64,000 nucleotides of DNA from Aurantiochytrium sp. KH105 (lineage: Eukaryota; Sar; Bigyra; Thraustochytrida; Thraustochytriidae). The translations under genes were made by a program, and so were the position numbers. The notes below the pieces were generated by a model. It saw only the letters and a list, made by a program, of their open reading frames with translations, made no database searches and had not been told where the DNA came from. The stretch lies in contig BGKB01000127.1 in the NCBI GenBank assembly GCA_003116975.1, forward strand, positions 62,001-126,000, given 5' to 3'. Shown here piece by piece: positions 1-64,000 of this stretch; position 1 is the first letter of the stretch, and each line of letters begins with the position of its first letter.

Positions 1-563
1 CAGAGAGAAGAAGTGATTGGGAAAGAGTCGATCAAGCAAGCATCAAATCGAAATCAAAAAGAGAAAGATATCAATGTACCGTGCCATTCGTTCGTTCGCA
101 ATCGAATAAGATTATCGTTCGTTCATATATGAGGCCAACTGGCGCGTGCAAGCTAGCTGAATGGCTGGCTGGCTGACAGACTGACTAACAAGCTGAGCTA
201 CTAGAAGCTCAAGTCATGCCATGTCAAATCCTGTCAGGACAGAACCGTGTATGATGGAGTATGATCGATCATGCCATAGCAGCGCGAAAGCATCGCCAAA
301 AGAGCAGGTAAGCTCGGGCGGCAGAGAAATGGGCGAAAAAATGTGACTCGAGCACGAGCCGACAGAGCGACCTCTTGTCACGTCGCCTCGTCTCTATCGC
401 CCATTCTTTACACACAAAAAAAGTTGGTGGACGAGACGGCATTGCCGTCAGTCCAGCTACACCCCTGAAGCGCAGTTAGAAGAGAAGCGCGCGTTGCTAG
501 TCAGTCAAAATTGACGTGAGAAGATAAGAGGGTTGGGGTGGTGGTTGATTGGAAGGAAAAAAA
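1..563. other. 3' flank of the Myb gene, no gene seen
   Basis: This is A-rich low-complexity sequence at the window edge, with short CGTT-like and GGCT/GACT tetranucleotide runs between about 90 and 190. It lies downstream of the minus-strand Myb stop codon and probably includes its 3' untranslated region. I see no reading frame or RNA gene that I can support. Confidence 0.5.
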
Positions 564-2459
564 TTAGAGCATGGTGAGAAGGTTCTTCATCTCACCGCCC
601 GTGCTCTCATAGTTTTGCAGGGAAGATCCCCAGTTGGAGCTGGACATTTTGTGCTGGAGCGACTTGGTGGGTCCGCCAAAACTACCCATGTTGGAGTCGA
701 CCGAAAACAGCTGTGCAAAATCGTTCCCAGAGGACGAGTTAACGCCGCCGACGGATCCCCACGAGTTGTACGCGCGAAGGCCTTTTTGTTGTTGTTGTTG
801 TTGTTGTCGCTGCTGCTGCTGCTGCTGTTGGTTGGCCCGATTCAGCGGTGGGGCTTCACCGCCAAGAGACGGGGGGAACTCTGGCATATCATTGTTACCA
901 ACTTGGGCGTTGTTGTTGTTGTTGCTCGAGTTGAAATTGTTGGAGCTGGGGCCGGACTCCATGAGGAATTTGTCGAGCAACATAAAGTTTGGGTCCTGGC
1001 GCTGCTGTTGCTGTTGCTGCTGGGAGTATCCTTGCTGGTACCCTTGCTGTTGCTGCGACATGAGGTTGTCGGCGCCAGCCTCGTTGCCACGGAACATCTC
1101 GCCAATGATTTTCTGCGAGTTGGTCCGCGGGAGCGATCCGATATTACCGAAAGAAGAAGGGTAAGAGGAAAGTTGTGGGCCATTGTTGCTCGAGCCATTG
1201 TTGGCGCCAACGTCAAGATTATCGGCGATTCCGGCCATCCACGAGCTACCGTATTTGCGGAACATGCCCTTTTGCCTGTCGGCGCTCTGTTGCTGGGGTG
1301 GCTGGGGCGCCTGCTGCTGGTAGGACGGCTGCTGCGGCTTGAAGGTTTCAATCCCAAAGTCGGAGAGATAAGACTGGGGAGGCGAGGGTGCACCATAGAC
1401 GGGATTTTGCTGCTGCTGTTGCTGTGGCTGGCTGCCGTACATGCCGTTGGGGTTGCCGCGGTTCGGGTTGGAAATAAGCGCGGCCGTGTGCGGGAGCGAG
1501 GTGGTGGCGATGGGTTGGATCGGCGCTGGGGGAAGATCAGGGACGTCAATGCGGCCAGACTGAATCTGCTCCTCAATGTTCTCGATTTGCTGTACAATGT
1601 CGGGGCGGTTCTGTGTGACCTGAGAGAACCGCTTGCGGACCTGGCCCTTGGAGCGTCCGGGAAGCTGCTTGGAGATCTTGGTCCAGTTGCGACCGAACAT
1701 CATGGCGGCCTGGACGAGGGTGTTGTCCTCGCTTTCGGTCCATCCACGGCTACGTGCCTCCTGGCGCTGCAGACTCTGGTAGCGTGTCTTGACCATGTTC
1801 TCGGTTCGGCCCTCCATGTTTTTGGAGATGAGGGACCAGCGTCCGCCAAACTGAGCGGCGAGCTCAAGGAGGCAGCGATCTTCGGCTGGGGTCCATGGGC
1901 CGCGGTTGATGCTGGGGTCCAGGTTGAGGAACCAGCGCTCACGGCACTGTTTTGCATTGCGGCCATGAATCTGCTGCGAAATGGCCTGCCAGTTGACGGA
2001 GGAGACGTTGCCCTTTTCGGTAAAGGGCTTGATGAGCTCGAGGAGCTTGACGTCCTCCTCCTTGGTCCACTGTCCCTTGACGAGTCCGGGGCGAAGCGCC
2101 TTTTTCCAGCGCTGGAGGCACTGAAGATGGTTGCGTCCCTCGATTTCTTCGGCAATGTTGCGCCAGCTCTTTTCACCGTGTTTGGCGACAGCGGCGCGGA
2201 GAGCCTCGTCCTCTGCGGCGGTCCACATGCGCGGCACGACGCCGGGTTTTCTTGCACCGAGGAAGGAGACACGCTGGAACTGGGGTGCGGGGGCGGCATT
2301 GTTGTAGGTGCCGTTGGACAGCTGACGCTTGGTCATGCGCTTGCTGTCGGCGTCTGCGGCCGCCGAGGACGAGGACGAGGAGGATGAGGACGCTCCGGAG
2401 AGGCCGGGGATGCCCGAGATGCTCATGCCCTCAAGCAGAAGGCGACCGGCCTCGGCCAT
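564..2459 (-). CDS. Four-repeat Myb-family DNA-binding protein
   Basis: A 631-residue nuclear transcription-factor candidate in one uninterrupted frame, starting at the ATG complement at 2457-2459. Four Myb/SANT repeats follow one another at about residues 77-122, 127-180, 186-230 and 237-281. Each has the spaced Trp or aromatic core and an 'EED/AED/SED' acidic patch; repeat 2 carries the c-Myb-like QCRERW recognition-helix motif and repeat 1 the related QCLQRW. Repeat 2 has about eight extra residues between its first helices. The N-terminus has a Ser run (about 24-32). The C-terminal half is Gln/Asn/Ser-rich with several poly-Gln runs, typical of an activation or low-complexity region. The first three repeats resemble the animal/plant 3R-Myb DNA-binding domain that controls cell-cycle genes; the fourth repeat makes it SNAPC4/4R-like in number. 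I cannot name targets. The antisense frame is also open, which is only a by-product of codon bias. Confidence 0.9.
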   Translation of the reverse strand: MAEAGRLLLEGMSISGIPGLSGASSSSSSSSSAAADADSKRMTKRQLSNGTYNNAAPAPQFQRVSFLGARKPGVVPRMWTAAEDEALRAAVAKHGEKSWRNIAEEIEGRNHLQCLQRWKKALRPGLVKGQWTKEEDVKLLELIKPFTEKGNVSSVNWQAISQQIHGRNAKQCRERWFLNLDPSINRGPWTPAEDRCLLELAAQFGGRWSLISKNMEGRTENMVKTRYQSLQRQEARSRGWTESEDNTLVQAAMMFGRNWTKISKQLPGRSKGQVRKRFSQVTQNRPDIVQQIENIEEQIQSGRIDVPDLPPAPIQPIATTSLPHTAALISNPNRGNPNGMYGSQPQQQQQQNPVYGAPSPPQSYLSDFGIETFKPQQPSYQQQAPQPPQQQSADRQKGMFRKYGSSWMAGIADNLDVGANNGSSNNGPQLSSYPSSFGNIGSLPRTNSQKIIGEMFRGNEAGADNLMSQQQQGYQQGYSQQQQQQQRQDPNFMLLDKFLMESGPSSNNFNSSNNNNNAQVGNNDMPEFPPSLGGEAPPLNRANQQQQQQQRQQQQQQQKGLRAYNSWGSVGGVNSSSGNDFAQLFSVDSNMGSFGGPTKSLQHKMSSSNWGSSLQNYESTGGEMKNLLTML

Positions 2460-2650
2460 GGTGCTTTCTCCCCTTTCGACTCTTGCTGTGCCTGCTGCTG
2501 TTGTTATCGCTGCTTCTCCTGCTTGTCGCAGGCCGTGCTCACGTGTGAGCTGCGAGGTGAGTTCGGGGAATGCAAGTGAGGATCCTCTGCAAAAAGTCGC
2601 GCCGACCCGCGAGCCGGGTTCGGTGTCTTTTTTTTTTTGCTTATTGGCGT

Positions 2651-2678
2651 GCCTGCCTGCCTGCCTGCCTGCCTGCCT
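2651..2678. repeat. (CCTG)n microsatellite
   Basis: About seven tandem copies of GCCT/CCTG, immediately upstream of the Myb gene. Visible directly in the sequence. Confidence 0.95.
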
Positions 2679-2860
2679 ACTGGGATGGGAGGTAAGGCAA
2701 AGAAAGCTGCGGAGGATAGATGGCCGACCTCCTTCGCTTGATGAGTCGAGGCCACCTGGAATGTAATCGAACGGAACCGAATCGACTGGCTTGGCTTCGA
2801 TAAGCTGCTGGTAAACTAGCTAGGCTGACGCGGCGCCGACCTGGGCGAGCGATGAACGAA

Positions 2861-2911
2861 ATGAATGAATGAATGAATGAATGAATGAATGAATGAATGA
2901 ATGAATGAATG
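2861..2911. repeat. (ATGA)n microsatellite
   Basis: About thirteen near-perfect tandem copies of the ATGA/AATG tetranucleotide, the longest tetranucleotide run in the window. On the minus strand it yields a repetitive His-Ser-Phe-Ile reading frame that is not a real protein. Confidence 0.97.
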
Positions 2912-4243
2912 CTGCGGCACTGGGTCTCGGCGTCCCGAGAGCACAGAGAGAGGTGGATGGAAGCGCGGACAGAGACCTGCGCTGAGCTCGCCCGAGCTCG
3001 CTCCCTCACTCGCTCCTCACTGGCTCGGCTCGGGTCGCCGTTCAAAACCTCCGGCGCGCTCGCAGCAACCCAACGGAGAAGGAGGACTCTCCCGCTCCGC
3101 CTACTGCCGCTGCTGGTCTCCGCGGCGCGGCGTGCGTCGCTCTCCGCCTGCCTGGCTGCCTAGCTGCCTGCGTGCGCGTCTGCCTGCGTGCGCGTCTGCC
3201 TGCCTGCCTGCGACGGCCCTGCCTGCTGGTTTCGGGTTTGTTGTTCTTTCTCTCATTCCTTCTTTTTCTTTTTCTTCTTTTTTCTTCCTTTTCTTTCCAA
3301 CGGGGTTCGACGCTCCAATCCCGCGCGGCTTCCTCCTCCTCTCGCGCCGCCTTTCCCGCCGCGCATTCCGCACTTGCGCGGCCCTCTCGCAAGTCGCGCA
3401 TCGCGCATTCTGCCCTTGCCGCCGTCCTTTCTTCTTTCTTTTCATTCGGCCCTCTCCCTCCCTCTCTCCCTCTGCCCCTCTGCCCGCCTCTCCCTCTCTG
3501 TCTGTGGTTAGTTCTTGGGTTTTCAGTGCACGACACAGACTGCGCGTCGCGCCGCAGTGCCCGCCGCTGAATCCCACTTGCCGCGCCCAATGCCGCACTT
3601 GCCGCGGCGCCGCGCAAATGCGCTTTCCGCGTCCCGCAAGTGCGCGGCCGGCCTCGGCGCCGAGAGAACGGAGAAGCCGGCGTAGACTAGCCGGGCTCTA
3701 GGACCCCCTAGCGGGCCTCTTCGTGACGGCCGCGCGAGGAAGAGGGGAACAAGGAGGAAGGAGCGGGCCCAGAGGAGGAAGCAGGAAATTCGACAGAGAA
3801 CAAAAAATCCACACGCACTCACTCACAAATGGCAAATACTCCAACATATAGGCCTACTAGGTTTAGAGAAAAAAAAAGGGAAAAAAATATAAGAGAACGG
3901 GAAAAAGGGAAAATGAAAGGAAGAAAAAAAGCGCCAGTCGCCGCCCTCGAGCCGCAAACCGTCGCCGCGGCGGCCGCCGCTCTATTCCCCCCCTTCGCGC
4001 CGCGGCTCGCGCGGCCGGCCAGATTGAGCGCGCGAGGCGGCTGCCGCCAGGCCCCGCCGCACGCGGCCGAGGCCTGGCCTGCCTGCCCTGCGCCGCCCGG
4101 GCTGCCGCCGCTGCCGCCCGAGTTCTATCCGCCCTGCTGGCGCGGCTGAATCCGCCTGCCTCCAAGTTTCCTTCCCTCTCTTCCCCCTTTTTTCCCTGCC
4201 CTGCTTCTCCCCACTCCCCTCCGCGTTCTTCCCGCGTTCTTTT

Positions 4244-4274
4244 CCCCCTCCCTCCCTCCCTCCCTCCCTCCTCC
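4244..4274. repeat. (CCCT)n polypyrimidine tract
   Basis: Tandem CCCT units on the plus strand, so the minus strand reads as repeated GGGA and fits a G-quadruplex pattern. A matching GGGA tract of opposite polarity lies about 210 bp to the right. Confidence 0.9.
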
Positions 4275-4465
4275 GTCCTGCCTCCCGTCACGGCGACAGC
4301 GACGCGCCGGCGGTGACGAAGTCGCGACTCGCTCGCTCGCCTTCTCTCTCCCTCTCCCTCGGGGCGGAGTGGACGTGTGCAGGCGTGACGGGGCCGCTGC
4401 CTGCCCGTCCGTACGGCCGCGCGCCGCCGCAGCGGGACCGCCGCGGTCTCGCTGCAGCGCCGCGC

Positions 4466-4510
4466 GGGAGGGCGGGCGGGACTCGGAGGGAGGGAGGGAG
4501 GGAGGGAGGG
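4466..4510. repeat. (GGGA)n/(GGGC)n polypurine tract
   Basis: Runs of three Gs separated by single bases (GGGA and GGGC units) on the plus strand, a strong G-quadruplex pattern. It is complementary to the CCCT tract at 4244-4274. Confidence 0.9.
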
Positions 4511-4666
4511 CCGGCGTTCTGCTCTCGCCTCGCGGCGCAGCGCCGCGGCGTGCCTGCCTGCAGGACCACTCCGCCCGCCCGTTATGATCCATCGCGCCCG
4601 TTCAGTCGAGTCGGCTGTTCACTTCAAATCGGCCAGCGACGACCAGCCAGCTGCCGGCTGCAGACA

Positions 4667-4690
4667 AACAGACAAACAAACAAACAAACA
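4667..4690. repeat. (ACAA)n microsatellite
   Basis: Five to six tandem ACAA/CAAA units in the gene-free spacer. Confidence 0.85.
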
Positions 4691-7180
4691 GGCGCGCACT
4701 GGCAGTGGCAGGAAAGCCAAGTTGGACTTCGCTGCGGCCGGCTGCGGCCAGCTGACTTGAAGGTAAGCGCAGCGAGAGAGCGGCGCCTGCCTCCTCGCTC
4801 GGGCCCAGGGTCGAGTCTGGCCGGAGTTCCCGCCGCGTTCCTCCCTCTGTGCGCCGCCGCGCGTCGGAAACGCGAGCGCGTCTCGCTCGCGTGGGTTGGG
4901 CAGGCTACCGCAGCCCCTTTTCGAGTCTAGGCTAGTTTCCGAGTCTCATCGAGCAAGTCAAGTCGCCACCCCCCCTCTCCCGCCCCTCTCGACCACAGTG
5001 CCCCCCCCCCCCACACCTGCGTGCAGCCCTCCCTCGCCTCCGCAGGGACTCGCCCCGGGACGCGCTGCCCGCTCCTTGCTAGTGTCATAGAGCAGGCAGG
5101 AACGCGGAGAGGTCAATCAGTTTGGCGCGAGATTTTCTCCTCTCTGCCTGAGCCGCCTCTCTCCGACGCACAGCCACGTACCGCGGGGGAGCTGCCTGCC
5201 TGAGAGCGCTCGCTGCGCGCCCGCCACCTCTCCTGCATGCTGCACTGCATGCTGCAGCTGCAGCTGCCTGCAGTGCAGCTAGCTGCCTCCGCGGGCGGAT
5301 ACCGCGGTATCGAAGCGGCCGACCGTCGCATTTGAGGCTTCCCGCCGCCGCCTGTGAAGCCCCGCGCGGGAGGCCAACGGACATGCAGCGGCAGTAAGAC
5401 TCGCTCGTTCATGCCATGCCGACGTCTCGTACTCGCATGCAAACACCGCGTCAGGAAGCCTGTCCCGCGGGTACCCTTTCTCCACTGTGCCGCTATCCTC
5501 CTATCACCCGAGCCGCTTCGTCCTCTTTGGGGGCCCCCGTGTGGGGCAAACTTCGCCGGCTTGCCCCCTCTGTGTCCACTGCTGCCGCCGCTCAAGGCGA
5601 CCGCTGAACCCCTCCCCGCGGGCGCCACCTTCTCGCCCCACAATTCCCGCAGCCCTTCTAACGCTGAATCTCGGCCGGTTCAGCGCGCGGGGGCCCGGGC
5701 GGGCGTCATCCGTGGCCGAGTCGTCCCCTCTTTCTTTCTTTTCACTGTTCTTTATCTTTGTTTTTATTTTATTTCTCTCTCTCTCGCGATTCGTTCCTTT
5801 TCGCCGTCTTGGCGTGGTCTCTCGCCGTCGCTCGGCCTGCCTTCGACACGAGCCGCCAAGACGCTTCCCTGCCTGCAGCTGCCACTGCTGCAGCAAAGAG
5901 CCTGTCTCGGCTTCGCCTGGCGGGCGCCCCGAGCCCTGACCGGCTGAGAGCACGTCAGTCTTGCTCTCGAGGATCCCGGTCGAAAAGCTGTCTGTTTGTT
6001 TTATTTTTCTCTGTCGGTAGGCATTGGATAGGTCGAAGCGGTAAGTTCGATTGACGATCGATCGAACGAAGAAAGAATGCATGAATGAATGAACGAATAA
6101 ATGATCCGAGCGCTGCAGCGGGAGGAGGACGCCAAAGAGGCTCTGCACCTTCGCTCGCTCGCTCGCTCCTTCTGTCCCTCTGAAACCTCGGCCGCTGCGC
6201 CTTCGCAAGCGCGCTTCTCGTGCTGCACTGTTCTCGCTCTCGCTTCTCCTTTGCTGTTGCCGTCGCCACGTGCGATAATTTGCAGACGACCGCAGCAGCG
6301 CAGCGTAGCGCAGCGCAGAGTCTTTAGAGTCTTTCCCCCGAGTCGAGTCCCTCGCCGACCTCTCTTCCCTGCGAGCGCACCGCGGGGCTCTCTCCCTCTC
6401 TCTGCAGCTGCAGCTGCGTGCGTGGCCGTCGTTAGGTGAGCTCCGCCCTCTCTGCTCAGGCGCGCCGCGCTGACTGCCCGGTCCAGCCGGGTCAGCGGCC
6501 AGCTCGTGCCGCACTTGTGTCGCCGCACAGACAGACAAAGACGCCTGCATTGGCGGCTCGGACCTCGCTCCGAGCGGCAGCCTCGTCGCTAGGTCTTCGA
6601 GTTCGATTTCGAAGTCGATCTCGAGGGAAAGCAGCCAGAGAGAAGTTGAAGTCCACTGCCACGGCTGGCTGGCTGCACGGAGCAGACAAAGCCTGGCGAG
6701 GCGCCTTCCTGCACATGCCGGGCGGGCCAGGCAGCAGGAACGCTCCAAGCGCCAGGCCCTGGCACGAAGCTGCGGTCTTCCGCCTCCTCGCCTTCGTCCA
6801 GCCAACGAAAATCAGAGCAGAGCAGAGCAGAGCAGAGCAAACGAAGCCGTCACGAGGCGACCTTCACAACTTGTGCACGACAGTTCGCTGCGCTTCACGT
6901 CGCTCTGCTGCACCGTGTCGCATCGTATCGCACCTTGCCGCTTCGCCAACTTGGCGTGGCCGGCGTGGCTTGGCTTCGCCTCGCAACGCATCGCATCGCA
7001 TCGCCTCCGGAGCTTGGCTTCGCGGCCTGGGACGACCTGCCGTCGAGGCGCTCTCGTCTTCCAGGTCGCATCCCCCTGGCGCCGCGAACGAAAGAAAGCA
7101 CGGAGAGGCTCCGCGCCGGTGTCTCAGCTGCAGCTGCCGTTCCAGCTGCTCGAGGCTGCGAGATTCCGCAACTCAGGAGG

Positions 7181-7224
7181 CACGCACGCACGCACGCATG
7201 CACGCACGCACGCACGCACGCACG
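7181..7224. repeat. (ACGC)n microsatellite
   Basis: About eleven CACG/ACGC units with a single CATG interruption, within the gene-free spacer. Confidence 0.95.
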
Positions 7225-7356
7225 AAGCGACGCATTGCCTTCGATGCCTTGCATTGCGTCGTCTTGCCTTGATTTGCCTTGCAACGCTCTCCGTCACGTG
7301 GACGTCGACCCGTAAGCCGCGGGCATGTGGACTGTAAATTTTAAGAAAATTGAAAG

Positions 7357-7378
7357 AGCTCGAGCTCGAGCTCGAGCT
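7357..7378. repeat. (GAGCTC) tandem palindrome
   Basis: Overlapping AGCTCG units forming a self-complementary run, in the gene-free spacer. Confidence 0.85.
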
Positions 7379-8524
7379 ACCATATGATAATTTCGCTCGC
7401 CAACGGAACGATTGTGCTCGAGCGTGACGCGCCCGGAGACGCGTCCCATTCCTTCATCTCATTCGCCATTTTCCAAGCCATCGCCACCACCCGCCCCGCC
7501 CGCACCATGACGAAATCCCGACTTCATTTCTCCTGCGGTTCGAGTGGTCGAGTCGAGTCGAGTCGAGCTTGTCCAAGGAGAACGCTCTCGTGCGTACGCG
7601 ACGGCGGCCGCTGACGCGCCAGGGTGCAGTGAGGTCGACAGCCCGGACCCTCAGGCGAGCTGGCCGGTGGCTGGCGGCGTGTTTATGGCAGAGGAGGTGC
7701 TCGGTGAACGACCTGGCAAAGGTTGGGGATAAATGGCGAGGAGAGGAGGAGCCGCGAATGTCGTTCCACCACCAATCGCGGGTAAGTGGGTGAATGGCGG
7801 ATGGCTGGCGAGGAGCTCTCGAGGTCCCGATGAGCCTGACAGGGAGTGTGGCTCGCCCAGCCGCGTCTGCCGCCCGCGGCAACCCAGGAAAGAGCGACAT
7901 CCAGGCAAGGCACGATGAGGAGAAATGGCGGCACGGATTCTCGGAATGCACAAACAACCTCCCCCCTCCCCCATGCGCCCAAAATGAAGAACGGTGCCTG
8001 GCGAATTGACGGCAATCGCCCTGGCTTGAAGACCCAGAGGGTATGCCAGGAATGTCTGACAGAGCTAAAGCGGAAGGCAGGAGAAGCAACTGCAAGTAAA
8101 ATTTTCGCGGACCATGGGAAAACGAGGGCGCGCAGTCACCGTTCTATTACCGAGAAATCGCACTCCTGGTGACGACTCTTCGGGGTGGTTCTGGCTCGAT
8201 CTGCAAGGAGTCACAACTATTACTGGCAGCCGCCTCCCGCGTGGATGGTGTGCACGCGAAAATTTTATGCTCACAACTCCGACGAGGGACGGCAAACGTC
8301 GTGCCCATTTGGCACATATTTCGTCGCACCAGCCACCGAATAGGCAGAGGCAGGCAACCAGGTCCATGCAAAAACAACTATCTTCCGGATGACCGACCGT
8401 GAACAAATAAATAAAGTTGACTATGAGTCAACACGACAGGACACGACAAAGAACAGGACGAAAAACCATGCCAGTGCAAAAGCACAATCGCGAACGCTGA
8501 GCACTGCATAAAATGCTGTCTTAT

Positions 8525-8562
8525 CCTGGCGGGGGACGCAAGCCCTGGCGGGGGACGCAAGC
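8525..8562. repeat. Two-copy 19-bp tandem repeat
   Basis: The unit CCTGGCGGGGGACGCAAGC occurs twice back to back with no mismatch, about 180 bp beyond the 3' end of the double kinase gene. Confidence 0.95.
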
Positions 8563-8717
8563 AGCTTGACAATGCAAAAGCCGAAGAAAAAGGTCGAAGG
8601 ACTTTCACAAGTCAAATTTCTTCTGGCCAAGCTGACTGACTGACTGACTCGAGTCGTTCTTCACCGGTCTCAATCAATGATCATCAACAAGGCTTCGGAG
8701 AAAAGAAAAGATGACAT

Positions 8718-8738
8718 GTTGTTTGTTTGTTTGTTTGT
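8718..8738. repeat. (TGTT)n run
   Basis: Five TTTG/TGTT units directly after the kinase stop codon. Read on the minus strand this is an (ACAA)n tract in the presumed 3' untranslated region. Confidence 0.85.
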
Positions 8739-8741
8739 AAG

Positions 8742-10571
8742 CTATTGCGGAGCACGATACTTCATAATGAGCTCTTCAATAGCCATGGTGAGCCGCTGCA
8801 CGCCCTGGAGAACGCCATTGCGATCCGCAACGTCCGAAGGCGTCGAGTTTGCAAAGTCAATGAAACGAATGGCCGCCTTACCGTTCGCGTGCAAGAACAA
8901 GAGCGAGGTCCCCACAAGCTCGTACCTGCGGAAAAGCCGCGACTCGCTCAGAGCCTCCTGTACCTTAGAAAGCTCATTGACGAACTGCTCCGCCACATCG
9001 AGCGAAAAACCATCCTCGTTGTACAAGTAATGCTCCAGGCCCTCCAGGAATTGAATGCGTGTCTCCACACTACGCGAGTCCGCCTGCGACACGCGATAGT
9101 CGCCATGCACCAAGGCCGTCAGACGGAAACCAAGCTCGCGAGAGGTCGTTGTCGCATCCCGGAACGCAAGGTAGTCGCGCTTGCCGAGCTTGCCGTCCGA
9201 GAGACTCGCAGGACCATCGCGGTCACCAACAAGGGTCTCCCAGATCTCCTCCGCCCGACCTGGAGAAAGCTCCGTCTCAAAGGTCGCATACTTGTTGTAG
9301 TACTCGGACTTGGGCTCGTTCGGGCAGTCCGACCGAAACGAGCGCAGACCGAGCTTGACATCCATGATGGAGACCGCTTCGTTGGCCATCGGATCCCTCG
9401 ACTTTCTACGCACCGACTCTGTAGCGTCAGAAATCACGAGCTCGCGCGGAGAAGTGCTCTCGTCGACACGAATCAACCGCGGCATGACACGTGAAAGACT
9501 GTCTGGCGAAGACGGGTCCCATGCCTTGCGGTAAAAGTCCACCTCCACATCAAATTGCTCCTTCTTGTCCTCGCGCTTGATGATCTCACCGCCCTTGGAC
9601 GAAATGTTCCCGTGCGCGCCCCCGACTTGCGCTGGAGCCGCGTGGTGCGAAGAGGCAAGGCTCAGGCTCGAATTCAGGCAGCCGCGCAGGAACTGCACGC
9701 CGTGCAGGTATCCATCGTCCACGCCGCCGTCTCGAATAGGAAACACGTGTGCAAAGTCAATCATGCGGACGCGAAGCTCCGGGCGCTCTGCCTTGCCGTC
9801 ATACACCACAAAGAGCGAGCTGCCGTACATGCGCCACCTGGCCGTTTCTCGCAACATGGACTCAATCTTGTCCAGCTCCTCCACCAGCTGTCCCATCAGT
9901 CCATAGCGCACAACCTGGCCGTCATCGAAGAATTTTTCGATTGCGTTGGTCATCGAGTCCTCCGTGATGCTCATTGCCCAATCTCGCGACGATTTCCACC
10001 ACTCATCCTTGCTGCGCCGATACACCTTCATGCCCACAATACGGAAGCCGATCTTCTCCTGGGGCGGGTACTTTTTCTTCTCCTTGGCAATCTTTTCGGG
10101 CGAGGCCGTCTCGTCGTACGTCTGCTGGCCCATCTTGAGGTCCAGCACGCACGGGCACTCGAGACCGTACGTCATGTTCTCCAGTTTCAGGTACATGGCG
10201 TCATGCAGTTTCTCCAGCCCGAGGTACTTGGGGATGAAAGCCTTGAGTGGGCTTTCGCTCTCCGACACCTCCTTGTAGAACTCGGCCTCCAACTCCCCGC
10301 GGCTCTTGCCCTTGCCGGGCTGCGCGGGCTGGAACGGCTTGAGAATCGCCCCGTCCCTCACCAAAATGGGCGGGCCCTTATCCTTCTTGCTCCCGTGGCC
10401 GCCCACGGCGTCGAGCGCCGCGGGCATGCTCGCGCCCGCCTGCGCGTCGGCGTGCTCCCTGCGCGCCGCCGCCGCGGCGTGCGCCTCCTCGCGCCGCTTC
10501 TTCACCAGGTACGCGAGCGCGCACGCCCCCGCGGCCACGGCCAGCGCCTTGAGCGCCGCATCGGACGCCAT
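8742..10571 (-). CDS. Tandem inositol polyphosphate kinase (two IPK domains), membrane-anchored
   Basis: A 609-residue protein with two complete-looking inositol polyphosphate kinase (IPMK/IP6K/IP3K superfamily) domains. Domain 1 (about 90-300) has the signature P-x3-D-x-K-x-G at 140-148 (PCVLDLKMG), the SSLF motif at 251-254 and IDFAH at 271-275. Domain 2 (about 336-607) has DVKLG at 404-408 (the signature Pro is Val), TSLLF at 555-559 and IDFAN at 571-575. Such enzymes phosphorylate soluble inositol phosphates with ATP; which member is meant cannot be told here. An Ala/Leu-rich segment (about 5-23) followed by KKRREE suggests an N-terminal membrane anchor facing the cytosol. I chose the ATG at 10571 because the open frame upstream (to 10997) is low-complexity and unlike the family. 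One IPK domain per protein is usual, so the duplication is notable. Confidence 0.88.
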   Translation of the reverse strand: MASDAALKALAVAAGACALAYLVKKRREEAHAAAAARREHADAQAGASMPAALDAVGGHGSKKDKGPPILVRDGAILKPFQPAQPGKGKSRGELEAEFYKEVSESESPLKAFIPKYLGLEKLHDAMYLKLENMTYGLECPCVLDLKMGQQTYDETASPEKIAKEKKKYPPQEKIGFRIVGMKVYRRSKDEWWKSSRDWAMSITEDSMTNAIEKFFDDGQVVRYGLMGQLVEELDKIESMLRETARWRMYGSSLFVVYDGKAERPELRVRMIDFAHVFPIRDGGVDDGYLHGVQFLRGCLNSSLSLASSHHAAPAQVGGAHGNISSKGGEIIKREDKKEQFDVEVDFYRKAWDPSSPDSLSRVMPRLIRVDESTSPRELVISDATESVRRKSRDPMANEAVSIMDVKLGLRSFRSDCPNEPKSEYYNKYATFETELSPGRAEEIWETLVGDRDGPASLSDGKLGKRDYLAFRDATTTSRELGFRLTALVHGDYRVSQADSRSVETRIQFLEGLEHYLYNEDGFSLDVAEQFVNELSKVQEALSESRLFRRYELVGTSLLFLHANGKAAIRFIDFANSTPSDVADRNGVLQGVQRLTMAIEELIMKYRAPQ

Positions 10572-11412
10572 GCTGCGTCGCCGCGACTGCCTCCGCCCCG
10601 ACCGCCGCTCGGCCCCGCGCTCCCCCGGGGCGCCGCGCACCGTGCCGCCGCCGCGCTCCGCGCTCCACTCCGCTCCGCTCCGCGCTCGCGGCCGCGCAGA
10701 CGCCGGGCGCGCGGTCGGTCGGTCGGTCGAGACGAGGTGATCGATCGATCGTTGACCAGTTTGGATTCTGGCTCTCCTAGGTCTGCGGGCTGCCATTCCA
10801 AGTAGAGCCAGGGGTAGTGTAGTACCAAGGCCTGCCTCCACTCCGGACAGCGAGCGCCGCTTCGACCACCTCGTCAGCCAGCGTGCCGACGAGGCGGCCC
10901 AGGCTGCCTGGCCGGCAGGCAGACTGACAGCGAGTCGAGAACTGGACCAGATGGGCGAGTTGCATTGGGGGATGGATGGACGACCTGTGCAAAGCACGCA
11001 AGGGGATGCAGGGAAGGAATCTTGGGGTGCATTCAGGAAGATTCATGGGTTTCCTCCTGACAGTGGATTGATTCGTTTCTTTGGGGTCACATCGCATGGC
11101 AGCTGTGTTCAGGCAGCCAGCCACATGGCAGCTGTGTTCAGGCAGATATATCTTTTTTTTTCTTCAGGTCTACAAGTTTCACTTCTGATCATTGGAAAAA
11201 TTGTCATGCATGCCAAGTTTGAACATCGTTTTTCAAATCGGAATGAGTCTCACTTTTACTAAAAAAAAACGCGGACCTCAAATCTGCCATGTCTGCTTTC
11301 AATAGTGAAGCTTCCCTCACTAAGCGCATCATAGCAGTGAAGAGGAAGAGGGCAAGCAACCAGTGCTACGCTCCATGTCTTTATCCATTTTTTGACAAGG
11401 ATCGAAAGTTGG
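10572..11412. other. Kinase promoter / glutamate 5-kinase 3' flank
   Basis: The right side follows the glutamate 5-kinase stop. The left part, 10572 to about 10990, is GC-rich with GGTC and GATC runs and is the likely 5' region of the double kinase gene. A perfect two-copy 22-bp repeat lies at 11095-11145. No gene is seen. Confidence 0.5.
11095..11145. repeat. Two-copy 22-bp direct repeat, 29-bp period
   Basis: An identical 22-bp unit beginning CATGGCAGCTGTG is present at 11095-11116 and again at 11124-11145. It includes the E-box-like palindrome CAGCTG in each copy. It lies upstream of the double kinase gene. Confidence 0.95.
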
Positions 11413-12750
11413 CTAATACTCGTCTGGAGGGACGAACGAAGTATTCGCACTGTCGCTCGCGCTTTTGTCGTCGCTAGTCTCCGTGTCGGCCTTGGTCGCA
11501 AGATTTGTTTTCGACTTGTTCTTGGCCATGTAAACGTCCATATTACCGCGCTCAATGACCGTGCCCGATTGTCCGATGAGCTCATAGATACGCTCCGAGG
11601 GCAGTCCTTTCACTTGACGCAACACGGACGAGTCCAAACTGCACAGCCCGCAGGCGACCTCGGTACCGTCGCGACCCGCAATGACGACTGACTCAAAGGC
11701 TGTGAAATTACCCTCTACCGAAACGACGCCCGCCGCGAAAAGCGTATTGCGACCCTGCACAGCCTGTCGCGCGCCATCATCGACGACAATAGTGCCGCGT
11801 CGCTGCAAGCTACGAATCCAGCGCTTGCGCTCACGCGGAGGGTTCTTGCTGCGCTCAAAGGTTGTTCCAAAGTCGAAACGTGACGTGTTGGATGCAGACG
11901 CGCTCGCCTGCGCAGCTTTGGCGCCACCCTTTTTCGAGCCAGACGTCTTTTCCGCCAGCTCTTTTTCCACATACAAAGGTATCCTCGGGCAGTCGTCTGC
12001 GTGCATGATAACCGTGCGCACGCCGAGCGAGGTGGCCAGCGAGGCAGCCGTGATTTTTGCCGCCATCCCGCCAGTGCCCCACTCGGACTCATCTCCCGAT
12101 CCCAATTTGCACATGGCACGAAGTTTGTCAAAGTCGTCGACGAGCTCCAATCGCTTAGCGTTTGGATCCGTACGCGGGTTTGCCGTGTATACGCCGTTCA
12201 CATCAGTCATGAGAAAGACGAGATCCGCTCCAATCATGTTGCTCACCATGCAGGCGAGTTTGTCGTTGTCTGCCTTAATCTCCTGCACGCCGACCGGGTC
12301 GTTCTCGTTCACAATGGGAATTGCGCCCATACGAAAAAGTTCCTCAAAGGTATTGCGCGCGTTCAGGAACTGCACTCTGTCCAAAAAGTTCTCGTACGTG
12401 AGCAGGACCTGTGCGCATTGTAGGCCGAGCGAGGAAAACAGCACATCGTACTTGGCCACGAGATGCACCTGGCCAATGGCAGCCAGCGCCTGCCGCGTCG
12501 ACAGCTCCGAGGGCCGCTCCTTGAAGCCCACACGCGTGCAACCGGCGCCGACAGCGCCCGACGAGACCAGCACCACGTCGTGGCCCTGCGCTCGCAGCTT
12601 CGACAGCACCTCCACCGTCGTTGCCAAGTGCACGAGCGCCAGCTGCGTGGCGCCGCTCGACCCGGACTGCAGCACGCTCGACGTCCCGATCTTGACCACC
12701 ACGCGCAGCTTCCCTTGCGCCGCGCCGCTGCTGCCGCCCGCGCTCGCCAT
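11413..12750 (-). CDS. proB: Glutamate 5-kinase (stand-alone, with PUA domain)
   Basis: A 445-residue enzyme catalysing the first step of proline synthesis, phosphorylating the gamma-carboxyl of glutamate with ATP. The amino-acid-kinase domain starts with VVVKIGTS (about 17-24), followed by VLVSSGAVGAG, the substrate-loop motif NENDPV near 170, MTDVNGVYTANPR and the GTGGMAAKI motif. A C-terminal PUA domain is indicated by KRWIRSLQRRGTIVVDDGA and VKGLPSERI. The last 40 or so residues are a Lys/Asp/Ser-rich tail. Plants and animals fuse this domain to gamma-glutamyl phosphate reductase (P5CS); here the frame ends without a reductase, as in bacteria and yeast, and none lies in the window. A Lys/Ala/Ser-rich insert (about 270-285) separates the kinase from the PUA domain. 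It is divergent with NudC across a 718-bp spacer. Confidence 0.95.
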   Translation of the reverse strand: MASAGGSSGAAQGKLRVVVKIGTSSVLQSGSSGATQLALVHLATTVEVLSKLRAQGHDVVLVSSGAVGAGCTRVGFKERPSELSTRQALAAIGQVHLVAKYDVLFSSLGLQCAQVLLTYENFLDRVQFLNARNTFEELFRMGAIPIVNENDPVGVQEIKADNDKLACMVSNMIGADLVFLMTDVNGVYTANPRTDPNAKRLELVDDFDKLRAMCKLGSGDESEWGTGGMAAKITAASLATSLGVRTVIMHADDCPRIPLYVEKELAEKTSGSKKGGAKAAQASASASNTSRFDFGTTFERSKNPPRERKRWIRSLQRRGTIVVDDGARQAVQGRNTLFAAGVVSVEGNFTAFESVVIAGRDGTEVACGLCSLDSSVLRQVKGLPSERIYELIGQSGTVIERGNMDVYMAKNKSKTNLATKADTETSDDKSASDSANTSFVPPDEY

Positions 12751-13468
12751 CTCGGCTTGAGCTTCCCTTCAAGTCCTCGTCGCCCGAGTGGTGGTCCTCG
12801 TCGCCGCTCCCGCCTGCGCTGCGCTGCGCACGCGCACGTGCACCACCGCGCAGACCGTCACTCGTGCACGCGAGAATGCCAAAGGCGACTGCCTTGCGTG
12901 CCCTCCTCGACAGCTCGGTCTCCAGGATGCCTTCGAGCTTGCTTGCGAGCGTGCTTGCTGGCTGGCTGGCTTGCTTTTGGTCTGCCAGTGCAAGGCGCCT
13001 TTTCTCGCGCGAAGCCGCTGGGAATGTGCTTCTGCGATACTGTATGGTACTGCACGAGGCCTTCTACTATCGCGGCATCGACGACCGCACAACTCGGAGG
13101 CAAGCAAGACAAACTTGACTTTCCCGGCTCTCCGAACCGGGCCCAAATCCGAGACGAGAAGCCAGCCGCCCACGGCCGTCTCGACTTCCGCGCGAGACGG
13201 CGAAGGGAGATGGAGCGTTGAAGCAAGGTGAACCGATTCCAGTCGTAGGGTTCGATGGCCATCGCATGCGTGTCTCCAAGGGCCGGCTTGTGCGACGCCG
13301 TCGTTGGGATACTAAACAACAACGGCGCAGAGCGAGAGCGAGAGCAGCCCGGTGATCCGAGCACCGCGGCAGGAGCCAGGGGGAGCGCGAGGAGCGAGAC
13401 CCGGCGCAGAAAAGACTTGCGCGAAAGGGAGTGAGACCCGCGCGCACGAGGCGCAAGAGAAAGAAAGG
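12751..13468. other. Divergent spacer between glutamate 5-kinase and NudC
   Basis: This 718-bp spacer must hold promoters for both genes. It contains GCTTGCTGGCTGGCT-type short repeats around 12945-12975. No TATA element stands out and no further gene is visible. Confidence 0.5.
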
Positions 13469-13955
13469 ATGCCCGAGGACGCCGCCATGGACGCGGCCTT
13501 CATGAGTGCGGCACAGCGCGCCGGCGGCGTCGAGCCGCTGCTCAAGGCGTTCTTTAGCTTCTTGCATCGTCGTACAGACTTTTACTGTCTCATTCCCCAT
13601 GATATGGAACAGGCACAGATGGGCTTTCGCGAAGGCGTTGCCAAAACTATGGTACGTTGCCCAGCGGTGTCTTTGTTAGCTGCGCGAGAGAATACTGACG
13701 CTCTCCTTTTGCTATCATAAGGTTGTCAACGCCTTCTGCTCGCTCCCTTACAAGAATCTTGATGGGACGCTATGCCAAGAAACTTCTTCAGACTCAAAAG
13801 CAACCTCTTCGCATCGTGCAAAAGAGACCGCGCCTGTCGCTGCCCGAATTCCATCGAAACTCACGCCAGCTTCGACAGCAGCACCGAGCGCGAAGACATC
13901 TGTGCCAGCGCCAGCGCCATCACAACCATCTTCTCCTCCTTCTCCTCCATCATTG

Positions 13956-13987
<32 letters not shown>

Positions 13988-14579
13988 TCCACCGCCTTCA
14001 GGCCAAAAAGAAATTGACCAACTCGCAAGCAAATTGCGTGTATCAGAGGATGGCAAGCAAATCCCTCTCGCTGGAAACGGAGGCGTCACTGATCGCTACT
14101 ACTGGACACAAAACCTTGAAGAGCTCACCATCTATCTCGATATTGCAGCAAATGTCTCGGCCAAGCAAATCGAGTGCAAAATTACGCAAAAAGGTCTCTA
14201 CGTTGCGCGCAAGGACACGAACAAGGTGTTTCTCGAGGGCAACTTCCCCTCGCCTGAGCGTGTCAGAACGGACGAGTGCTTCTGGTCGCTTGAGCGCAAC
14301 AAAGACGCAACATCTTCCACCCTGATAATTTCCCTTGCAAAATCTCGTGAGACGTGGTGGGATGCAATTCTTCAGGGCGAACCCGAGATCGACACAACCC
14401 AGGTCGACTCTACACGTCGTATGGAAGAATATGACGAGGCCACCCAAGCCACAATTCGCAAAGTCATGTTCGATCAAAGGCAAAAGTCACAAGGTCTCCC
14501 AACCAGCGACGAACTTGCCAAAGACCAAATCCTTCAGGATGCAAGCCAGCTTCCAGGAAGTCCCTTTTCTTCTTCCTAA
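13469..14579 (+). CDS. NudC-family nuclear distribution / HSP90 co-chaperone protein
   Basis: Two exons, 13469-13651 and 13722-14579, with a 70-bp GT-AG intron (starting GTACGT, ending ATAAG) after a complete codon; the product is 346 residues. The exon-1 product has the NudC N-terminal helix pattern (LLKAFFSFLHRRTDF). After a Ser/Pro linker (about 124-156) comes a p23/CS beta-sandwich (about 180-275; YYWTQNLEEL, then FWSLER and WWDAI), and then the NudC C-terminal signature FDQRQKSQGLPTSDE. NudC proteins help HSP90 fold clients and stabilise LIS1/dynein. The inner ATG at 13487 has a stronger context (GCCGCCATGG) than the one at 13469, so the protein could be six residues shorter. The splice joins the two halves of a known family in frame, which makes the model firm. 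Confidence 0.92.
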
Positions 14580-15572
14580 GGTGCCGTAGGATGGCAGACA
14601 GATTGGTGGACTTTGTTTTCCCGCGAAACCCAGGTTGTCCGGCTGCTGCAAATCCACTGCCAAGCTGCGGCGAGTCAACACTTGCTTCTTCGAACCAGCT
14701 CAAGCCAGATTCTACACCCATCTCCGCGTCAAGCTGAGCAAAGTCAGCCGTTTTTCATCGAATGAGTCAAGCTCAAGCCTGCTACTCTCCCACTCGAGTA
14801 CCAGCAATATTTTCCAAGAGCAGCCCGAAACGACGCGTCACATCAGTAGGCGAGCCAGTTTCCAAACGAGCAATGCGAAACAGAACCAGTATCGTAGCCA
14901 GTTTCCGGGCGTTTAATGTATTTTCTCCCAGATCACAGGCGCAGACCACGGGCCCAAACCACGGGCCCACCTTGGCTGCCATCATCTCGTCTCTCATCGA
15001 GTACGGCTTGGGCCTAGCTAGCCCTTTCGCCGATTGTCGCACCCTTTCTCTTTCTTTCTTTGCTCGTTACACTCTCGCTGCTGCGACACTGCAGCACCGT
15101 TAATCGATCTCGGTGCGGCCCGCGAGATCGGACGTGACGAATTGCACCTCGCCCCAGCGCGCAAAAACGAAGATGGGTAGTCAGTCTTCAAACGACCGCC
15201 CTCTCTCATTCGTTCGCGCGCGCGCACTCGCACTCGCTTGCTCGCCGGTCACGAAACGAGGAAACGCTCATGTATGGCCAATGGCATTCGTGTAACTGTG
15301 GGCAACGTTTCGCCCCTATTAGTTCACCAGCTAGAGTAAACTATAGCCTCAGCAAGCCTGGCGAGCCCAGCTCTTCAAGCTCGCCGAGCTCGAGCGGGTC
15401 GATGGGGACGTGCCGATGGGTCGCCCAGGAAGCATCATGATCAGCCGCGCTAGGCCCATCCGCGTGCGGGACGCTCTGATGAGCGCAACAGCAAACCAGA
15501 GTTTAGTAAACCCCAAACGTCAAAATCAGAAAAAAGAAGAAGGAAAATTTAAGACCCCAGCTGATAGACATC
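14580..15572. other. Spacer between NudC and the 743-residue membrane protein
   Basis: Both flanking genes read rightward, so this is the NudC 3' region and the promoter of the next gene. It has a two-copy CCACGGGCCCA motif near 14945-14970 and a run of AGCTCG-type palindromic bases near 15370-15395. No gene is recognised. Confidence 0.5.
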
Positions 15573-17804
15573 ATGACGATGGCCTTGCGTACGATTGCCA
15601 CTCTGGCAGTCGCGACTGTTGCGATGCTAGGGACCGCAGTCCACGGCCAAGAGAACTTTACGGAAGAGGCGATCTATGCCTTGGACCTATGCGACTGCGT
15701 TTCCTGCTGCGACATCACCCCGATCGATCTTCGCACATCGAGCTTTTTTACGTACACAGAGCTTGGCCCCGAGGAGGAGACTGATATTCAAGGATCGTCG
15801 TTTGACCTCGTGCTTGCGCAGAGCATCCCAAGCAAGCTTACGCACTACTATGTTTATCCTCTCGGTGCCTCTGCCAATATGAGCTGCGAAAAATCCATGG
15901 TGGTTCTTTCAGACCTGAACGACTGGCGCATTGCCATCGGCATGGAAACCTCGGCCGATGGAACGACCTGTGTCGTCAACTGGAATGGCATCTTCAGCAC
16001 AACGTCCGAATACACGTCCAAGCTTCCCCTCGTCATTTACTTTATGCTCAAGGACCTCGGCGACGTTGTCGGCGAAGACATTCGCATCCTCGTGCAGCGG
16101 GACGACTCCAACAAGATCATCACCATCGACGAGCTCGAGGCATCCCCTTTTGAGGTGACGTCATTTTCCACAATGGCCAGCAGCGAGGCAAATGAGTTCT
16201 TGACGGTGGTCAATCTCACGCGCAGCGCCTTCGCTGGCTCTGCGTGCACGTACCCACCGTTCATTACCGTCACGCTTGGCGAAAGCTGCATTCGCACCGT
16301 CGCAGGGACCTCCTACGGCGTGGATCAGCACACCTATGTCCTCGAGACGACGCAGGATGACCTCGATCGATGCGCTTCGTCAGTGACGACACAAGGATCC
16401 GAGGTTGTTTATAACATGGAGGCAAGCATTGATATGACCGTCCCGAGCGGCTGCGAGGCTCAAGGCTCTGCCATTCCCGACGACCAGCGCACCACAAGCT
16501 ATGTGGTCCGCACCACCAACACTGTCTCTGGAGAGGACAGCAGCAGCTCGAATAGTGATGGCGCTGCAGTCTCGCAGCTCCAAATGAGTACCAATTCGTA
16601 CACAACCATTCCTTGCAATGGCCGCGTCTCGCCAATGGGCCAAGTGGAGATCGTGGTGCGCTACGACTCACCCGAGGTCGTTCCCGACAATATGCGCGAC
16701 CTGCACGAAGATGACGCCCGTCTTGATGGCACAGTACTGGTTCGCGATGCAAACATGTCTTCGTGTACGAACACGCTCGGGACGATTGGCGGTGCCTACA
16801 CCTGCCTCGAGACGTACCGCACGCAAGAGTGCCTGCCCATGACCAACTCTGTTGAAGAGCGTGGCGGCGAAAACATCACGGTGTGCACCTTTGATCGTCT
16901 CGGTTACCTCAACATGGAGGCAACGTACACGTTCTCCGACAACTCGACCGACACGGCCAGCCTCGACGATGTTGTGCTCGTGGCGCAAGAGTTTGCTGGG
17001 TCCATGTGTCCCGTGCCTGCTGAACAAGAGGATGTGACAACGAGCTTCCCTACCTCGCTCAGTGTGAGTGGCGCGAGTTTGGACGATGAAGTGACAGTGG
17101 CCATTTCCTTTGACAACCTCGACAACGATGCGCGGGTCACGCTCAAGATTCAATCAGTCACGGTTTCGATGGCGGAGGGATCATACTCGCACACCTTTGC
17201 AGTCGAGGACAAGCTGGCACTCATGCCAATTCCTACCACCGCATACTATACCGACGCGCACTTTTGTCGGTATGAACCTGTCGACGGCGAATGCCGCCCC
17301 TTCTATGAGGAGGGCACGGTTCGATGGAACGATTACTGCGAAGCCAACATTGGTACGTTCGGCGTGGCGAATCGGGGTTACAGTGCGTGCGAGCGTATTC
17401 CTGCGCGTGCCTCGGATGTCTTCGCCTTCACACCTAGCAACTGGGTTTTCGGAGAGTTTGATGGCGTGAGCACCACACTGCAGATCAGCATTGTCGCCAC
17501 CATTGACGATTGCACTACGGAAGAAGTCGCCCGGCGTCGGCTTGTGGAAAGTGACGCCTCTTCATCGCTACAGACCGTGGGCGCGAGCACCTCGTTCGTC
17601 ATTCAAGGAACTGCTGCTGCCACGTCCAGTGCTGGAGGACTTGATACCAAAGGAATTGTAGGTGTTACTGTTGGCATTCTGTGCGCAGTGATTGGGGGAG
17701 TTATCCTCATGTGGGTGCGTCGGAGTGTTACAAAGAAGCCCGCTGTGGCTGCGCGGACAACCGAAAGCAACAAACTCCCGGAAGACCCGTCGAATGCTGT
17801 CTAA
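15573..17804 (+). CDS. Type I membrane protein, large Cys-containing ectodomain, unknown function
   Basis: A 743-residue protein I do not recognise. It begins with a signal peptide (Ala/Val/Leu-rich core about 4-24, likely cleaved after AVHG or GTA). A long extracellular region follows, with many Cys and N-glycosylation sequons (for example NFT, NMS, NLT, NIT, NST). Near the end is one transmembrane helix (about 690-712; GIVGVTVGILCAVIGGV...) followed by a short basic tail (RRSVTKK). A Thr/Ser-rich stalk with RRRL (about 650) precedes the helix. The N-terminal Cys cluster CDCVSCCD (about 37-44) is distinctive. The topology implies a plasma-membrane or endomembrane surface protein. Two closely spaced ATGs (15573 and 15579) could both start it. 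It is convergent with another type I membrane protein; I saw no clear repeat relationship between the two. Confidence 0.85.
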   Translation: MTMALRTIATLAVATVAMLGTAVHGQENFTEEAIYALDLCDCVSCCDITPIDLRTSSFFTYTELGPEEETDIQGSSFDLVLAQSIPSKLTHYYVYPLGASANMSCEKSMVVLSDLNDWRIAIGMETSADGTTCVVNWNGIFSTTSEYTSKLPLVIYFMLKDLGDVVGEDIRILVQRDDSNKIITIDELEASPFEVTSFSTMASSEANEFLTVVNLTRSAFAGSACTYPPFITVTLGESCIRTVAGTSYGVDQHTYVLETTQDDLDRCASSVTTQGSEVVYNMEASIDMTVPSGCEAQGSAIPDDQRTTSYVVRTTNTVSGEDSSSSNSDGAAVSQLQMSTNSYTTIPCNGRVSPMGQVEIVVRYDSPEVVPDNMRDLHEDDARLDGTVLVRDANMSSCTNTLGTIGGAYTCLETYRTQECLPMTNSVEERGGENITVCTFDRLGYLNMEATYTFSDNSTDTASLDDVVLVAQEFAGSMCPVPAEQEDVTTSFPTSLSVSGASLDDEVTVAISFDNLDNDARVTLKIQSVTVSMAEGSYSHTFAVEDKLALMPIPTTAYYTDAHFCRYEPVDGECRPFYEEGTVRWNDYCEANIGTFGVANRGYSACERIPARASDVFAFTPSNWVFGEFDGVSTTLQISIVATIDDCTTEEVARRRLVESDASSSLQTVGASTSFVIQGTAAATSSAGGLDTKGIVGVTVGILCAVIGGVILMWVRRSVTKKPAVAARTTESNKLPEDPSNAV

Positions 17805-18281
17805 GTTACTCTGTCCCATTTTCGTAAAAAGGGAACGTACCTGGTGTACGTGTGCAGCATACCTTTTTCAAGGTTGTATGAGACAGCCAAGATCGTCTGC
17901 ACGGCTCTCATGGTCTTTCAGATCCTTTTTCTTTCTTTGCAAATGACAAACCATTAAAAATTGTTCTGACAAATGATGATGATATTGGTGATGGGTAATG
18001 GATGAAAAATGACAATCAAAACATGGGCGTCTAGTCAGATTCAGTAATGCTAAAAAGCTCATCGTCTCGCGCGCATTGCGAAAAAGGATGAAAAGCTGTC
18101 ACAGAGAGCGAAAAAGGACCTGACCTTTGCACCTTTCGAGGCTGGACGCCGACTGATTCGCAGCTTGGAATCGGAAGCGGTCCATGCGGTATTGTCCGCC
18201 GATGCAAGTTTTACTTTCTTCCCTTCGAGAAAGATCATAATTTCCCTTGCGCTCACGCGGGCAGGCGAACGTTCCAAAAGT
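17805..18281. other. Convergent 3' region
   Basis: This 477-bp A/T-richer spacer lies between two genes that end facing each other. It includes a GATGATGATATTGGTGATGG low-complexity patch near 17970-18000 and ATTAAA at about 17953. It probably contains both 3' untranslated regions; nothing else is seen. Confidence 0.55.
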
Positions 18282-19454
18282 TTAGACATAGGCCTTGCTC
18301 CGCTGGATGCCGGCAGCTTCCTCGGCATCCACTGCGGAAACAGCGACTGCAGCGTCCGTTTCGGAAGACTGAAGAGAGTTGGAGCGAAGGCGCCGACGGT
18401 TGTGATAAACAAGGAAGGCAGCAGCGAGAACAGCGCATGTACCCGCGATAGAAAGTCCAATGACCGTGCCAGAGACACCAGCCGAAGGACACGCAGACTC
18501 GTCAAGCTCGCATGCTGAGAGCTCGTCACCGCTGCCCCCGGACTGGCGGAAATAGATTTGACCATCAGTGGAGGCGACGCCGCCTGCGGTCGAAGAAATT
18601 GTCATGAGCGAAGCACAGCTGCTGTTGCCCTCGTAGAGGCTATAGCCGTTGCATTCGTCGTCGGACTCGCACATGGCCGCGCAGTCCTCCTCGGTGTAGG
18701 CGGAAGACTCGCTAAAGGTGCGGAGAGCCACAGTGGACGATGGCTTGGTGGTACGCGGAAACGACAGAAAGCCGTACAGACGGGGAAGAGTCGAGCTCGT
18801 GTATCGCTTGAACAGCTTGACCGGGTATGACGACTCTTTGACCTCGTTGAAATTGCTCGTGCCGAGCTTGCGCTTGAGGCAATAGAAAGGATTCTGGTTA
18901 GGGGGCTCGTAGATGCCATACCCTTCGCAAAAGAAGAAGAGAAGATCGCAGCTTGCCTGAGCGAGGGCAAGACCATCAAAGTTGGGATAGAACGAGACGC
19001 ACTTGATGTTATTTGAAGAGCATGACTCAGAGGCATCGACGCCGTATGGCAGCTTGTAGTAGTATGTGCGCGAGGTTAACCACGAAGTGCCAAAGAGGCG
19101 TGCTGTGGTATCCTTGGACACCAGGAGGCCGTCCGCGGTGGCCACGTCCTCCTCCTCCTCCTCCTCCGCCGAGTCGGTCTTCGTGGTAAAGTAGGAGTGC
19201 GCATTGTAGTAGCCGCCGTCGTCCTCTTCCTCGACGCACCGCACGTATCGCCCCGTTTCACATTTCTCCTTGGGGTCAAGGCAGCGTTCCCCGTTGAACG
19301 TAAGCTTCTTGTCGCCATCCGCGCCAAGCTTGAGCATCACGGACGTCTCCATCTCTCCCGCCGTGGTGCATGGGATCAGCGCGAGCTCCTCCCCGCGCGC
19401 CAGACAGACCACGACGGCCAGGACCGTCGCAAGGGCGCCTTGCATCAGCTTCAT
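18282..19454 (-). CDS. Type I membrane protein with PAN/apple-like module
   Basis: A 390-residue protein of unknown function. It has a signal peptide (about 1-21, cut near CLARG), a Cys-rich ectodomain, an acidic Glu run (about 95-102), a single transmembrane helix (about 325-347; VSGTVIGLSIAGTCAVLAAAFLVY) and a cytoplasmic tail starting HNRRRLR. Residues about 250-290 (TEEDCAAMCESDDECNGYSLYEG...CASL) have the Cys spacing of PAN/apple modules, which bind proteins or carbohydrates. Such domains are common in surface proteins of stramenopiles and apicomplexans. The transmembrane and tail regions are typical of a surface receptor or adhesin, but I cannot give a ligand. It is convergent with the 743-residue membrane protein and may belong to the same functional class. 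Confidence 0.82.
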   Translation of the reverse strand: MKLMQGALATVLAVVVCLARGEELALIPCTTAGEMETSVMLKLGADGDKKLTFNGERCLDPKEKCETGRYVRCVEEEDDGGYYNAHSYFTTKTDSAEEEEEEDVATADGLLVSKDTTARLFGTSWLTSRTYYYKLPYGVDASESCSSNNIKCVSFYPNFDGLALAQASCDLLFFFCEGYGIYEPPNQNPFYCLKRKLGTSNFNEVKESSYPVKLFKRYTSSTLPRLYGFLSFPRTTKPSSTVALRTFSESSAYTEEDCAAMCESDDECNGYSLYEGNSSCASLMTISSTAGGVASTDGQIYFRQSGGSGDELSACELDESACPSAGVSGTVIGLSIAGTCAVLAAAFLVYHNRRRLRSNSLQSSETDAAVAVSAVDAEEAAGIQRSKAYV

Positions 19455-21030
19455 CGTCCCTCTCCGTTTGTCACCAAGCCGGCCGGCCTGTCCACCCGCC
19501 CGCGCGCGCTCTTTGCAGACCAGAGCAGAGACGCACGCACGCAGAGCTATCTCCGGCAGCGGAGCGGCACGCGATAAGGGTTTGCTTGGCCCTGGGCTTG
19601 CTTGCGCCCTCGCTCATTGCCAGCCCGAGCGTGCTTTTCTGTGCATGCGCCGAAGGGTCCTGGCCAGTGCGCGCTCGGCCTGGACCGGACCGCGAGATGG
19701 GCGACACGCACGCCCCACATCCCCTCCCAACTGAGTAGACCTCGCCCTATTTTTATAGGAAAGAGCACCCCGCACAGACATAATGCGGGAAAATGTGGGA
19801 CCCGCACTAGTACCGCGGCGCCGCACGTCGACGCGCGGCCCACCGCCCTGGGCCGGGACCCGCTGCCGCTGAGATTTGAGCGCGAGCCATCTTCGGTGCG
19901 TCTATCGCGCCCGGACGCCCGGATACCCTCAACGACGGTGGGGCCGCACGGCCTGTATTGACGGTCTGCGCGCGGCCCGCGCACGTCGAGGCGGCCGATC
20001 ACAGCTCCACCGCGAAGGCGGGAAAGAAAGCGCGGGTCACGGGCCTGCAATGTAAATTCAAATGGACTGCCTGCCCACTGCGGGCATGTGGGGCTGCACG
20101 CGCCGCGAGATTGATTGACGTGGATGGGACTAGAAACACTGTGCTTCACGGTATAGTACCAATTATGGCAACTGGCAAGCAATGTAAGGCAAAGACGGGC
20201 GAGTCCACTACGTTTGTTTGCGCGTTAGCTACCAAGGCCAACCAGCGGCGGCCACTGGTGGTTGGCTGGCGGACGATTTCGTCTTCCCGCGCGAGGAACC
20301 CGTCGTCGCTTCCCTTCTCCCTCCCTGTTGCGCGGCGATGTCGTGAAGGCACGGCCGCAACCGGCCAGTGGCGGGCCGGGCGTCGATCTCGGTTGGCCGC
20401 CACCATGGCCACTCGTCGTCCCAAAGCTTCCATTTCTCGTCGCCTCACAGTCAAGTCTCAATCAAGCGACGACCGACCGAGCAGCCAGGAGTTCAAAGTC
20501 GCTGGTCGCTTGGCCGCATTACTACTGGCTGGTGATAAGAAAACACTGCACTCCAGGCAACTGCAGCGCGCCGTGAACTTTTATTTCCTTTTCCGTTTTT
20601 TATTATTGTTATTGGTTTAGGTTGAATTTAGGAGTGCGTGCGCAGTGTGGCCACCAGTCAAATGGATCGCGTGCAGTGCATACGCGACGGACGTGATGCT
20701 AAATGTGAGAATGGACGCAGGAAGCCTCGCGTCCGTGATCGAGTTCTTTCTCCGTGAGCGATCTTAGGCGCGCAAGCCTGGAATCAAGCCCGCACTGCGC
20801 AGCCAGAGATGCCTGGCCGGATGGCCGCCTGATTTTTAACTGCCTGGCCTGGCCGGGTCGGGCCGGGCCGGGCCGGGTCTGGATAGCTAGCTGCCTGTGG
20901 CTGGATGCCTGGGCCTCAGGTGCCTTCCATTCACCTTTCACGCATCCACATTCGCTCTCGCGCGCGCTTTCGCTGCCGTCTCTGCGAAACGCGCAAAAAG
21001 ATGGTTGCAAAGGTGAAGGGTGTGAAATGA
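19455..21030. other. Spacer with the PAN-protein promoter and COQ9 3' flank
   Basis: The left part is upstream of the minus-strand PAN-like gene and includes a TATA-like TTTTTATAGG near 19751. The right part is downstream of COQ9. A GGGCC-type tandem (GGGTC/GGGCC units) lies near 20850-20878. One 220-residue plus-strand frame (19958-20620) has no recognisable domains and ends in a Phe/Leu run, so I do not call it. Confidence 0.5.
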
Positions 21031-22524
21031 TCAGGAGCGCAACACGTCCACAACAATGTCTTGGTCGTTGACAAGGAGACGCACGAGCTTTTCCTCCTGG
21101 CGTGGCTCCGCGGAATCGTCATTCACATTCGTGACGAGCACGGTAAAGTCTGGGTTACTCTTTTGCACCAAATCGGCAGCTTCCTTGCCGGACATCGACA
21201 ACAAGCCAAAGAGCGACATCTGCGAAGGAAGTTGAACAGGCGCCAATGGAGAAGGCCCATCGACGGTCTGCAGGTCGGCCAGGTCGCTAGGATCGTAGTC
21301 GCTCTGCTTGGTCGAGGGCGTCTCCTTCTGTTGCTGCGTCGGCGCATTCTTCGGGGGCGCCGAGTCCACGGGGTAGGTGACAACCTTGCTCGAGTCCGAC
21401 GCCGACGAAGACGAGCTCTCCGCGGTCGATGCTGCCGAAGAAGCTGCGTTGGCCGCGGCCTCCGCCACATTTTGGGGCGACATCTGGTTCGCCGAGGCAC
21501 GGAGCTTGGTGAGCATGTGCAATGCTGGATTCGGAGACCGCGCAATATCCTGCGCCGTGACTCCAGCCTGAGAAAAGCCCTTGCGCAGCTGCGTCAGCAT
21601 CTCGTCAGGGTTGGGCGGCTTGGGTGCAGACCGCAGCGTCGTGGCCGAGGGAACGACGGGAGCGACGAAGCTCGCCGCGGACATGACAAGCGAGCCGAGC
21701 CCGCCCACGACTGCATTGAGCGTCTCGGCAGAGGGACCCACCCTGTTTTGCAGCGTGAGCGCATTCTGCACGCGGTCGCGCACAAATTTGCGCGTATCAG
21801 CGTAGCCTTCCGAGTAGTCCGTGAGCATGTAGAGCTCCGAGGCCGCAAAGACGGACCCCACGGCGCCGCTACGCATCTCCCATTCGCGCGAGCCCTCGCT
21901 TTCGTCGGCGGCGCGGCAAATCATGTCCGGGATCTTTTGCAGCTTTTGCAACGTCGTCGGGACATTGTCCGGGTGCAGACCCAGGGCCATGGCCTGCGGC
22001 CAGCTGCGCATGTACGGGACGGTGTGCTCGAGGCGGTTCATGAGCGCCGCGACCACGAGATCCTCACCGCGGAGACTGCTCTTGTTCTCCTGCAGGAACG
22101 ACTCGAGTCGCTCATTGCCCTGGTCCATCCAGTACTCGGCGAGCTCGGCGGGGCCGCGTTCAAAGAGTCCGTGCGTGACGGGCGGGAACCCCGCGTCGGC
22201 GGCGCCCGCGGCGAGCGCGTCCGAGGTCCACCCTCGACGGTTCACGTGCGCCATGGCGGCCTCCATGATCTTCTTCTTCGGGTCATCGACGCGGCCCGGG
22301 CCGCCTGCCTGGCTGCGCGGCGGCTGCGGCGGCGGCTGCGGCGGCGCGGCGCCTCCGCCGGCGCCCGTCGCGTTCTTCTCCGCCGCGCCCTTGGCCGCCG
22401 CGCTCGCCTTGGCCTGCGCCTCGCGGTCCAGGCTCAGGCCGCGCCGCGCGCCGCCTGCGCCGCGCCTCCATGCCGCCGCGGCCGCCGTCTGCGCCGCGAA
22501 CCTCGTCGCGCGCGCGCGCAGCAT
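21031..22524 (-). CDS. COQ9: Ubiquinone biosynthesis protein COQ9 with C-terminal extension
   Basis: A 497-residue mitochondrial matrix protein that binds lipid and presents intermediates to COQ7 in the coenzyme Q complex. I start it at the ATG at 22524 (MLRARATRF), which opens an Arg/Ala-rich, acid-free presequence; an upstream in-frame ATG at 22620 adds compositionally biased residues. The COQ9 core spans about 82-255: HVNRRGW, AAGAADAGFPPVTHGLF, RGPAELAEY, VPYMRSWPQAMAL and the ASELYMLTDYS motif. A long low-complexity Ala/Ser/Pro linker (about 290-430) follows. The last 60 residues (about 437-497; LFGLLSMSGKEAADLV...LVRLLV) resemble the potato inhibitor I fold, which I do not know from other COQ9 proteins. 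It sits head-to-head with a probable complex I assembly factor. Confidence 0.92.
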   Translation of the reverse strand: MLRARATRFAAQTAAAAAWRRGAGGARRGLSLDREAQAKASAAAKGAAEKNATGAGGGAAPPQPPPQPPRSQAGGPGRVDDPKKKIMEAAMAHVNRRGWTSDALAAGAADAGFPPVTHGLFERGPAELAEYWMDQGNERLESFLQENKSSLRGEDLVVAALMNRLEHTVPYMRSWPQAMALGLHPDNVPTTLQKLQKIPDMICRAADESEGSREWEMRSGAVGSVFAASELYMLTDYSEGYADTRKFVRDRVQNALTLQNRVGPSAETLNAVVGGLGSLVMSAASFVAPVVPSATTLRSAPKPPNPDEMLTQLRKGFSQAGVTAQDIARSPNPALHMLTKLRASANQMSPQNVAEAAANAASSAASTAESSSSSASDSSKVVTYPVDSAPPKNAPTQQQKETPSTKQSDYDPSDLADLQTVDGPSPLAPVQLPSQMSLFGLLSMSGKEAADLVQKSNPDFTVLVTNVNDDSAEPRQEEKLVRLLVNDQDIVVDVLRS

Positions 22525-23450
22525 CCTCGCGCCGCGCTCCGCGCTCGCTCGACCTCGCTCGCTCGCTCGCCGGGCTCGTCGCGCCGCGCCTCGTTCGAGC
22601 TCTGCCGCCGGAGAAAGCAAGCGCAGGACGAGACAGCGTTTCTATCTTTCCTGCTCCTTGCGCCTTGCGTCCGCCTTTCATCTGGCGGCATCTCGGGAGC
22701 AGTTCCGACGCTCTCGAAGGCAAGACCGCCGGGACTGCCGGCGAAACGGAGGACGTGGGTGCAGAGCTCGAGAGTTGGCTGGGGGCGGAGTGAAGGGTGA
22801 AGATGTCCGGGAAGGCATTGGGTGCACCTTGAGAAGCCACAGCTTGCATGATCGTAAAGTTATGTCTGGTGCGTGTCAGATGGCTAAACATTCTTAGGTA
22901 GTCGAAAACCTCATGATCAACTGTGAAGCCAAGAGGACTGATGCGGCTCGACGAACAATCTTTCGTAGTTACACTTGAATGTCGTGGGAGATTCCACGAT
23001 GTTTTGAAACGCATGCTCGATTCTAACTTTATGGAAAATTGTAAAACTCGTGCAATACGAAGGCGACCTCGAATGTGGCTCACACTTGAGTCCATCATAC
23101 GAGGGTGTATACTTGTGAGTCAAGATACGTAGAGGATGGTGGCTTCAATCCGCAGAGCATACTTGTTTCTGCGATCGTCAATTGTGACGATCATCATTAC
23201 TTTTCCACCGTGAAATGGCCTGCCATGGCCACTGGCACGCACATTCTGGCACATAAAAAACACTCTCATCATCTCCTGCTCATGAAGATTGCCACAACGC
23301 TTACGACGAATGGAAGAAATCATCGAACGAAGAGAAGAGCACGGAAGAGCCTGCTTTTGCCGTGGCTTATGCCAATGGCTTCTGTGAATAAAACCAAAAA
23401 GCAAGAAAAACCACACGGACACGCTAAGTCACCCGAGCGAGCGAGCAAAG
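22525..23450. other. Divergent spacer between COQ9 and the NDUFAF8-like gene
   Basis: This 926-bp spacer is shared by two mitochondrial genes. The COQ9-proximal half is GC-rich; 22840-23400 is visibly A/T-richer than the surroundings and contains an 8-bp-arm hairpin at 23173-23192. The overlapping short frames are not credible proteins. Confidence 0.5.
23173..23192. promoter_or_regulatory. Inverted repeat in the shared mitochondrial-gene spacer
   Basis: Arms GATCGTCA and TGACGATC are perfect complements separated by ATTG. It lies about 260 bp upstream of the NDUFAF8-like start. The sequence is certain; a regulatory role is only a guess (TGACG is a bZIP-type half-site). Confidence 0.4.
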
Positions 23451-23711
23451 ATGACAACGCCGCGCGGCGCGGGACTACCGGCGGGGAAGACGACTCTGCG
23501 CGCGCTCTCCAGCAGCGCAACGTCCCGGCCTATTGGACAAGGACGTCTGGGGCGCGTCTTCATGGAGATGAGGTCGAGCTGCCGTGACGACATGGCTGCC
23601 TACGCCGCCTGCATCGAGACGGGCATCGAAGACGTGCGAAGAGACAAGTGCGCGGAAGAGTTCAAGGCGCTCAAGGCATGCTACGCGCGAGTCTTGCCCA
23701 GCGTTCCGTAG
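23451..23711 (+). CDS. Twin-CX9C mitochondrial protein, NDUFAF8-like complex I assembly factor
   Basis: An 86-residue protein. After a basic N-terminal part (about 1-35) come two CX9C motifs: C-RDDMAAYAA-C and C-AEEFKALKA-C, about 13 residues apart. Twin CX9C proteins are oxidised by MIA40/Erv1 in the intermembrane space into a helical hairpin. The pattern of Cys, the AAY before the second Cys and the KCAEEFKALKAC block resemble human NDUFAF8 (C17orf89), which with NDUFAF5 acts in complex I assembly. Other short twin-CX9C proteins are possible, so I leave the symbol empty. The start ATG follows an A-rich leader. It is divergent from COQ9 and convergent with the substrate-binding-protein gene (239-bp gap). 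Confidence 0.78.
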   Translation: MTTPRGAGLPAGKTTLRALSSSATSRPIGQGRLGRVFMEMRSSCRDDMAAYAACIETGIEDVRRDKCAEEFKALKACYARVLPSVP

Positions 23712-23949
23712 ACGAGGCGTCCTTCGCTCTGTGAGTGAGCAAAGGCTCGTCTTGTACAAGCAGGGAATGAGGCTGCTTGCACTCTCTCCCTACTAATTAA
23801 AATGCTGGTTGGTGGCATGAACGAACCCCTGCTGCGCTTGGAGTGCAGCACGGAGTTGCGACAAGCCGTCATAATAGAAACATGAAAAAAAAGATGGGCA
23901 AGCAAGTAAAATCTTTGTTTTGGGCCTTTTTTTCTCGTTAAGTTCAAAT

Positions 23950-25133
23950 TCAGGCCAGCGATGCCGTGGCGCGAGCCACGTCGTCCGTAGAGGGTGCCTC
24001 TCCGCTGGTCGTCTCAATCTTGCCTAGACGGTGCAAAGTGTCCGCAACGCCCTTGAGCATGTCCACATCGACCGTGGGTGCAAGGGCCCAGGTCACGGAA
24101 GCCATCCACTCCGCAGCGGCCTCGGGCTCAATTTTGTAGTGCTCCTTAATGTACGCCAATGACGTCTCCCCGCCATTCTTGAAAGAGGCCGCTTGCTCGC
24201 GCACAGCATCCAGGACGGCCACGAGATCCGTCTTGCCTGTCGGGCTTGAGAGAAAATCCTCGTGTGCAGCAACAACAAAAAACGGCCAAGGCGTCGGGAA
24301 CTCGCCAATGCGCTTAAAGGTTCCATCCACTACATACGGGAGCGTCGTGAACTTTTCCCACCTGCGACTCGTCAAGAAAAAAACAGTCAGATTGTGTTGA
24401 CATACAAGTAAGTAAGAAGAAGCTCACGCGAATGCATATTTCGATGTCATCCTCGCCAAGCAAGAGGAATCGAACCAACAACTTACATGAAGACAAGGCT
24501 GCCATCTTTGGGGAGCTCCTCGATCGCACCCTTGAGGCCACCAACAACCTGAAATTCCATGCCCTCTTTCGTGTCCCAACCGAGAGACTCAGCAAGCACA
24601 TAGGACATGAGATGGCTTCCGGATCCAAATCTGCTGATGGCAAACTTGGCCTTGCCTTTCATATCCTTGATGTCAGACTCCGTGCACGATTTCGATCCGG
24701 CGTGAATGCCCCAGATTGCCGATGATGAGACGTGCACTCCAACCAGCTTCACCTTGGGGTCCGTGTTCATGGCGTGCGCCAAGGCTCCCTCGGTCAGCAT
24801 GATGGCCACGTCAACCTCTCGAGCCGACAGCGCCTTGCACATGTCGCCTGTGCCTCCAGGAAAGTCCGTCCACTTCATGTCGACACCACGTGCCTCAAAT
24901 GCGCCGCTGTCATCGCCGGCCGTCGTCGTCCTCGTCGGCGTCAGTCCTCCTCGCTTGCCTGCAATCTCGTCCCTTCCCCTCGCAGGCAGCGTCTATCTCT
25001 ACCAAGCCATCCATGCATCCATCCTTGGTCGCGCCATGCAGGGCAGACAAACTCACGCATCCTTGGCGAGGTGGAACGGCGCGTTAAAGTGCTCGGGGAC
25101 GCCGCCCACGCGCACCTGCCGCTGGTCTCCCAT
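23950..25133 (-). CDS. Solitary ABC-type substrate-binding protein (Ca3427/NMT1-like)
   Basis: Three exons on the minus strand: 25133-25057, 24906-24487 and 24361-23950, with GT-AG introns of 150 and 125 bp; the joined product is 302 residues. The exons join in frame to give the periplasmic-binding-protein type 2 pattern GGVPEHFNAPFHLAKDAGAF, then DFPGGTGDMCKAL, ISRFGSGSHLM and, across the last junction, FMWEKFTTLPYV, then PTPWPFFVVA. In bacteria this family delivers small organic ligands to ABC importers; fungal members such as Candida Ca3427 lack the transporter. Here too no permease or ATPase is nearby and no signal peptide precedes the domain, so a cytosolic sensor or binding role is more likely than import. 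The ligand is unknown. Its wider distribution suggests ancient transfer from bacteria, but the spliced structure shows it is fully eukaryotic now. Confidence 0.88.
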
Positions 25134-25228
25134 CTCCTCTCCGCTCTCCTCCCGCGCCCAGCTCTTGCTCGCCCTCGTCAACTAGTCTACATCTCGGATT
25201 CGACTCGAGCGAGCGAGACCGCGGCGCC

Positions 25229-25272
25229 GACCCGTGCAAGGGTCACCGGCGCCGCCGACCCTTGCACGGGTC
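25229..25272. promoter_or_regulatory. Perfect 16-bp inverted repeat
   Basis: Arm GACCCGTGCAAGGGTC at 25229-25244 is exactly complementary to GACCCTTGCACGGGTC at 25257-25272, with a 12-bp GC-rich loop. It is 95 bp upstream of the substrate-binding-protein start. Its core CGTGCAAG/CTTGCACG recurs in the inverted repeats upstream of VPS13. It could bind a dimeric factor or form a cruciform. Confidence 0.6.
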
Positions 25273-25429
25273 GCTGCACGTGCCGCTCTGCAGATACCTA
25301 AACGCAAGGGTTACATTACCTCCCGCGGGGCGCGGCGGGCGGGACGAGGTCTTGTGCTGGCGCGAGCACGCGCCGGCACAAGCTCACTCGCCGTCGGGGC
25401 TGGACTCCTGGCCTTCCCTTTGTTTCCCT

Positions 25430-25470
25430 TTGCTTTGCTTTGCTTTGCTTTGCTGTGCTGTGCTGTGCTG
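25430..25470. repeat. (CTTTG)n/(CTGTG)n pentanucleotide tract
   Basis: Tandem TTTGC units grade into TGTGC units in the leader of the C1-protein gene. Confidence 0.9.
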
Positions 25471-25680
25471 CCGCGCTGGCTGGGTCAAGTCGCGTTAGGA
25501 GCGGAGCTCATCAGCAGAGAGGGTGGAGTTCTGGGCGCAAAACGCAAAACGCAGAACGCAAACGCAAACGCGGTCGAGCGAGCGAGCGAGCGAGCTCGCG
25601 CGAAGCTCGCGCAGCGTCCGCTCTGGGCGCGACCCACACGTGGAAGCGCGAGGGAAAGGCGTACGCAAAGAGAGGGGGAA

Positions 25681-28600
25681 ATGTTGCCCGCCAGCTTGAA
25701 GCGGTCCGTGACCGCCCGGCAGGCCGCGCCGACAAAGGTAGCGCATGACTTTGAGAAACAGCGCTTCTCCACCATGACCAGGTGCTTCGTGTGCGACGAG
25801 ATGATCGAGCACGACGTCTTACGAGGCATCATGGACTACACGACCTCGATTCGCTACGTCTTGGGCGCTAGCAGTCTCGCGGACTACGTGCCCAAAGGCG
25901 ATGGCTGCACGTGCCGCGTCTGTGGCGTCAATGTGCACGAGTCGTGCGCAAGCCAAATTCAGTCCTCGTGCGTAAGAGTAACGCACAACTTTGAGCTGCG
26001 CAGCTGGCCGCCTCTAACAAAGCACTGCTACGCGTGCGGTCTCTCGCTGCAGGGCCTCTTCAATCAGGGCTACCAGTGCACCGAATGCGGCGTCATCTGC
26101 CACGCGCTATGCCGGACCAACGTCAACATTCGGTACTGCGAGGCCGCTCCAGATGTGGACATCTTTGATGGAGATCCCAACAGAGACACACGCATCGAAG
26201 GCGAGGGCGATCTTTACGAGTATGTTGGTGATGATCCGGATCGCGTTGCCGAAATCGACGCCGAGCGGTCTTCGTCCGCCCGATCGGGCGCCTCTGCGGC
26301 ACAGCGAAACAGCTGGCGGTCAAGCGTCCGTCGTGCCGCGGCCGCAGTCACGGGAGGCGCCGCTCGCGGCTCGGGTAGACATCAAGCGAGGCACGAAGAT
26401 GGAGAGCACGCCCCCGCCGCCGGCGCCGCGCCCATTCAGATCCCAAGCTCCCTCAAGGACATGGGCAAGGAGCTGCGCAAGCTTCACACTCAAAGTCAGG
26501 GCATCTCCATGGCAGAAGCCGAGCGGTGGAATCGCGAGCAGGTCCCGCGTCTTCGCGTTTTGAAAAAGGAGCTCACCTCTCACAAGAAGAAACTCAAGGC
26601 TGCGCGCGACAAGGTTTCGGCCAAGGTCGACAAGCGCGGCCGGGCGCGCACCATTCACTATCGTACCTTTGCCAAAAAGCTCATCTCCAAGCACATGAAA
26701 AAGAAAATGAAAAAGGGCGCCATCGATGACACCGTCAATGAGCTCCTCGAGCTCTACTCCATGCACCGCTGCCGAGAGACCGAACTTCTCGACGAACTCG
26801 CGCAAATGCTGCCCCCCGAGGCAGGCCCTGCCATCGAAAAGGAGCGCGAAGAAGGCCCATGCAGACCGAATGGCAAGCTCGAAAGGTCGCTAGAGGACCT
26901 CGACAAGCTGCGCAAGCAGGTGCAAGTCGCCACGCAGTCTCTCGAGGCCGTGCGTCGCGAGCTTTACTTTCCGCGCTGGCGCCACTGGTTTCTGCGCGTT
27001 GGCCTTGAAGGCACTTATGCCGCTCTCGGGGCGCTTTGGCTCGAGCAATTCCAAGGAAGCATTGCTATTCGCTTTGCAATGCTTCCCACATCGGAAAAGA
27101 AGGATGCTAAACTTGTCCCGACCGTGGTGATCGCATTGGGTGGCTATGACACCGAATACGATTTTGACGAAATGGGCACGAGCAATCGCGCAGCTCGCCA
27201 TCGACAAAAGGAAAGCGAGGCGGGCATGTCTCTCGTGGCACGCGTCGAGCAGCTCTCCGTCAGCGGCAGCTCACTTCCCATGTCCATCACGCTCGATCAG
27301 CTCTCGCTCGATCTCGAGTTCTATCTCAACATTGAAATGGAGTATGTGACCTCGCGCAAAAAGAACATCCTCGGCTCGTGGCAACTCAAGCCCAACGCAT
27401 TCTCGCTCAAATTCAAGCGATTCGGTCTCAACTTTAAGGGTGGCTCTGTGAGCGTTCCCGACGCGCTCTTGCGCACCGTCGTGAAAAATCTTCTCGTCAG
27501 TGCCGCAAAACAGTCTGTCAAAGCCGCGCTGCCTCCCGAGTTCGGAGAATATATGCACTTTATGCACAAGCACACGCCGACGAATATGCGTGCTGATGCG
27601 GATGGCGCCAACAACGGCAAGCACGCTGGCCAGACTTCCAATGACCAGCTTCGCTACCATGGGCGTATCGACGTCAACGCAGAGATTGACCTCGAGAGCC
27701 TTGACCATGTCATGGAGAGCTCTGAGGTCAAGCCGCCACCCAAGCCGCGGGGAATCATGTCCGGCGCGATGCGCGGGGCCACGCGGGCCGTCATGGCCGC
27801 AGCCGGTGTCACGTCCGGACCTGCGCGTCACGCTTACAAGGACGAACCCGTGCAGACGCGGGTTGAGCGCGCGCTTGGGCTCGATGCGCATCAAATCGAT
27901 CTCTTCATTCGCGCCCAACAGGAACTCGGACTCACCCACAATGCTCTCTTTCCCGAGGACTCGCTCACCGAGCTGGGTCTCAAGGCCATTTACTCGGTAC
28001 GAGACGACCCATCCGTCACCGCTGAAGCCGCAAATCGCATTGGCCTCCGTTATCTCAACGGAGACCTTTTGTCCACCGAGGTCCCGCTCAAGACTATTAT
28101 TGACATCGTGCAGTATGTGCTCACGTACTTTGGACCCACTGCGCGCAAAAATCCGCACACGCCCCGGATCCTCGCGCTTTGGCAGGGAGCCCTCGACAAG
28201 ACCTTGCGCAAGATGCTGCAGAGCAACTCGTTCCGCGCCCACCATGACGACGAGCCGGCCGGGTCGACACGCTCCATTCGCTCACGATCTACCAACGATG
28301 ATAGCGACCGACGCGTGCGCCGTATCATCATTGCTGACTTTATCGATCGCGTGCTCAAGCTTGCACGACGGCGCATCATTACGCGGATTGAAATGCTGCA
28401 CTGGGACGCGGCCCTTGGCGTTAGCAGCATGCAAAAGGTCGCCCGTGACAAGATGCTTCAAGCCGCTGCGAACTCTCGTGGCGGAAACGCAATGGTCTTC
28501 CAGATGAAGTCGTCCGGACGTGACGAAGTCAATGTCGAAGCCGATGACGGCCTCGATGGCGACGACGACGACGATGATCGAAACACGGGCGCAAATACTA

Positions 28601-29673
28601 ACTCCATGCACCTCGACTCCCTCCGCGGCATGCTCCGTTCGGCGGGCGTGACATCGCATGGCCTCGCCGATGATGAAGACGACGATGACGATGACGAAGA
28701 TTTGGGCGTAGAGGATCTGCTCGAAGGCGTCGAAGACCCTCAGCGCAATGCCTCGTCAATCGAGGAGCTCCCCTTTGGAGAGAAGCAGCGCATCAAAGAA
28801 GCGCAGATTCACGCTCGATTCGACCAGCAGGCGCAATACCTTGACTTTGTTCGACAAAAGCTCTTGCGAGAGATGGTATTTACGGTGGCAGCTTCTGCGG
28901 GCCAGGGCAAGTTCAATCTGGAGATCACTGACGGTGAGCTGGTCGCCCCCGTCGACTTTGCTGTTCTCCTTGGAGGTACTGTCTTCTCCAATCGCTCTCG
29001 CGTCAACAACTGGCCCTGGCGCCGCATGGTCCGCGTTGAAAAGGATGGCCACGTCCATCTCGCAATTGTCCAAATCTTGGACCGTGGTGACGGTCCAGGC
29101 ACCGAGACATATACTGACCCCGACGACGAGGATGGAATTCACCTGCTGCACAGTGGCCTGAGGACCCATTTGCAAAGTGTAGGACACCCGCTTCGCGATA
29201 TCATGCACCTCTCGATTTTGCCCGAGAAGCCCTGCACCTCGTGGTCGGATGCGGGACAGGTTTCCTTTTCCTGGAATGGTGACCGTGACCTACGTTTTAG
29301 CGCGCACATGGATCGATTCCGCGCGCACGGCGGATTACCCACGCTGCACAAGTTTTCAAGCGACATTTTGGATTGGTCTTTGCGGGCTGTCACAGACCCA
29401 CGACTCGAAGAAATTTCTCGCTTTGCTCTTAGTGTACTGATTCGCTACGCAACGCTCAACACCTTTGATGGTGGAATTTGGACAAATTTCCAGATGGAAT
29501 CAACGGAGGACGATCTTTTTCTGCGTGCCTCGATCCCAGATCGCGCCCGCTCCGCTGTCTCGCTCGATTTGCAGCACGACTTTATGGACTTCACCGACGA
29601 CATCTCGCACTTCATCGAGTTCTATCGCACAGACCCTGTCGATCTGGGTAACCTTACGCGCACCGTGAGTTAA
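25681..29673 (+). CDS. Large protein with two N-terminal C1 zinc domains, otherwise uncharacterised
   Basis: A 1330-residue single-exon protein. I start it at the ATG at 25681 (MLPASLKRSV), just before the first zinc domain. Two C1-type (phorbol-ester/diacylglycerol-binding fold) modules follow: H22, C35xxC38, C78xxC81, H86, C89, C97, and H102, C116xxC119, C133xxC136, H141, C144, C153. The first has about 39 residues between the second and third Cys where 13-14 is usual, so it is atypical. Next come a basic helical stretch (about 280-350; RVLKKELTSHKKKLKAARDKV), a beta-rich hydrophobic region (about 430-620; LDQLSLDLEFYLNIEMEYV, then WQLKPNAFSLKFKRFGLNF) that could be a TULIP/HAM1-like lipid-binding fold, acidic runs (about 960-1020) and a conserved-looking C-terminus. 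There is no kinase domain. A membrane-lipid-linked role is inference. Confidence 0.82.
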   Translation: MLPASLKRSVTARQAAPTKVAHDFEKQRFSTMTRCFVCDEMIEHDVLRGIMDYTTSIRYVLGASSLADYVPKGDGCTCRVCGVNVHESCASQIQSSCVRVTHNFELRSWPPLTKHCYACGLSLQGLFNQGYQCTECGVICHALCRTNVNIRYCEAAPDVDIFDGDPNRDTRIEGEGDLYEYVGDDPDRVAEIDAERSSSARSGASAAQRNSWRSSVRRAAAAVTGGAARGSGRHQARHEDGEHAPAAGAAPIQIPSSLKDMGKELRKLHTQSQGISMAEAERWNREQVPRLRVLKKELTSHKKKLKAARDKVSAKVDKRGRARTIHYRTFAKKLISKHMKKKMKKGAIDDTVNELLELYSMHRCRETELLDELAQMLPPEAGPAIEKEREEGPCRPNGKLERSLEDLDKLRKQVQVATQSLEAVRRELYFPRWRHWFLRVGLEGTYAALGALWLEQFQGSIAIRFAMLPTSEKKDAKLVPTVVIALGGYDTEYDFDEMGTSNRAARHRQKESEAGMSLVARVEQLSVSGSSLPMSITLDQLSLDLEFYLNIEMEYVTSRKKNILGSWQLKPNAFSLKFKRFGLNFKGGSVSVPDALLRTVVKNLLVSAAKQSVKAALPPEFGEYMHFMHKHTPTNMRADADGANNGKHAGQTSNDQLRYHGRIDVNAEIDLESLDHVMESSEVKPPPKPRGIMSGAMRGATRAVMAAAGVTSGPARHAYKDEPVQTRVERALGLDAHQIDLFIRAQQELGLTHNALFPEDSLTELGLKAIYSVRDDPSVTAEAANRIGLRYLNGDLLSTEVPLKTIIDIVQYVLTYFGPTARKNPHTPRILALWQGALDKTLRKMLQSNSFRAHHDDEPAGSTRSIRSRSTNDDSDRRVRRIIIADFIDRVLKLARRRIITRIEMLHWDAALGVSSMQKVARDKMLQAAANSRGGNAMVFQMKSSGRDEVNVEADDGLDGDDDDDDRNTGANTNSMHLDSLRGMLRSAGVTSHGLADDEDDDDDDEDLGVEDLLEGVEDPQRNASSIEELPFGEKQRIKEAQIHARFDQQAQYLDFVRQKLLREMVFTVAASAGQGKFNLEITDGELVAPVDFAVLLGGTVFSNRSRVNNWPWRRMVRVEKDGHVHLAIVQILDRGDGPGTETYTDPDDEDGIHLLHSGLRTHLQSVGHPLRDIMHLSILPEKPCTSWSDAGQVSFSWNGDRDLRFSAHMDRFRAHGGLPTLHKFSSDILDWSLRAVTDPRLEEISRFALSVLIRYATLNTFDGGIWTNFQMESTEDDLFLRASIPDRARSAVSLDLQHDFMDFTDDISHFIEFYRTDPVDLGNLTRTVS

Positions 29674-29732
29674 TTCAAGAATTCGGAGGTGGGGGAAAGA
29701 AAGAAATCACGGAGACCTGGTTGCCGCACCGA

Positions 29733-29769
29733 CGTTCGTTCGTTCGTTCGTTCGTTCGTTCGTTCGTTT
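29733..29769. repeat. (CGTT)n microsatellite
   Basis: About nine CGTT units in the 254-bp gap between the convergent C1-protein and SIN1 genes. The rest of that gap is A/T-rich 3' sequence. Confidence 0.95.
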
Positions 29770-29927
29770 TGATTGGCCTAGTGAAGGGCTGAAATATTGT
29801 ATGAATACCGATACGCATGCACGAACAAGACACAAGGTTCACCAAGCTCGATAGTGTCCAGCCCGAACATAAAATTATGGTACGTATTTGGTTTCATTGA
29901 TGTATACTACACATACTTTTACACAGT

Positions 29928-31721
29928 CTACCTTCCAGTCTTTTTCAGATATTGCAATTTCGCAACGATGCGTGCCGCGCCTTCCGGCCCAGCGGCGACC
30001 TCGTACTTGAGTGTCAGCTCGTCCTTGGAGCTCTCGAGACTCCCGCTGCCAGCGAGTCCTTCCCCCGGGGCTTTCCAGCGGATCTCCACACAGCGAGCAT
30101 CGTCAGGGTCAACGCGGAAACTCTTGACGTCGGCAATGTCGCGCTCAGCACGCTTAACGGTATCCTTGGAAAGCATGTTCTTGCCGAGATCCTTGTCCTG
30201 CTTTTTGTTGTACACCTTTTGATGATCGATGCCAAGAACGCGACGCTGTCGCTTGCCCCACTTGTTCGTCTTGATGACGTCCCACTCTTCATAGTGGCGG
30301 GCCGTTTGATCATTAAAGAGAACATTTTCAGGATTGAAGCGGTGCGGGGCTGGTCGGCGCGCAGGATTGACGGCTTCTGTGGCATCATCGTCGTCGTCAT
30401 GGATGGCAGCCGAGCTTCCGCGGTCGCGATGGTGAAAGTCCGGCTCGATTCGATCGCTCACAGAATCCTGCGATGGTGCGTCGGCGTACTGACGGCGCGA
30501 GAGCTCGAGGTGGCGAATGTTGGCTGCGTAAAGGTCTGTTTTCATACCAATCTGACAGGATGCGAGGCCGAGGGCTGCTCGCTCCTCTTCAGATACGGTA
30601 AAGAGGTATTCCTCCGTAAAAAGTGGTAATCGCTGCTTTGTTTGAATGATGCGAAGCACCTCGACTGCAGTCATGCCTGGAGTGCTCTTGATCGAGGTCT
30701 GGAAGCCATTTTCCGGAAGCGTGATTTTGACCAGCCGAGCGCTCTGCTTGTTGAGGAGCTCATCGACCTTGTCAAAGGCCCCAGGTTCAGACGCATCCCC
30801 TGTCTCTTGCGCGTCTGGCAGATTGTCGAGATCGACGTCGACGCCAGCTTTGGGGCAAATGCAAAACTCTGGCTCATCACCATCCCCAAAGTTTTCAACG
30901 TCCATATCTCCATCGCATGCGGGGAGATCGAGTTCCGGCAAGCCATCCTCATCGTGCATCCGGAGCTCATACTTGCTCGCGTCGGGGTAAAGGCGGGCAT
31001 TGCGACCGCCTCCAGCACGCCGGTCTTCGTCGAGCAGAGCTTGAATTACGTCCGAGACCTTCGCATGGAGTGGAACCGTGAGGTGAACCGGCGTCAGATC
31101 TGGCAGGTACACGAGCACCGGGCGGCCAGCAGCACCGGCCGCACGATCGACGTTGCGCGTTGCGCCAGCGCCATTTGCGCCGCCAAAGATGCTCGAGAGA
31201 CCACTTTTGGATACGATGTCACCGCCGTTCGTTTCACCAGAGGGCGCGTGGTTTCCTTCCTCTTCGACGGGGACAACGTCAAAGTGAATCTCTGTCGCCG
31301 TCTCATGGTCATGGTCGGCGCGTTCGGTTTGTGCGCGCCGCAAGACACTTTTGTTTCCTCGTTCACGCCAGGTTGTGAAAGAGAGCTCGCTCTCGCTGTC
31401 ATCCCGTAGGTCGTCGTCGTCTTCGAGCGTAAAGGTGTGATCAGGCGGAGAAGACGCAAAGAGTCTGGCCACGACAGGATCCGACCCAAAGAGTCCTCCT
31501 CGCTTCTGGCCAGAATCAACGCCCGAAGGGTTCACAGAGACTCTTGAGGATTGTCCGCGTTTGAGTGTGGACGCTCTATTTTGGACTTTGGTGCTGTCCG
31601 GGCCCTCGGACACGGACAGGGCGCTCGGGTTGTGGAGCTCGGTTGCTGCCAAGGTCAACATGCGCTCCGACCGCACGAGGCTAACCTTGTCTTCTAACTC
31701 GGCAACCTCAGAGAAGTGCAT
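29928..31721 (-). CDS. SIN1: TORC2 subunit SIN1/AVO1
   Basis: A 597-residue single-exon scaffold of target-of-rapamycin complex 2; in other organisms it recruits AGC kinases and links the complex to membranes. The family's three domains appear in order. The CRIM domain (about 200-288) has VLVYLPDLTPVHLTV, then YELRMHDEDGLPELDLPACD. A Ras-binding-like ubiquitin fold spans about 326-378 (ARLVKITLPENGF, then LPLFTEEYLFTV). A PH domain (about 474-595) contains HYEEWDVIKTNKWGKRQRRVLGID and ends KYEVAAGPEGAARIVAKLQYL. The N-terminal 190 residues are Ser/Asp-rich and likely disordered. The order and motif matches make the call firm despite low identity. Plants lack SIN1, so its presence fits a heterotrophic protist with TORC2. 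Confidence 0.88.
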   Translation of the reverse strand: MHFSEVAELEDKVSLVRSERMLTLAATELHNPSALSVSEGPDSTKVQNRASTLKRGQSSRVSVNPSGVDSGQKRGGLFGSDPVVARLFASSPPDHTFTLEDDDDLRDDSESELSFTTWRERGNKSVLRRAQTERADHDHETATEIHFDVVPVEEEGNHAPSGETNGGDIVSKSGLSSIFGGANGAGATRNVDRAAGAAGRPVLVYLPDLTPVHLTVPLHAKVSDVIQALLDEDRRAGGGRNARLYPDASKYELRMHDEDGLPELDLPACDGDMDVENFGDGDEPEFCICPKAGVDVDLDNLPDAQETGDASEPGAFDKVDELLNKQSARLVKITLPENGFQTSIKSTPGMTAVEVLRIIQTKQRLPLFTEEYLFTVSEEERAALGLASCQIGMKTDLYAANIRHLELSRRQYADAPSQDSVSDRIEPDFHHRDRGSSAAIHDDDDDATEAVNPARRPAPHRFNPENVLFNDQTARHYEEWDVIKTNKWGKRQRRVLGIDHQKVYNKKQDKDLGKNMLSKDTVKRAERDIADVKSFRVDPDDARCVEIRWKAPGEGLAGSGSLESSKDELTLKYEVAAGPEGAARIVAKLQYLKKTGR

Positions 31722-32437
31722 CGTGGTGCTAGCGTGTGTCGGCCAGATCCCGCCGCCCTGGCTGCTATCGTCTCTGCCACCTCTCCCGCCTCTCTCGCCG
31801 CCGTCAATCGGACGCTGTCGTCCTCGTTGTCCTCGAGGGCAACGCAGTTTTTAAGGTTCTGCAGATGTTCCGCTCTCGTTCGTTGAACTTCGCTGGGAAG
31901 TGAAGTGAAGGATTAAAAACGAGGAGGCAAGCGAACAAGCAAGAGGGATTAGATTGCATTCAACGTGACGGGTGACGAAACGTCCATCAGGTCTTTGAGA
32001 ATTTGAGAAAAGGATGAGGAATGTGTTGAGAATGAGGAACAGGTTGATCTTTACTTTATTGTGGCAAACGTCGGAGGCCCAAAACGAACTTGAAAGCAGC
32101 GAAGTGGATCCCTCCAGGAACAGAGGATACCTCGTAGCATAGGAACGTCGCAAGAAGAGATTACGACATTGTCAGGTAGGAAAAGTAAAATGCAAACCAA
32201 AAAAAAAGAGAGCTTGATGACGTCATTCCTTTTGTAATTTTTCTGAAAAAGTAAGCAGCATTGGCAAAGAAATACCGTAGGATGCCACATTGATGTACGA
32301 AATGGCTGTTCAGACAGAGCAGGGAGGGCAAGCAGAAAAATGGGCACGAATCAGACAGTACGTTTGTGTGCACGAGTATATACTCACTCGTACGCACACG
32401 CACACGCACACGCGCACGCGCAAAGCTATTCGTTCAA
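31722..32437. other. SIN1 promoter and HMG-gene 3' flank
   Basis: This is 716 bp between two minus-strand genes. The SIN1-proximal 120 bp is C/T-rich (CTCCCGCCTCTC). The rest is A/T-rich and presumably contains the 3' untranslated region of the HMG gene. It ends in an (ACACGC)n run at 32391-32422. No gene is seen. Confidence 0.5.
32391..32422. repeat. (ACACGC)n/(GCGCAC)n simple repeat
   Basis: Alternating purine-pyrimidine repeat of CACACG and CGCGCA units, a Z-DNA-prone composition, directly after the HMG-protein stop codon. Confidence 0.9.
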
Positions 32438-33724
32438 TCACCCCGTCATGCGCCAGTAGCTAGGGTCCGACGGAGGCTGCGCTGCAGATTCATGATGGTG
32501 GTTCGGGTGAAGGTGCGCGGACTGTTGCTGAAGATGGTGGTGGTGGCGCATGATGAGGCCGTCGTCGTGATGGCCGTTTGTGCGAGACCGAGAATGCCGA
32601 CGGTGCGCCACATCTTCGTCGTCGTCGTCTTCCTCGTCGTCATCATTGTTGTTACCTGCGGCCAAGGCGTTTGCGTTGGCCATGTACGAGAGACGATTCT
32701 TGATCATTTCCTTTTCACGGTCGTAACGCTCCTTGTCCTCGCGCGCGAGAATGTCGTACTTTTCGCGTCCAGTACTGTCGAGCGCGCGCCACATTTGCCC
32801 GACGCGCGTGGCGACCTCTCCAAAGCTCAACTTGGGATACTGAGTCGAGATGATGGGACGCTGCTCGATGACAAAGTAGGTGTATGCCGAGAGCGGGTTC
32901 TTGGGACCGGTCTTTTTGCGTTTCTTGGACTTGTTCTCCTGGGCGGCCTCTTGTGCCTCGGTGTTGAGCATCTGGGTCCAATTGATCATTTCGTTTTCGT
33001 AGCGAGCCTTGTCCTGTTCGGCCTTTTGGTTGTAGACCTTGCGGTCGTCTTCGCTGAGCTGATGCCACATCCTTCCAACGGCGATGGCCACTTCGCGAAA
33101 GCTCATGCTCGGGTTTGCGGCGGCGACGTCTTTTCGTACGTCCATGATATAATACGTGTATGCGGAGAGCGGGTTCTTGGGCGCGCCCTTTCGTTTCTTT
33201 CGTCGCTGACGATCGTCCTCGGGCGGCTCGACGAGTGAACGAATTTTCCACTCATCCTTTTCGATGTCCTGTGCAAGCGCAAATATTTGTGATGGGCGGG
33301 AGGCCATTCGTTCCACATAAAGAGAGAGAGAGAGAGGGAGAGTTAATGAATGAAGTATAAAACGCATGCATACCAAACGAGGTTCGCGTCCGTTAGTCAA
33401 TCTGTGATGAGCAACGAGTCGAGTCGAGTCGAGTCGAGTCGAGTTTGCGTTTTGGTTGTTTTTGGTTTTCTCCACTCGTGTGCATCGCGTTGTTTGTGAA
33501 CTTACATATCGCCTCTTGTCCTGGTCGGCAAGTTGCTGGTACTTTTGGCGGTGTTCCTCGGGGAGCTCGCGCCACATGAGACCAACGCGCTGCGCAACCT
33601 CCTGGAATCCCAATTCCGGGAACTTTTTGCTCACGGAGTTGCGAACCTCTACGACGAAGAGCGTGTACGCGCTGAGCGGCTTTTTCGGGCCGGACCGCGG
33701 CTTCCTGGGTCTCCCGCCGGGCAT
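32438..33724 (-). CDS. Triple HMG-box chromatin protein
   Basis: Two exons, 33724-33506 and 33268-32438, joined after a complete codon; the product is 349 residues. The 237-bp intron has GTAAGT and CACAG ends, is a multiple of three and lacks stops, so a naive frame reads through it. Splicing restores an uninterrupted HMG box (RRY joined to DIEKDEW). Box 1 (about 12-80) follows an AT-hook-like GGRPRKPRSGPKKP. Box 2 (about 100-170) has APKNPLSAYTYYI, then MWHQLSEDDRKVY. Box 3 (about 190-260) has GPKNPLSAYTYFV, then MWRALDSTGREKY. The tail is acidic (NNNDDDEEDDDDEDV) and then His-rich. HMG-box proteins bend DNA; an FACT/HMGB-like or transcription role cannot be separated here. The intron itself contains a (GAGTC)n satellite. 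Confidence 0.9.
   Translation of the reverse strand: MPGGRPRKPRSGPKKPLSAYTLFVVEVRNSVSKKFPELGFQEVAQRVGLMWRELPEEHRQKYQQLADQDKRRYVSSQTTRCTRVEKTKNNQNANSTRLDSTRLVAHHRLTNGREPRLVCMRFILHSLTLPLSLSLYVERMASRPSQIFALAQDIEKDEWKIRSLVEPPEDDRQRRKKRKGAPKNPLSAYTYYIMDVRKDVAAANPSMSFREVAIAVGRMWHQLSEDDRKVYNQKAEQDKARYENEMINWTQMLNTEAQEAAQENKSKKRKKTGPKNPLSAYTYFVIEQRPIISTQYPKLSFGEVATRVGQMWRALDSTGREKYDILAREDKERYDREKEMIKNRLSYMANANALAAGNNNDDDEEDDDDEDVAHRRHSRSRTNGHHDDGLIMRHHHHLQQQSAHLHPNHHHESAAQPPSDPSYWRMTG
33416..33444. repeat. (GAGTC)n pentanucleotide repeat inside an intron
   Basis: About six GAGTC units within the intron of the HMG-box gene. GTCGA pentamers of the same type recur near 7550-7566 and 44280-44295. Confidence 0.93.
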
Positions 33725-36340
33725 TTTGACGGCTTCGAGAGGACGGCGGTCGTTGGCCGGAACCGGGCAACAGCACGCTTCGGCGACTTACGCGTTTGTT
33801 TCCCCCTTTTGGAGAAGAAGAAAAAATGTATGTGCGACGGCGAGACTGGCGCGCGTCTTGCGCTGCGCCGCGGCAGGTTTCTCCGCCTCTCCGCGCCTTC
33901 CCTCGCCTCTCCGCGCGCGCACGTACGCTCGCGCCACGCCCTCGCTCGCAGAGCAGAGCAAGCTTGCGAGGTCGCTGGCCGGCGGGTGGAATGAATGGGA
34001 GGGTCTTCGAACTGCTTCGTCGAGCGAGTCGCCCGTGCCTCGCCTGCGCGGCCGCGGTGGGGCCCGCTTCCGTCTGCTTCCGCGCCGCGTCGCGCGAGGC
34101 CGGGCCGGCGCGCGGGCGAGCACACGAGAGCGCGCGCGCGCGAAAGCGAGCGAGCGAGCGAGCGAGGTCTTGCGGGCTCCGGATTGGGAATTGAGCGCTC
34201 CTCCTCCTCCTTTCTACTGTCAGAAGCAGGGAGGCGCCAGCTCCACCTCAACTGCGACTTTGGGCGGCACATTTGTCGGAGAACACTTCCCTTGCGCAAA
34301 TAGGGGCCTCTCCGTGAGGGAAAAAACACCGTAGGCCCTTGCTATCTATTCATGGTAAGGGCTGGCACGTTAAAAGAACGGCTTGTGTGTGGGGATGGTG
34401 CGGGAGGGGCGTTGTGTGGAAGGTTCGAGATGCGGGGCAAGATAAGATGCGTTAATGATGCCGTGCGTGGAGGACAGTGGGAAAGACCAGCTCACAGTGG
34501 CCATGTGGCCACGATTGGTGGTTGCAGGGTTGACAGTGAGGTGTGGGAGATTTACATCGTTCTGTCTGAGATGTGGGACCGCTGCAGAAGGAGCCTGGCA
34601 GGTGGCTTGACAATAACGTGCACGGGATCATGTAGGCTATGGCAATCCTTTCTTGAGCAGGCTCCGTCTTCGCCCACGGTAGGGGGCAGGGCAGACCAGA
34701 GACGGAGCCTCCTCAGGCTGGCATTGTGGTATACTTCGTGGTCACCAGCCACTTCCTTTTGCTGACTGACGGCTGTTGACAGTCATCTTGGCCAGCCGCC
34801 ATGGCTAGCATTCAGGCCAATGCAGCCAGGTGGCGAGCGACAGGTATACCATCATTGACAGCACCAGTGCAAGCAGCCAGAATGACTGTAAAAGCCACTT
34901 TTATTGCCTTATACCAATCACATGGTCGGAGAAGAGCGAGGGATGCTCTTTGCCGCTCTGCTTTGCTCATTGCAGGCGCCCAAAACTCGAGACCCCCTCG
35001 GCTACGGTCGCTGGTGCATCGGACAGCCCGGCCGGCTGCCTGCCTGCAACTTCCAGCTTCCCTGGCTGATCAGCCCTTCGGCCTTGCGTTGCATCTCCCC
35101 GAGACCCCACTTTATCGCTCTTTCCATTTCCAGTTCGCGCCGCAACATCATTGCCCACGGTCTCAGCGAGATTCTTCGCTCGTCCGTGCATGCTCATGCG
35201 TGCGTCAACCCACCGACTGTCCGTCCTGGCTGACCTTTCTTCTCTCCCGGTCACCCTCATTACTGTCCCAATACCATACGCCAGTCTCCGCCGAACCCGC
35301 CGCTCCAGCAACCACAACAACAGAACTAGCCTCTTCTCTCTCGCGCGTTTCCTCTGGCTCGCAGCCGTGGCCGCACCTGCAGCTCTTCGTTTTCCCATCA
35401 TCCACCACGCAAGGCCTCAACCCCACGACACGTCACAACCAAGCAGCTAAAGATGATGCGCTGATCACCCTCTGCCACCTGCCATGGCTGATCAGGGTCA
35501 GCCAACAGCGTTCCGGCGGCGTCCTTGGCTTCGGGCCGTGGCCCTTCATCGCCGACGCCTCTTGGAATGATCGCATGCACGAACGACTCCAGGAACGAAG
35601 CCCGCGATCACCATCATGGCCGTGGCCATGACACACACTACGTGCACGTCGCTGTCGCGCGACAGCGAGTCATAACCCCGCATGCTCGCGGTGCCCTTCT
35701 ACTACGTTGCGTTGCTTTGCTTTACTTTGCTTTGCTATACTTTAGCTTCGCTTTGCTTTACATCCCACGCTCTTCTCTCGCGTCTGCGTCTGAACTCCAC
35801 TCGCGCCTGAACCCGCCTGGCCTGGCCTGGCCTCGCGTTCGCGCCGCAGTTCCGCTTCGCTTCGCTGTGCATCGCAAGCGAGCCCGGTTCGCGTTGGCAA
35901 TTTCGAGCGAGGCGCTCCGCTCCTCGTCCCCGTCTTCGAGTCCGAGTCGCCATCGCATCCATCATCATCCCCCGCTCGGCCTCGTCGCCTCCCGTCCCGA
36001 TCTCCGCCGCGGGATCCTGCAGCACGTCCTAAGACACCGCCACGAGGTCATAAGACGCCGCCACGAGAACAGCAACTGCGACGACATCATCGCCACCGCA
36101 TAACCAACTGCAACAACATCATCGACGACATCTCCAACCACGACATCTTCATCAACAGCGTGGACATCAACGCCTTGAAGTAGAAGAAGAGCACGTTGCC
36201 CTTCTTCAGGCTCGCCTTGCCCGCTGCATTCTAGCGCGGCTGGCGGAGCTCGAGATCCGAGGCGCGAAGCTCTGCGGCGGCTTGCTTACTACTAAGAACA
36301 GCAGGAGCGAGCTGAGCAAGGCGATCGAAGAAGGCAAACA
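33725..36340. other. 2.6 kb divergent spacer between the HMG and MDHAR genes
   Basis: The spacer holds both promoters. It includes a GAGC/GCGA run (about 34140-34165), a GTGGCCA/TGGCCAC hairpin near 34498, a 20-bp perfect palindrome (35649-35668), TTTGC runs (about 35705-35760), and ATC/ACAAC-type low complexity just before the MDHAR start (36080-36180), probably its 5' untranslated region. Two open frames (from 34352 and 34801) have no recognisable domain and I do not call them. Confidence 0.55.
35649..35668. promoter_or_regulatory. 20-bp perfect palindrome
   Basis: The half-site TCGCTGTCGC is followed directly by its exact complement GCGACAGCGA. It lies about 670 bp upstream of the MDHAR start. 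The palindrome is certain; a protein-binding role is a guess. Confidence 0.5.
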
Positions 36341-37852
36341 ATGATCGCGAGGCTGGGCACGACGAGGACGCCGAGTGCCGCGCGCGGAATGAACAGACTG
36401 CAAACCCTGGTGAACCACTTGTGCGGAGGAGGCATCGAGAAGAGCAGCAGCGGCGGAGCAGCAGCAGACCAGCTGCGCGCGCGAGGAGCGGCAGCCATGT
36501 CGACTTCGGCGGATAGCGGAGACCACTACGACCTCGTCTGCGTGGGAGGCGGCAACGCGGCGGGGTACCTGGCCAAGACGCTCGTGGACCTCGACTGGGC
36601 CGAGGGCAAAAAGGTTGCCATCGTCAGCGGTGAGCCCGTGGCGCCCTACGAGCGTCCGGCCCTCTCCAAGGCCTTCCTCCACCCGCCCGGCGCCAAGGTC
36701 CGCGCCCGCCTCCCCGGCTTCCACACCAGCGTCGGCGGCGGCGGCGACCGCCAGACGCCCGAATGGTACGATGAGCACAAGATCGACCTCATGCTCTCCA
36801 CCATGGCCGTCTCCCTCGACGCCGGTGCCGGCAAGCTCACCGTGCAAGGCGCCGGTCAGAGCGAGCGCGCCATCTCCTTTGACAAGCTCGTCCTCGCCAC
36901 AGGCGCCAAGGCTCTTACGCCCGCCGACATCAAGACCGAAAACCCGGACCTCGGCAACGTCTTTACCATTCGCGAGGAGGCCGAGGCCCTCGAGATGGTC
37001 CAGACCCTTGAGGCCAACCAGGACAACTTCAAGGACATTATCATTGTCGGCGGCGGCTACATTGGCATGGAGACCGCCGCGGCCTTTTCCGGCTGGGGAT
37101 TCAACGTGACCATGGCCTTTCCGGAAAAGCACCTCATGCAGCGTCTCTTCCCCGAGTCCGTCGCCGAGGTCTTTGAGAACTACTTTTCCGCCAAGGGCAT
37201 CAAGCTCATGAAGGAATCCATGGTCACGGGCCTCGTCCCCAGCGAGAGCGATAGCTCTGCCGTCGGCGGCGTCAAGCTCAAGTCCGGAGACGTTGTTAAC
37301 GCTGACGCCGTCATCTTTGGCGTTGGCTCCCGCGTCGACACCAGTCTTGCGGAGTCCGCCGTCAAGCTTGGCGAGGGCCGCACCGGCGGCTACGCCGTTG
37401 ATGACTCGATGCGCACCAGCAACGACAAGATTTACGCCATTGGCGATGTCGCGGCTCTCAACGGCAAGAACCGCTACGAACACGTCGACTTTTGCCGCAA
37501 GAGCGCCGCACAGGCCGCCACGGCGATCGCCGAGGGCCGGGACATGCCCAAGATGGACTATCTTCCCTACTTTTACTCGCGTCTCTTTGAGTACACGGAG
37601 ACCCCGCTCATCTTCCAGTTCTACGGAGACTCTTCCACTGACGGCGCCAGCATCGAGGTCTTTGGCAACGTCGACGCCGCCATGGAGACCTCCGGCAACG
37701 ACAAAGTCCCTGGCTTTGGCGCGGCCTGGGTGGACGCATCTACGCAGACGGTGCGCGGCCTCATGTACTGCAATGGTACTCCCGAGCAGTACGATACGGC
37801 CAAGAACGCTGTGCTCACGAGCGCCAAGTTCTCTCCCACTATGCTCGACTAA
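36341..37852 (+). CDS. Monodehydroascorbate reductase-like FAD/NAD(P)H oxidoreductase
   Basis: A 503-residue pyridine-nucleotide-disulphide oxidoreductase of the monodehydroascorbate reductase type, which regenerates ascorbate from its radical using NAD(P)H. The FAD-binding loop is VCVGGGNAAG (about 67-76), followed by the family motif PYERPALSKAFL. The NAD(P)H loop is IIIVGGGYIGMETAAAF (about 233-249). The second FAD motif is YAIGDVAA (about 366-373). The C-terminal part (GFGAAWVDASTQTVRG) fits the family. Residues 1-52 precede the domain and are Arg/Ser/Ala-rich with few acids, suggesting an organelle presequence. A second ATG at 36497 would give a cytosolic form, so dual targeting is possible. 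It lies between a divergent HMG gene and a convergent GPN3 gene. Apoptosis-inducing-factor-like enzymes are an alternative, less likely from the PYERPALSK motif. Confidence 0.88.
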   Translation: MIARLGTTRTPSAARGMNRLQTLVNHLCGGGIEKSSSGGAAADQLRARGAAAMSTSADSGDHYDLVCVGGGNAAGYLAKTLVDLDWAEGKKVAIVSGEPVAPYERPALSKAFLHPPGAKVRARLPGFHTSVGGGGDRQTPEWYDEHKIDLMLSTMAVSLDAGAGKLTVQGAGQSERAISFDKLVLATGAKALTPADIKTENPDLGNVFTIREEAEALEMVQTLEANQDNFKDIIIVGGGYIGMETAAAFSGWGFNVTMAFPEKHLMQRLFPESVAEVFENYFSAKGIKLMKESMVTGLVPSESDSSAVGGVKLKSGDVVNADAVIFGVGSRVDTSLAESAVKLGEGRTGGYAVDDSMRTSNDKIYAIGDVAALNGKNRYEHVDFCRKSAAQAATAIAEGRDMPKMDYLPYFYSRLFEYTETPLIFQFYGDSSTDGASIEVFGNVDAAMETSGNDKVPGFGAAWVDASTQTVRGLMYCNGTPEQYDTAKNAVLTSAKFSPTMLD

Positions 37853-38160
37853 TCTCGCGGCACGGCATGGAATGCCGCAACATTCAAATTTTACAAATTT
37901 CTAAAAAAACAAGCCCCATCAAGTGCATCTCACCCATTACGCACAGATCGAAACTCGTTGGTTGCTGAAGATAATTCATATCAAACAAAATCATCTTACG
38001 CGGACGCTCGCTCACTGTTGCAAGTCTTGTATTTGTTCTCGTGGGAAAATCAAATCCAAAAGAGTATGTGATGCAAACATACCTGCTTCGCATCGTTCTT
38101 TTCCCCCAAAAGGTCTTTGTGATGCATATGCATCACAGCTGCGTTCTAGGAAACACGTTT
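37853..38160. other. Convergent 3' region of MDHAR and GPN3
   Basis: This is 308 bp of A/T-rich sequence between two genes ending face to face. It contains TGATGCATATGCATCAC near 38120, a near-palindrome. No gene is seen. Confidence 0.5.
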
Positions 38161-39399
38161 TTACTCATTGAGTGCTGCAGCCTTGGCATCGTTTTGGAGA
38201 CTGTCCTCCGCCTCTTCTTGCTCTTCTGCGCCCGGGTCCCGCGGCTCTAAATCCTCGCCGTATTGCGTGGCAGCATCGATGTGGGCCATGAGGTATTCAA
38301 AACTGGACTCACTCGTGATATCGAGCGGAATAAAGTTTACCAAGTTGTAGTTGTCAAGCACCTCGCAAATGGATTCGCTCAGTTCGCGAAGCTTGGGAGC
38401 CACTGTGTTTTCTTCCAGCGCAGCTCGTAGCATATGCGTGCCTGGGTTAAAGTACTCGGGGTCGTCGACGTTGAGAAATTCATCATCCTCCTCCTCGTCC
38501 GCACCCGCGCCATTCTTTTCGGCAGCGCCCTCCTCGTCGCCAAAGGCGTACGCCAGGTCTGCATTGTCGCCAGATGTGGCCGCATCGTCATCGTCGTTGT
38601 CATTGTTTCCAAAGTCGCCATCATCGTGCTGACCAAGCTGCTTGAGTCGCTCTTCCTCCTCCTCGAGCGCCTTGAGTCGCGCAAGGGCGCCTTGCATGCC
38701 AGTAGCCTCATCAAAGTGATATCCAATGGTGTTTACACCTGCTCGAGGCCGGCGACGACGCCCGCCGCCCAAGGTTTCTTTCTTCAGGTCGCACTTGGTC
38801 ACTACGTTGACGGCAGCGGCCTGCAGATTCAGCATTGAGGTCAGCGCCAAGAGCGCGCCCGAAATGAACTTGGAGGTGTCGTCGATGAAAAGCGCATCAA
38901 TGACGTGCACGACGCACACGTGAAAGTTCCACGACTGCAGACGCTCCACCAGTGTTCGGAGCACAGGAATGTGCGTATACAGCTCGATCTGTCCGGGGCA
39001 GTCGAAAATAAAGTACTCGTCATCTGATCCGCCCACGGCATCAATCTCGCCCTTGAGCCATTCCATATTATCGACGAGATGCTCCATGCAGAAAACGAGC
39101 GCACCATTGGGGCCAAAGTCCAGCTCCTCGAGGACGTCGCTTACACTGATGAGGTCGCGAACATCGGCATCAAAAGGCTGCTTCTCCTCCTGCTCCTCGG
39201 TGCGCTCTTGGCCCGGATCCAGGTTGACGACGAGCGCCGGCAGCCGCGTGGCGTTGGCGCCAAGGTAGTTTTGCACCGCAAAGCAGTACGTGGACTTGCC
39301 CGACCCGGCCGGGCCAACGACGACCTGCGCGTATCGTCCCTGTAGCAGTCACCATCGCGCGCGAGTGCCAGCGGCCACGCTCGCGGGTGCGTCAGTCAT
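38161..39399 (-). CDS. GPN3: GPN-loop GTPase 3
   Basis: A GPN-loop GTPase that in other eukaryotes helps assemble and import RNA polymerase II. Exon 2 (39339-38161) reads RYAQVVVGPAGSGKSTYC (Walker A), VVNLDPG, the diagnostic GPN in LDFGPNGALVFCMEHL, FDCPGQIELYTH (switch/Walker B) and VVTKCDL (base recognition). The Ala-Gly-Ser P-loop form points to GPN3 rather than GPN2. The first Met of the open frame would cut off the P-loop, so a 5' exon is needed. The best candidate starts at 39399 (MTDAPAS) and is joined by a 39-bp GT-AG intron (39378-39340), giving 399 residues. That intron is very short, so the 5' end is uncertain. A large acidic insert (about 230-290) interrupts the C-terminal half. 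Confidence 0.85.
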
Positions 39400-39795
39400 C
39401 TTCGCTCGCTTGACGCAGCCTAGCCACCACCACCACCACTACTTGCGCGCCATGACTCTGTCCCATTTGCGGGTTCTCTGCTCGGGAAAGAGCTGGCTGC
39501 GACGGACCGCCCTTCTGGCGGGGTTCGCGAGCACCGCGCGCCCGCCTAACCTGACTCGCTCCCGATCGCTCCTTTTCACGTACCATCGTTGATTGAAGCT
39601 GTTCTAACTTTGGGGTTTTGCGATGATGATGATGTTGATGGGCACCAACCAGATCGATAAATGAGCCACGAGCCTCACACAAACGGCCTGAAAAGAGAAG
39701 AACGCGCAGGGGAAGGTTATTTCTTTTTGCTTTGTTATTTTACAGAAAGTCAACAGAGAGCTTGGCCACGAGAATCAACCTTGGCCGAAAGTGCT
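39400..39795. other. Spacer between GPN3 and the Cys/His-repeat gene
   Basis: This 396-bp spacer holds the promoter of GPN3 and the 3' region of its neighbour. It has a CACCACCAC run (39427-39440) and a GATGATGATGATG run near 39625. No TATA element or extra gene is evident. Confidence 0.5.
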
Positions 39796-41448
39796 TCATA
39801 GACGTTGCCGCTTTGCACGCTGACCTTGCGGTGGTGCATTGCCTTTTTGAAGCTGATCAGAGACGGCAGCCGCCAAAAGCCCCAGGGTCTCGTCGTCGTC
39901 TTCTCGGTCAGCCTGACGATTTCCTGCAAGGCGCAAGCTTTCGTTCTCAGATTGACTCTTTTCGTCATTGAGAGAGTTGTCACCGAAACCTTTGGTGGAT
40001 GCGTCCTGTTCGTTTTGTGGCTGTGCGCCCGACGGAAACTGCTCGAGAACATTATGTGGGGATGCAGACCCAGGCTCGATTCCGCCATTGTCAGCAGAGT
40101 CAAAGCCTCGCGCCGCCCATTGCATGGAGTCCGCTTTCGCGGAGAGTGCCCCTACCTCGGTAGCCTTAATCGAGCCATTGTGATCTCCCTCGTCTCTTGG
40201 TTGCCGAGACACCGTAGAATCATTTGACTGAAGCGGTGCTTCGTTGGCGGAAGTGACATGCGCAGAAGAACGAGAAGAGTTTAGCAGAGTGGTTTCCTGT
40301 CCTGGAAACGGGGCTGCGGCAGAAACGGCGTCTTGCGAATTGTCGCCGACATTTGATTGATGACGTTGGCAATGTTCCATGTTACGCATGCGAACCTTCC
40401 AGCAGCCCTCCGTCTTGCATCGTCCTCCACCATGGCCCTTGCAATATCCTCCGCCCGCATTGAGTTGCTCGCAGCCTGCTTCTCTGCACCCTGATCGGGG
40501 AGCGCCATGGGAGACGCAGAGATGGGACCCACTCACGGCCGACCGTGAGCAATTGGGATTCGCGCAGCGCCGTCCTCCGCCATGACGGATGCAAAATCCC
40601 CCGCGCATCGCGTGTTTCCTGCAATCCTCCACTTGGCATCGCCTCCCCGGCGCGCCATGCGAGATGCAAAATTTGGACCGAGTCTCGGCTGCACGTGAGC
40701 AGTCTTTATGTTGGCAGCGATTGCCGCCGCCATGACGCTTGCACTTTCCACCCTTGAGAGCCTTGTTTGTGCAGTCTCCCTCTTCACAGCGCCGCTCGCG
40801 CGCTCCGTGACGCACGCAAACCTTGAAAGCGCTTCGCGCCGCCTTTTCGCAACCTGGGTGTCGACAACGATTACCTCCACCATGCTTGATGCAAAAGCCT
40901 CCTCGCTGCGCTGCTTTAGTACAGTCATCCTTGGAGCATCGTTTCGTATGCGCTCCATGGCGTACGCAGGTATCAAAGCCGCTCCGGGCCGATCGCGAGC
41001 AAGACGGGTCCTTGCAGCGGTGTCCGCCACCATGGGAGATGCAAAATCCCCCACCTTGGCTCAGGTGCTGGCAGCCCTCAATTTCGCAGCGTTTCCCACC
41101 GCCATGGGTCGTGCACTTGCCCCCAAGGGCCTTCCATCCCTTGCATCCCGGCACGTCGCATTGCTTTGTCATGGGTTGTCGGCCTGCTCTTGGCAAGACG
41201 TCTTCGTCTACAGCACCCAGTCCGGCATCTGTATTATCTACATTAAATTGGTGAGAGACCGCGTCATGGTCTTGGCCTGAAATAGTTTGTGGATCTGGGG
41301 ATATACTCGTAGTAGTACTTGTTGCTGTTGTCGCTACGGACGATGAATTTGTCGCCGACGTCGCCATTGCAGCCCCACGTGTTGGTGACCCGGTCATAAA
41401 CGAGCCCGAGGTCCCCGTTGGCGTGGCGACTTCGACAGCATCAGCCAT
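39796..41448 (-). CDS. Cys/His tandem-repeat protein (11 'CxxHG' units, WRKY19-like repeats)
   Basis: A 550-residue protein started at the ATG at 41448 (MADAVEVATP); the upstream open frame is leader-like. Residues about 97-366 hold eleven tandem units of C-x4-C-x9/10-C-x2-H, each presumably one zinc site. Two unit types alternate: a 24-residue type ending HGGG-x-R and a 26-residue type ending HGA-x3-R. The order is A A B A B A B A B A plus one degenerate unit. Repeats of this kind occur in oomycete and plant proteins often labelled WRKY19-like, though no WRKY domain is present here. They may bind nucleic acid or protein; I cannot say which. Flanks are Thr/Ser-rich before and Ser/Gln/Asp-rich after, ending in a basic QRAKRQRL tail that could be a nuclear signal. 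Confidence 0.85.
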   Translation of the reverse strand: MADAVEVATPTGTSGSFMTGSPTRGAAMATSATNSSSVATTATSTTTSISPDPQTISGQDHDAVSHQFNVDNTDAGLGAVDEDVLPRAGRQPMTKQCDVPGCKGWKALGGKCTTHGGGKRCEIEGCQHLSQGGGFCISHGGGHRCKDPSCSRSARSGFDTCVRHGAHTKRCSKDDCTKAAQRGGFCIKHGGGNRCRHPGCEKAARSAFKVCVRHGARERRCEEGDCTNKALKGGKCKRHGGGNRCQHKDCSRAAETRSKFCISHGAPGRRCQVEDCRKHAMRGGFCIRHGGGRRCANPNCSRSAVSGSHLCVSHGAPRSGCREAGCEQLNAGGGYCKGHGGGRCKTEGCWKVRMRNMEHCQRHQSNVGDNSQDAVSAAAPFPGQETTLLNSSRSSAHVTSANEAPLQSNDSTVSRQPRDEGDHNGSIKATEVGALSAKADSMQWAARGFDSADNGGIEPGSASPHNVLEQFPSGAQPQNEQDASTKGFGDNSLNDEKSQSENESLRLAGNRQADREDDDETLGLLAAAVSDQLQKGNAPPQGQRAKRQRL

Positions 41449-41779
41449 GACAATGCAGCAGATGCCAAGAGGTAGGGCGACCTGAGGCCGGCCGCGTCTC
41501 GCCGTCCGCGCGGTTCTCTCGCGCGTAAGAGAGGCTGGGCACGCGAGCAGTCCGCAAATCTCACAATCCGCTAGAAGCGACTGCTGGCCTGTCAGAGGCA
41601 CACGTTAACGCTATAGACGCGAGAAGCAGCTCTGCGCAGTGAGGTTACGCAAGGGTTGCGTATTAGCTCGCGCGCAAGCCAGCTAAGCTCCCTTGGAGCG
41701 GGTCCCAACCTCACTTTCTTGGCCCGACGGGCGACTTCGACCAACGTTCGAGTTTTGCTTTGTTTTTCCACTTTGGTTT

Positions 41780-41800
41780 TGTTTGTTTGTTTGTTTGTTT
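41780..41800. repeat. (TTTG)n run
   Basis: Five TTTG units in the spacer upstream of the Cys/His-repeat gene. Confidence 0.9.
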
Positions 41801-41840
41801 TCCGAGCATGTGCGAGACACCCACTGCTGCATGGCATACC

Positions 41841-41899
41841 AGCATCAGAGAGAGCATCAGAGAGAGCATCAGAGAGAGCATCAGAGAGAGCATCAGAGA
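41841..41899. repeat. Five-copy 12-bp minisatellite
   Basis: The unit AGCATCAGAGAG is repeated about five times without mismatch until the last copy. It lies 390-450 bp upstream of the Cys/His-repeat gene. Confidence 0.96.
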
Positions 41900-42200
41900 A
41901 GACCGAGTCAAGCTGGTATAGAATGGCTCTGAGTGATGCTCGAATCAGTGTGTAAAGAGGTAAATCAAATCATTCATTACGAAGGTGTTGAAAACAAAGA
42001 AAAATGGAAAAAGACAAAGAGGTCAGTCAGATCCGCCACGAGTGGGTCAGGGTCGATCAGGATCGTTGGCCGGAGCCATTCATTCATTCATTCATTCACT
42101 CGAGGCAATCCGATGCTAGCAGTATTTTCAGAGAGTCAGAGTCGAGGAATTCTATCTATTGCAATGCATGCAAACTGTGCCGGGTTATTCAGGCTCTATC

Positions 42201-43925
42201 TTACGCCGAGGCCGGGCAAAGTCCTTTGTTCATGGCCTTGCGCTCCCACTTGTTGGAGTCAAGCATGTCCAATTTTTTGGCCTTGATGACAGGGACCGTC
42301 TTGCGAATGTCCTCAGCTTTGAAAGATTTCAAGGTCGATTTCTCTGCGTCGACTGGAAAGAGAATCACGCTGATGCCTGCTGCTTCGGCCTCGGCCACAG
42401 CCTGCACAAAAGACTCCCTATTCGACGTTGCGCCGTTAATGTTCTTGGTAAAGACCGCAATCACGCGCCGATGCGTCGTATCGTCTGTAGAAAAGGTGGA
42501 CACCGCTTGCGTGAGCGCCTTGTCCATGTACAGGGTCGCTTTGTTGCCGGAATCCTTGCCACGGTAAGACAAGTCTTCCAGCGCAGAAAGAAAGTCCGAA
42601 AGCGGAGCAAGCGTGGTCGTAGCCGGCGCAGCCTTGAAAGCATCGACGAGCGCGAAATTGATTGATGATGGGTCGTCGAGCGTATCAAAGAGCGATTCCG
42701 TCACTCCAAGCGCGAGGCGCGCTGTGGCGGCCTTGATGGCTGCAAAGTCAGAAGATGTGACGCCTTTACCACCGCCGTTCATGTTCTCCAGCACAAAGAC
42801 AACGTCCATGGGGTTGGCTGTGCCGCGGCTAAACTTGCGAGGGCACGACGGGTAGGCGCGCGTGGGTGCTAGCGTGGGCGCCAGCGTGGGCGCAGGCGTG
42901 CTCGGGGGCTGGCTCGGGTCTTCTTGCTGCTCGCCGCCGTCGTCGTCTTCTTGTCCGCCGTCGTCTTCGACCCACTCGGTGGCTGGCAAAGTGCTTTCGG
43001 GAGACGAGCAGGACTTCCACTGCTCGCCTCGGGTGCATAGCCACTCACCCTTGTTGGATTGGCAGTACTTGGACTGCAAGACGGCCTCCTGCGAGCAGGC
43101 GCGCTTGGCCGCCGCCTCAAGAGAGTCGCTTACGTACTCGGTGTCAAAGTGAGCCCGGTTCGTGTTGGGGAAAACAGCAAAGGCGTCGCACTCGTCCCAC
43201 TTTGCGCAGTTCTCGGTGAGGACGCCGTCGAAATAGCTCTCAATGTCGGGAACAATGGAAGCTGCGTTCTTGAGCACAATGGAGAGTCCGAGCTTGTGCG
43301 CGGCTGTGGCAAGGCCTTTGAGGTAGGTGATTTGCAAAGCCTTGGCGTATGCTGCCTTGTTCTTGTACAGGGAGCTATCAAAGTCGTTGCTGAGTCCGCC
43401 GTAGCACTCTTGGTTGTCAAAGCAGTCGACATTGTCCGGCTCGATGACATGGCAGCCCTTGGCGGCGGCGAGCTCGAGTCGGTTTTGCATGAGGGCCAGG
43501 AGAGCGTCTGTTTGCGAGATGTCGAGGTAGAACTCGCTGGGCCAGTTGTTGGACTGGCTCATGGAGAGCGGTTTGAAGTCGTCAAAGTCCGGACGCCAAT
43601 CCTCGGCGGTGCCGGCGCTCATGTAGCACATGACAATGTGGTCCTCTTCGATCAGCTGCGCCATCTTGTCCGCTGCCGGTTCACCGTCAATGGTTTCGTC
43701 AAAGAGATCGACTAGCACGAGTTTGCGGCCGTCCACGGTCTCGTCCTTGGCGCCGTTCTTGAACCCCCACGCGAGGTTCGCCCACGTCGTGGTCTTGGGG
43801 AGCCGCACGTGCCGCGCCGCATGGCAGTGGCTCACAAGTGCCATGACCACCGCGAGCGCGAACCATGCTCCCGCACGGGTCTTGGCCACCGCGCGGCTCG
43901 GGCCGTGCGCACGCCTGGCCTCCAT
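42201..43925 (-). CDS. Secreted GH114 endo-alpha-1,4-polygalactosaminidase fused to a vWA-like domain
   Basis: A 574-residue single-exon protein. A basic N-terminus and hydrophobic core (about 19-36; cut near HCHA) form a signal peptide. Residues about 44-270 are a glycoside hydrolase family 114 barrel: LVDLFDE, VMCYMSAGTAEDWRPD, FYLDIS, the acidic EPDNVDCFDN (about 162-171), GLSIVLKNAA and LTENCAKWDECDAF. GH114 enzymes cleave galactosamine-containing polysaccharides, such as those in fungal walls and biofilms. After an acidic linker and PTLAPTLAPT repeats (about 345-360) comes a von Willebrand A-like Rossmann domain (about 370-560), starting MDVVFVLEN. Its metal site is degenerate: the usual D-x-S-x-S is E-N-M-N. 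This suggests a secreted enzyme with an adhesion or binding module. Divergent from VPS13 across 4.4 kb. Confidence 0.88.
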   Translation of the reverse strand: MEARRAHGPSRAVAKTRAGAWFALAVVMALVSHCHAARHVRLPKTTTWANLAWGFKNGAKDETVDGRKLVLVDLFDETIDGEPAADKMAQLIEEDHIVMCYMSAGTAEDWRPDFDDFKPLSMSQSNNWPSEFYLDISQTDALLALMQNRLELAAAKGCHVIEPDNVDCFDNQECYGGLSNDFDSSLYKNKAAYAKALQITYLKGLATAAHKLGLSIVLKNAASIVPDIESYFDGVLTENCAKWDECDAFAVFPNTNRAHFDTEYVSDSLEAAAKRACSQEAVLQSKYCQSNKGEWLCTRGEQWKSCSSPESTLPATEWVEDDGGQEDDDGGEQQEDPSQPPSTPAPTLAPTLAPTRAYPSCPRKFSRGTANPMDVVFVLENMNGGGKGVTSSDFAAIKAATARLALGVTESLFDTLDDPSSINFALVDAFKAAPATTTLAPLSDFLSALEDLSYRGKDSGNKATLYMDKALTQAVSTFSTDDTTHRRVIAVFTKNINGATSNRESFVQAVAEAEAAGISVILFPVDAEKSTLKSFKAEDIRKTVPVIKAKKLDMLDSNKWERKAMNKGLCPASA

Positions 43926-45463
43926 CGCGAGACGAGCCGGGAGCCGAGACGGTCTCGCGTCTGCCTCAACTTCTCGGCCGAGAAGCAGAGGGCCTTGCTT
44001 GGCCCGATCGATACTCCGCGCCCGCGGTGACGGCTGGTTGCCTTTTTTCTCGCCTTGTCAGCAGTTGCCTTTGCCTTTCCTTGCCTCACCTCACGTGGTG
44101 TCACCTCGCCACCGATGCCGAGAGGCTACCAGACAGACAGACACACAGATCGATCAATCGATCGATGGCGTTCTGCCTGCGTCTCGTTCGTGCAGGTGCC
44201 GGCAGCGTGTTGTAGTTGAGGCGAGTCGAGGTGAGTCGAGGCTCGTGGAGGCGAGTCGAGGCTAGTGGAGGCGAGCCGGGCCGAGTCGAGTCGAAGCGAG
44301 TCTCGGGTTTGCAGGCGGACAACCTCTACCTACACAAGAATGGTCAGGGACGCGGGAAGAATTTGGGCGTTTAATGATCGCTCGATCGATGGTTGATCAG
44401 CCAATCAGGCGCAGGCGATTGATTGATGACCCAAACGCTGTGCAGCGTAAACTTGCTCTCCTCGCCGCGAGTCAACTCGAGAGAAAACCGAAGACGACTC
44501 GTCTTGGCTCGGCTCCATACTCGATTCGATCCGCCTCCGCGGCGCGCAATGGTGTGCCTACCAGCCATCATGGATAGCATGGTCCTCGCCCCTCCCCGCC
44601 CCTCAGGCCCGTTCTCTCGCCTCGCCCCATCGCCCGCCCGCCGCTGCCGCGACGCCCGCGGCCGCGACGCCCGCGCGCTCCCGCGACGCCCGCGCGCTCC
44701 CGCGACCGCGCGGCGAACGACAGCGGCGGGGCGGCGCACCCGTGCGTGCGCCAGCTGACTCTGGCTAACTAACTAACTGACTAACCGTGAGTTGAAGGGG
44801 GAAAAGGTACCGGAAGCGCGGCGCGGCGCGGCCCGGCTCCCTCGCCTCCTTCCTGCCGTTGGCGCCTGCTGTGCTTCCTGGCTTGCTCGGATGCCGCGGA
44901 GACACAGCTAGCTGTGCTGCAGCTGCAGCTGCAGCTGATGTGCGTGGAAAGCTCGGTCATCGGCGGCTCCGAGAGATAGGTATAGGTACGTAGTAGGATC
45001 ACGGCAGCTCGTCAAGAGCGAGGTTGCGTTCTTTGTTTTTGACAGAGACAAGGGGGAGGCCATAGGCGCCTAGCTACTGCTACTATTTTTATAAACGATC
45101 AATCGATCGATGGATTGCTTCCGAAGCCTAACAAGTAAAACTGGGTGGCGGCCGGCCGGGCCTTGGCGCGGCGCGGAGGCGCTTTTTGATTGGCCGGCTG
45201 CGGCGCGGGGAAGACACTCGGCCAAGGCGTGCAATGGAATGGAGTCGAACGAAGGAATGCATCATACATGCGCGCGAAGAAAGGCAAGATCGTTTCGTCC
45301 CAAGATCGATCGATGAGCTCGGCTCCGAAGCCTCGCGGCGCAGGTCCGCGGCAGCCAGCCACTGCCACTGCCAGCCAGCCATGAAGAAGGTGAAAGGCTG
45401 AGGCTGACTGGCTGCGCAGGCATCCACGCGGGCGGCCAAGTGAACGCAAAAAGGGGCGACAAG

Positions 45464-45484
45464 CACGCACGCACGCACGCACGC
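45464..45484. repeat. (ACGC)n microsatellite
   Basis: Five ACGC units in the GH114/VPS13 spacer, the same motif as at 7181-7224. Confidence 0.92.
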
Positions 45485-47700
45485 TGACGCTTGTTGGCTC
45501 CGAGGCGGAGAATATGACGATGATGACGAAGATGCTGTCAGAGGATCGTGATCTTCAAGTCGCTGTCGCCAGCGCAGGCTGTCGCGGAGGATGCATCACG
45601 CCTGCGCGCGCGTCGAGCATCTGCCTCGTCGCGACGACACGGCGCGCGATGCGCGCGTACCGACACCGATTCGGAGCTCCACGACGCCGCGGCGTGGGCT
45701 CGCCGGAGCCGCTGGCAGTGGCTGTGGCCACCGACAGGGCAGCTGCGGCGGTGTGGCCGCAGCGCCAACTTTCTCTCTCGCCGCCGCCCGCCGCGCCGCG
45801 CGAGAGCGAAGCCTCGGCAGCAGCTGCAGCAGCTTAGAGCGCGCAGTGAGTGCAGCACGTGCACGCGCGCACTTCGCGCGGAAGGCGCAGCTGCGGAAGA
45901 GAGAGAGAGGCCGAGCTCAGCCAGACCAGCGACGAGGACGAGGACGAGCTCGTGAGCACGATCGACAAAATCAACAAGATCGAGGGAGACAGATGCAGGA
46001 GATGCGGCAGAGGAAAAAGGGGACGCGCGTCCACCGGGAGGGGGGCCCGCGTCCCGCGGCGCGTACCCGCGGAGGATGAGGAGTGAGTGGAGTGGTGCGC
46101 GAGATTTCCGGCAGCGAGGGAGGAAGGCGAGGAGGGTCTTGCTTCCCACTCGCAGAGCGCGATCCGATCCGCCCGCAGACTGGCGGTATGTACTAGTAGC
46201 AGTAGAGTTCATGGCGACGTGCGACGTTAAAATAATACTCGGAGAGCTCTGCGCGGAGCAGCACCTTCATCGTCGCGGCCTTGCTCGAAACTTGAGTTGA
46301 CTTGGTTTTGGTTTGGTTTGGCTTGGCTTAGCTTGGCTCGATTTGGTTGGACTTTCGACGTGATAATGCTGAAAAGCAAACAAAATGATAATGAAGATCT
46401 TAACCCCCGCCCCTTTCGCCGCTGCCGGTACGTTTGTTCGTTCCTTCGCTCGCTGGAGTTCAAGTTCCGAGTCGTTCGTCGCGTGCAACGGAATTTTCGG
46501 GCGGGGCCCAAAGAAGCCTTGCCGATTTCTGCGCGGGCTCGAGACTCGCAGCCAGTCGCCGGGTCGCATCATCGCGCAATGGGACGATTTTCTCTCGCCC
46601 TCTCAGAACTGTGAACTGTCAACCGCGCGCGCGACAGCGGCGGGAACAAACGGTGGACAAACGAGTGCCCCTGCGAGGCCACTGTATAAAGTTCAACTCG
46701 GGGAGGCAAGACTCGAATGACGCGGACTCGAGGTCCTTGGAGCCAACGGATTTGTGTCTGCGCGTGCGCGAAGCGGCTCGAGGTGGGACGCGCGATGCGT
46801 GCGCCTGCCCGCCTTCGAGTACTGGCCATCCTGACGTCCGGGAGGGAGCCAAGTCGGATCTCGTCTCAAACGGTCCCGAGGGAACCGACGCCGCGAGGCC
46901 TGCGCGGCCGACGCTAGGCGCAACTTCAAGGAAGGACCCGACGGAAGGAAGTGAGCAAGGAAGGAAGCCGGCGCAAGGTTTCTTCTTTTTTTGCCGCGTA
47001 CGTACGTAGCCTCTACGCGCGTGGAAACTCATTCGTCTACTGTTAGCGCATGTGTGTAGGTGCACTCCGCCGAGATGGAAGAGTGACGCGGGAAGGTGGT
47101 ACTTTAACCGTCTTGCGGACCAGCGATTCTTTTCGCGCGCACAGAAGCGGAAACAACTGGTCCTTGGTCTGGCTCGCTTTACGTCTCGCGGGGCAGGCCG
47201 GCTGCATGTTCGTTCGCCCCTCGCAAGGCAAAGGCGCCCAGACTGGCTAGCTATCTGGCTGGCTGGCTGGCTGGCGAGCGTCCCGAGGCAGTTTCTTTAG
47301 ATTTCAGAAAGGTGAGTGAGCTTTGTGACTTGCAACGTTCGGACGCGTTGAAAGGGGAATTTATTGTGTTTATTTTCTAGTTCAGCACCTGCTGCTGCTC
47401 AAGCAGCCAGCACGAAAATCGACATTGCATGTCGTCCGCCTCCTTGACGCATGGCATCATTGAGAAGACGTGTAAGTGCTGAAGACGCCTCGCGTGCATG
47501 TAAATGAAATCAACACCGCATGAAAGGAGTCAAAGAATTTGAGATAATCTCTGAATTGGATAAGAATGAAAACAGGCCTGCACACAATAAGTGAAACAAT
47601 TTTCCAAAGAGGCCTGGAAAAAAGTCCTCGTTGAAGTCTTGCAAATCCCGCGCGAAATCATCAGCCGTTGCTTTGGTGATTGCGTTCCTGACGCGAGTTC

Positions 47701-47753
47701 GACAGATTAGTCCATGAAACGCGATTTAGACAGATTAGTCCATGCAACGCGAT
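47701..47753. repeat. Two-copy 25-bp direct repeat, 28-bp period
   Basis: The unit beginning GACAGATTAGTCCATG and ending AACGCGAT occurs at 47701-47725 and 47729-47753 with a single A/C difference. Confidence 0.95.
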
Positions 47754-48028
47754 GAGAGTCTAACGCATTTTTGCTTTTTTGCAAAGATTTGTTTACCAGC
47801 TTCCATTGGAAAAATAGAAAGGACTTCTTTATCGCTTTGCTTCTTTGCGTGAAGAAAGCAACTTTCCTTGCTTCTCTCCCTCCCCCCCCCCCCCTCGAAG
47901 ATTGAACGAGAGCGATCTGAACACAATGACTCGACGTTTTTTCGAGGGTGACTCGGCCGGCTGATCCTGATCGATCGAAATGGCTTTTACTGCTTCAGTT
48001 GCGAATGTAGTGTTTGCACTGGGCCTGA

Positions 48029-48199
48029 TTCGCGTGCAAGATCGTACGAAAGACCTGATTTCTCGACGTCCCCGCACATCCAACCTTGCACGCGAACTCT
48101 AGCTCTAGCATGCTGGATACTCGCGTGCAAGATCGTACGAAAGACACGACCTCTCAACAGCACCCCTGCACATTCAACCTTGCACGCGAACTCTAGCTT
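48029..48199. repeat. Duplicated inverted-repeat element upstream of VPS13
   Basis: Two copies of a roughly 75-bp element with 91-bp period. Each begins TCGCGTGCAAGATCGTACG and ends in the complementary CTTGCACGCGA plus ACTCTAGCT. In copy 1 the 12-bp arms (48029-48040 and 48085-48096) pair perfectly; in copy 2 the 11-bp arms are at 48121-48131 and 48179-48189. The stretches between the arms have diverged much more than the arms. It ends about 170 bp before the VPS13 ATG. Confidence 0.9.
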
Positions 48200-48366
48200 G
48201 ACCCAATTGTAGTAGTATCTTGGGATGCCCGTGCCGAGTTGCAAATGTGCGCAGATACGATGATCGTCAAAACTTGAGTTTTGAGCACAAGACCGAGGAG
48301 TGGGGGGCAGCGGGCGGGTCCGCGCCGGGGAGGCGCGCGCGCGCGCACTCGCGCTCCGTAGACACG

Positions 48367-51300
48367 ATGTTAGGCCTGGACTCGCTGCTGCTGCGCGTCT
48401 TGGAGCTGTATTTTGGCGAGTTCGTAGAGAGCATCAACAAAGAGCAACTCAAGGTCGGCGTCCTCAAGGGCCGCGTGGTGCTGCGCGATCTACGACTGCG
48501 ACGTGGCGCTTACGTGCTGCCTGGGAAGCTGCCTGTCGCCATCCGCGATGGCCGCATCGCAGAGCTCACCATCAAGGTGCCTTGGGCCAAGCTGAGCAGC
48601 GAGCCCGTCGTTGTCACGATTGTTGGCGTCCACGCCGACCTCGAGCCCTCGGTCGAAGAAACAATAGACACGGACGGAAAGCGGCGCGCCCAGGAACGAA
48701 AGGCCCGCAATTTAGAGGCCGCAGAGCTACTTGCTCAACAGCAGTTACAGCAACAAACCCAGCAGGCCGCAGACTTCGACGACAGTCTCACCGAGGCGCC
48801 ATCCCCAATGCTCACTGCTGCAGACACGCCCTCACCCTCGCCAGGCCAGGGTGATCCCACTACTTCAGACGATAATTCGAGCGAGGCTTCCGGGCCCAAA
48901 CCTGGCTCGGGCATCTCCCAAGGTGTTGCAGCCGACGATCTCAGTGCCTCTCGACTGTCAGGCTCCCGCAAGTTCTTTCGTCGCAAGTCACTCCCTTCGC
49001 CAACACTTGCACCACAGCGATCTTCTAAGCGCAAACCGCAGGGGAAACGAAAACGCTCGTACCGCTCCAAACTGATTCGACGCATCTTTCACAATATTCA
49101 GATTCACATTCACGACCTCAAGGTCACCTACGTGGACGAGGTCACCCAATCACATCCGGGCTGCCGCTGCGACGTGAGTGTCGACCAACTTCATCTTTCT
49201 ACAGTTGACGCTCATGGGGAGCTGACCTTTCACGCGGGAAGCGATGGAATCGCCGAGTCGCTCGGGGAAGTGTTGGCCCGTGCAATTCAGATTCACAGTC
49301 TGGCTCTTTCCATCCAAGGGGAACGAATATTGGGACCCGTCGACTGGTCCATACATACCCTGCAAAGTCTTGATGAAAATGCCGCGGCCCGTCTCGGGGC
49401 CAAAACGTCCGTCAAGGTCATATCGCACAAACTTGCGTGCCAAGCTTCAGCGCACCAGGTCCAAACCGCCGTCGGCCTACTCCGTCCTCTCCTTGCACAT
49501 CAGGAGCTTGCAATTTTGCTTCAACGCTCGCGTCTCCGACCTCAGGAATCGCCCATCAAGAACCCGCGCGCATGGTGGCGCTACGTTGGGAAAATGGTCA
49601 CTTTGGGCCTGCCGCGCCGACCCTCGCGATTTCACCTTGTTGATGCAATTTGGGAACGCTCCAAATACATCTTGCTTTATCGTCAAAAACTGCGCTTCCT
49701 CTTGAGCGACTCAACACCTCCGCCTTTATTGCGCGATGCCCTCCATGCACTTGAGCGCGAAATGCGCGCCGATACAGTGCTCCTGTTCCGTCAAATGGCA
49801 CTCCGCGAGTTTCAGTCATTAGACTCGGTACCTGGGAGCCCTGCTGACGCTGAGGAGTTGGCCCCCTCACCTGTGCTCCAAGCTGCGGTCGAAGCCACTT
49901 CAGACTCTCTAGAGGATGAACGTCCTAGCCCAAAGTCTGGTCTCCAGCGAAAACCATCCTCTCGCGCCTCGAGAGCATTCACCGGGGGGTTGCGTCGAGG
50001 CCTCAAGGCTGTCTCACGTTCCACATCCTTCAAGAATGCTCGAACCCCAAGCTCTTCTTCCATCAACGACGCATCACCAAAGTCCCCAGCACCTAGTCAG
50101 CAAGCCTATGCTCTTCCTCAGGCCGAGTGGCCAACACACGAACAGCAAGTCATGTACGAAGATGTTTCCCATGGTACCCTCCATGACGATCCAGAGTTTA
50201 CCGCATTCCGAAGTGACTGGATGGTCAGAAGCAGCAGCGCTACAGGTGATGCTGCCAAGGATATGCAAGCGCTTCTTCACATTGGAAACCTTACAGCAGA
50301 TCTCGTTGCTGATGCGCAAACATCTGTGCCACTGCTGTCCTGTCGCGGCGAGCTTCTCAGCTTCGAAGTTTCCACAAGCGCGGCGGACGCATCGAAACAG
50401 TTGAGCCTGGGCATCGGGCGCATCGAAGCCGTCTCTCATGCAGATGAGGACCTCTGGTTTCATATGGACGCCATCGATGACCTTGACGACTTTCGTGCTT
50501 CATGTGACGACGCCTTTTCTCGATTTACCGCCATGCAAGACAACTTGGGCCTTCGAGCGCAGGCCAAAGTGCGTCGTCGTCGCCGTCACAGTGGAAGTCG
50601 CATGTCGGCCAGCTCGCTCCAAGGCATGCTTCGCGGTTCCTCGTCAAATAGTGTTGTGAACCTCGCTGAGAGCGAACCGCCGTCGCCAACGACCCCTCCA
50701 GAAGCTTTGACTGCCGGTCAGCCACTGCTTCGTCGTACAGGCGTAAGCGAGGAGGATGCGCATGCGACTGAAAAGACTCCATCATCGATAGGATCCCCCG
50801 CTCCGCCATCCTCTCCGGGCAAATTGTTCTTGGTCCTTTATCAAGACGTGTCTACGTCGAGGTGCGTCTTGCGCATCCCCAAAGTATCGGTTGGTTTCAC
50901 TCCATCTCTGCTCGTCTGGGTTCAACGCGCGCTTCCTCGCTCTCATGACCAGCGTCATGAACTATTTGAACGACTTTTCGTGGCTGCGCGAGGCAAACGT
51001 GATCTTTCGCACGATTCTCATGATAACCCTCAGCGTCGCGTGACACTCGATGTTCAATTACAGCGTCTATCCGTGGCCTTTTGCGTCCCAGCTCAAACAT
51101 GGACACTCGAAGCAATCGTGGACGACACAAGAATACGCCCCGAGATCCCAGCGCAGCCAAGCTCATCGCCTGTGCAACTTCTTGACCATACAGTCGAGAT
51201 ACGCAGCTGTGCTTTGCAAACAAAAAGCGTCCCCATGTCATCATCATCGAGCGCTTCACCGATTTGGACATGTCGAGATCTTCGCGTACCTGTTCGCCAT

Positions 51301-54300
51301 GAAGCCAGACTTGCTCTTGCTCACGAGAGATCAAAAGTCATGCTCTCACCAGTCTCCCTCGCAGCGCTGCAAAGCCTTTTCGCCGCATTTGGGCCCATTT
51401 ATGACACCCTGCGCCGTCGCAAGCGCGAAAAGTATTCGGCCAAAGACGGGGCCCAGAAGAAGTCAGCCCCAAATCCTCCTCTGGAGTACGAGATCCAATC
51501 ATTTCGTATCGAACTTGTTGACGACAACTTTCAGATGCTCATCGAAATCTCTCTCGAAGGGGTCTCCCTGGGCTCGCGAAGCGGGAAATCGGGATATCAG
51601 CTCGAGCTTGCCAGTGCAATCGTCACCGATCCTCACGCTCCGGGCGAGGGCGAATTCGCGATTCTCGCGCACGTGCCTGAGGGTCTCAAAATAAGTTTTG
51701 GAAACCACGACGACGGGCCTATGCTCACATCGAAACGACTCTACGTCGCGTGGAATCACACGTTGCCAGAACGCTTGACCAAAGCTTGGCCAAAGCACGA
51801 TGCAGTGTTCTTACCGCGAACACTATCGAAAGAAACCGTCTCGCAAGCGGACTCAGCGCGAATCTCCAAGCACTCCTCCTCTCTGGGAAACTGCGCGCGA
51901 CTTCATATTCAGGACTTCATCGTCGAACTTCGCGAGGAGGGTCTTGGACGCGGATTGAGCAGATTTGCTTCGTCTTTGAATGCCGAACGCCATGCAGACG
52001 GTAATCTCAAAGTAAGCCTTTCTCTACCCCGGCTGAACTCTGCAGCAAGTGCGGAGAGCCTTGGCTTTGACCTTTTTCGCCCTTATCGCGCCGAAGGCAG
52101 CCTCGAGCCATGTGATAATGAATACTGTGGCAAGCTTGTCGTTCAACACAAACCGGGGGGCGGCGTCCGCGTCTTAGTGGAGCAAATCGAGTATGTTCAC
52201 TTCAATACCGACTTTAAAGAGATGATCGACTATTGGGAATATGGCATTTCAAAGCCCCTAGCACTCCTCAGGCAACTTATAGGCAAGAACGCGTCTTCGA
52301 AAGAGACGAGAACGCGTGTCTCGAAAGAAAAATCGACGCTGTCCGTAGAGCTTCTCGATTGTCTCGTGTCCCTCCCAGCTTCTCGATCTGCAGAACAATA
52401 CGCAACTTCGCATGCTCACTTTGAGCTGCGATCTTCGTCGTGCTTGGTCGAGCTGCAGCCAGACCAAAAGGATCCTGCGTCGCAATCCTTTTTGATCACT
52501 TTTAAAGACGTCGGACTTGGGTCAGTCGACACTGCTTCGGGATCCGGATATGAACCAATTCTCGCCAAAGATGCTCAAAAAACACTATTATGCTCTTGGA
52601 CACGAACTCGCTTCACGGAAGAAGAAGCCAACGCTCGCAAACTTCTCTTTGTCAAAGGCCTCGATGGGATCAGATCATGGTACGGGAATCCGACAGGTCG
52701 TGGATTCCGGAACGAGTTTGACTGGGATTTGGGGCTCGATGTTTTACGTCTCAAGCTTTCCCATCGGCAATACAACCTCTTTAATATTGTTCAGAGTGAG
52801 AACCTTGCCGATTGGCGTAGCTTGCCACATCTCTGTACAAATCCCGGCAAGGATGATGAATCGAGGTGCTTTTGCGAACATCTCGCGACGGAGGCCCGCG
52901 TCCGTGAGACACGCTTTTCCTATCAATTTCCGCCACTCACAGAAATCGAGATGCGCTTCATGGACTCGTCCCAACACGTCTTTGCGCTCAAATTAGAGTC
53001 ATTGATATACAAAAACCAGCAGTATCTGCGCTACGGTATGCACGCGAGCTTCACCACAACAGAGGTAGATTTGTTTGGCAGGCACGCCGGAGAATCGGGC
53101 GCAATGCGTCAACTTATCGCAGCGCCTGATATCACGGTCAACATTGACCGCGACAAAGCTCGCAAGACGGACATGCGCATCGATGTTGCCGGGAAGACCA
53201 CCATTGTGGCTGATCGAGGAGGCCTGCAGCATTTCTTCTTCTTCTTTGAGGGCGACCTGGCAGAGCGTTTACGACTTGGGTGCCCTGTCGAATTTGGGCC
53301 ACACCCAGCTTTGCAGAGACGCGCAAAGCACACGGCGAGAACCCTCAATGCCTCTCATGTGAGTATCCGTACAGGCTTTGAACCAAGTGCCGACGTTCTC
53401 TGTCTCGACGGGAGCCTTCATTTTGTTGCTACCAAAGGCGTGGATCAGATGCGGACGACGGAAATGACACTATGCGCAGAACGTGCCTTTTTCCTCGAGT
53501 CGGCTCTGAACTTATTGGAGAAGTCCATAGAGCTTACCATGCACACGTCGAAAACTGCGGACCGGGACCACTTCCAGCGGCGAATCTCGGCGTCTCTCAG
53601 CGAACTCAAAATTCTCATACCGCAGCGATTTCTTGGCCCGCTGACAAGTGTCTTGAGCCAATGGCGGCTCGAAATCTATGCGCCAGGACTGCATCAGATC
53701 CGAACGTCCAAACGTGCATTCTACCAAGCAAACGCGATCCAGCGCACTGTTTCCCAGGCTGTGCTTCAACTGAATGGTGTCCAGTGTATCATTGTCGATG
53801 CCTCGGATATGGAGAGAAACGGCGCTCTTCCCTTGCTCGCGCTGGTTTCGAGTCCACTTATTATTCGCGAGGTGGTCGAGACGTTGGCGGTCTCGGGACG
53901 TCGCGTCGCGACGTATGAGGGCGACTTCACTGATTTCATGATGGCTACCGACACAGAGTCAAACGAGATCTACGAAAAGCTGTGGTGTGGCAGCGACAAT
54001 CGTCAGGGCATTACGGCAGCGTACTTTAATTTTTCAATTGCCCAGTGGGAGCCTCTACTTGAACCCTGGACGTGGGAGTGGACATTGCAACGCACCAGCA
54101 ACGCGGTCACAAAGACGCCATCGGCGCTTGCATTTCAGCTGCAGGGGCCTCGTTTCCTCATGGCAAACATCTCCGTCCAAGCAGTGCGAACGCTCTTGTG
54201 GCTGCACGCGTCTTATCTTGCATCAAGGGATCACGCACCGCTAAGACGCGCTCCTCTCGCGCATCGATCGCTCGGTGCGCTTGCACACCAGGCGCTCATG

Positions 54301-57300
54301 GTGGAGAATCAAACAGGCATGTCTCTCGAGATCTACATTCGCGGCAGCAGCGCGAAGTCAGATCGATGCTGTGTGCCAAATCGCGAGACGATATCGCTTG
54401 GCCGCGAGGAGGGAGTTCGCTCCATATCCTTGGACCTCATTGATGAAAAGGGCAGGTCGCCGTGGTACCGCCTCGAAGGAGTTTCGGTTCGGTCAGTGGG
54501 TTCCTTTGTCTTTGTGGTATACCCGCGAGATGATCACCGTGGCACTGCAGACGAAGACGAAATGGATGAGCCTGCCATGGCTAGTCAGATTTGCGTCAGT
54601 ATCAAGGCGCATGGAGCGAGAATGCACATACGGATCTCGTCCGTGTACGAACTACACAACGAGAGCCCCTTTGCTCTCGACCTTCTCTTACTTCCGACAA
54701 TGGATCACATTACCCAGCATCAAAGCGCAGAGCGTGCGCGTCTTGTCGAAAATCTGGGACCTGGGGAGACGCTTTTTGTGCCAATGGATGCCTCTTATTG
54801 CACATTAACGCTTCGGCCACGTCGAAAACCGCTCTTGGACTGGTGGGAAGGCATTGAACTCTCGACAATTGACGCGCTCACGGGGAAAATGAAGCGCACA
54901 GTCAGCGCGGCAATCCGGTGTGAGGATCCTGGTCATGACAGCGCAAGTGGCGACACGTTGGGAACGACGTCCTCTGGCTCGGGTAACATTTTTGCTGCGT
55001 GTATGAGCATTCGACCATGGCGTTCTTCGAATCAATTACGCGTACGACACTTATACGCACTCACCATTGCGCCTATGGTGACGGTCGAAAATCTGCTTCC
55101 AATCGGCTTGCAATTTGCCATCGCAACGAATGAAATTGCCACGCCAGAGCGACTTGAGCTTACGTCCGTGGCAGCAGGAGCACAAGGAGGAGTTTATGGG
55201 TGGCCGGCCGTTGCTTCTGCACGACAGCTGCGGCTCCGCATCGAGAACTCAAAGTGGACCGAAAGCTTTGGCGTTGGTCCTGCGACGCAAGGACCCGAAT
55301 CGGTTGTTGTGGTCGATGATAGTGGAAAACAATTGCGCCTTTTGTACGAGGTTCGTAGACCCAACGATGGCATGGCTATTGTGGTGACAGTGTTTAGCAG
55401 GGCGTGGTTCCTGAATCGGACAGGGCTTGCGCTGTCGTTCAAGGCTGGCAATGTGCACCTTATGGAGTCTGCCACGCGCGCAATGTACGTGCGGCGACAG
55501 CAACGCTCGGCCCGTCGTTCTGCGCTTCGTCATGGTCAGTCCGTTAGTATCCGTGTCCCCGAAGGCTGGAGCGACGGAGTCATATACCAAGTCAACCAGT
55601 CACGAGGAACTTATGACGTTCTCTTTGCATCAGGGGTCCTCGATCTTGATGTTCCAGTCGCGCGCTTGAGAGCGCGTAGTCTGGATCAGAGCGACGTGCA
55701 AGATCAAGAAAACGCACTTGACGTGGACAAGGATGAGGAGGAAACATTTGTCCGCGACTCACATATTGAGGACAGTGCAAAAAACCGTGATGAAAGGACG
55801 CCGTCCTCGACGGTCTCGGTTGCATCATCTTCTTCCGCGAGCGCTCGCGTGCAAAAGAGCGAACCGATTGCAGACACTTCAGAAGCGGGGAAAGCAGGCG
55901 CGGGCGTTGGCTCAGTCATGCTATTTTCGGAAAGCTCCATGTTCTCTGTACGCATTGCGCAAAGTCAGTGGTCTCCTCCGTGCAGTCTTGAGACAGTGGG
56001 CACGCAAGGATCAATCCGACTCCCGATGGATGCAAAGCGTGAGCGTATGAGCGACGTGTGGTTTCAGGAAATTGGCGTTCACGTAAGCTTAGCCCCTTCC
56101 AAGTTTCGGCGGTCCAAGATTGTTTCCTTTGTCCCAAGATATCTCATTGCAAACGACTTGACAGATGATATTGTTGTTGCACAGAGCAGCTCGAAATCCC
56201 TGGGCAAACCAATCGATGCTACTCGTATCTCTGTAAGCCAAGGACAAGAAAGACCCATGTCAATGCTAAGACGCCAACGCGACGAGGTTATACTTCTTTG
56301 CCTTACCATCAAGACTGCAAATGACGAAAGGTATTCGTGGACAGCCGCCTTTGATCCCGCGTTGGAGCGCATGACGGCCATCAAAGTTCGTGGTTTGACG
56401 TCAGGAAATGTACGCGTGATTCGTCTTCAGACAGTGGCCCGTGGAGCTTGCTGCCTCATTCGCGTCTCATTGGCGCATGATGGCGGCGAAGGCGCCGCGT
56501 ATCGCATCGAGAATGCTTCTTCGCAGCTGGTGCACTTTTTCCAGGACATTGGTCAACCAATCTTGGACGCACAGGCAGCAGCAGATGCGGCAGCTGCACG
56601 CCTCGACCAAGAGGCTGCTCGCGCCGCAGCCCAGGCGCAAAAAAGCGGCATCGGCAGCGTAGGTGGTGGTGGTGGCGGCGGCGGCGGCGGCAGTGGTGTT
56701 GATCTAGGGAGCGCGCAGCGAGCTTTTGCAAAAATGGAACGAATTGAAGCCGCGCACCGAGGCAGTACGGAACGACTCTTCCCCGGAGAGTCCTCGTCCT
56801 TTGGATGGGACACTGTGAATGTGATTGAGTTGGTTTTAGTACTTTCCTTCTGTGGAGACGCTGCACTCTTTTCATGCGCGCTTGATGAGCTCAATCAACG
56901 AGCACGTCTACAGCTACCTGGAGGGGCAGTCGTTGTTGCAACGACGTACTTTGATGGGCGAAGCAAGGTGCTCCGTCTTTCTGACGAGGGCATGCTTGCG
57001 GACGATGAGCGTGGCCGGGCCTCGTCTTTAGCTTGGACAATGACGGAAGCCTCTGGCATTTCGTCGTCGCCAAGGGGTTCCGTGATGGTGCAAATCTGTC
57101 TGGCAGGCGTTGGCATTTCTCTTGTTGACGCCAAACCTCAGGAAATAGCCTATGTAACGGCGGCAGGGCTCGGTGTTGATATGGTGCAACATCCGAACGC
57201 AGATCAGACCATTGAAGTCGTGCTTACCCACCTGCAGGTTGACAATCAACTCGCGGAGGCTCGTCTTCCCATTACTTTGGTGCCTTTGCCACGGGATCAA

Positions 57301-59571
57301 AACCTTGACCGAAGAGACGCGAGTAGCACAGCGGCTGCGCCACTTGCAGCTGCGCCGCCCTTCATCCACTTTAGTCTGGTGGAGCGAAAGGCACTCGGTT
57401 CTCGTGAGAGTCGGTACCTCGAGTACGCTGGTCTCTGCGTGCACGAGTTTGTGCTGAGCATTGAAACAATTTGGGCGCTTCGAGTCGCGCGCATGTGGAT
57501 GGAGTGCGCAGCGTTAAAGCAGGCAACCTCCGAGCTGGCTATGTTTTACGGGGCACGGCAAAGCGAGACGAACCTTTCGTCGGAGGAGAGCTCAGTGCGT
57601 GACTCGGTGGCTCTCGATCGTTGGATTCAGTCGCAGAATCGCGCTCTCCTCAATCCATCTGTCTGGGACGAAGACGACGACGACGACGGCGGCGGCGGCG
57701 TTGTTGTAGGGGAAGTAGATGTCATTCAAGACAACCTCGAAAATGCTGCAGAAGGTAGTAACGATGGAACGCCCGTCGGAACAGTCCGCTCTTCAACGTC
57801 AAATTTGCAGCAAGCTACACGTGCACGGGCAGGCGGTGAGGCGAGCTCTCGTCCCGCTCGTCAGTTCCTGCAACGCGGCAAGACGCGGGCTGTGCGAAAG
57901 ACGCTTTACATTGAGTGGCTGGAGGTGCACCCTTTGAAGGCACAATTTACGCTGCAAACGCTCGTGGAGGATCCATTGCCATTGCTTGCATTTCCTGGCG
58001 TGGCATGCGGTCCGCAAGAAATGAAGCAACGACCCTTTGACGCCCGCGAACTTGTCGCCGGGCTACCTTTGGGCCTCTCAGATGTGGAAGGCGCCACGTT
58101 GTTCTTGAGCGCCATGTTCTTGCACAATAGTCTCCTGACGTCTAAGCAGGCCAAGTCGCGTATCTCGCGTCATTTTACAACGCAAGCTCTAAGCCAGCTT
58201 TACCGCGTGATTGGGTCCTCGGAGCTTTTAGGCAATCCAATTGGGCTGGTGACCAATCTCGGTTCGGGTTTGCGCGACCTGTTCTATGAGCCTGCACAAG
58301 GGTTCGTCCAGTCGCCAGAAGCCTTTGGCGCAGGTCTCGCGCGCGGCACTACTTCGTTTGTTCACCACACGGCACTGGGGACCTTTGACACGGTGTCAAA
58401 GCTGAGCACGTCATTGAGCTCAGGGGTTGCCCTGCTCTCGATGGATCAGCGATATCTCACGGCGCGGCGCGCTGCCCTCGTGGATGAGCGCCCACGTCAT
58501 TTGGGAGATGGCTTTTTGCTTGGCGCAAAGAGCTTCGGCCTTGGGCTAACGACAGGTCTGACGGGCATCGTCATGGAACCAATGCGCGGCGCTGAAGAAG
58601 AGGGCGTAGAGGGATTCTTCAAGGGCGTTGGAATTGGACTCTTGGGAGTTGCCATCAAGCCGACGGTAGGCGCGCTTGATATGGTTGGGCGATTTCTAGC
58701 TGGGATCAAAAGCACCGCAGCGCTTCTCGACATGAGTGAAAAGCCGCAGAGACAGCGTCTGCCTCGCGTTCTCCACGGCAAAATTAAACAGCTCCGCGCA
58801 TACGATAGCGCAGCAGCCTTTGTTCAGTCCCTCATGCAATCTGTGGGTTTGGGTACTTCGGATTACATGCGCCACTTGCCTCTTCCAGGCCATTTACTTG
58901 TCGTGCTTGCCGGGTACGACGTGGGTTGCGTTGATTATTCAAGCTTTGTTGGTAACGATGCAAACGAGACGGATAATGCAGGTCGAAGAGCAAAACTTGT
59001 ATGGCGCGTCGATTCTCGTATGGTGCTGAAAACTACTGTTGTCGAGGACAGCGAGGGTCGTCTCTCGCTACGCATATGCGTATCGGATGTGACTAGCGTG
59101 GCCTTCACTGCAAGTACGATGGTAAGCCTGCAAATGGGAAAGCATGCGGTCGACCTTGTACTGCGTGGCAAGCGGTCTCTTCTCAGCGCTGTTGAGGGCG
59201 TGCTCAAGGAAGCAATGTCTCTTCATGTTTCGGAACTCGAGACGGCTGATCGTGCCGCACGTCCAGACTTTGGGCTGACCTTGTCACCAGTACCCGATAC
59301 CAAAGCGCATGCCGCTGCCTTGAGCGCAGTTCATGAGCATGGAGCTCACGCTGGTCTCGGGCTGGTGACGCGGGTTTTGCAAGGTTCATTGGCTGAACAA
59401 GCAGAGATTCTTCCAGGGGACTATCTTGTTGCCATCGGAGGTTCGTCCCTGAGTGCTGACGAATACGGCGAGGCGCTTGCAGACGCAGTCATGGACTTGC
59501 CATCGTCATCTTCGCTCGAAATCGTGCTCTGGCGGCGAGGCCGCTGGCTTTTTAAGCGCGTCCCGCTTTGA
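48367..59571 (+). CDS. VPS13: VPS13-family bridge-like lipid transfer protein with C-terminal PDZ
   Basis: A 3734-residue protein in a single 11.2-kb exon, started at MLGLDSLLLRVLELYFGEFV, the usual VPS13 chorein start. VPS13 forms a long hydrophobic groove moving phospholipids between organelles at contact sites. Residues 1-100 are the chorein cap. About 150-290 is a Ser/Pro-rich insert, followed by beta-rich groove repeats. The VAB adaptor-binding region runs from about 1980 (VENQTGMSLEIYI) to about 2600 (VPRYLIANDLTDDIVV). A Gly run lies near 2770. The KTLYIEWLEVHPLKAQF motif (about 3179) and the amphipathic C-terminal region (about 3258-3460; FYEPAQGFVQSPEAF) are typical. A PH-like domain spans about 3498-3620. 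A PDZ domain (about 3630-3734; GLGLVTRVLQGSLAEQA, then LPGDYLVAIGG) closes the protein and is unusual. The upstream in-frame extension to 48220 is leader. Confidence 0.93.
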   Translation: MLGLDSLLLRVLELYFGEFVESINKEQLKVGVLKGRVVLRDLRLRRGAYVLPGKLPVAIRDGRIAELTIKVPWAKLSSEPVVVTIVGVHADLEPSVEETIDTDGKRRAQERKARNLEAAELLAQQQLQQQTQQAADFDDSLTEAPSPMLTAADTPSPSPGQGDPTTSDDNSSEASGPKPGSGISQGVAADDLSASRLSGSRKFFRRKSLPSPTLAPQRSSKRKPQGKRKRSYRSKLIRRIFHNIQIHIHDLKVTYVDEVTQSHPGCRCDVSVDQLHLSTVDAHGELTFHAGSDGIAESLGEVLARAIQIHSLALSIQGERILGPVDWSIHTLQSLDENAAARLGAKTSVKVISHKLACQASAHQVQTAVGLLRPLLAHQELAILLQRSRLRPQESPIKNPRAWWRYVGKMVTLGLPRRPSRFHLVDAIWERSKYILLYRQKLRFLLSDSTPPPLLRDALHALEREMRADTVLLFRQMALREFQSLDSVPGSPADAEELAPSPVLQAAVEATSDSLEDERPSPKSGLQRKPSSRASRAFTGGLRRGLKAVSRSTSFKNARTPSSSSINDASPKSPAPSQQAYALPQAEWPTHEQQVMYEDVSHGTLHDDPEFTAFRSDWMVRSSSATGDAAKDMQALLHIGNLTADLVADAQTSVPLLSCRGELLSFEVSTSAADASKQLSLGIGRIEAVSHADEDLWFHMDAIDDLDDFRASCDDAFSRFTAMQDNLGLRAQAKVRRRRRHSGSRMSASSLQGMLRGSSSNSVVNLAESEPPSPTTPPEALTAGQPLLRRTGVSEEDAHATEKTPSSIGSPAPPSSPGKLFLVLYQDVSTSRCVLRIPKVSVGFTPSLLVWVQRALPRSHDQRHELFERLFVAARGKRDLSHDSHDNPQRRVTLDVQLQRLSVAFCVPAQTWTLEAIVDDTRIRPEIPAQPSSSPVQLLDHTVEIRSCALQTKSVPMSSSSSASPIWTCRDLRVPVRHEARLALAHERSKVMLSPVSLAALQSLFAAFGPIYDTLRRRKREKYSAKDGAQKKSAPNPPLEYEIQSFRIELVDDNFQMLIEISLEGVSLGSRSGKSGYQLELASAIVTDPHAPGEGEFAILAHVPEGLKISFGNHDDGPMLTSKRLYVAWNHTLPERLTKAWPKHDAVFLPRTLSKETVSQADSARISKHSSSLGNCARLHIQDFIVELREEGLGRGLSRFASSLNAERHADGNLKVSLSLPRLNSAASAESLGFDLFRPYRAEGSLEPCDNEYCGKLVVQHKPGGGVRVLVEQIEYVHFNTDFKEMIDYWEYGISKPLALLRQLIGKNASSKETRTRVSKEKSTLSVELLDCLVSLPASRSAEQYATSHAHFELRSSSCLVELQPDQKDPASQSFLITFKDVGLGSVDTASGSGYEPILAKDAQKTLLCSWTRTRFTEEEANARKLLFVKGLDGIRSWYGNPTGRGFRNEFDWDLGLDVLRLKLSHRQYNLFNIVQSENLADWRSLPHLCTNPGKDDESRCFCEHLATEARVRETRFSYQFPPLTEIEMRFMDSSQHVFALKLESLIYKNQQYLRYGMHASFTTTEVDLFGRHAGESGAMRQLIAAPDITVNIDRDKARKTDMRIDVAGKTTIVADRGGLQHFFFFFEGDLAERLRLGCPVEFGPHPALQRRAKHTARTLNASHVSIRTGFEPSADVLCLDGSLHFVATKGVDQMRTTEMTLCAERAFFLESALNLLEKSIELTMHTSKTADRDHFQRRISASLSELKILIPQRFLGPLTSVLSQWRLEIYAPGLHQIRTSKRAFYQANAIQRTVSQAVLQLNGVQCIIVDASDMERNGALPLLALVSSPLIIREVVETLAVSGRRVATYEGDFTDFMMATDTESNEIYEKLWCGSDNRQGITAAYFNFSIAQWEPLLEPWTWEWTLQRTSNAVTKTPSALAFQLQGPRFLMANISVQAVRTLLWLHASYLASRDHAPLRRAPLAHRSLGALAHQALMVENQTGMSLEIYIRGSSAKSDRCCVPNRETISLGREEGVRSISLDLIDEKGRSPWYRLEGVSVRSVGSFVFVVYPRDDHRGTADEDEMDEPAMASQICVSIKAHGARMHIRISSVYELHNESPFALDLLLLPTMDHITQHQSAERARLVENLGPGETLFVPMDASYCTLTLRPRRKPLLDWWEGIELSTIDALTGKMKRTVSAAIRCEDPGHDSASGDTLGTTSSGSGNIFAACMSIRPWRSSNQLRVRHLYALTIAPMVTVENLLPIGLQFAIATNEIATPERLELTSVAAGAQGGVYGWPAVASARQLRLRIENSKWTESFGVGPATQGPESVVVVDDSGKQLRLLYEVRRPNDGMAIVVTVFSRAWFLNRTGLALSFKAGNVHLMESATRAMYVRRQQRSARRSALRHGQSVSIRVPEGWSDGVIYQVNQSRGTYDVLFASGVLDLDVPVARLRARSLDQSDVQDQENALDVDKDEEETFVRDSHIEDSAKNRDERTPSSTVSVASSSSASARVQKSEPIADTSEAGKAGAGVGSVMLFSESSMFSVRIAQSQWSPPCSLETVGTQGSIRLPMDAKRERMSDVWFQEIGVHVSLAPSKFRRSKIVSFVPRYLIANDLTDDIVVAQSSSKSLGKPIDATRISVSQGQERPMSMLRRQRDEVILLCLTIKTANDERYSWTAAFDPALERMTAIKVRGLTSGNVRVIRLQTVARGACCLIRVSLAHDGGEGAAYRIENASSQLVHFFQDIGQPILDAQAAADAAAARLDQEAARAAAQAQKSGIGSVGGGGGGGGGGSGVDLGSAQRAFAKMERIEAAHRGSTERLFPGESSSFGWDTVNVIELVLVLSFCGDAALFSCALDELNQRARLQLPGGAVVVATTYFDGRSKVLRLSDEGMLADDERGRASSLAWTMTEASGISSSPRGSVMVQICLAGVGISLVDAKPQEIAYVTAAGLGVDMVQHPNADQTIEVVLTHLQVDNQLAEARLPITLVPLPRDQNLDRRDASSTAAAPLAAAPPFIHFSLVERKALGSRESRYLEYAGLCVHEFVLSIETIWALRVARMWMECAALKQATSELAMFYGARQSETNLSSEESSVRDSVALDRWIQSQNRALLNPSVWDEDDDDDGGGGVVVGEVDVIQDNLENAAEGSNDGTPVGTVRSSTSNLQQATRARAGGEASSRPARQFLQRGKTRAVRKTLYIEWLEVHPLKAQFTLQTLVEDPLPLLAFPGVACGPQEMKQRPFDARELVAGLPLGLSDVEGATLFLSAMFLHNSLLTSKQAKSRISRHFTTQALSQLYRVIGSSELLGNPIGLVTNLGSGLRDLFYEPAQGFVQSPEAFGAGLARGTTSFVHHTALGTFDTVSKLSTSLSSGVALLSMDQRYLTARRAALVDERPRHLGDGFLLGAKSFGLGLTTGLTGIVMEPMRGAEEEGVEGFFKGVGIGLLGVAIKPTVGALDMVGRFLAGIKSTAALLDMSEKPQRQRLPRVLHGKIKQLRAYDSAAAFVQSLMQSVGLGTSDYMRHLPLPGHLLVVLAGYDVGCVDYSSFVGNDANETDNAGRRAKLVWRVDSRMVLKTTVVEDSEGRLSLRICVSDVTSVAFTASTMVSLQMGKHAVDLVLRGKRSLLSAVEGVLKEAMSLHVSELETADRAARPDFGLTLSPVPDTKAHAAALSAVHEHGAHAGLGLVTRVLQGSLAEQAEILPGDYLVAIGGSSLSADEYGEALADAVMDLPSSSSLEIVLWRRGRWLFKRVPL

Positions 59572-60474
59572 CAGTGACTATAGCAAGCTTCTGAGTAGGC
59601 CCAACTTGCCAGCAATTTTTTATACTTATGACTTTTTCGAAGGTGAGAAAATTACCAAGTTAGATTTGAGTCGTGTGAAATGGCACGCTAGGCCTAGACG
59701 CTGGATCAGAGATATTCAATCCTTACCACTCATGAACGATGCAAATTGTCTTTTTTTTGCTGGATTCAAGACCTACAAGAAACTACACCATGATAGTGCA
59801 AAATGGAGTTTGTGTGTACGTACGTATAGTTATTGCTTGCATGAGAGATTGCAGATCGTCACGCGCCCCCTCCAAAGAGGAAAAACTCGGTGCGGCTAGA
59901 GAAAGAATTCGAGGAAAGCCCTCGCGACGATCACGCACCTCTCGAAAATAAGATCGCACTGCGTTGTGACGGTACATCGCTCGCGGCTCTGCGCGCAATA
60001 CGTGACACGACTACAACGTCGAAATTAGAGGATGAGGTGTAGAGATTGGAGAAACAGTTTGATGGGGCTGCTGCTGCTGCTGTTGCTGCTATTGCGCAAG
60101 CAGCGAGCAGAAGTAGTGGCAAAGAGGCGAGCAAACAGACTTGCGCGTAGCGGCAAGCGCTGCAAGCTGTCCTCGGTTGGGGAAAGCGAGTTTAGACGCG
60201 CGCACGCGAAGAGCGAAGTAGTCACGTTAAAGATGTGAATCGCGGACGCATGTTAGTAGCCGGGTGAGCGACCCAGAGAACATAAGCAAAAGTCAAGTGA
60301 CTATTCGCCGCATACGTGGTCCGCGATTCCCTTTTCTTAGATATGATGAAAAACGCTTTCTTCATCGCACCCGCCCAATCTCGCAGCAGAGATGTAGAGA
60401 GATAGAAAAAGAAGAAGAAGAAGAAGAGGAAGTGGCAAGGAGATGAAGGAAAGGTGTTGATGCCCGGGCCTAGC
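59572..60474. other. Convergent spacer between VPS13 and NHP2
   Basis: Both neighbours end here. It contains CTG/TTG triplet low complexity (60066-60090) and an AAG run (60407-60432, GAAGAAGAAG). The short frames on both strands are not supported. Confidence 0.5.
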
Positions 60475-60918
60475 TTAGAACTTAGGCTGGACCTCCTTGA
60501 CCTTTTGGAGAAGATCATCGTACAGTTCGGCGTGCTCCCAGCTCTTGTCGTCGCCAGGGACAACCATCACACAGCTGGTAGGGCGCTTGGTGGCACCCGC
60601 GCCGCCAAGCTCCGCCTTGCTGGGGACGAAAACGTAGGGGACATCGTTGTCCTCGCAAAGGACCGGGAGGTGGCTGATGACATCAATGGGGGAGATGTCG
60701 CCAGCAAGAACGCAGACGCCCTTTTGCTTCTTGCGGAGGGCCTTTTGCACCTCCTTGACGCCGCGGCGGATCTTCTTGCTCTTGGATGCCTTCTTGACGA
60801 GCTTGAGGGTCTTCTTCAGAAGCTTGTCCTCGGCCAGCGGGTTGGCCACCACCGAGACGCCGGTGGTCGACCGCACCGGCTTGCCAAAAGCCGTCTTGCG
60901 CAGCGAGGGCTTGCCCAT
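60475..60918 (-). CDS. NHP2: H/ACA snoRNP subunit NHP2 (L7Ae family)
   Basis: A 147-residue nucleolar RNA-binding protein of the box H/ACA pseudouridylation complex, with partners dyskerin/Cbf5, Nop10 and Gar1. A basic N-terminus leads into the L7Ae/L30e fold: VKKASKSKKIRRGVKEVQKALRK, GVCVLAGDISPIDVISHLP, LCEDNDVPYVFVPSKAELG and KRPTSCVMV. The RRGVKEVQK block, the AGD-x-SPID-x-I-x-HLP block and the Lys-Arg-Pro-Thr near the end mark NHP2 rather than SNU13 or ribosomal eL8/eL30. Length is normal for the family and the frame is uninterrupted. The neighbouring minus-strand gene starts 1.4 kb upstream, so it is transcribed on its own. Confidence 0.94.
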   Translation of the reverse strand: MGKPSLRKTAFGKPVRSTTGVSVVANPLAEDKLLKKTLKLVKKASKSKKIRRGVKEVQKALRKKQKGVCVLAGDISPIDVISHLPVLCEDNDVPYVFVPSKAELGGAGATKRPTSCVMVVPGDDKSWEHAELYDDLLQKVKEVQPKF

Positions 60919-61529
60919 CTTTCTCGCGCCTTGCTGCTCTCCTGCTGCTCTGCTCTGCGCGCGGGACGCCGGGCTCTGCTGCTTGGGATCTGCTCCGCGC
61001 CGCCCGACTCTAGCGAGCTCCCGCGCCTCTCGTGTGGCTGGCAGCCACTCGCTGCGGACAATGGTTCTACAGGTTCCAAGTATTCTACAGAATAGCCAAA
61101 GTTACAAGGGTTACAGTGAGCAACGCATTTTGTGGGGGACTTGATGTTGTCGCCCGACGGTGATCAGCGAGTCGCTTGGGCGACGGAAGGAAAAGGAAAA
61201 CAAGGGAAAGGAAAGGAAAGGAAGAAAGGTTACTACGCTCAGCAAGCTGGGCGGATCATAAGGTGACCCGACTGCTGCTGCTTGTGAGAAAGAGTATGAG
61301 AAATTGGAAAGCGATTTTTCGTTCTGTATCGGTAATTTTACGAGAGCACGGCGGCCCGAAAGAAAGTAAGTAAAAAAGAATTGCATACGTCTCGCGGCGC
61401 AGTGTTCATGGGAGAATAGGTCCTGAATGAGCCCGGACGGACCCTGCAAAGGTCAAAGAAAAGGAGAGAAAAGGAAAGAGAGGAAAGGAAAGGAAAGGGA
61501 AGGGAACACGTTGTGATGTGGATGGATCC
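60919..61529. other. NHP2 promoter and upstream-gene 3' flank
   Basis: A 611-bp spacer between two minus-strand genes. It holds two AGGAAA-type oligopurine runs (about 61190-61225 and 61455-61505) and a CTTGTGAGAAAG stretch. No TATA box or gene is evident. Confidence 0.5.
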
Positions 61530-62327
61530 TCAACGCAGACAGCTGAGCGCAGGCTCCTTCTCCTTCTGGTACACGGCGGCAGCGGTTGCGCCGAGAGATG
61601 CGAGCTTGCGCTCGCGATCAAGATCAATTTCATTCTCTGTGGCGCCGAGCTTGTCCACTGCCTTGCGGCGAAGAAGCTGCTCTTCGGTGAGACCGGTGAT
61701 CTTAGGAAGTTTGTCCGTAAGACCCTTCTTTTCGTAGAGACGGAGCATGCGCTCCTTCTCGCTCGGGCTGCAAAAGTGGGGCGCACTTTTGTACAAATCT
61801 TCTTCTGTGAGGCCCATGCGGGAAAGCGCTTTGGCGCGCAGCACTTGCTCCTCATTTTCGAATCCGAGCATCTTCATGGCCTTCTCCGTCATGCCCTTGG
61901 TCGAGCTGTGAGCGGAGCGCGGTGAAGATTGTGCAGATGTCTGCTGGAGGTTGGACACATTGGCGTTCTCTGCGGGGGACTCGATCATCTCGCCGTCCGC
62001 GGTCTTGGCTTGGCGCAGCATCTCCGCCAGCTTGTCTTCTTCGTTCAGTTGCCCCTCCTGCTGCTCTTGCTCTTGCTCTTGCTCTTGCTCTTGCTCTTGC
62101 TCTTGGAGTTGCTGTTCTTGCTGTTGTTCTTGCTGCTCAGACGGATCCGCCTGCGCCGTCGTGGAAAGCTGCTCGACATCCTCTGTCACGCCGTCGGCAT
62201 CCTCCTGGCTGACTTCCGCGGCGGCCGGAACTGCCCCAGGCACTGCAGGAGCCTCGACAGGCGCTGCCACGGGCACATCGAGCATTTCGGTCTGCGCCGT
62301 CTGCTCACTCGATGGGATTGTCGACAT
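61530..62327 (-). CDS. Uncharacterised Gln/Glu-rich protein with short C-terminal repeats
   Basis: A 265-residue protein I do not recognise. The N-terminal half is Ala/Pro/Val/Ser-rich and runs into an extended Gln/Glu tract (about 65-90, encoded by tandem CTCTTG complements). The C-terminal half (about 150-265) is charged and helical with recurring LGxTEE-type units (RMGLTEEDLY, ITGLTEEQLLRRKAVDKLGATENEID, RKLASLGATAAAVY), suggesting four to five copies of a roughly 25-residue helical module. There is no signal peptide or transmembrane segment. The start at 62327 is the first ATG and no upstream candidate is better. Codon use is like its neighbours. It may be a conserved lineage-specific protein. 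Confidence 0.75.
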   Translation of the reverse strand: MSTIPSSEQTAQTEMLDVPVAAPVEAPAVPGAVPAAAEVSQEDADGVTEDVEQLSTTAQADPSEQQEQQQEQQLQEQEQEQEQEQEQEQQEGQLNEEDKLAEMLRQAKTADGEMIESPAENANVSNLQQTSAQSSPRSAHSSTKGMTEKAMKMLGFENEEQVLRAKALSRMGLTEEDLYKSAPHFCSPSEKERMLRLYEKKGLTDKLPKITGLTEEQLLRRKAVDKLGATENEIDLDRERKLASLGATAAAVYQKEKEPALSCLR

Positions 62328-64000
62328 GCTAATTACCGCAAGCTTGAGCTTTGGACTACTACCCGTGGCAGGGCGGGCGATGCAGAACTGTAAGAGGAGT
62401 CACGAACGCTGCTTGAGACTTCGCGCTAACGCGAGATGTCAGAGGTCGAGGCCTGGTGTTTGCGGAAGACGAACTGGCGTCAAGCACCGACACTAGGTCT
62501 CGTGCGCGCGAGCACACAGCTGACTTCCTACGTCGACGAGACGTACAACCGTGGACAACGTCAACGACGATCGATCGCGAGCGTGCCTCGAGATCGCTAG
62601 GCTAGCGCGCGAGTTGCACTTGCGCGCGAGAACGTAAAGACGCCCTCCTAACTGGGACGACGACGACGGCGTGGACGAACGAGTGCACAAAGAAGTCTTC
62701 TCGCTTCTCCCGACCGGTCGCGCGCGAAAAGAGAAGAGCACAAGCCCTGCACGCGGGTCTCGCGAGCGCGTGCGCGCGAGCTCGCGCCCCTCTCCTCCTG
62801 CTCGCCTCCCTCGCGCGCGAGCTCTGCCCTCGCTCGAACGCCGGACTCCTCCTCGATCGAGCACGTAAGGGCAGGCTCGAGCAAGCAAGCTCGAAGGCTT
62901 TGCTTGCTCGGGTCGCGCCGACCGACCGGGCGGGCGGGCGGGCTGACCGGCTGGCTGCGCAAGCGAGCGAGCGCGCGCGCGAGCGGCTGCGAGCGTTGTG
63001 CGCAGGATCGAACAGAGTTCTGGCGGAGCTTGCTCTCTCCTTTTCTCCCTTCTGCGCTTCTTTCCTTCTTTCTTTCTTTCTTTCTTTCTCCTCTTTTCTT
63101 CCTCTCCTTCTTTCTCTCCTTCTTTCCCTCCCTCTCCGGCGCCGCCGGGGAAACAGGTTCTGCCGCCACTGGGCGCGCCGCCCCCCTGAGGCGCAAGCCA
63201 GACTCGCACGCAGCCCCCCGCGAGGCCGGCAACAAACCGGGGGACTGGCACCCCTGGGGGGCGCCGCAGGAAGTCCTCGCGCGGTCCGCCTTGGACCTGG
63301 GACGCAGCGCTCTCAGGCGAGCATCGCTGGGACGATGGGCCACGACGCTGCTGCGGCTGCGGTTAGCGAGCTAGGTTGATCTGCGGCAGAGAAAGCGCAG
63401 ACCAAGGTGGCTCGGATGGCTCAGCGTCGAAGAACGTAGGGCCCTAGTGCAAGATGCGGAAGCAAGCTGGCTGGAGTCGAGCAGACCGAAGTGTTTGGGA
63501 GCTTTCCGGCACGGTGGAAGAGGGCAAACCAGAACCAACCGCCGGTCGTGGCACGCGAAAAAATGTCCCCGGGACCCCGGCACGGTCCCCGAGAGGAGTG
63601 GTCTTCTCACCGCGAAGAGGTTCTGGTACGCGAACGGACGTCTGTTCGGAGCAATTTGCGGAAAAGTGGACGACGAGCTCGCAGGCGTAGGCTCTTGTTC
63701 GATCACTTGTCGCAGAGCCCAAAGAATTTCCGAGACGCGGGAGACATCTGGGATGTCACGTAATCCGGAGCGAGGCCCGTAAGCTCTCGAACCTCTCTCA
63801 GCCTTGGATCAAGCTGGACAAGATTGGGCCGCTTCGCTCTGGCTGATGCGCCGTTGTCCCCGGTCGAGATTGCAGTAGGTATTGGGGGTCCACTTTGCGT
63901 CGAGTTATTTTTTTTAAATTTCCAGACTTTTCTGGATGCTTTCTGGGATTTGCCAACCCGCTACACTGCTAAATGCACTGGACTGGGCCAGGGTCTTCTT
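62328..64000. other. Right-end region, no supported gene
   Basis: GC-rich with GAGC and GCGC runs at 62760-62880 and 62940-63000, an oligo-(TTTC) tract at 63059-63090 and a GGGC G-quadruplex motif near 62930. The final 100 bases are A/T-richer. A short ATG-started frame at 63334 (MGHDAAAAAV...) is interrupted quickly, though a GT at its end could make it a first exon of a gene beyond the window; I do not call it. Confidence 0.5.
63059..63090. repeat. (TTTC)n microsatellite
   Basis: About seven TTTC units within a longer pyrimidine-rich stretch from 63035 to 63135. Confidence 0.93.

Follow-up and report, generated by a model that had tools for sequence, protein, structure and literature searches.

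An IPMK-like domain and a candidate IP3-3-kinase-like domain in one double inositol polyphosphate kinase chain

The minus strand of the window, as the whole analyzed stretch of 64,000 nucleotides is called here, encodes a chain with two successive inositol polyphosphate kinase (IPK) domains. The N-terminal one (domain 1) resembles IPMK and the C-terminal one (domain 2) an IP3-3-kinase. We lean, by a modest degree, toward reading the chain as a natural fusion of these two kinases, which would carry IP3 to InsP5 on one chain and thereby couple the end of a signal to synthesis.

Architecture of the double-IPK chain

The gene occupies positions 8742–10571 of the minus strand, on which all parts of the chain described below also lie. 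It is one unbroken frame of 609 codons, running from the ATG at 10571 to the TAG stop at 8742–8744, and forms a complete CDS for 609 amino acids that does not require an intron and contains no internal stop or frameshift. As judged from the open frame, the chain reads as one CDS spanning both IPK domains. Domain 1, an IPMK-like kinase, comprises residues 71–300 (9672–10361, with the Pfam IPK match at 9678–10193), and domain 2, IP3-3-kinase-like, comprises residues 329–609 (8745–9587, with the Pfam IPK match at 8778–9371). The linker that joins them, residues 301–328 (9588–9671), is devoid of Met. Indeed, no in-frame Met is found between residues 270 and 363, so that a separate domain 2 protein starting from a Met of its own would lose the ATP lysine K332.

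Two IPK domains in one chain had been proposed in a preliminary description of this DNA, and the Pfam profile search (IPK, PF03770) bears this out with two matches, both far over the cut-off (gathering score) of 22.2 bits. When the halves were scanned apart, residues 1–300 scored 162.3 bits (E = 1.6e-47) and residues 315–609 scored 68.3 bits (E = 1.1e-18); a six-frame scan of the genome likewise returned two separate IPK matches in the chain, with 164.0 and 68.7 bits. The landmarks listed in the preliminary description are all in place. D-x-K-x-G occurs as DLKMG 144–148 (10128–10142), which holds the catalytic Asp and Lys of domain 1, and as DVKLG 404–408 (9348–9362), which by alignment holds the equivalents of ITPKA D262 and K264; (S/T)SL(L/F) occurs as SSLF 251–254 and TSLL 555–558 (8898–8909); and IDF is found at 271–273 and 571–573, forming part of IDFA 271–274 (9750–9761) in domain 1 and IDFA 571–574 (8850–8861) in domain 2. 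The Asp of each IDFA, D572 in the case of domain 2, is presumably metal-binding, as in the family at large. A third D-x-K-x-G, DGKLG 459–463, is a chance match. Set against the family motifs PxxxDxKxG, SLL, and IDF, as they are listed in an excerpt of PMC11237472, domain 1 possesses PxxxDxKxG and IDF with SLF instead of SLL, and domain 2 possesses DxKxG, SLL, and IDF with the Pro absent. PxxxDxKxG is found once in the chain, at 140–148, in agreement with the earlier remark that domain 2 lacks the signature Pro. This loss had been taken as a possible sign of a different preference; the loss itself holds, but the enlarged substrate lobe described below is the more telling difference.

Ahead of domain 1, residues 5–23 (10503–10559) form a weak hydrophobic segment, a possible signal anchor by the Kyte-Doolittle scale, with the basic flank KKRREE at residues 24–29 (10485–10502). 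The segment is short and Ala-rich. Its best 19-residue Kyte-Doolittle mean is 1.93, at residues 5–23, and its insertion-energy sum is marginal at about +2 kcal/mol over 17–19 residues, unweighted. Of the membrane anchor suggested earlier, the hydrophobic segment and KKRREE are thus present, but hydrophobicity and insertion energy are marginal. An N-terminal membrane anchor of the double-IPK chain is possible and weakly supported, and the segment would be equally compatible with a weak signal anchor or a soluble helix.

Domain 1

A search of all PDB chains with domain 1 gave 21 matches at E up to 10; human IPMK comes first with 141 bits, ahead of Entamoeba IP6K (74 bits) and ITPKA (41 bits). 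In the trees, domain 1 groups with HsIPMK with a support of 63/56 in the full set and 84/87 in the reduced set. By these comparisons, domain 1 is IPMK-like.

Domain 2: scores and trees

The same search with domain 2 gave 52 bits for ITPKA and 17 bits for IPMK, and its nine matches at E up to 10 are all ITPKA/B/C or human IPMK constructs. In a profile comparison, domain 2 reached E = 5.7e-11 versus two IP3Ks and 3.3e-7 versus three IPMK-type rows. It groups with ITPKA/B with a support of 97/96 in the 13-row tree and 96/95 in the 9-row tree, from which four rows were omitted. The same grouping appears in all eight alignment/trimming variants built on 10 rows (bootstrap 90–95), of which six are distinct, the MAFFT auto result being identical to that of L-INS-i. 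These trees contain few reference rows, HsIP6K1 among them, and the 60%-filled column filter drops from them the lobe-insert columns, which are present in four of 13 or three of 10 rows. The branch of domain 2 is long, at 2.35 in the 13-row tree.

In the AU test, applied to groupings that were partly picked after inspection of the trees, a clade of domain 1 and domain 2 is rejected (p = 0.021), with p values of 0.028–0.058 among the variants and values below 0.05 in seven of the eight (five of six distinct). The test also rejects that domain 2 belongs with HsIPMK and domain 1 (p = 0.031) or with the IP6K group (p = 0.033). For ITPK with HsIPMK to the exclusion of domain 2, the p value of 0.051 lies just above the threshold, and domain 2 with ScArg82 yields p values of 0.046–0.099 across the variants, with rejection at 0.05 in two of eight (two of six distinct), so that an origin close to the fungal IPMK is not firmly rejected. 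Among the families compared, which form a small reference set of IPKs with thin protist sampling, domain 2 is in its sequence closest to the animal IP3 3-kinase.

Domain 2: substrate lobe and catalytic residues

The enlarged substrate (IP) lobe of domain 2 extends over residues 409–480 (9132–9347), as found by comparing loop lengths. Lobe length, taken in 10 sequences as the span from DxKxG to the next conserved Gly, amounts to 72 residues in domain 2; 62 in ITPKA and ITPKB; 28 in Arg82, AtIPK2alpha, EhIP6K, HsIP6K1, and the genome's other IPK; and 26, the shortest, in domain 1 and human IPMK. For the human IP3K, a substrate lobe of four helices versus one in IPMK has been described and tied to strict versus loose specificity (PMC10876669), and elsewhere the lobe is described as two extra helices (PMC6232094); both statements are taken from excerpts of these papers. 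The lobe of domain 2 is IP3K-like in length, with a sequence homology that is not demonstrable by free alignment: in free local alignment, 2105 of 5000 shuffles score as well as the actual pair for the ITPKA lobe, and 3158 of 5000 for the ITPKB lobe. When anchored on the next motif, its last 17 residues are similar to those of ITPKA (p = 0.0001), yeast Arg82 (p = 0.0002), and Entamoeba IP6K (p = 0.001), as is to be expected if they form a helix that the whole family has. Ahead of SLL, domain 2 and the two ITPKs alone have three to four additional residues (four of 13 rows, versus the other nine), and the longer C-terminal loop of ITPK is absent from domain 2 in the alignment. AlphaFold2 with single-sequence input gave a pLDDT of 38.5 for domain 2 alone and 35.8 for domain 1 alone. 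Since the value is low even for domain 1, which has a solved relative of about 37% identity, the single-sequence input is its most likely cause.

The alignments place ITPKA K209, D262, K264, K312, Y315, R319, and D416 at K332, D404, K406, K464, Y467, R471, and D572 of the chain, respectively. Herein, K332 (9576–9578) is the ATP lysine, and the equivalents of K312, Y315, and R319 lie in KRDYLAFR 464–471 (9159–9182); the ITPKA numbering of R319, K336, and D416 is our own count along the ITPKA sequence. Two residues are replaced, K336 by V488 and K419 by N575. K291 maybe corresponds to K427, where the alignment is uncertain, and S197 falls within a gapped stretch. Mutated ITPKA forms have been reported with no activity for K209Q, K291Q, and K312Q and with residual activities of 10% for Y315F, 15% for D262N, 44% for S197A, and 46% for both K264Q and K419Q, as given in an excerpt of PMC8292763. 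Of these eight mutated positions, five are kept in domain 2 (K209, D262, K264, K312, and Y315), K419 is replaced, and S197 and K291 are unplaceable. Domain 2 is, hence, likely to be active, with phosphate contacts that would not be identical to those of ITPKA. Nematode and Arabidopsis forms of the IP3 3-kinase without the calmodulin-binding segment, which otherwise lies N-terminal to the kinase domain, are described in an excerpt of PMC9694693.

Second copy and selection

The window copy lies on contig C127, and the six-frame Pfam scan of the genome found a further copy of the double-IPK gene on C142. The region C142:70126-97900 is collinear with window positions 1–29093, with order and orientation kept, in four blocks that are 87.7–95.8% identical; for window positions 22337–23571 (~1.2 kb), a C142 counterpart is absent among the matches listed. 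Because order and orientation match the window, the C142 copy looks like a second haplotype, and it probably is the other haplotype. Upstream of the gene, the two copies diverge strongly and with gaps; from the ATG onward, divergence is low and the 1830 coding bases align without a gap, and after the stop the gaps resume. Between them, 22 residues differ. Over the whole chain, the dN/dS ratio is 0.205, with values of 0.226 in domain 1 and 0.189 in domain 2; both halves are therefore constrained, and purifying selection acts on both domains.

Within the coding region, the first 70 codons (10362–10571) are identical in both copies, with no change over 54 silent sites, in contrast to a dS of 0.11 in domain 1 and 0.09 in domain 2 and to a highly diverged 5' flank.

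The preliminary description had held that both domains could be active, perhaps on successive substrates. With the catalytic residues kept, the Pfam matches, and selection on both domains, both are probably active, and these same observations lend support to the idea that they perhaps act on successive substrates. The differing subfamily affinities, a point absent from that description, give the latter idea a concrete form.

Inositol-phosphate genes in the genome

The six-frame scan with Pfam IPK found six places in the genome: C127 and C142 carry the double-IPK gene, with two matches on either contig, and C24 and C112 carry the only further IPK gene detected. IPPK and PPIP5K are each found at two places, PI-PLC at six places that pair up as three, and an N-terminal domain of the IP3-receptor/ryanodine-receptor type at two places (C30:478355-478909 and C140:20482-21036), within an open frame of 3331 residues; the MIR match of this IP3-receptor relative is below the cut-off. 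ITPK was not found in the genome with two models, which gave no match in the control genomes either. In the archaeal control genome of Methanosarcina acetivorans, a Pfam IPK match lies over the cut-off. The gene pairs would represent two haplotypes, with collinearity established for the window region alone. Hondaea fermentalgiana is a thraustochytrid. For this species, two IPK, one IPPK, no ITPK1, and one PPIP5K are counted in an excerpt of PMC8024741, a pattern that the present counts would match if the pairs are haplotypes.

In the other IPK gene (minus strand; L002:1459-3609 and L003:1459-3687, on C24 and C112), a branch-1 histidine phosphatase is joined to an IPK domain. The L002 protein matches PF00300 with 117.7 bits at residues 76–257 and PF03770 with 161.1 bits. 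In the tree, the IPK part is a neighbor of human IP6K1 (84/83), and its score is 44 bits for Entamoeba IP6K versus 41 for IPMK. The gene is possibly a kinase/phosphatase fusion, built unlike PPIP5K; such a protein was not found among the few papers that a literature search listed.

Next door to the double-IPK gene, the minus strand encodes an amino acid kinase with PUA (11413–12750), which we take to be a glutamate 5-kinase-like architecture. Further along the window, a large frame on the plus strand (25234–29673) has two C1 (diacylglycerol-binding) matches, and a minus-strand frame (29928–31721) has a Sin1 PH match that is sub-threshold at 25.7 bits versus a cut-off of 27.

Proposed mechanism and alternative readings

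In the proposed mechanism, PI-PLC would produce Ins(1,4,5)P3, and domain 2 would add the 3-phosphate to form Ins(1,3,4,5)P4, ending the calcium-releasing signal. The phosphate(s) still missing from Ins(1,3,4,5,6)P5 would be added by domain 1, and from this product IPPK would make InsP6, followed by the IP6K-like and PPIP5K enzymes. A single chain would in this manner couple the shut-off of the IP3 signal to the synthesis of higher inositol phosphates. The enzymology herein is borrowed from the family: that the domains are active, the positions that they phosphorylate, a hand-over of product, and a location at the membrane are predictions, built on the two IPK domains with their differing subfamily affinities, the kept catalytic residues, the selection on both, and the other pathway genes of the genome.

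The chain could instead be a double multikinase, in which domain 2 is a diverged IPMK-type enzyme with an independently enlarged lobe. This reading, which we regard as unlikely yet arguable, draws on a lobe sequence that is not significantly IP3K-like and a lobe end that also fits yeast Arg82, on the long branch of domain 2, on its grouping with ScArg82 being unrejected in six of eight variants (four of six distinct), and on the animal-only view of IP3-3K expressed in an excerpt of PMC8024741. It is at odds with ITPKA/B being nearest in every tree and well ahead in the PDB scores, with the longer stretch before SLL that is common to domain 2 and the ITPKs, and with the rejected grouping of domain 2, HsIPMK, and domain 1 (p = 0.031). 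That domain 2 serves to regulate domain 1 as a module that binds inositol phosphates, with weak activity or none of its own, appears improbable: the equivalents of the ATP Lys, DxK, K312, Y315, and the metal Asp are kept in both copies, and its dN/dS is 0.19, although the signature Pro and the equivalents of K336 and K419 are lost and the Pfam score of domain 2 is lower than that of domain 1.

Very little room is left for a tandem duplication within the chain, whereby a single IPK domain would have given rise to two that do the same job. BLASTP does align domain 1 with domain 2 at 40% over 72 residues (E = 6e-8), as expected of any two IPK domains, but their joint clade falls in the AU test (p = 0.021, and below 0.05 in all but one variant), and each domain matches a different subfamily; the duplication was rejected on these two grounds. 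A gene-model artefact, with a pair of genes misread as a single one, is hardly credible and was rejected as well, given an open frame in both copies without internal indels and the lack of a Met ahead of K332.

Significance and comparison with known systems

Each domain is, by its sequence, of a known kind. A double-IPK protein was not found in the open-licence literature, in titles and abstract openings, among the matches listed, and no relatives were confirmed in viral contigs (searched with domain 1, domain 2, and two alignments) or in genome contigs (one alignment). It is a tentative proposal, to which we give slightly less weight than to its opposite, that an IP3-3-kinase-type domain occurs here outside animals, joined covalently to IPMK and beside PI-PLC and an IP3-receptor relative, such that IP3 shut-off and InsP5 synthesis form a coupled two-step reaction on one chain. 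If true, the IP3K subfamily predates animals or moved between lineages. Excerpts of the literature differ in this regard: the origin of IP3-3K is put late, in animals (PMC8024741), and PMC11000326 restates this view and argues for an older origin, with plant and fungal IPMKs counted as IP3Ks. In further excerpts, the ITPK matches of two oomycete species are weak and assigned to IPMK (PMC9694693), and Dictyostelium is listed with two IPKs that have no assigned yeast or mammalian counterpart (PMC8885430). If the genome is that of a labyrinthulomycete, an IP3K-like/IPMK fusion beside PLC and an IP3-receptor relative would test the animal-late view of IP3-3K. With ITPK not detected, IP3 would likely reach InsP5/6 by way of the fusion, which would also offer a ready-made system for questions of substrate hand-over.

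Among known systems, IPMK/Ipk2/Arg82 is the counterpart of domain 1, which is 37–38% identical to human IPMK and has the same 26-residue substrate loop, PxxxDxKxG, SSL, and IDFAH; the difference is that the IPMK-like domain makes up half a chain here, with a possible N-terminal anchor. ITPKA/B/C provide the best PDB matches of domain 2, and ITPKA/B are its tree neighbors, sharing with it the long lobe and the catalytic and several IP3-site residues. However, domain 2 is only ~26% identical to ITPKA, is fused to an IPMK domain, and has a short C-terminal loop. PPIP5K/Vip1 is also an inositol-phosphate enzyme with two catalytic domains per chain, but these are, according to excerpts of the respective papers, an ATP-grasp kinase (PMC10897400) and a histidine phosphatase (PMC8024741) as opposed to the two IPK folds of the chain described here.
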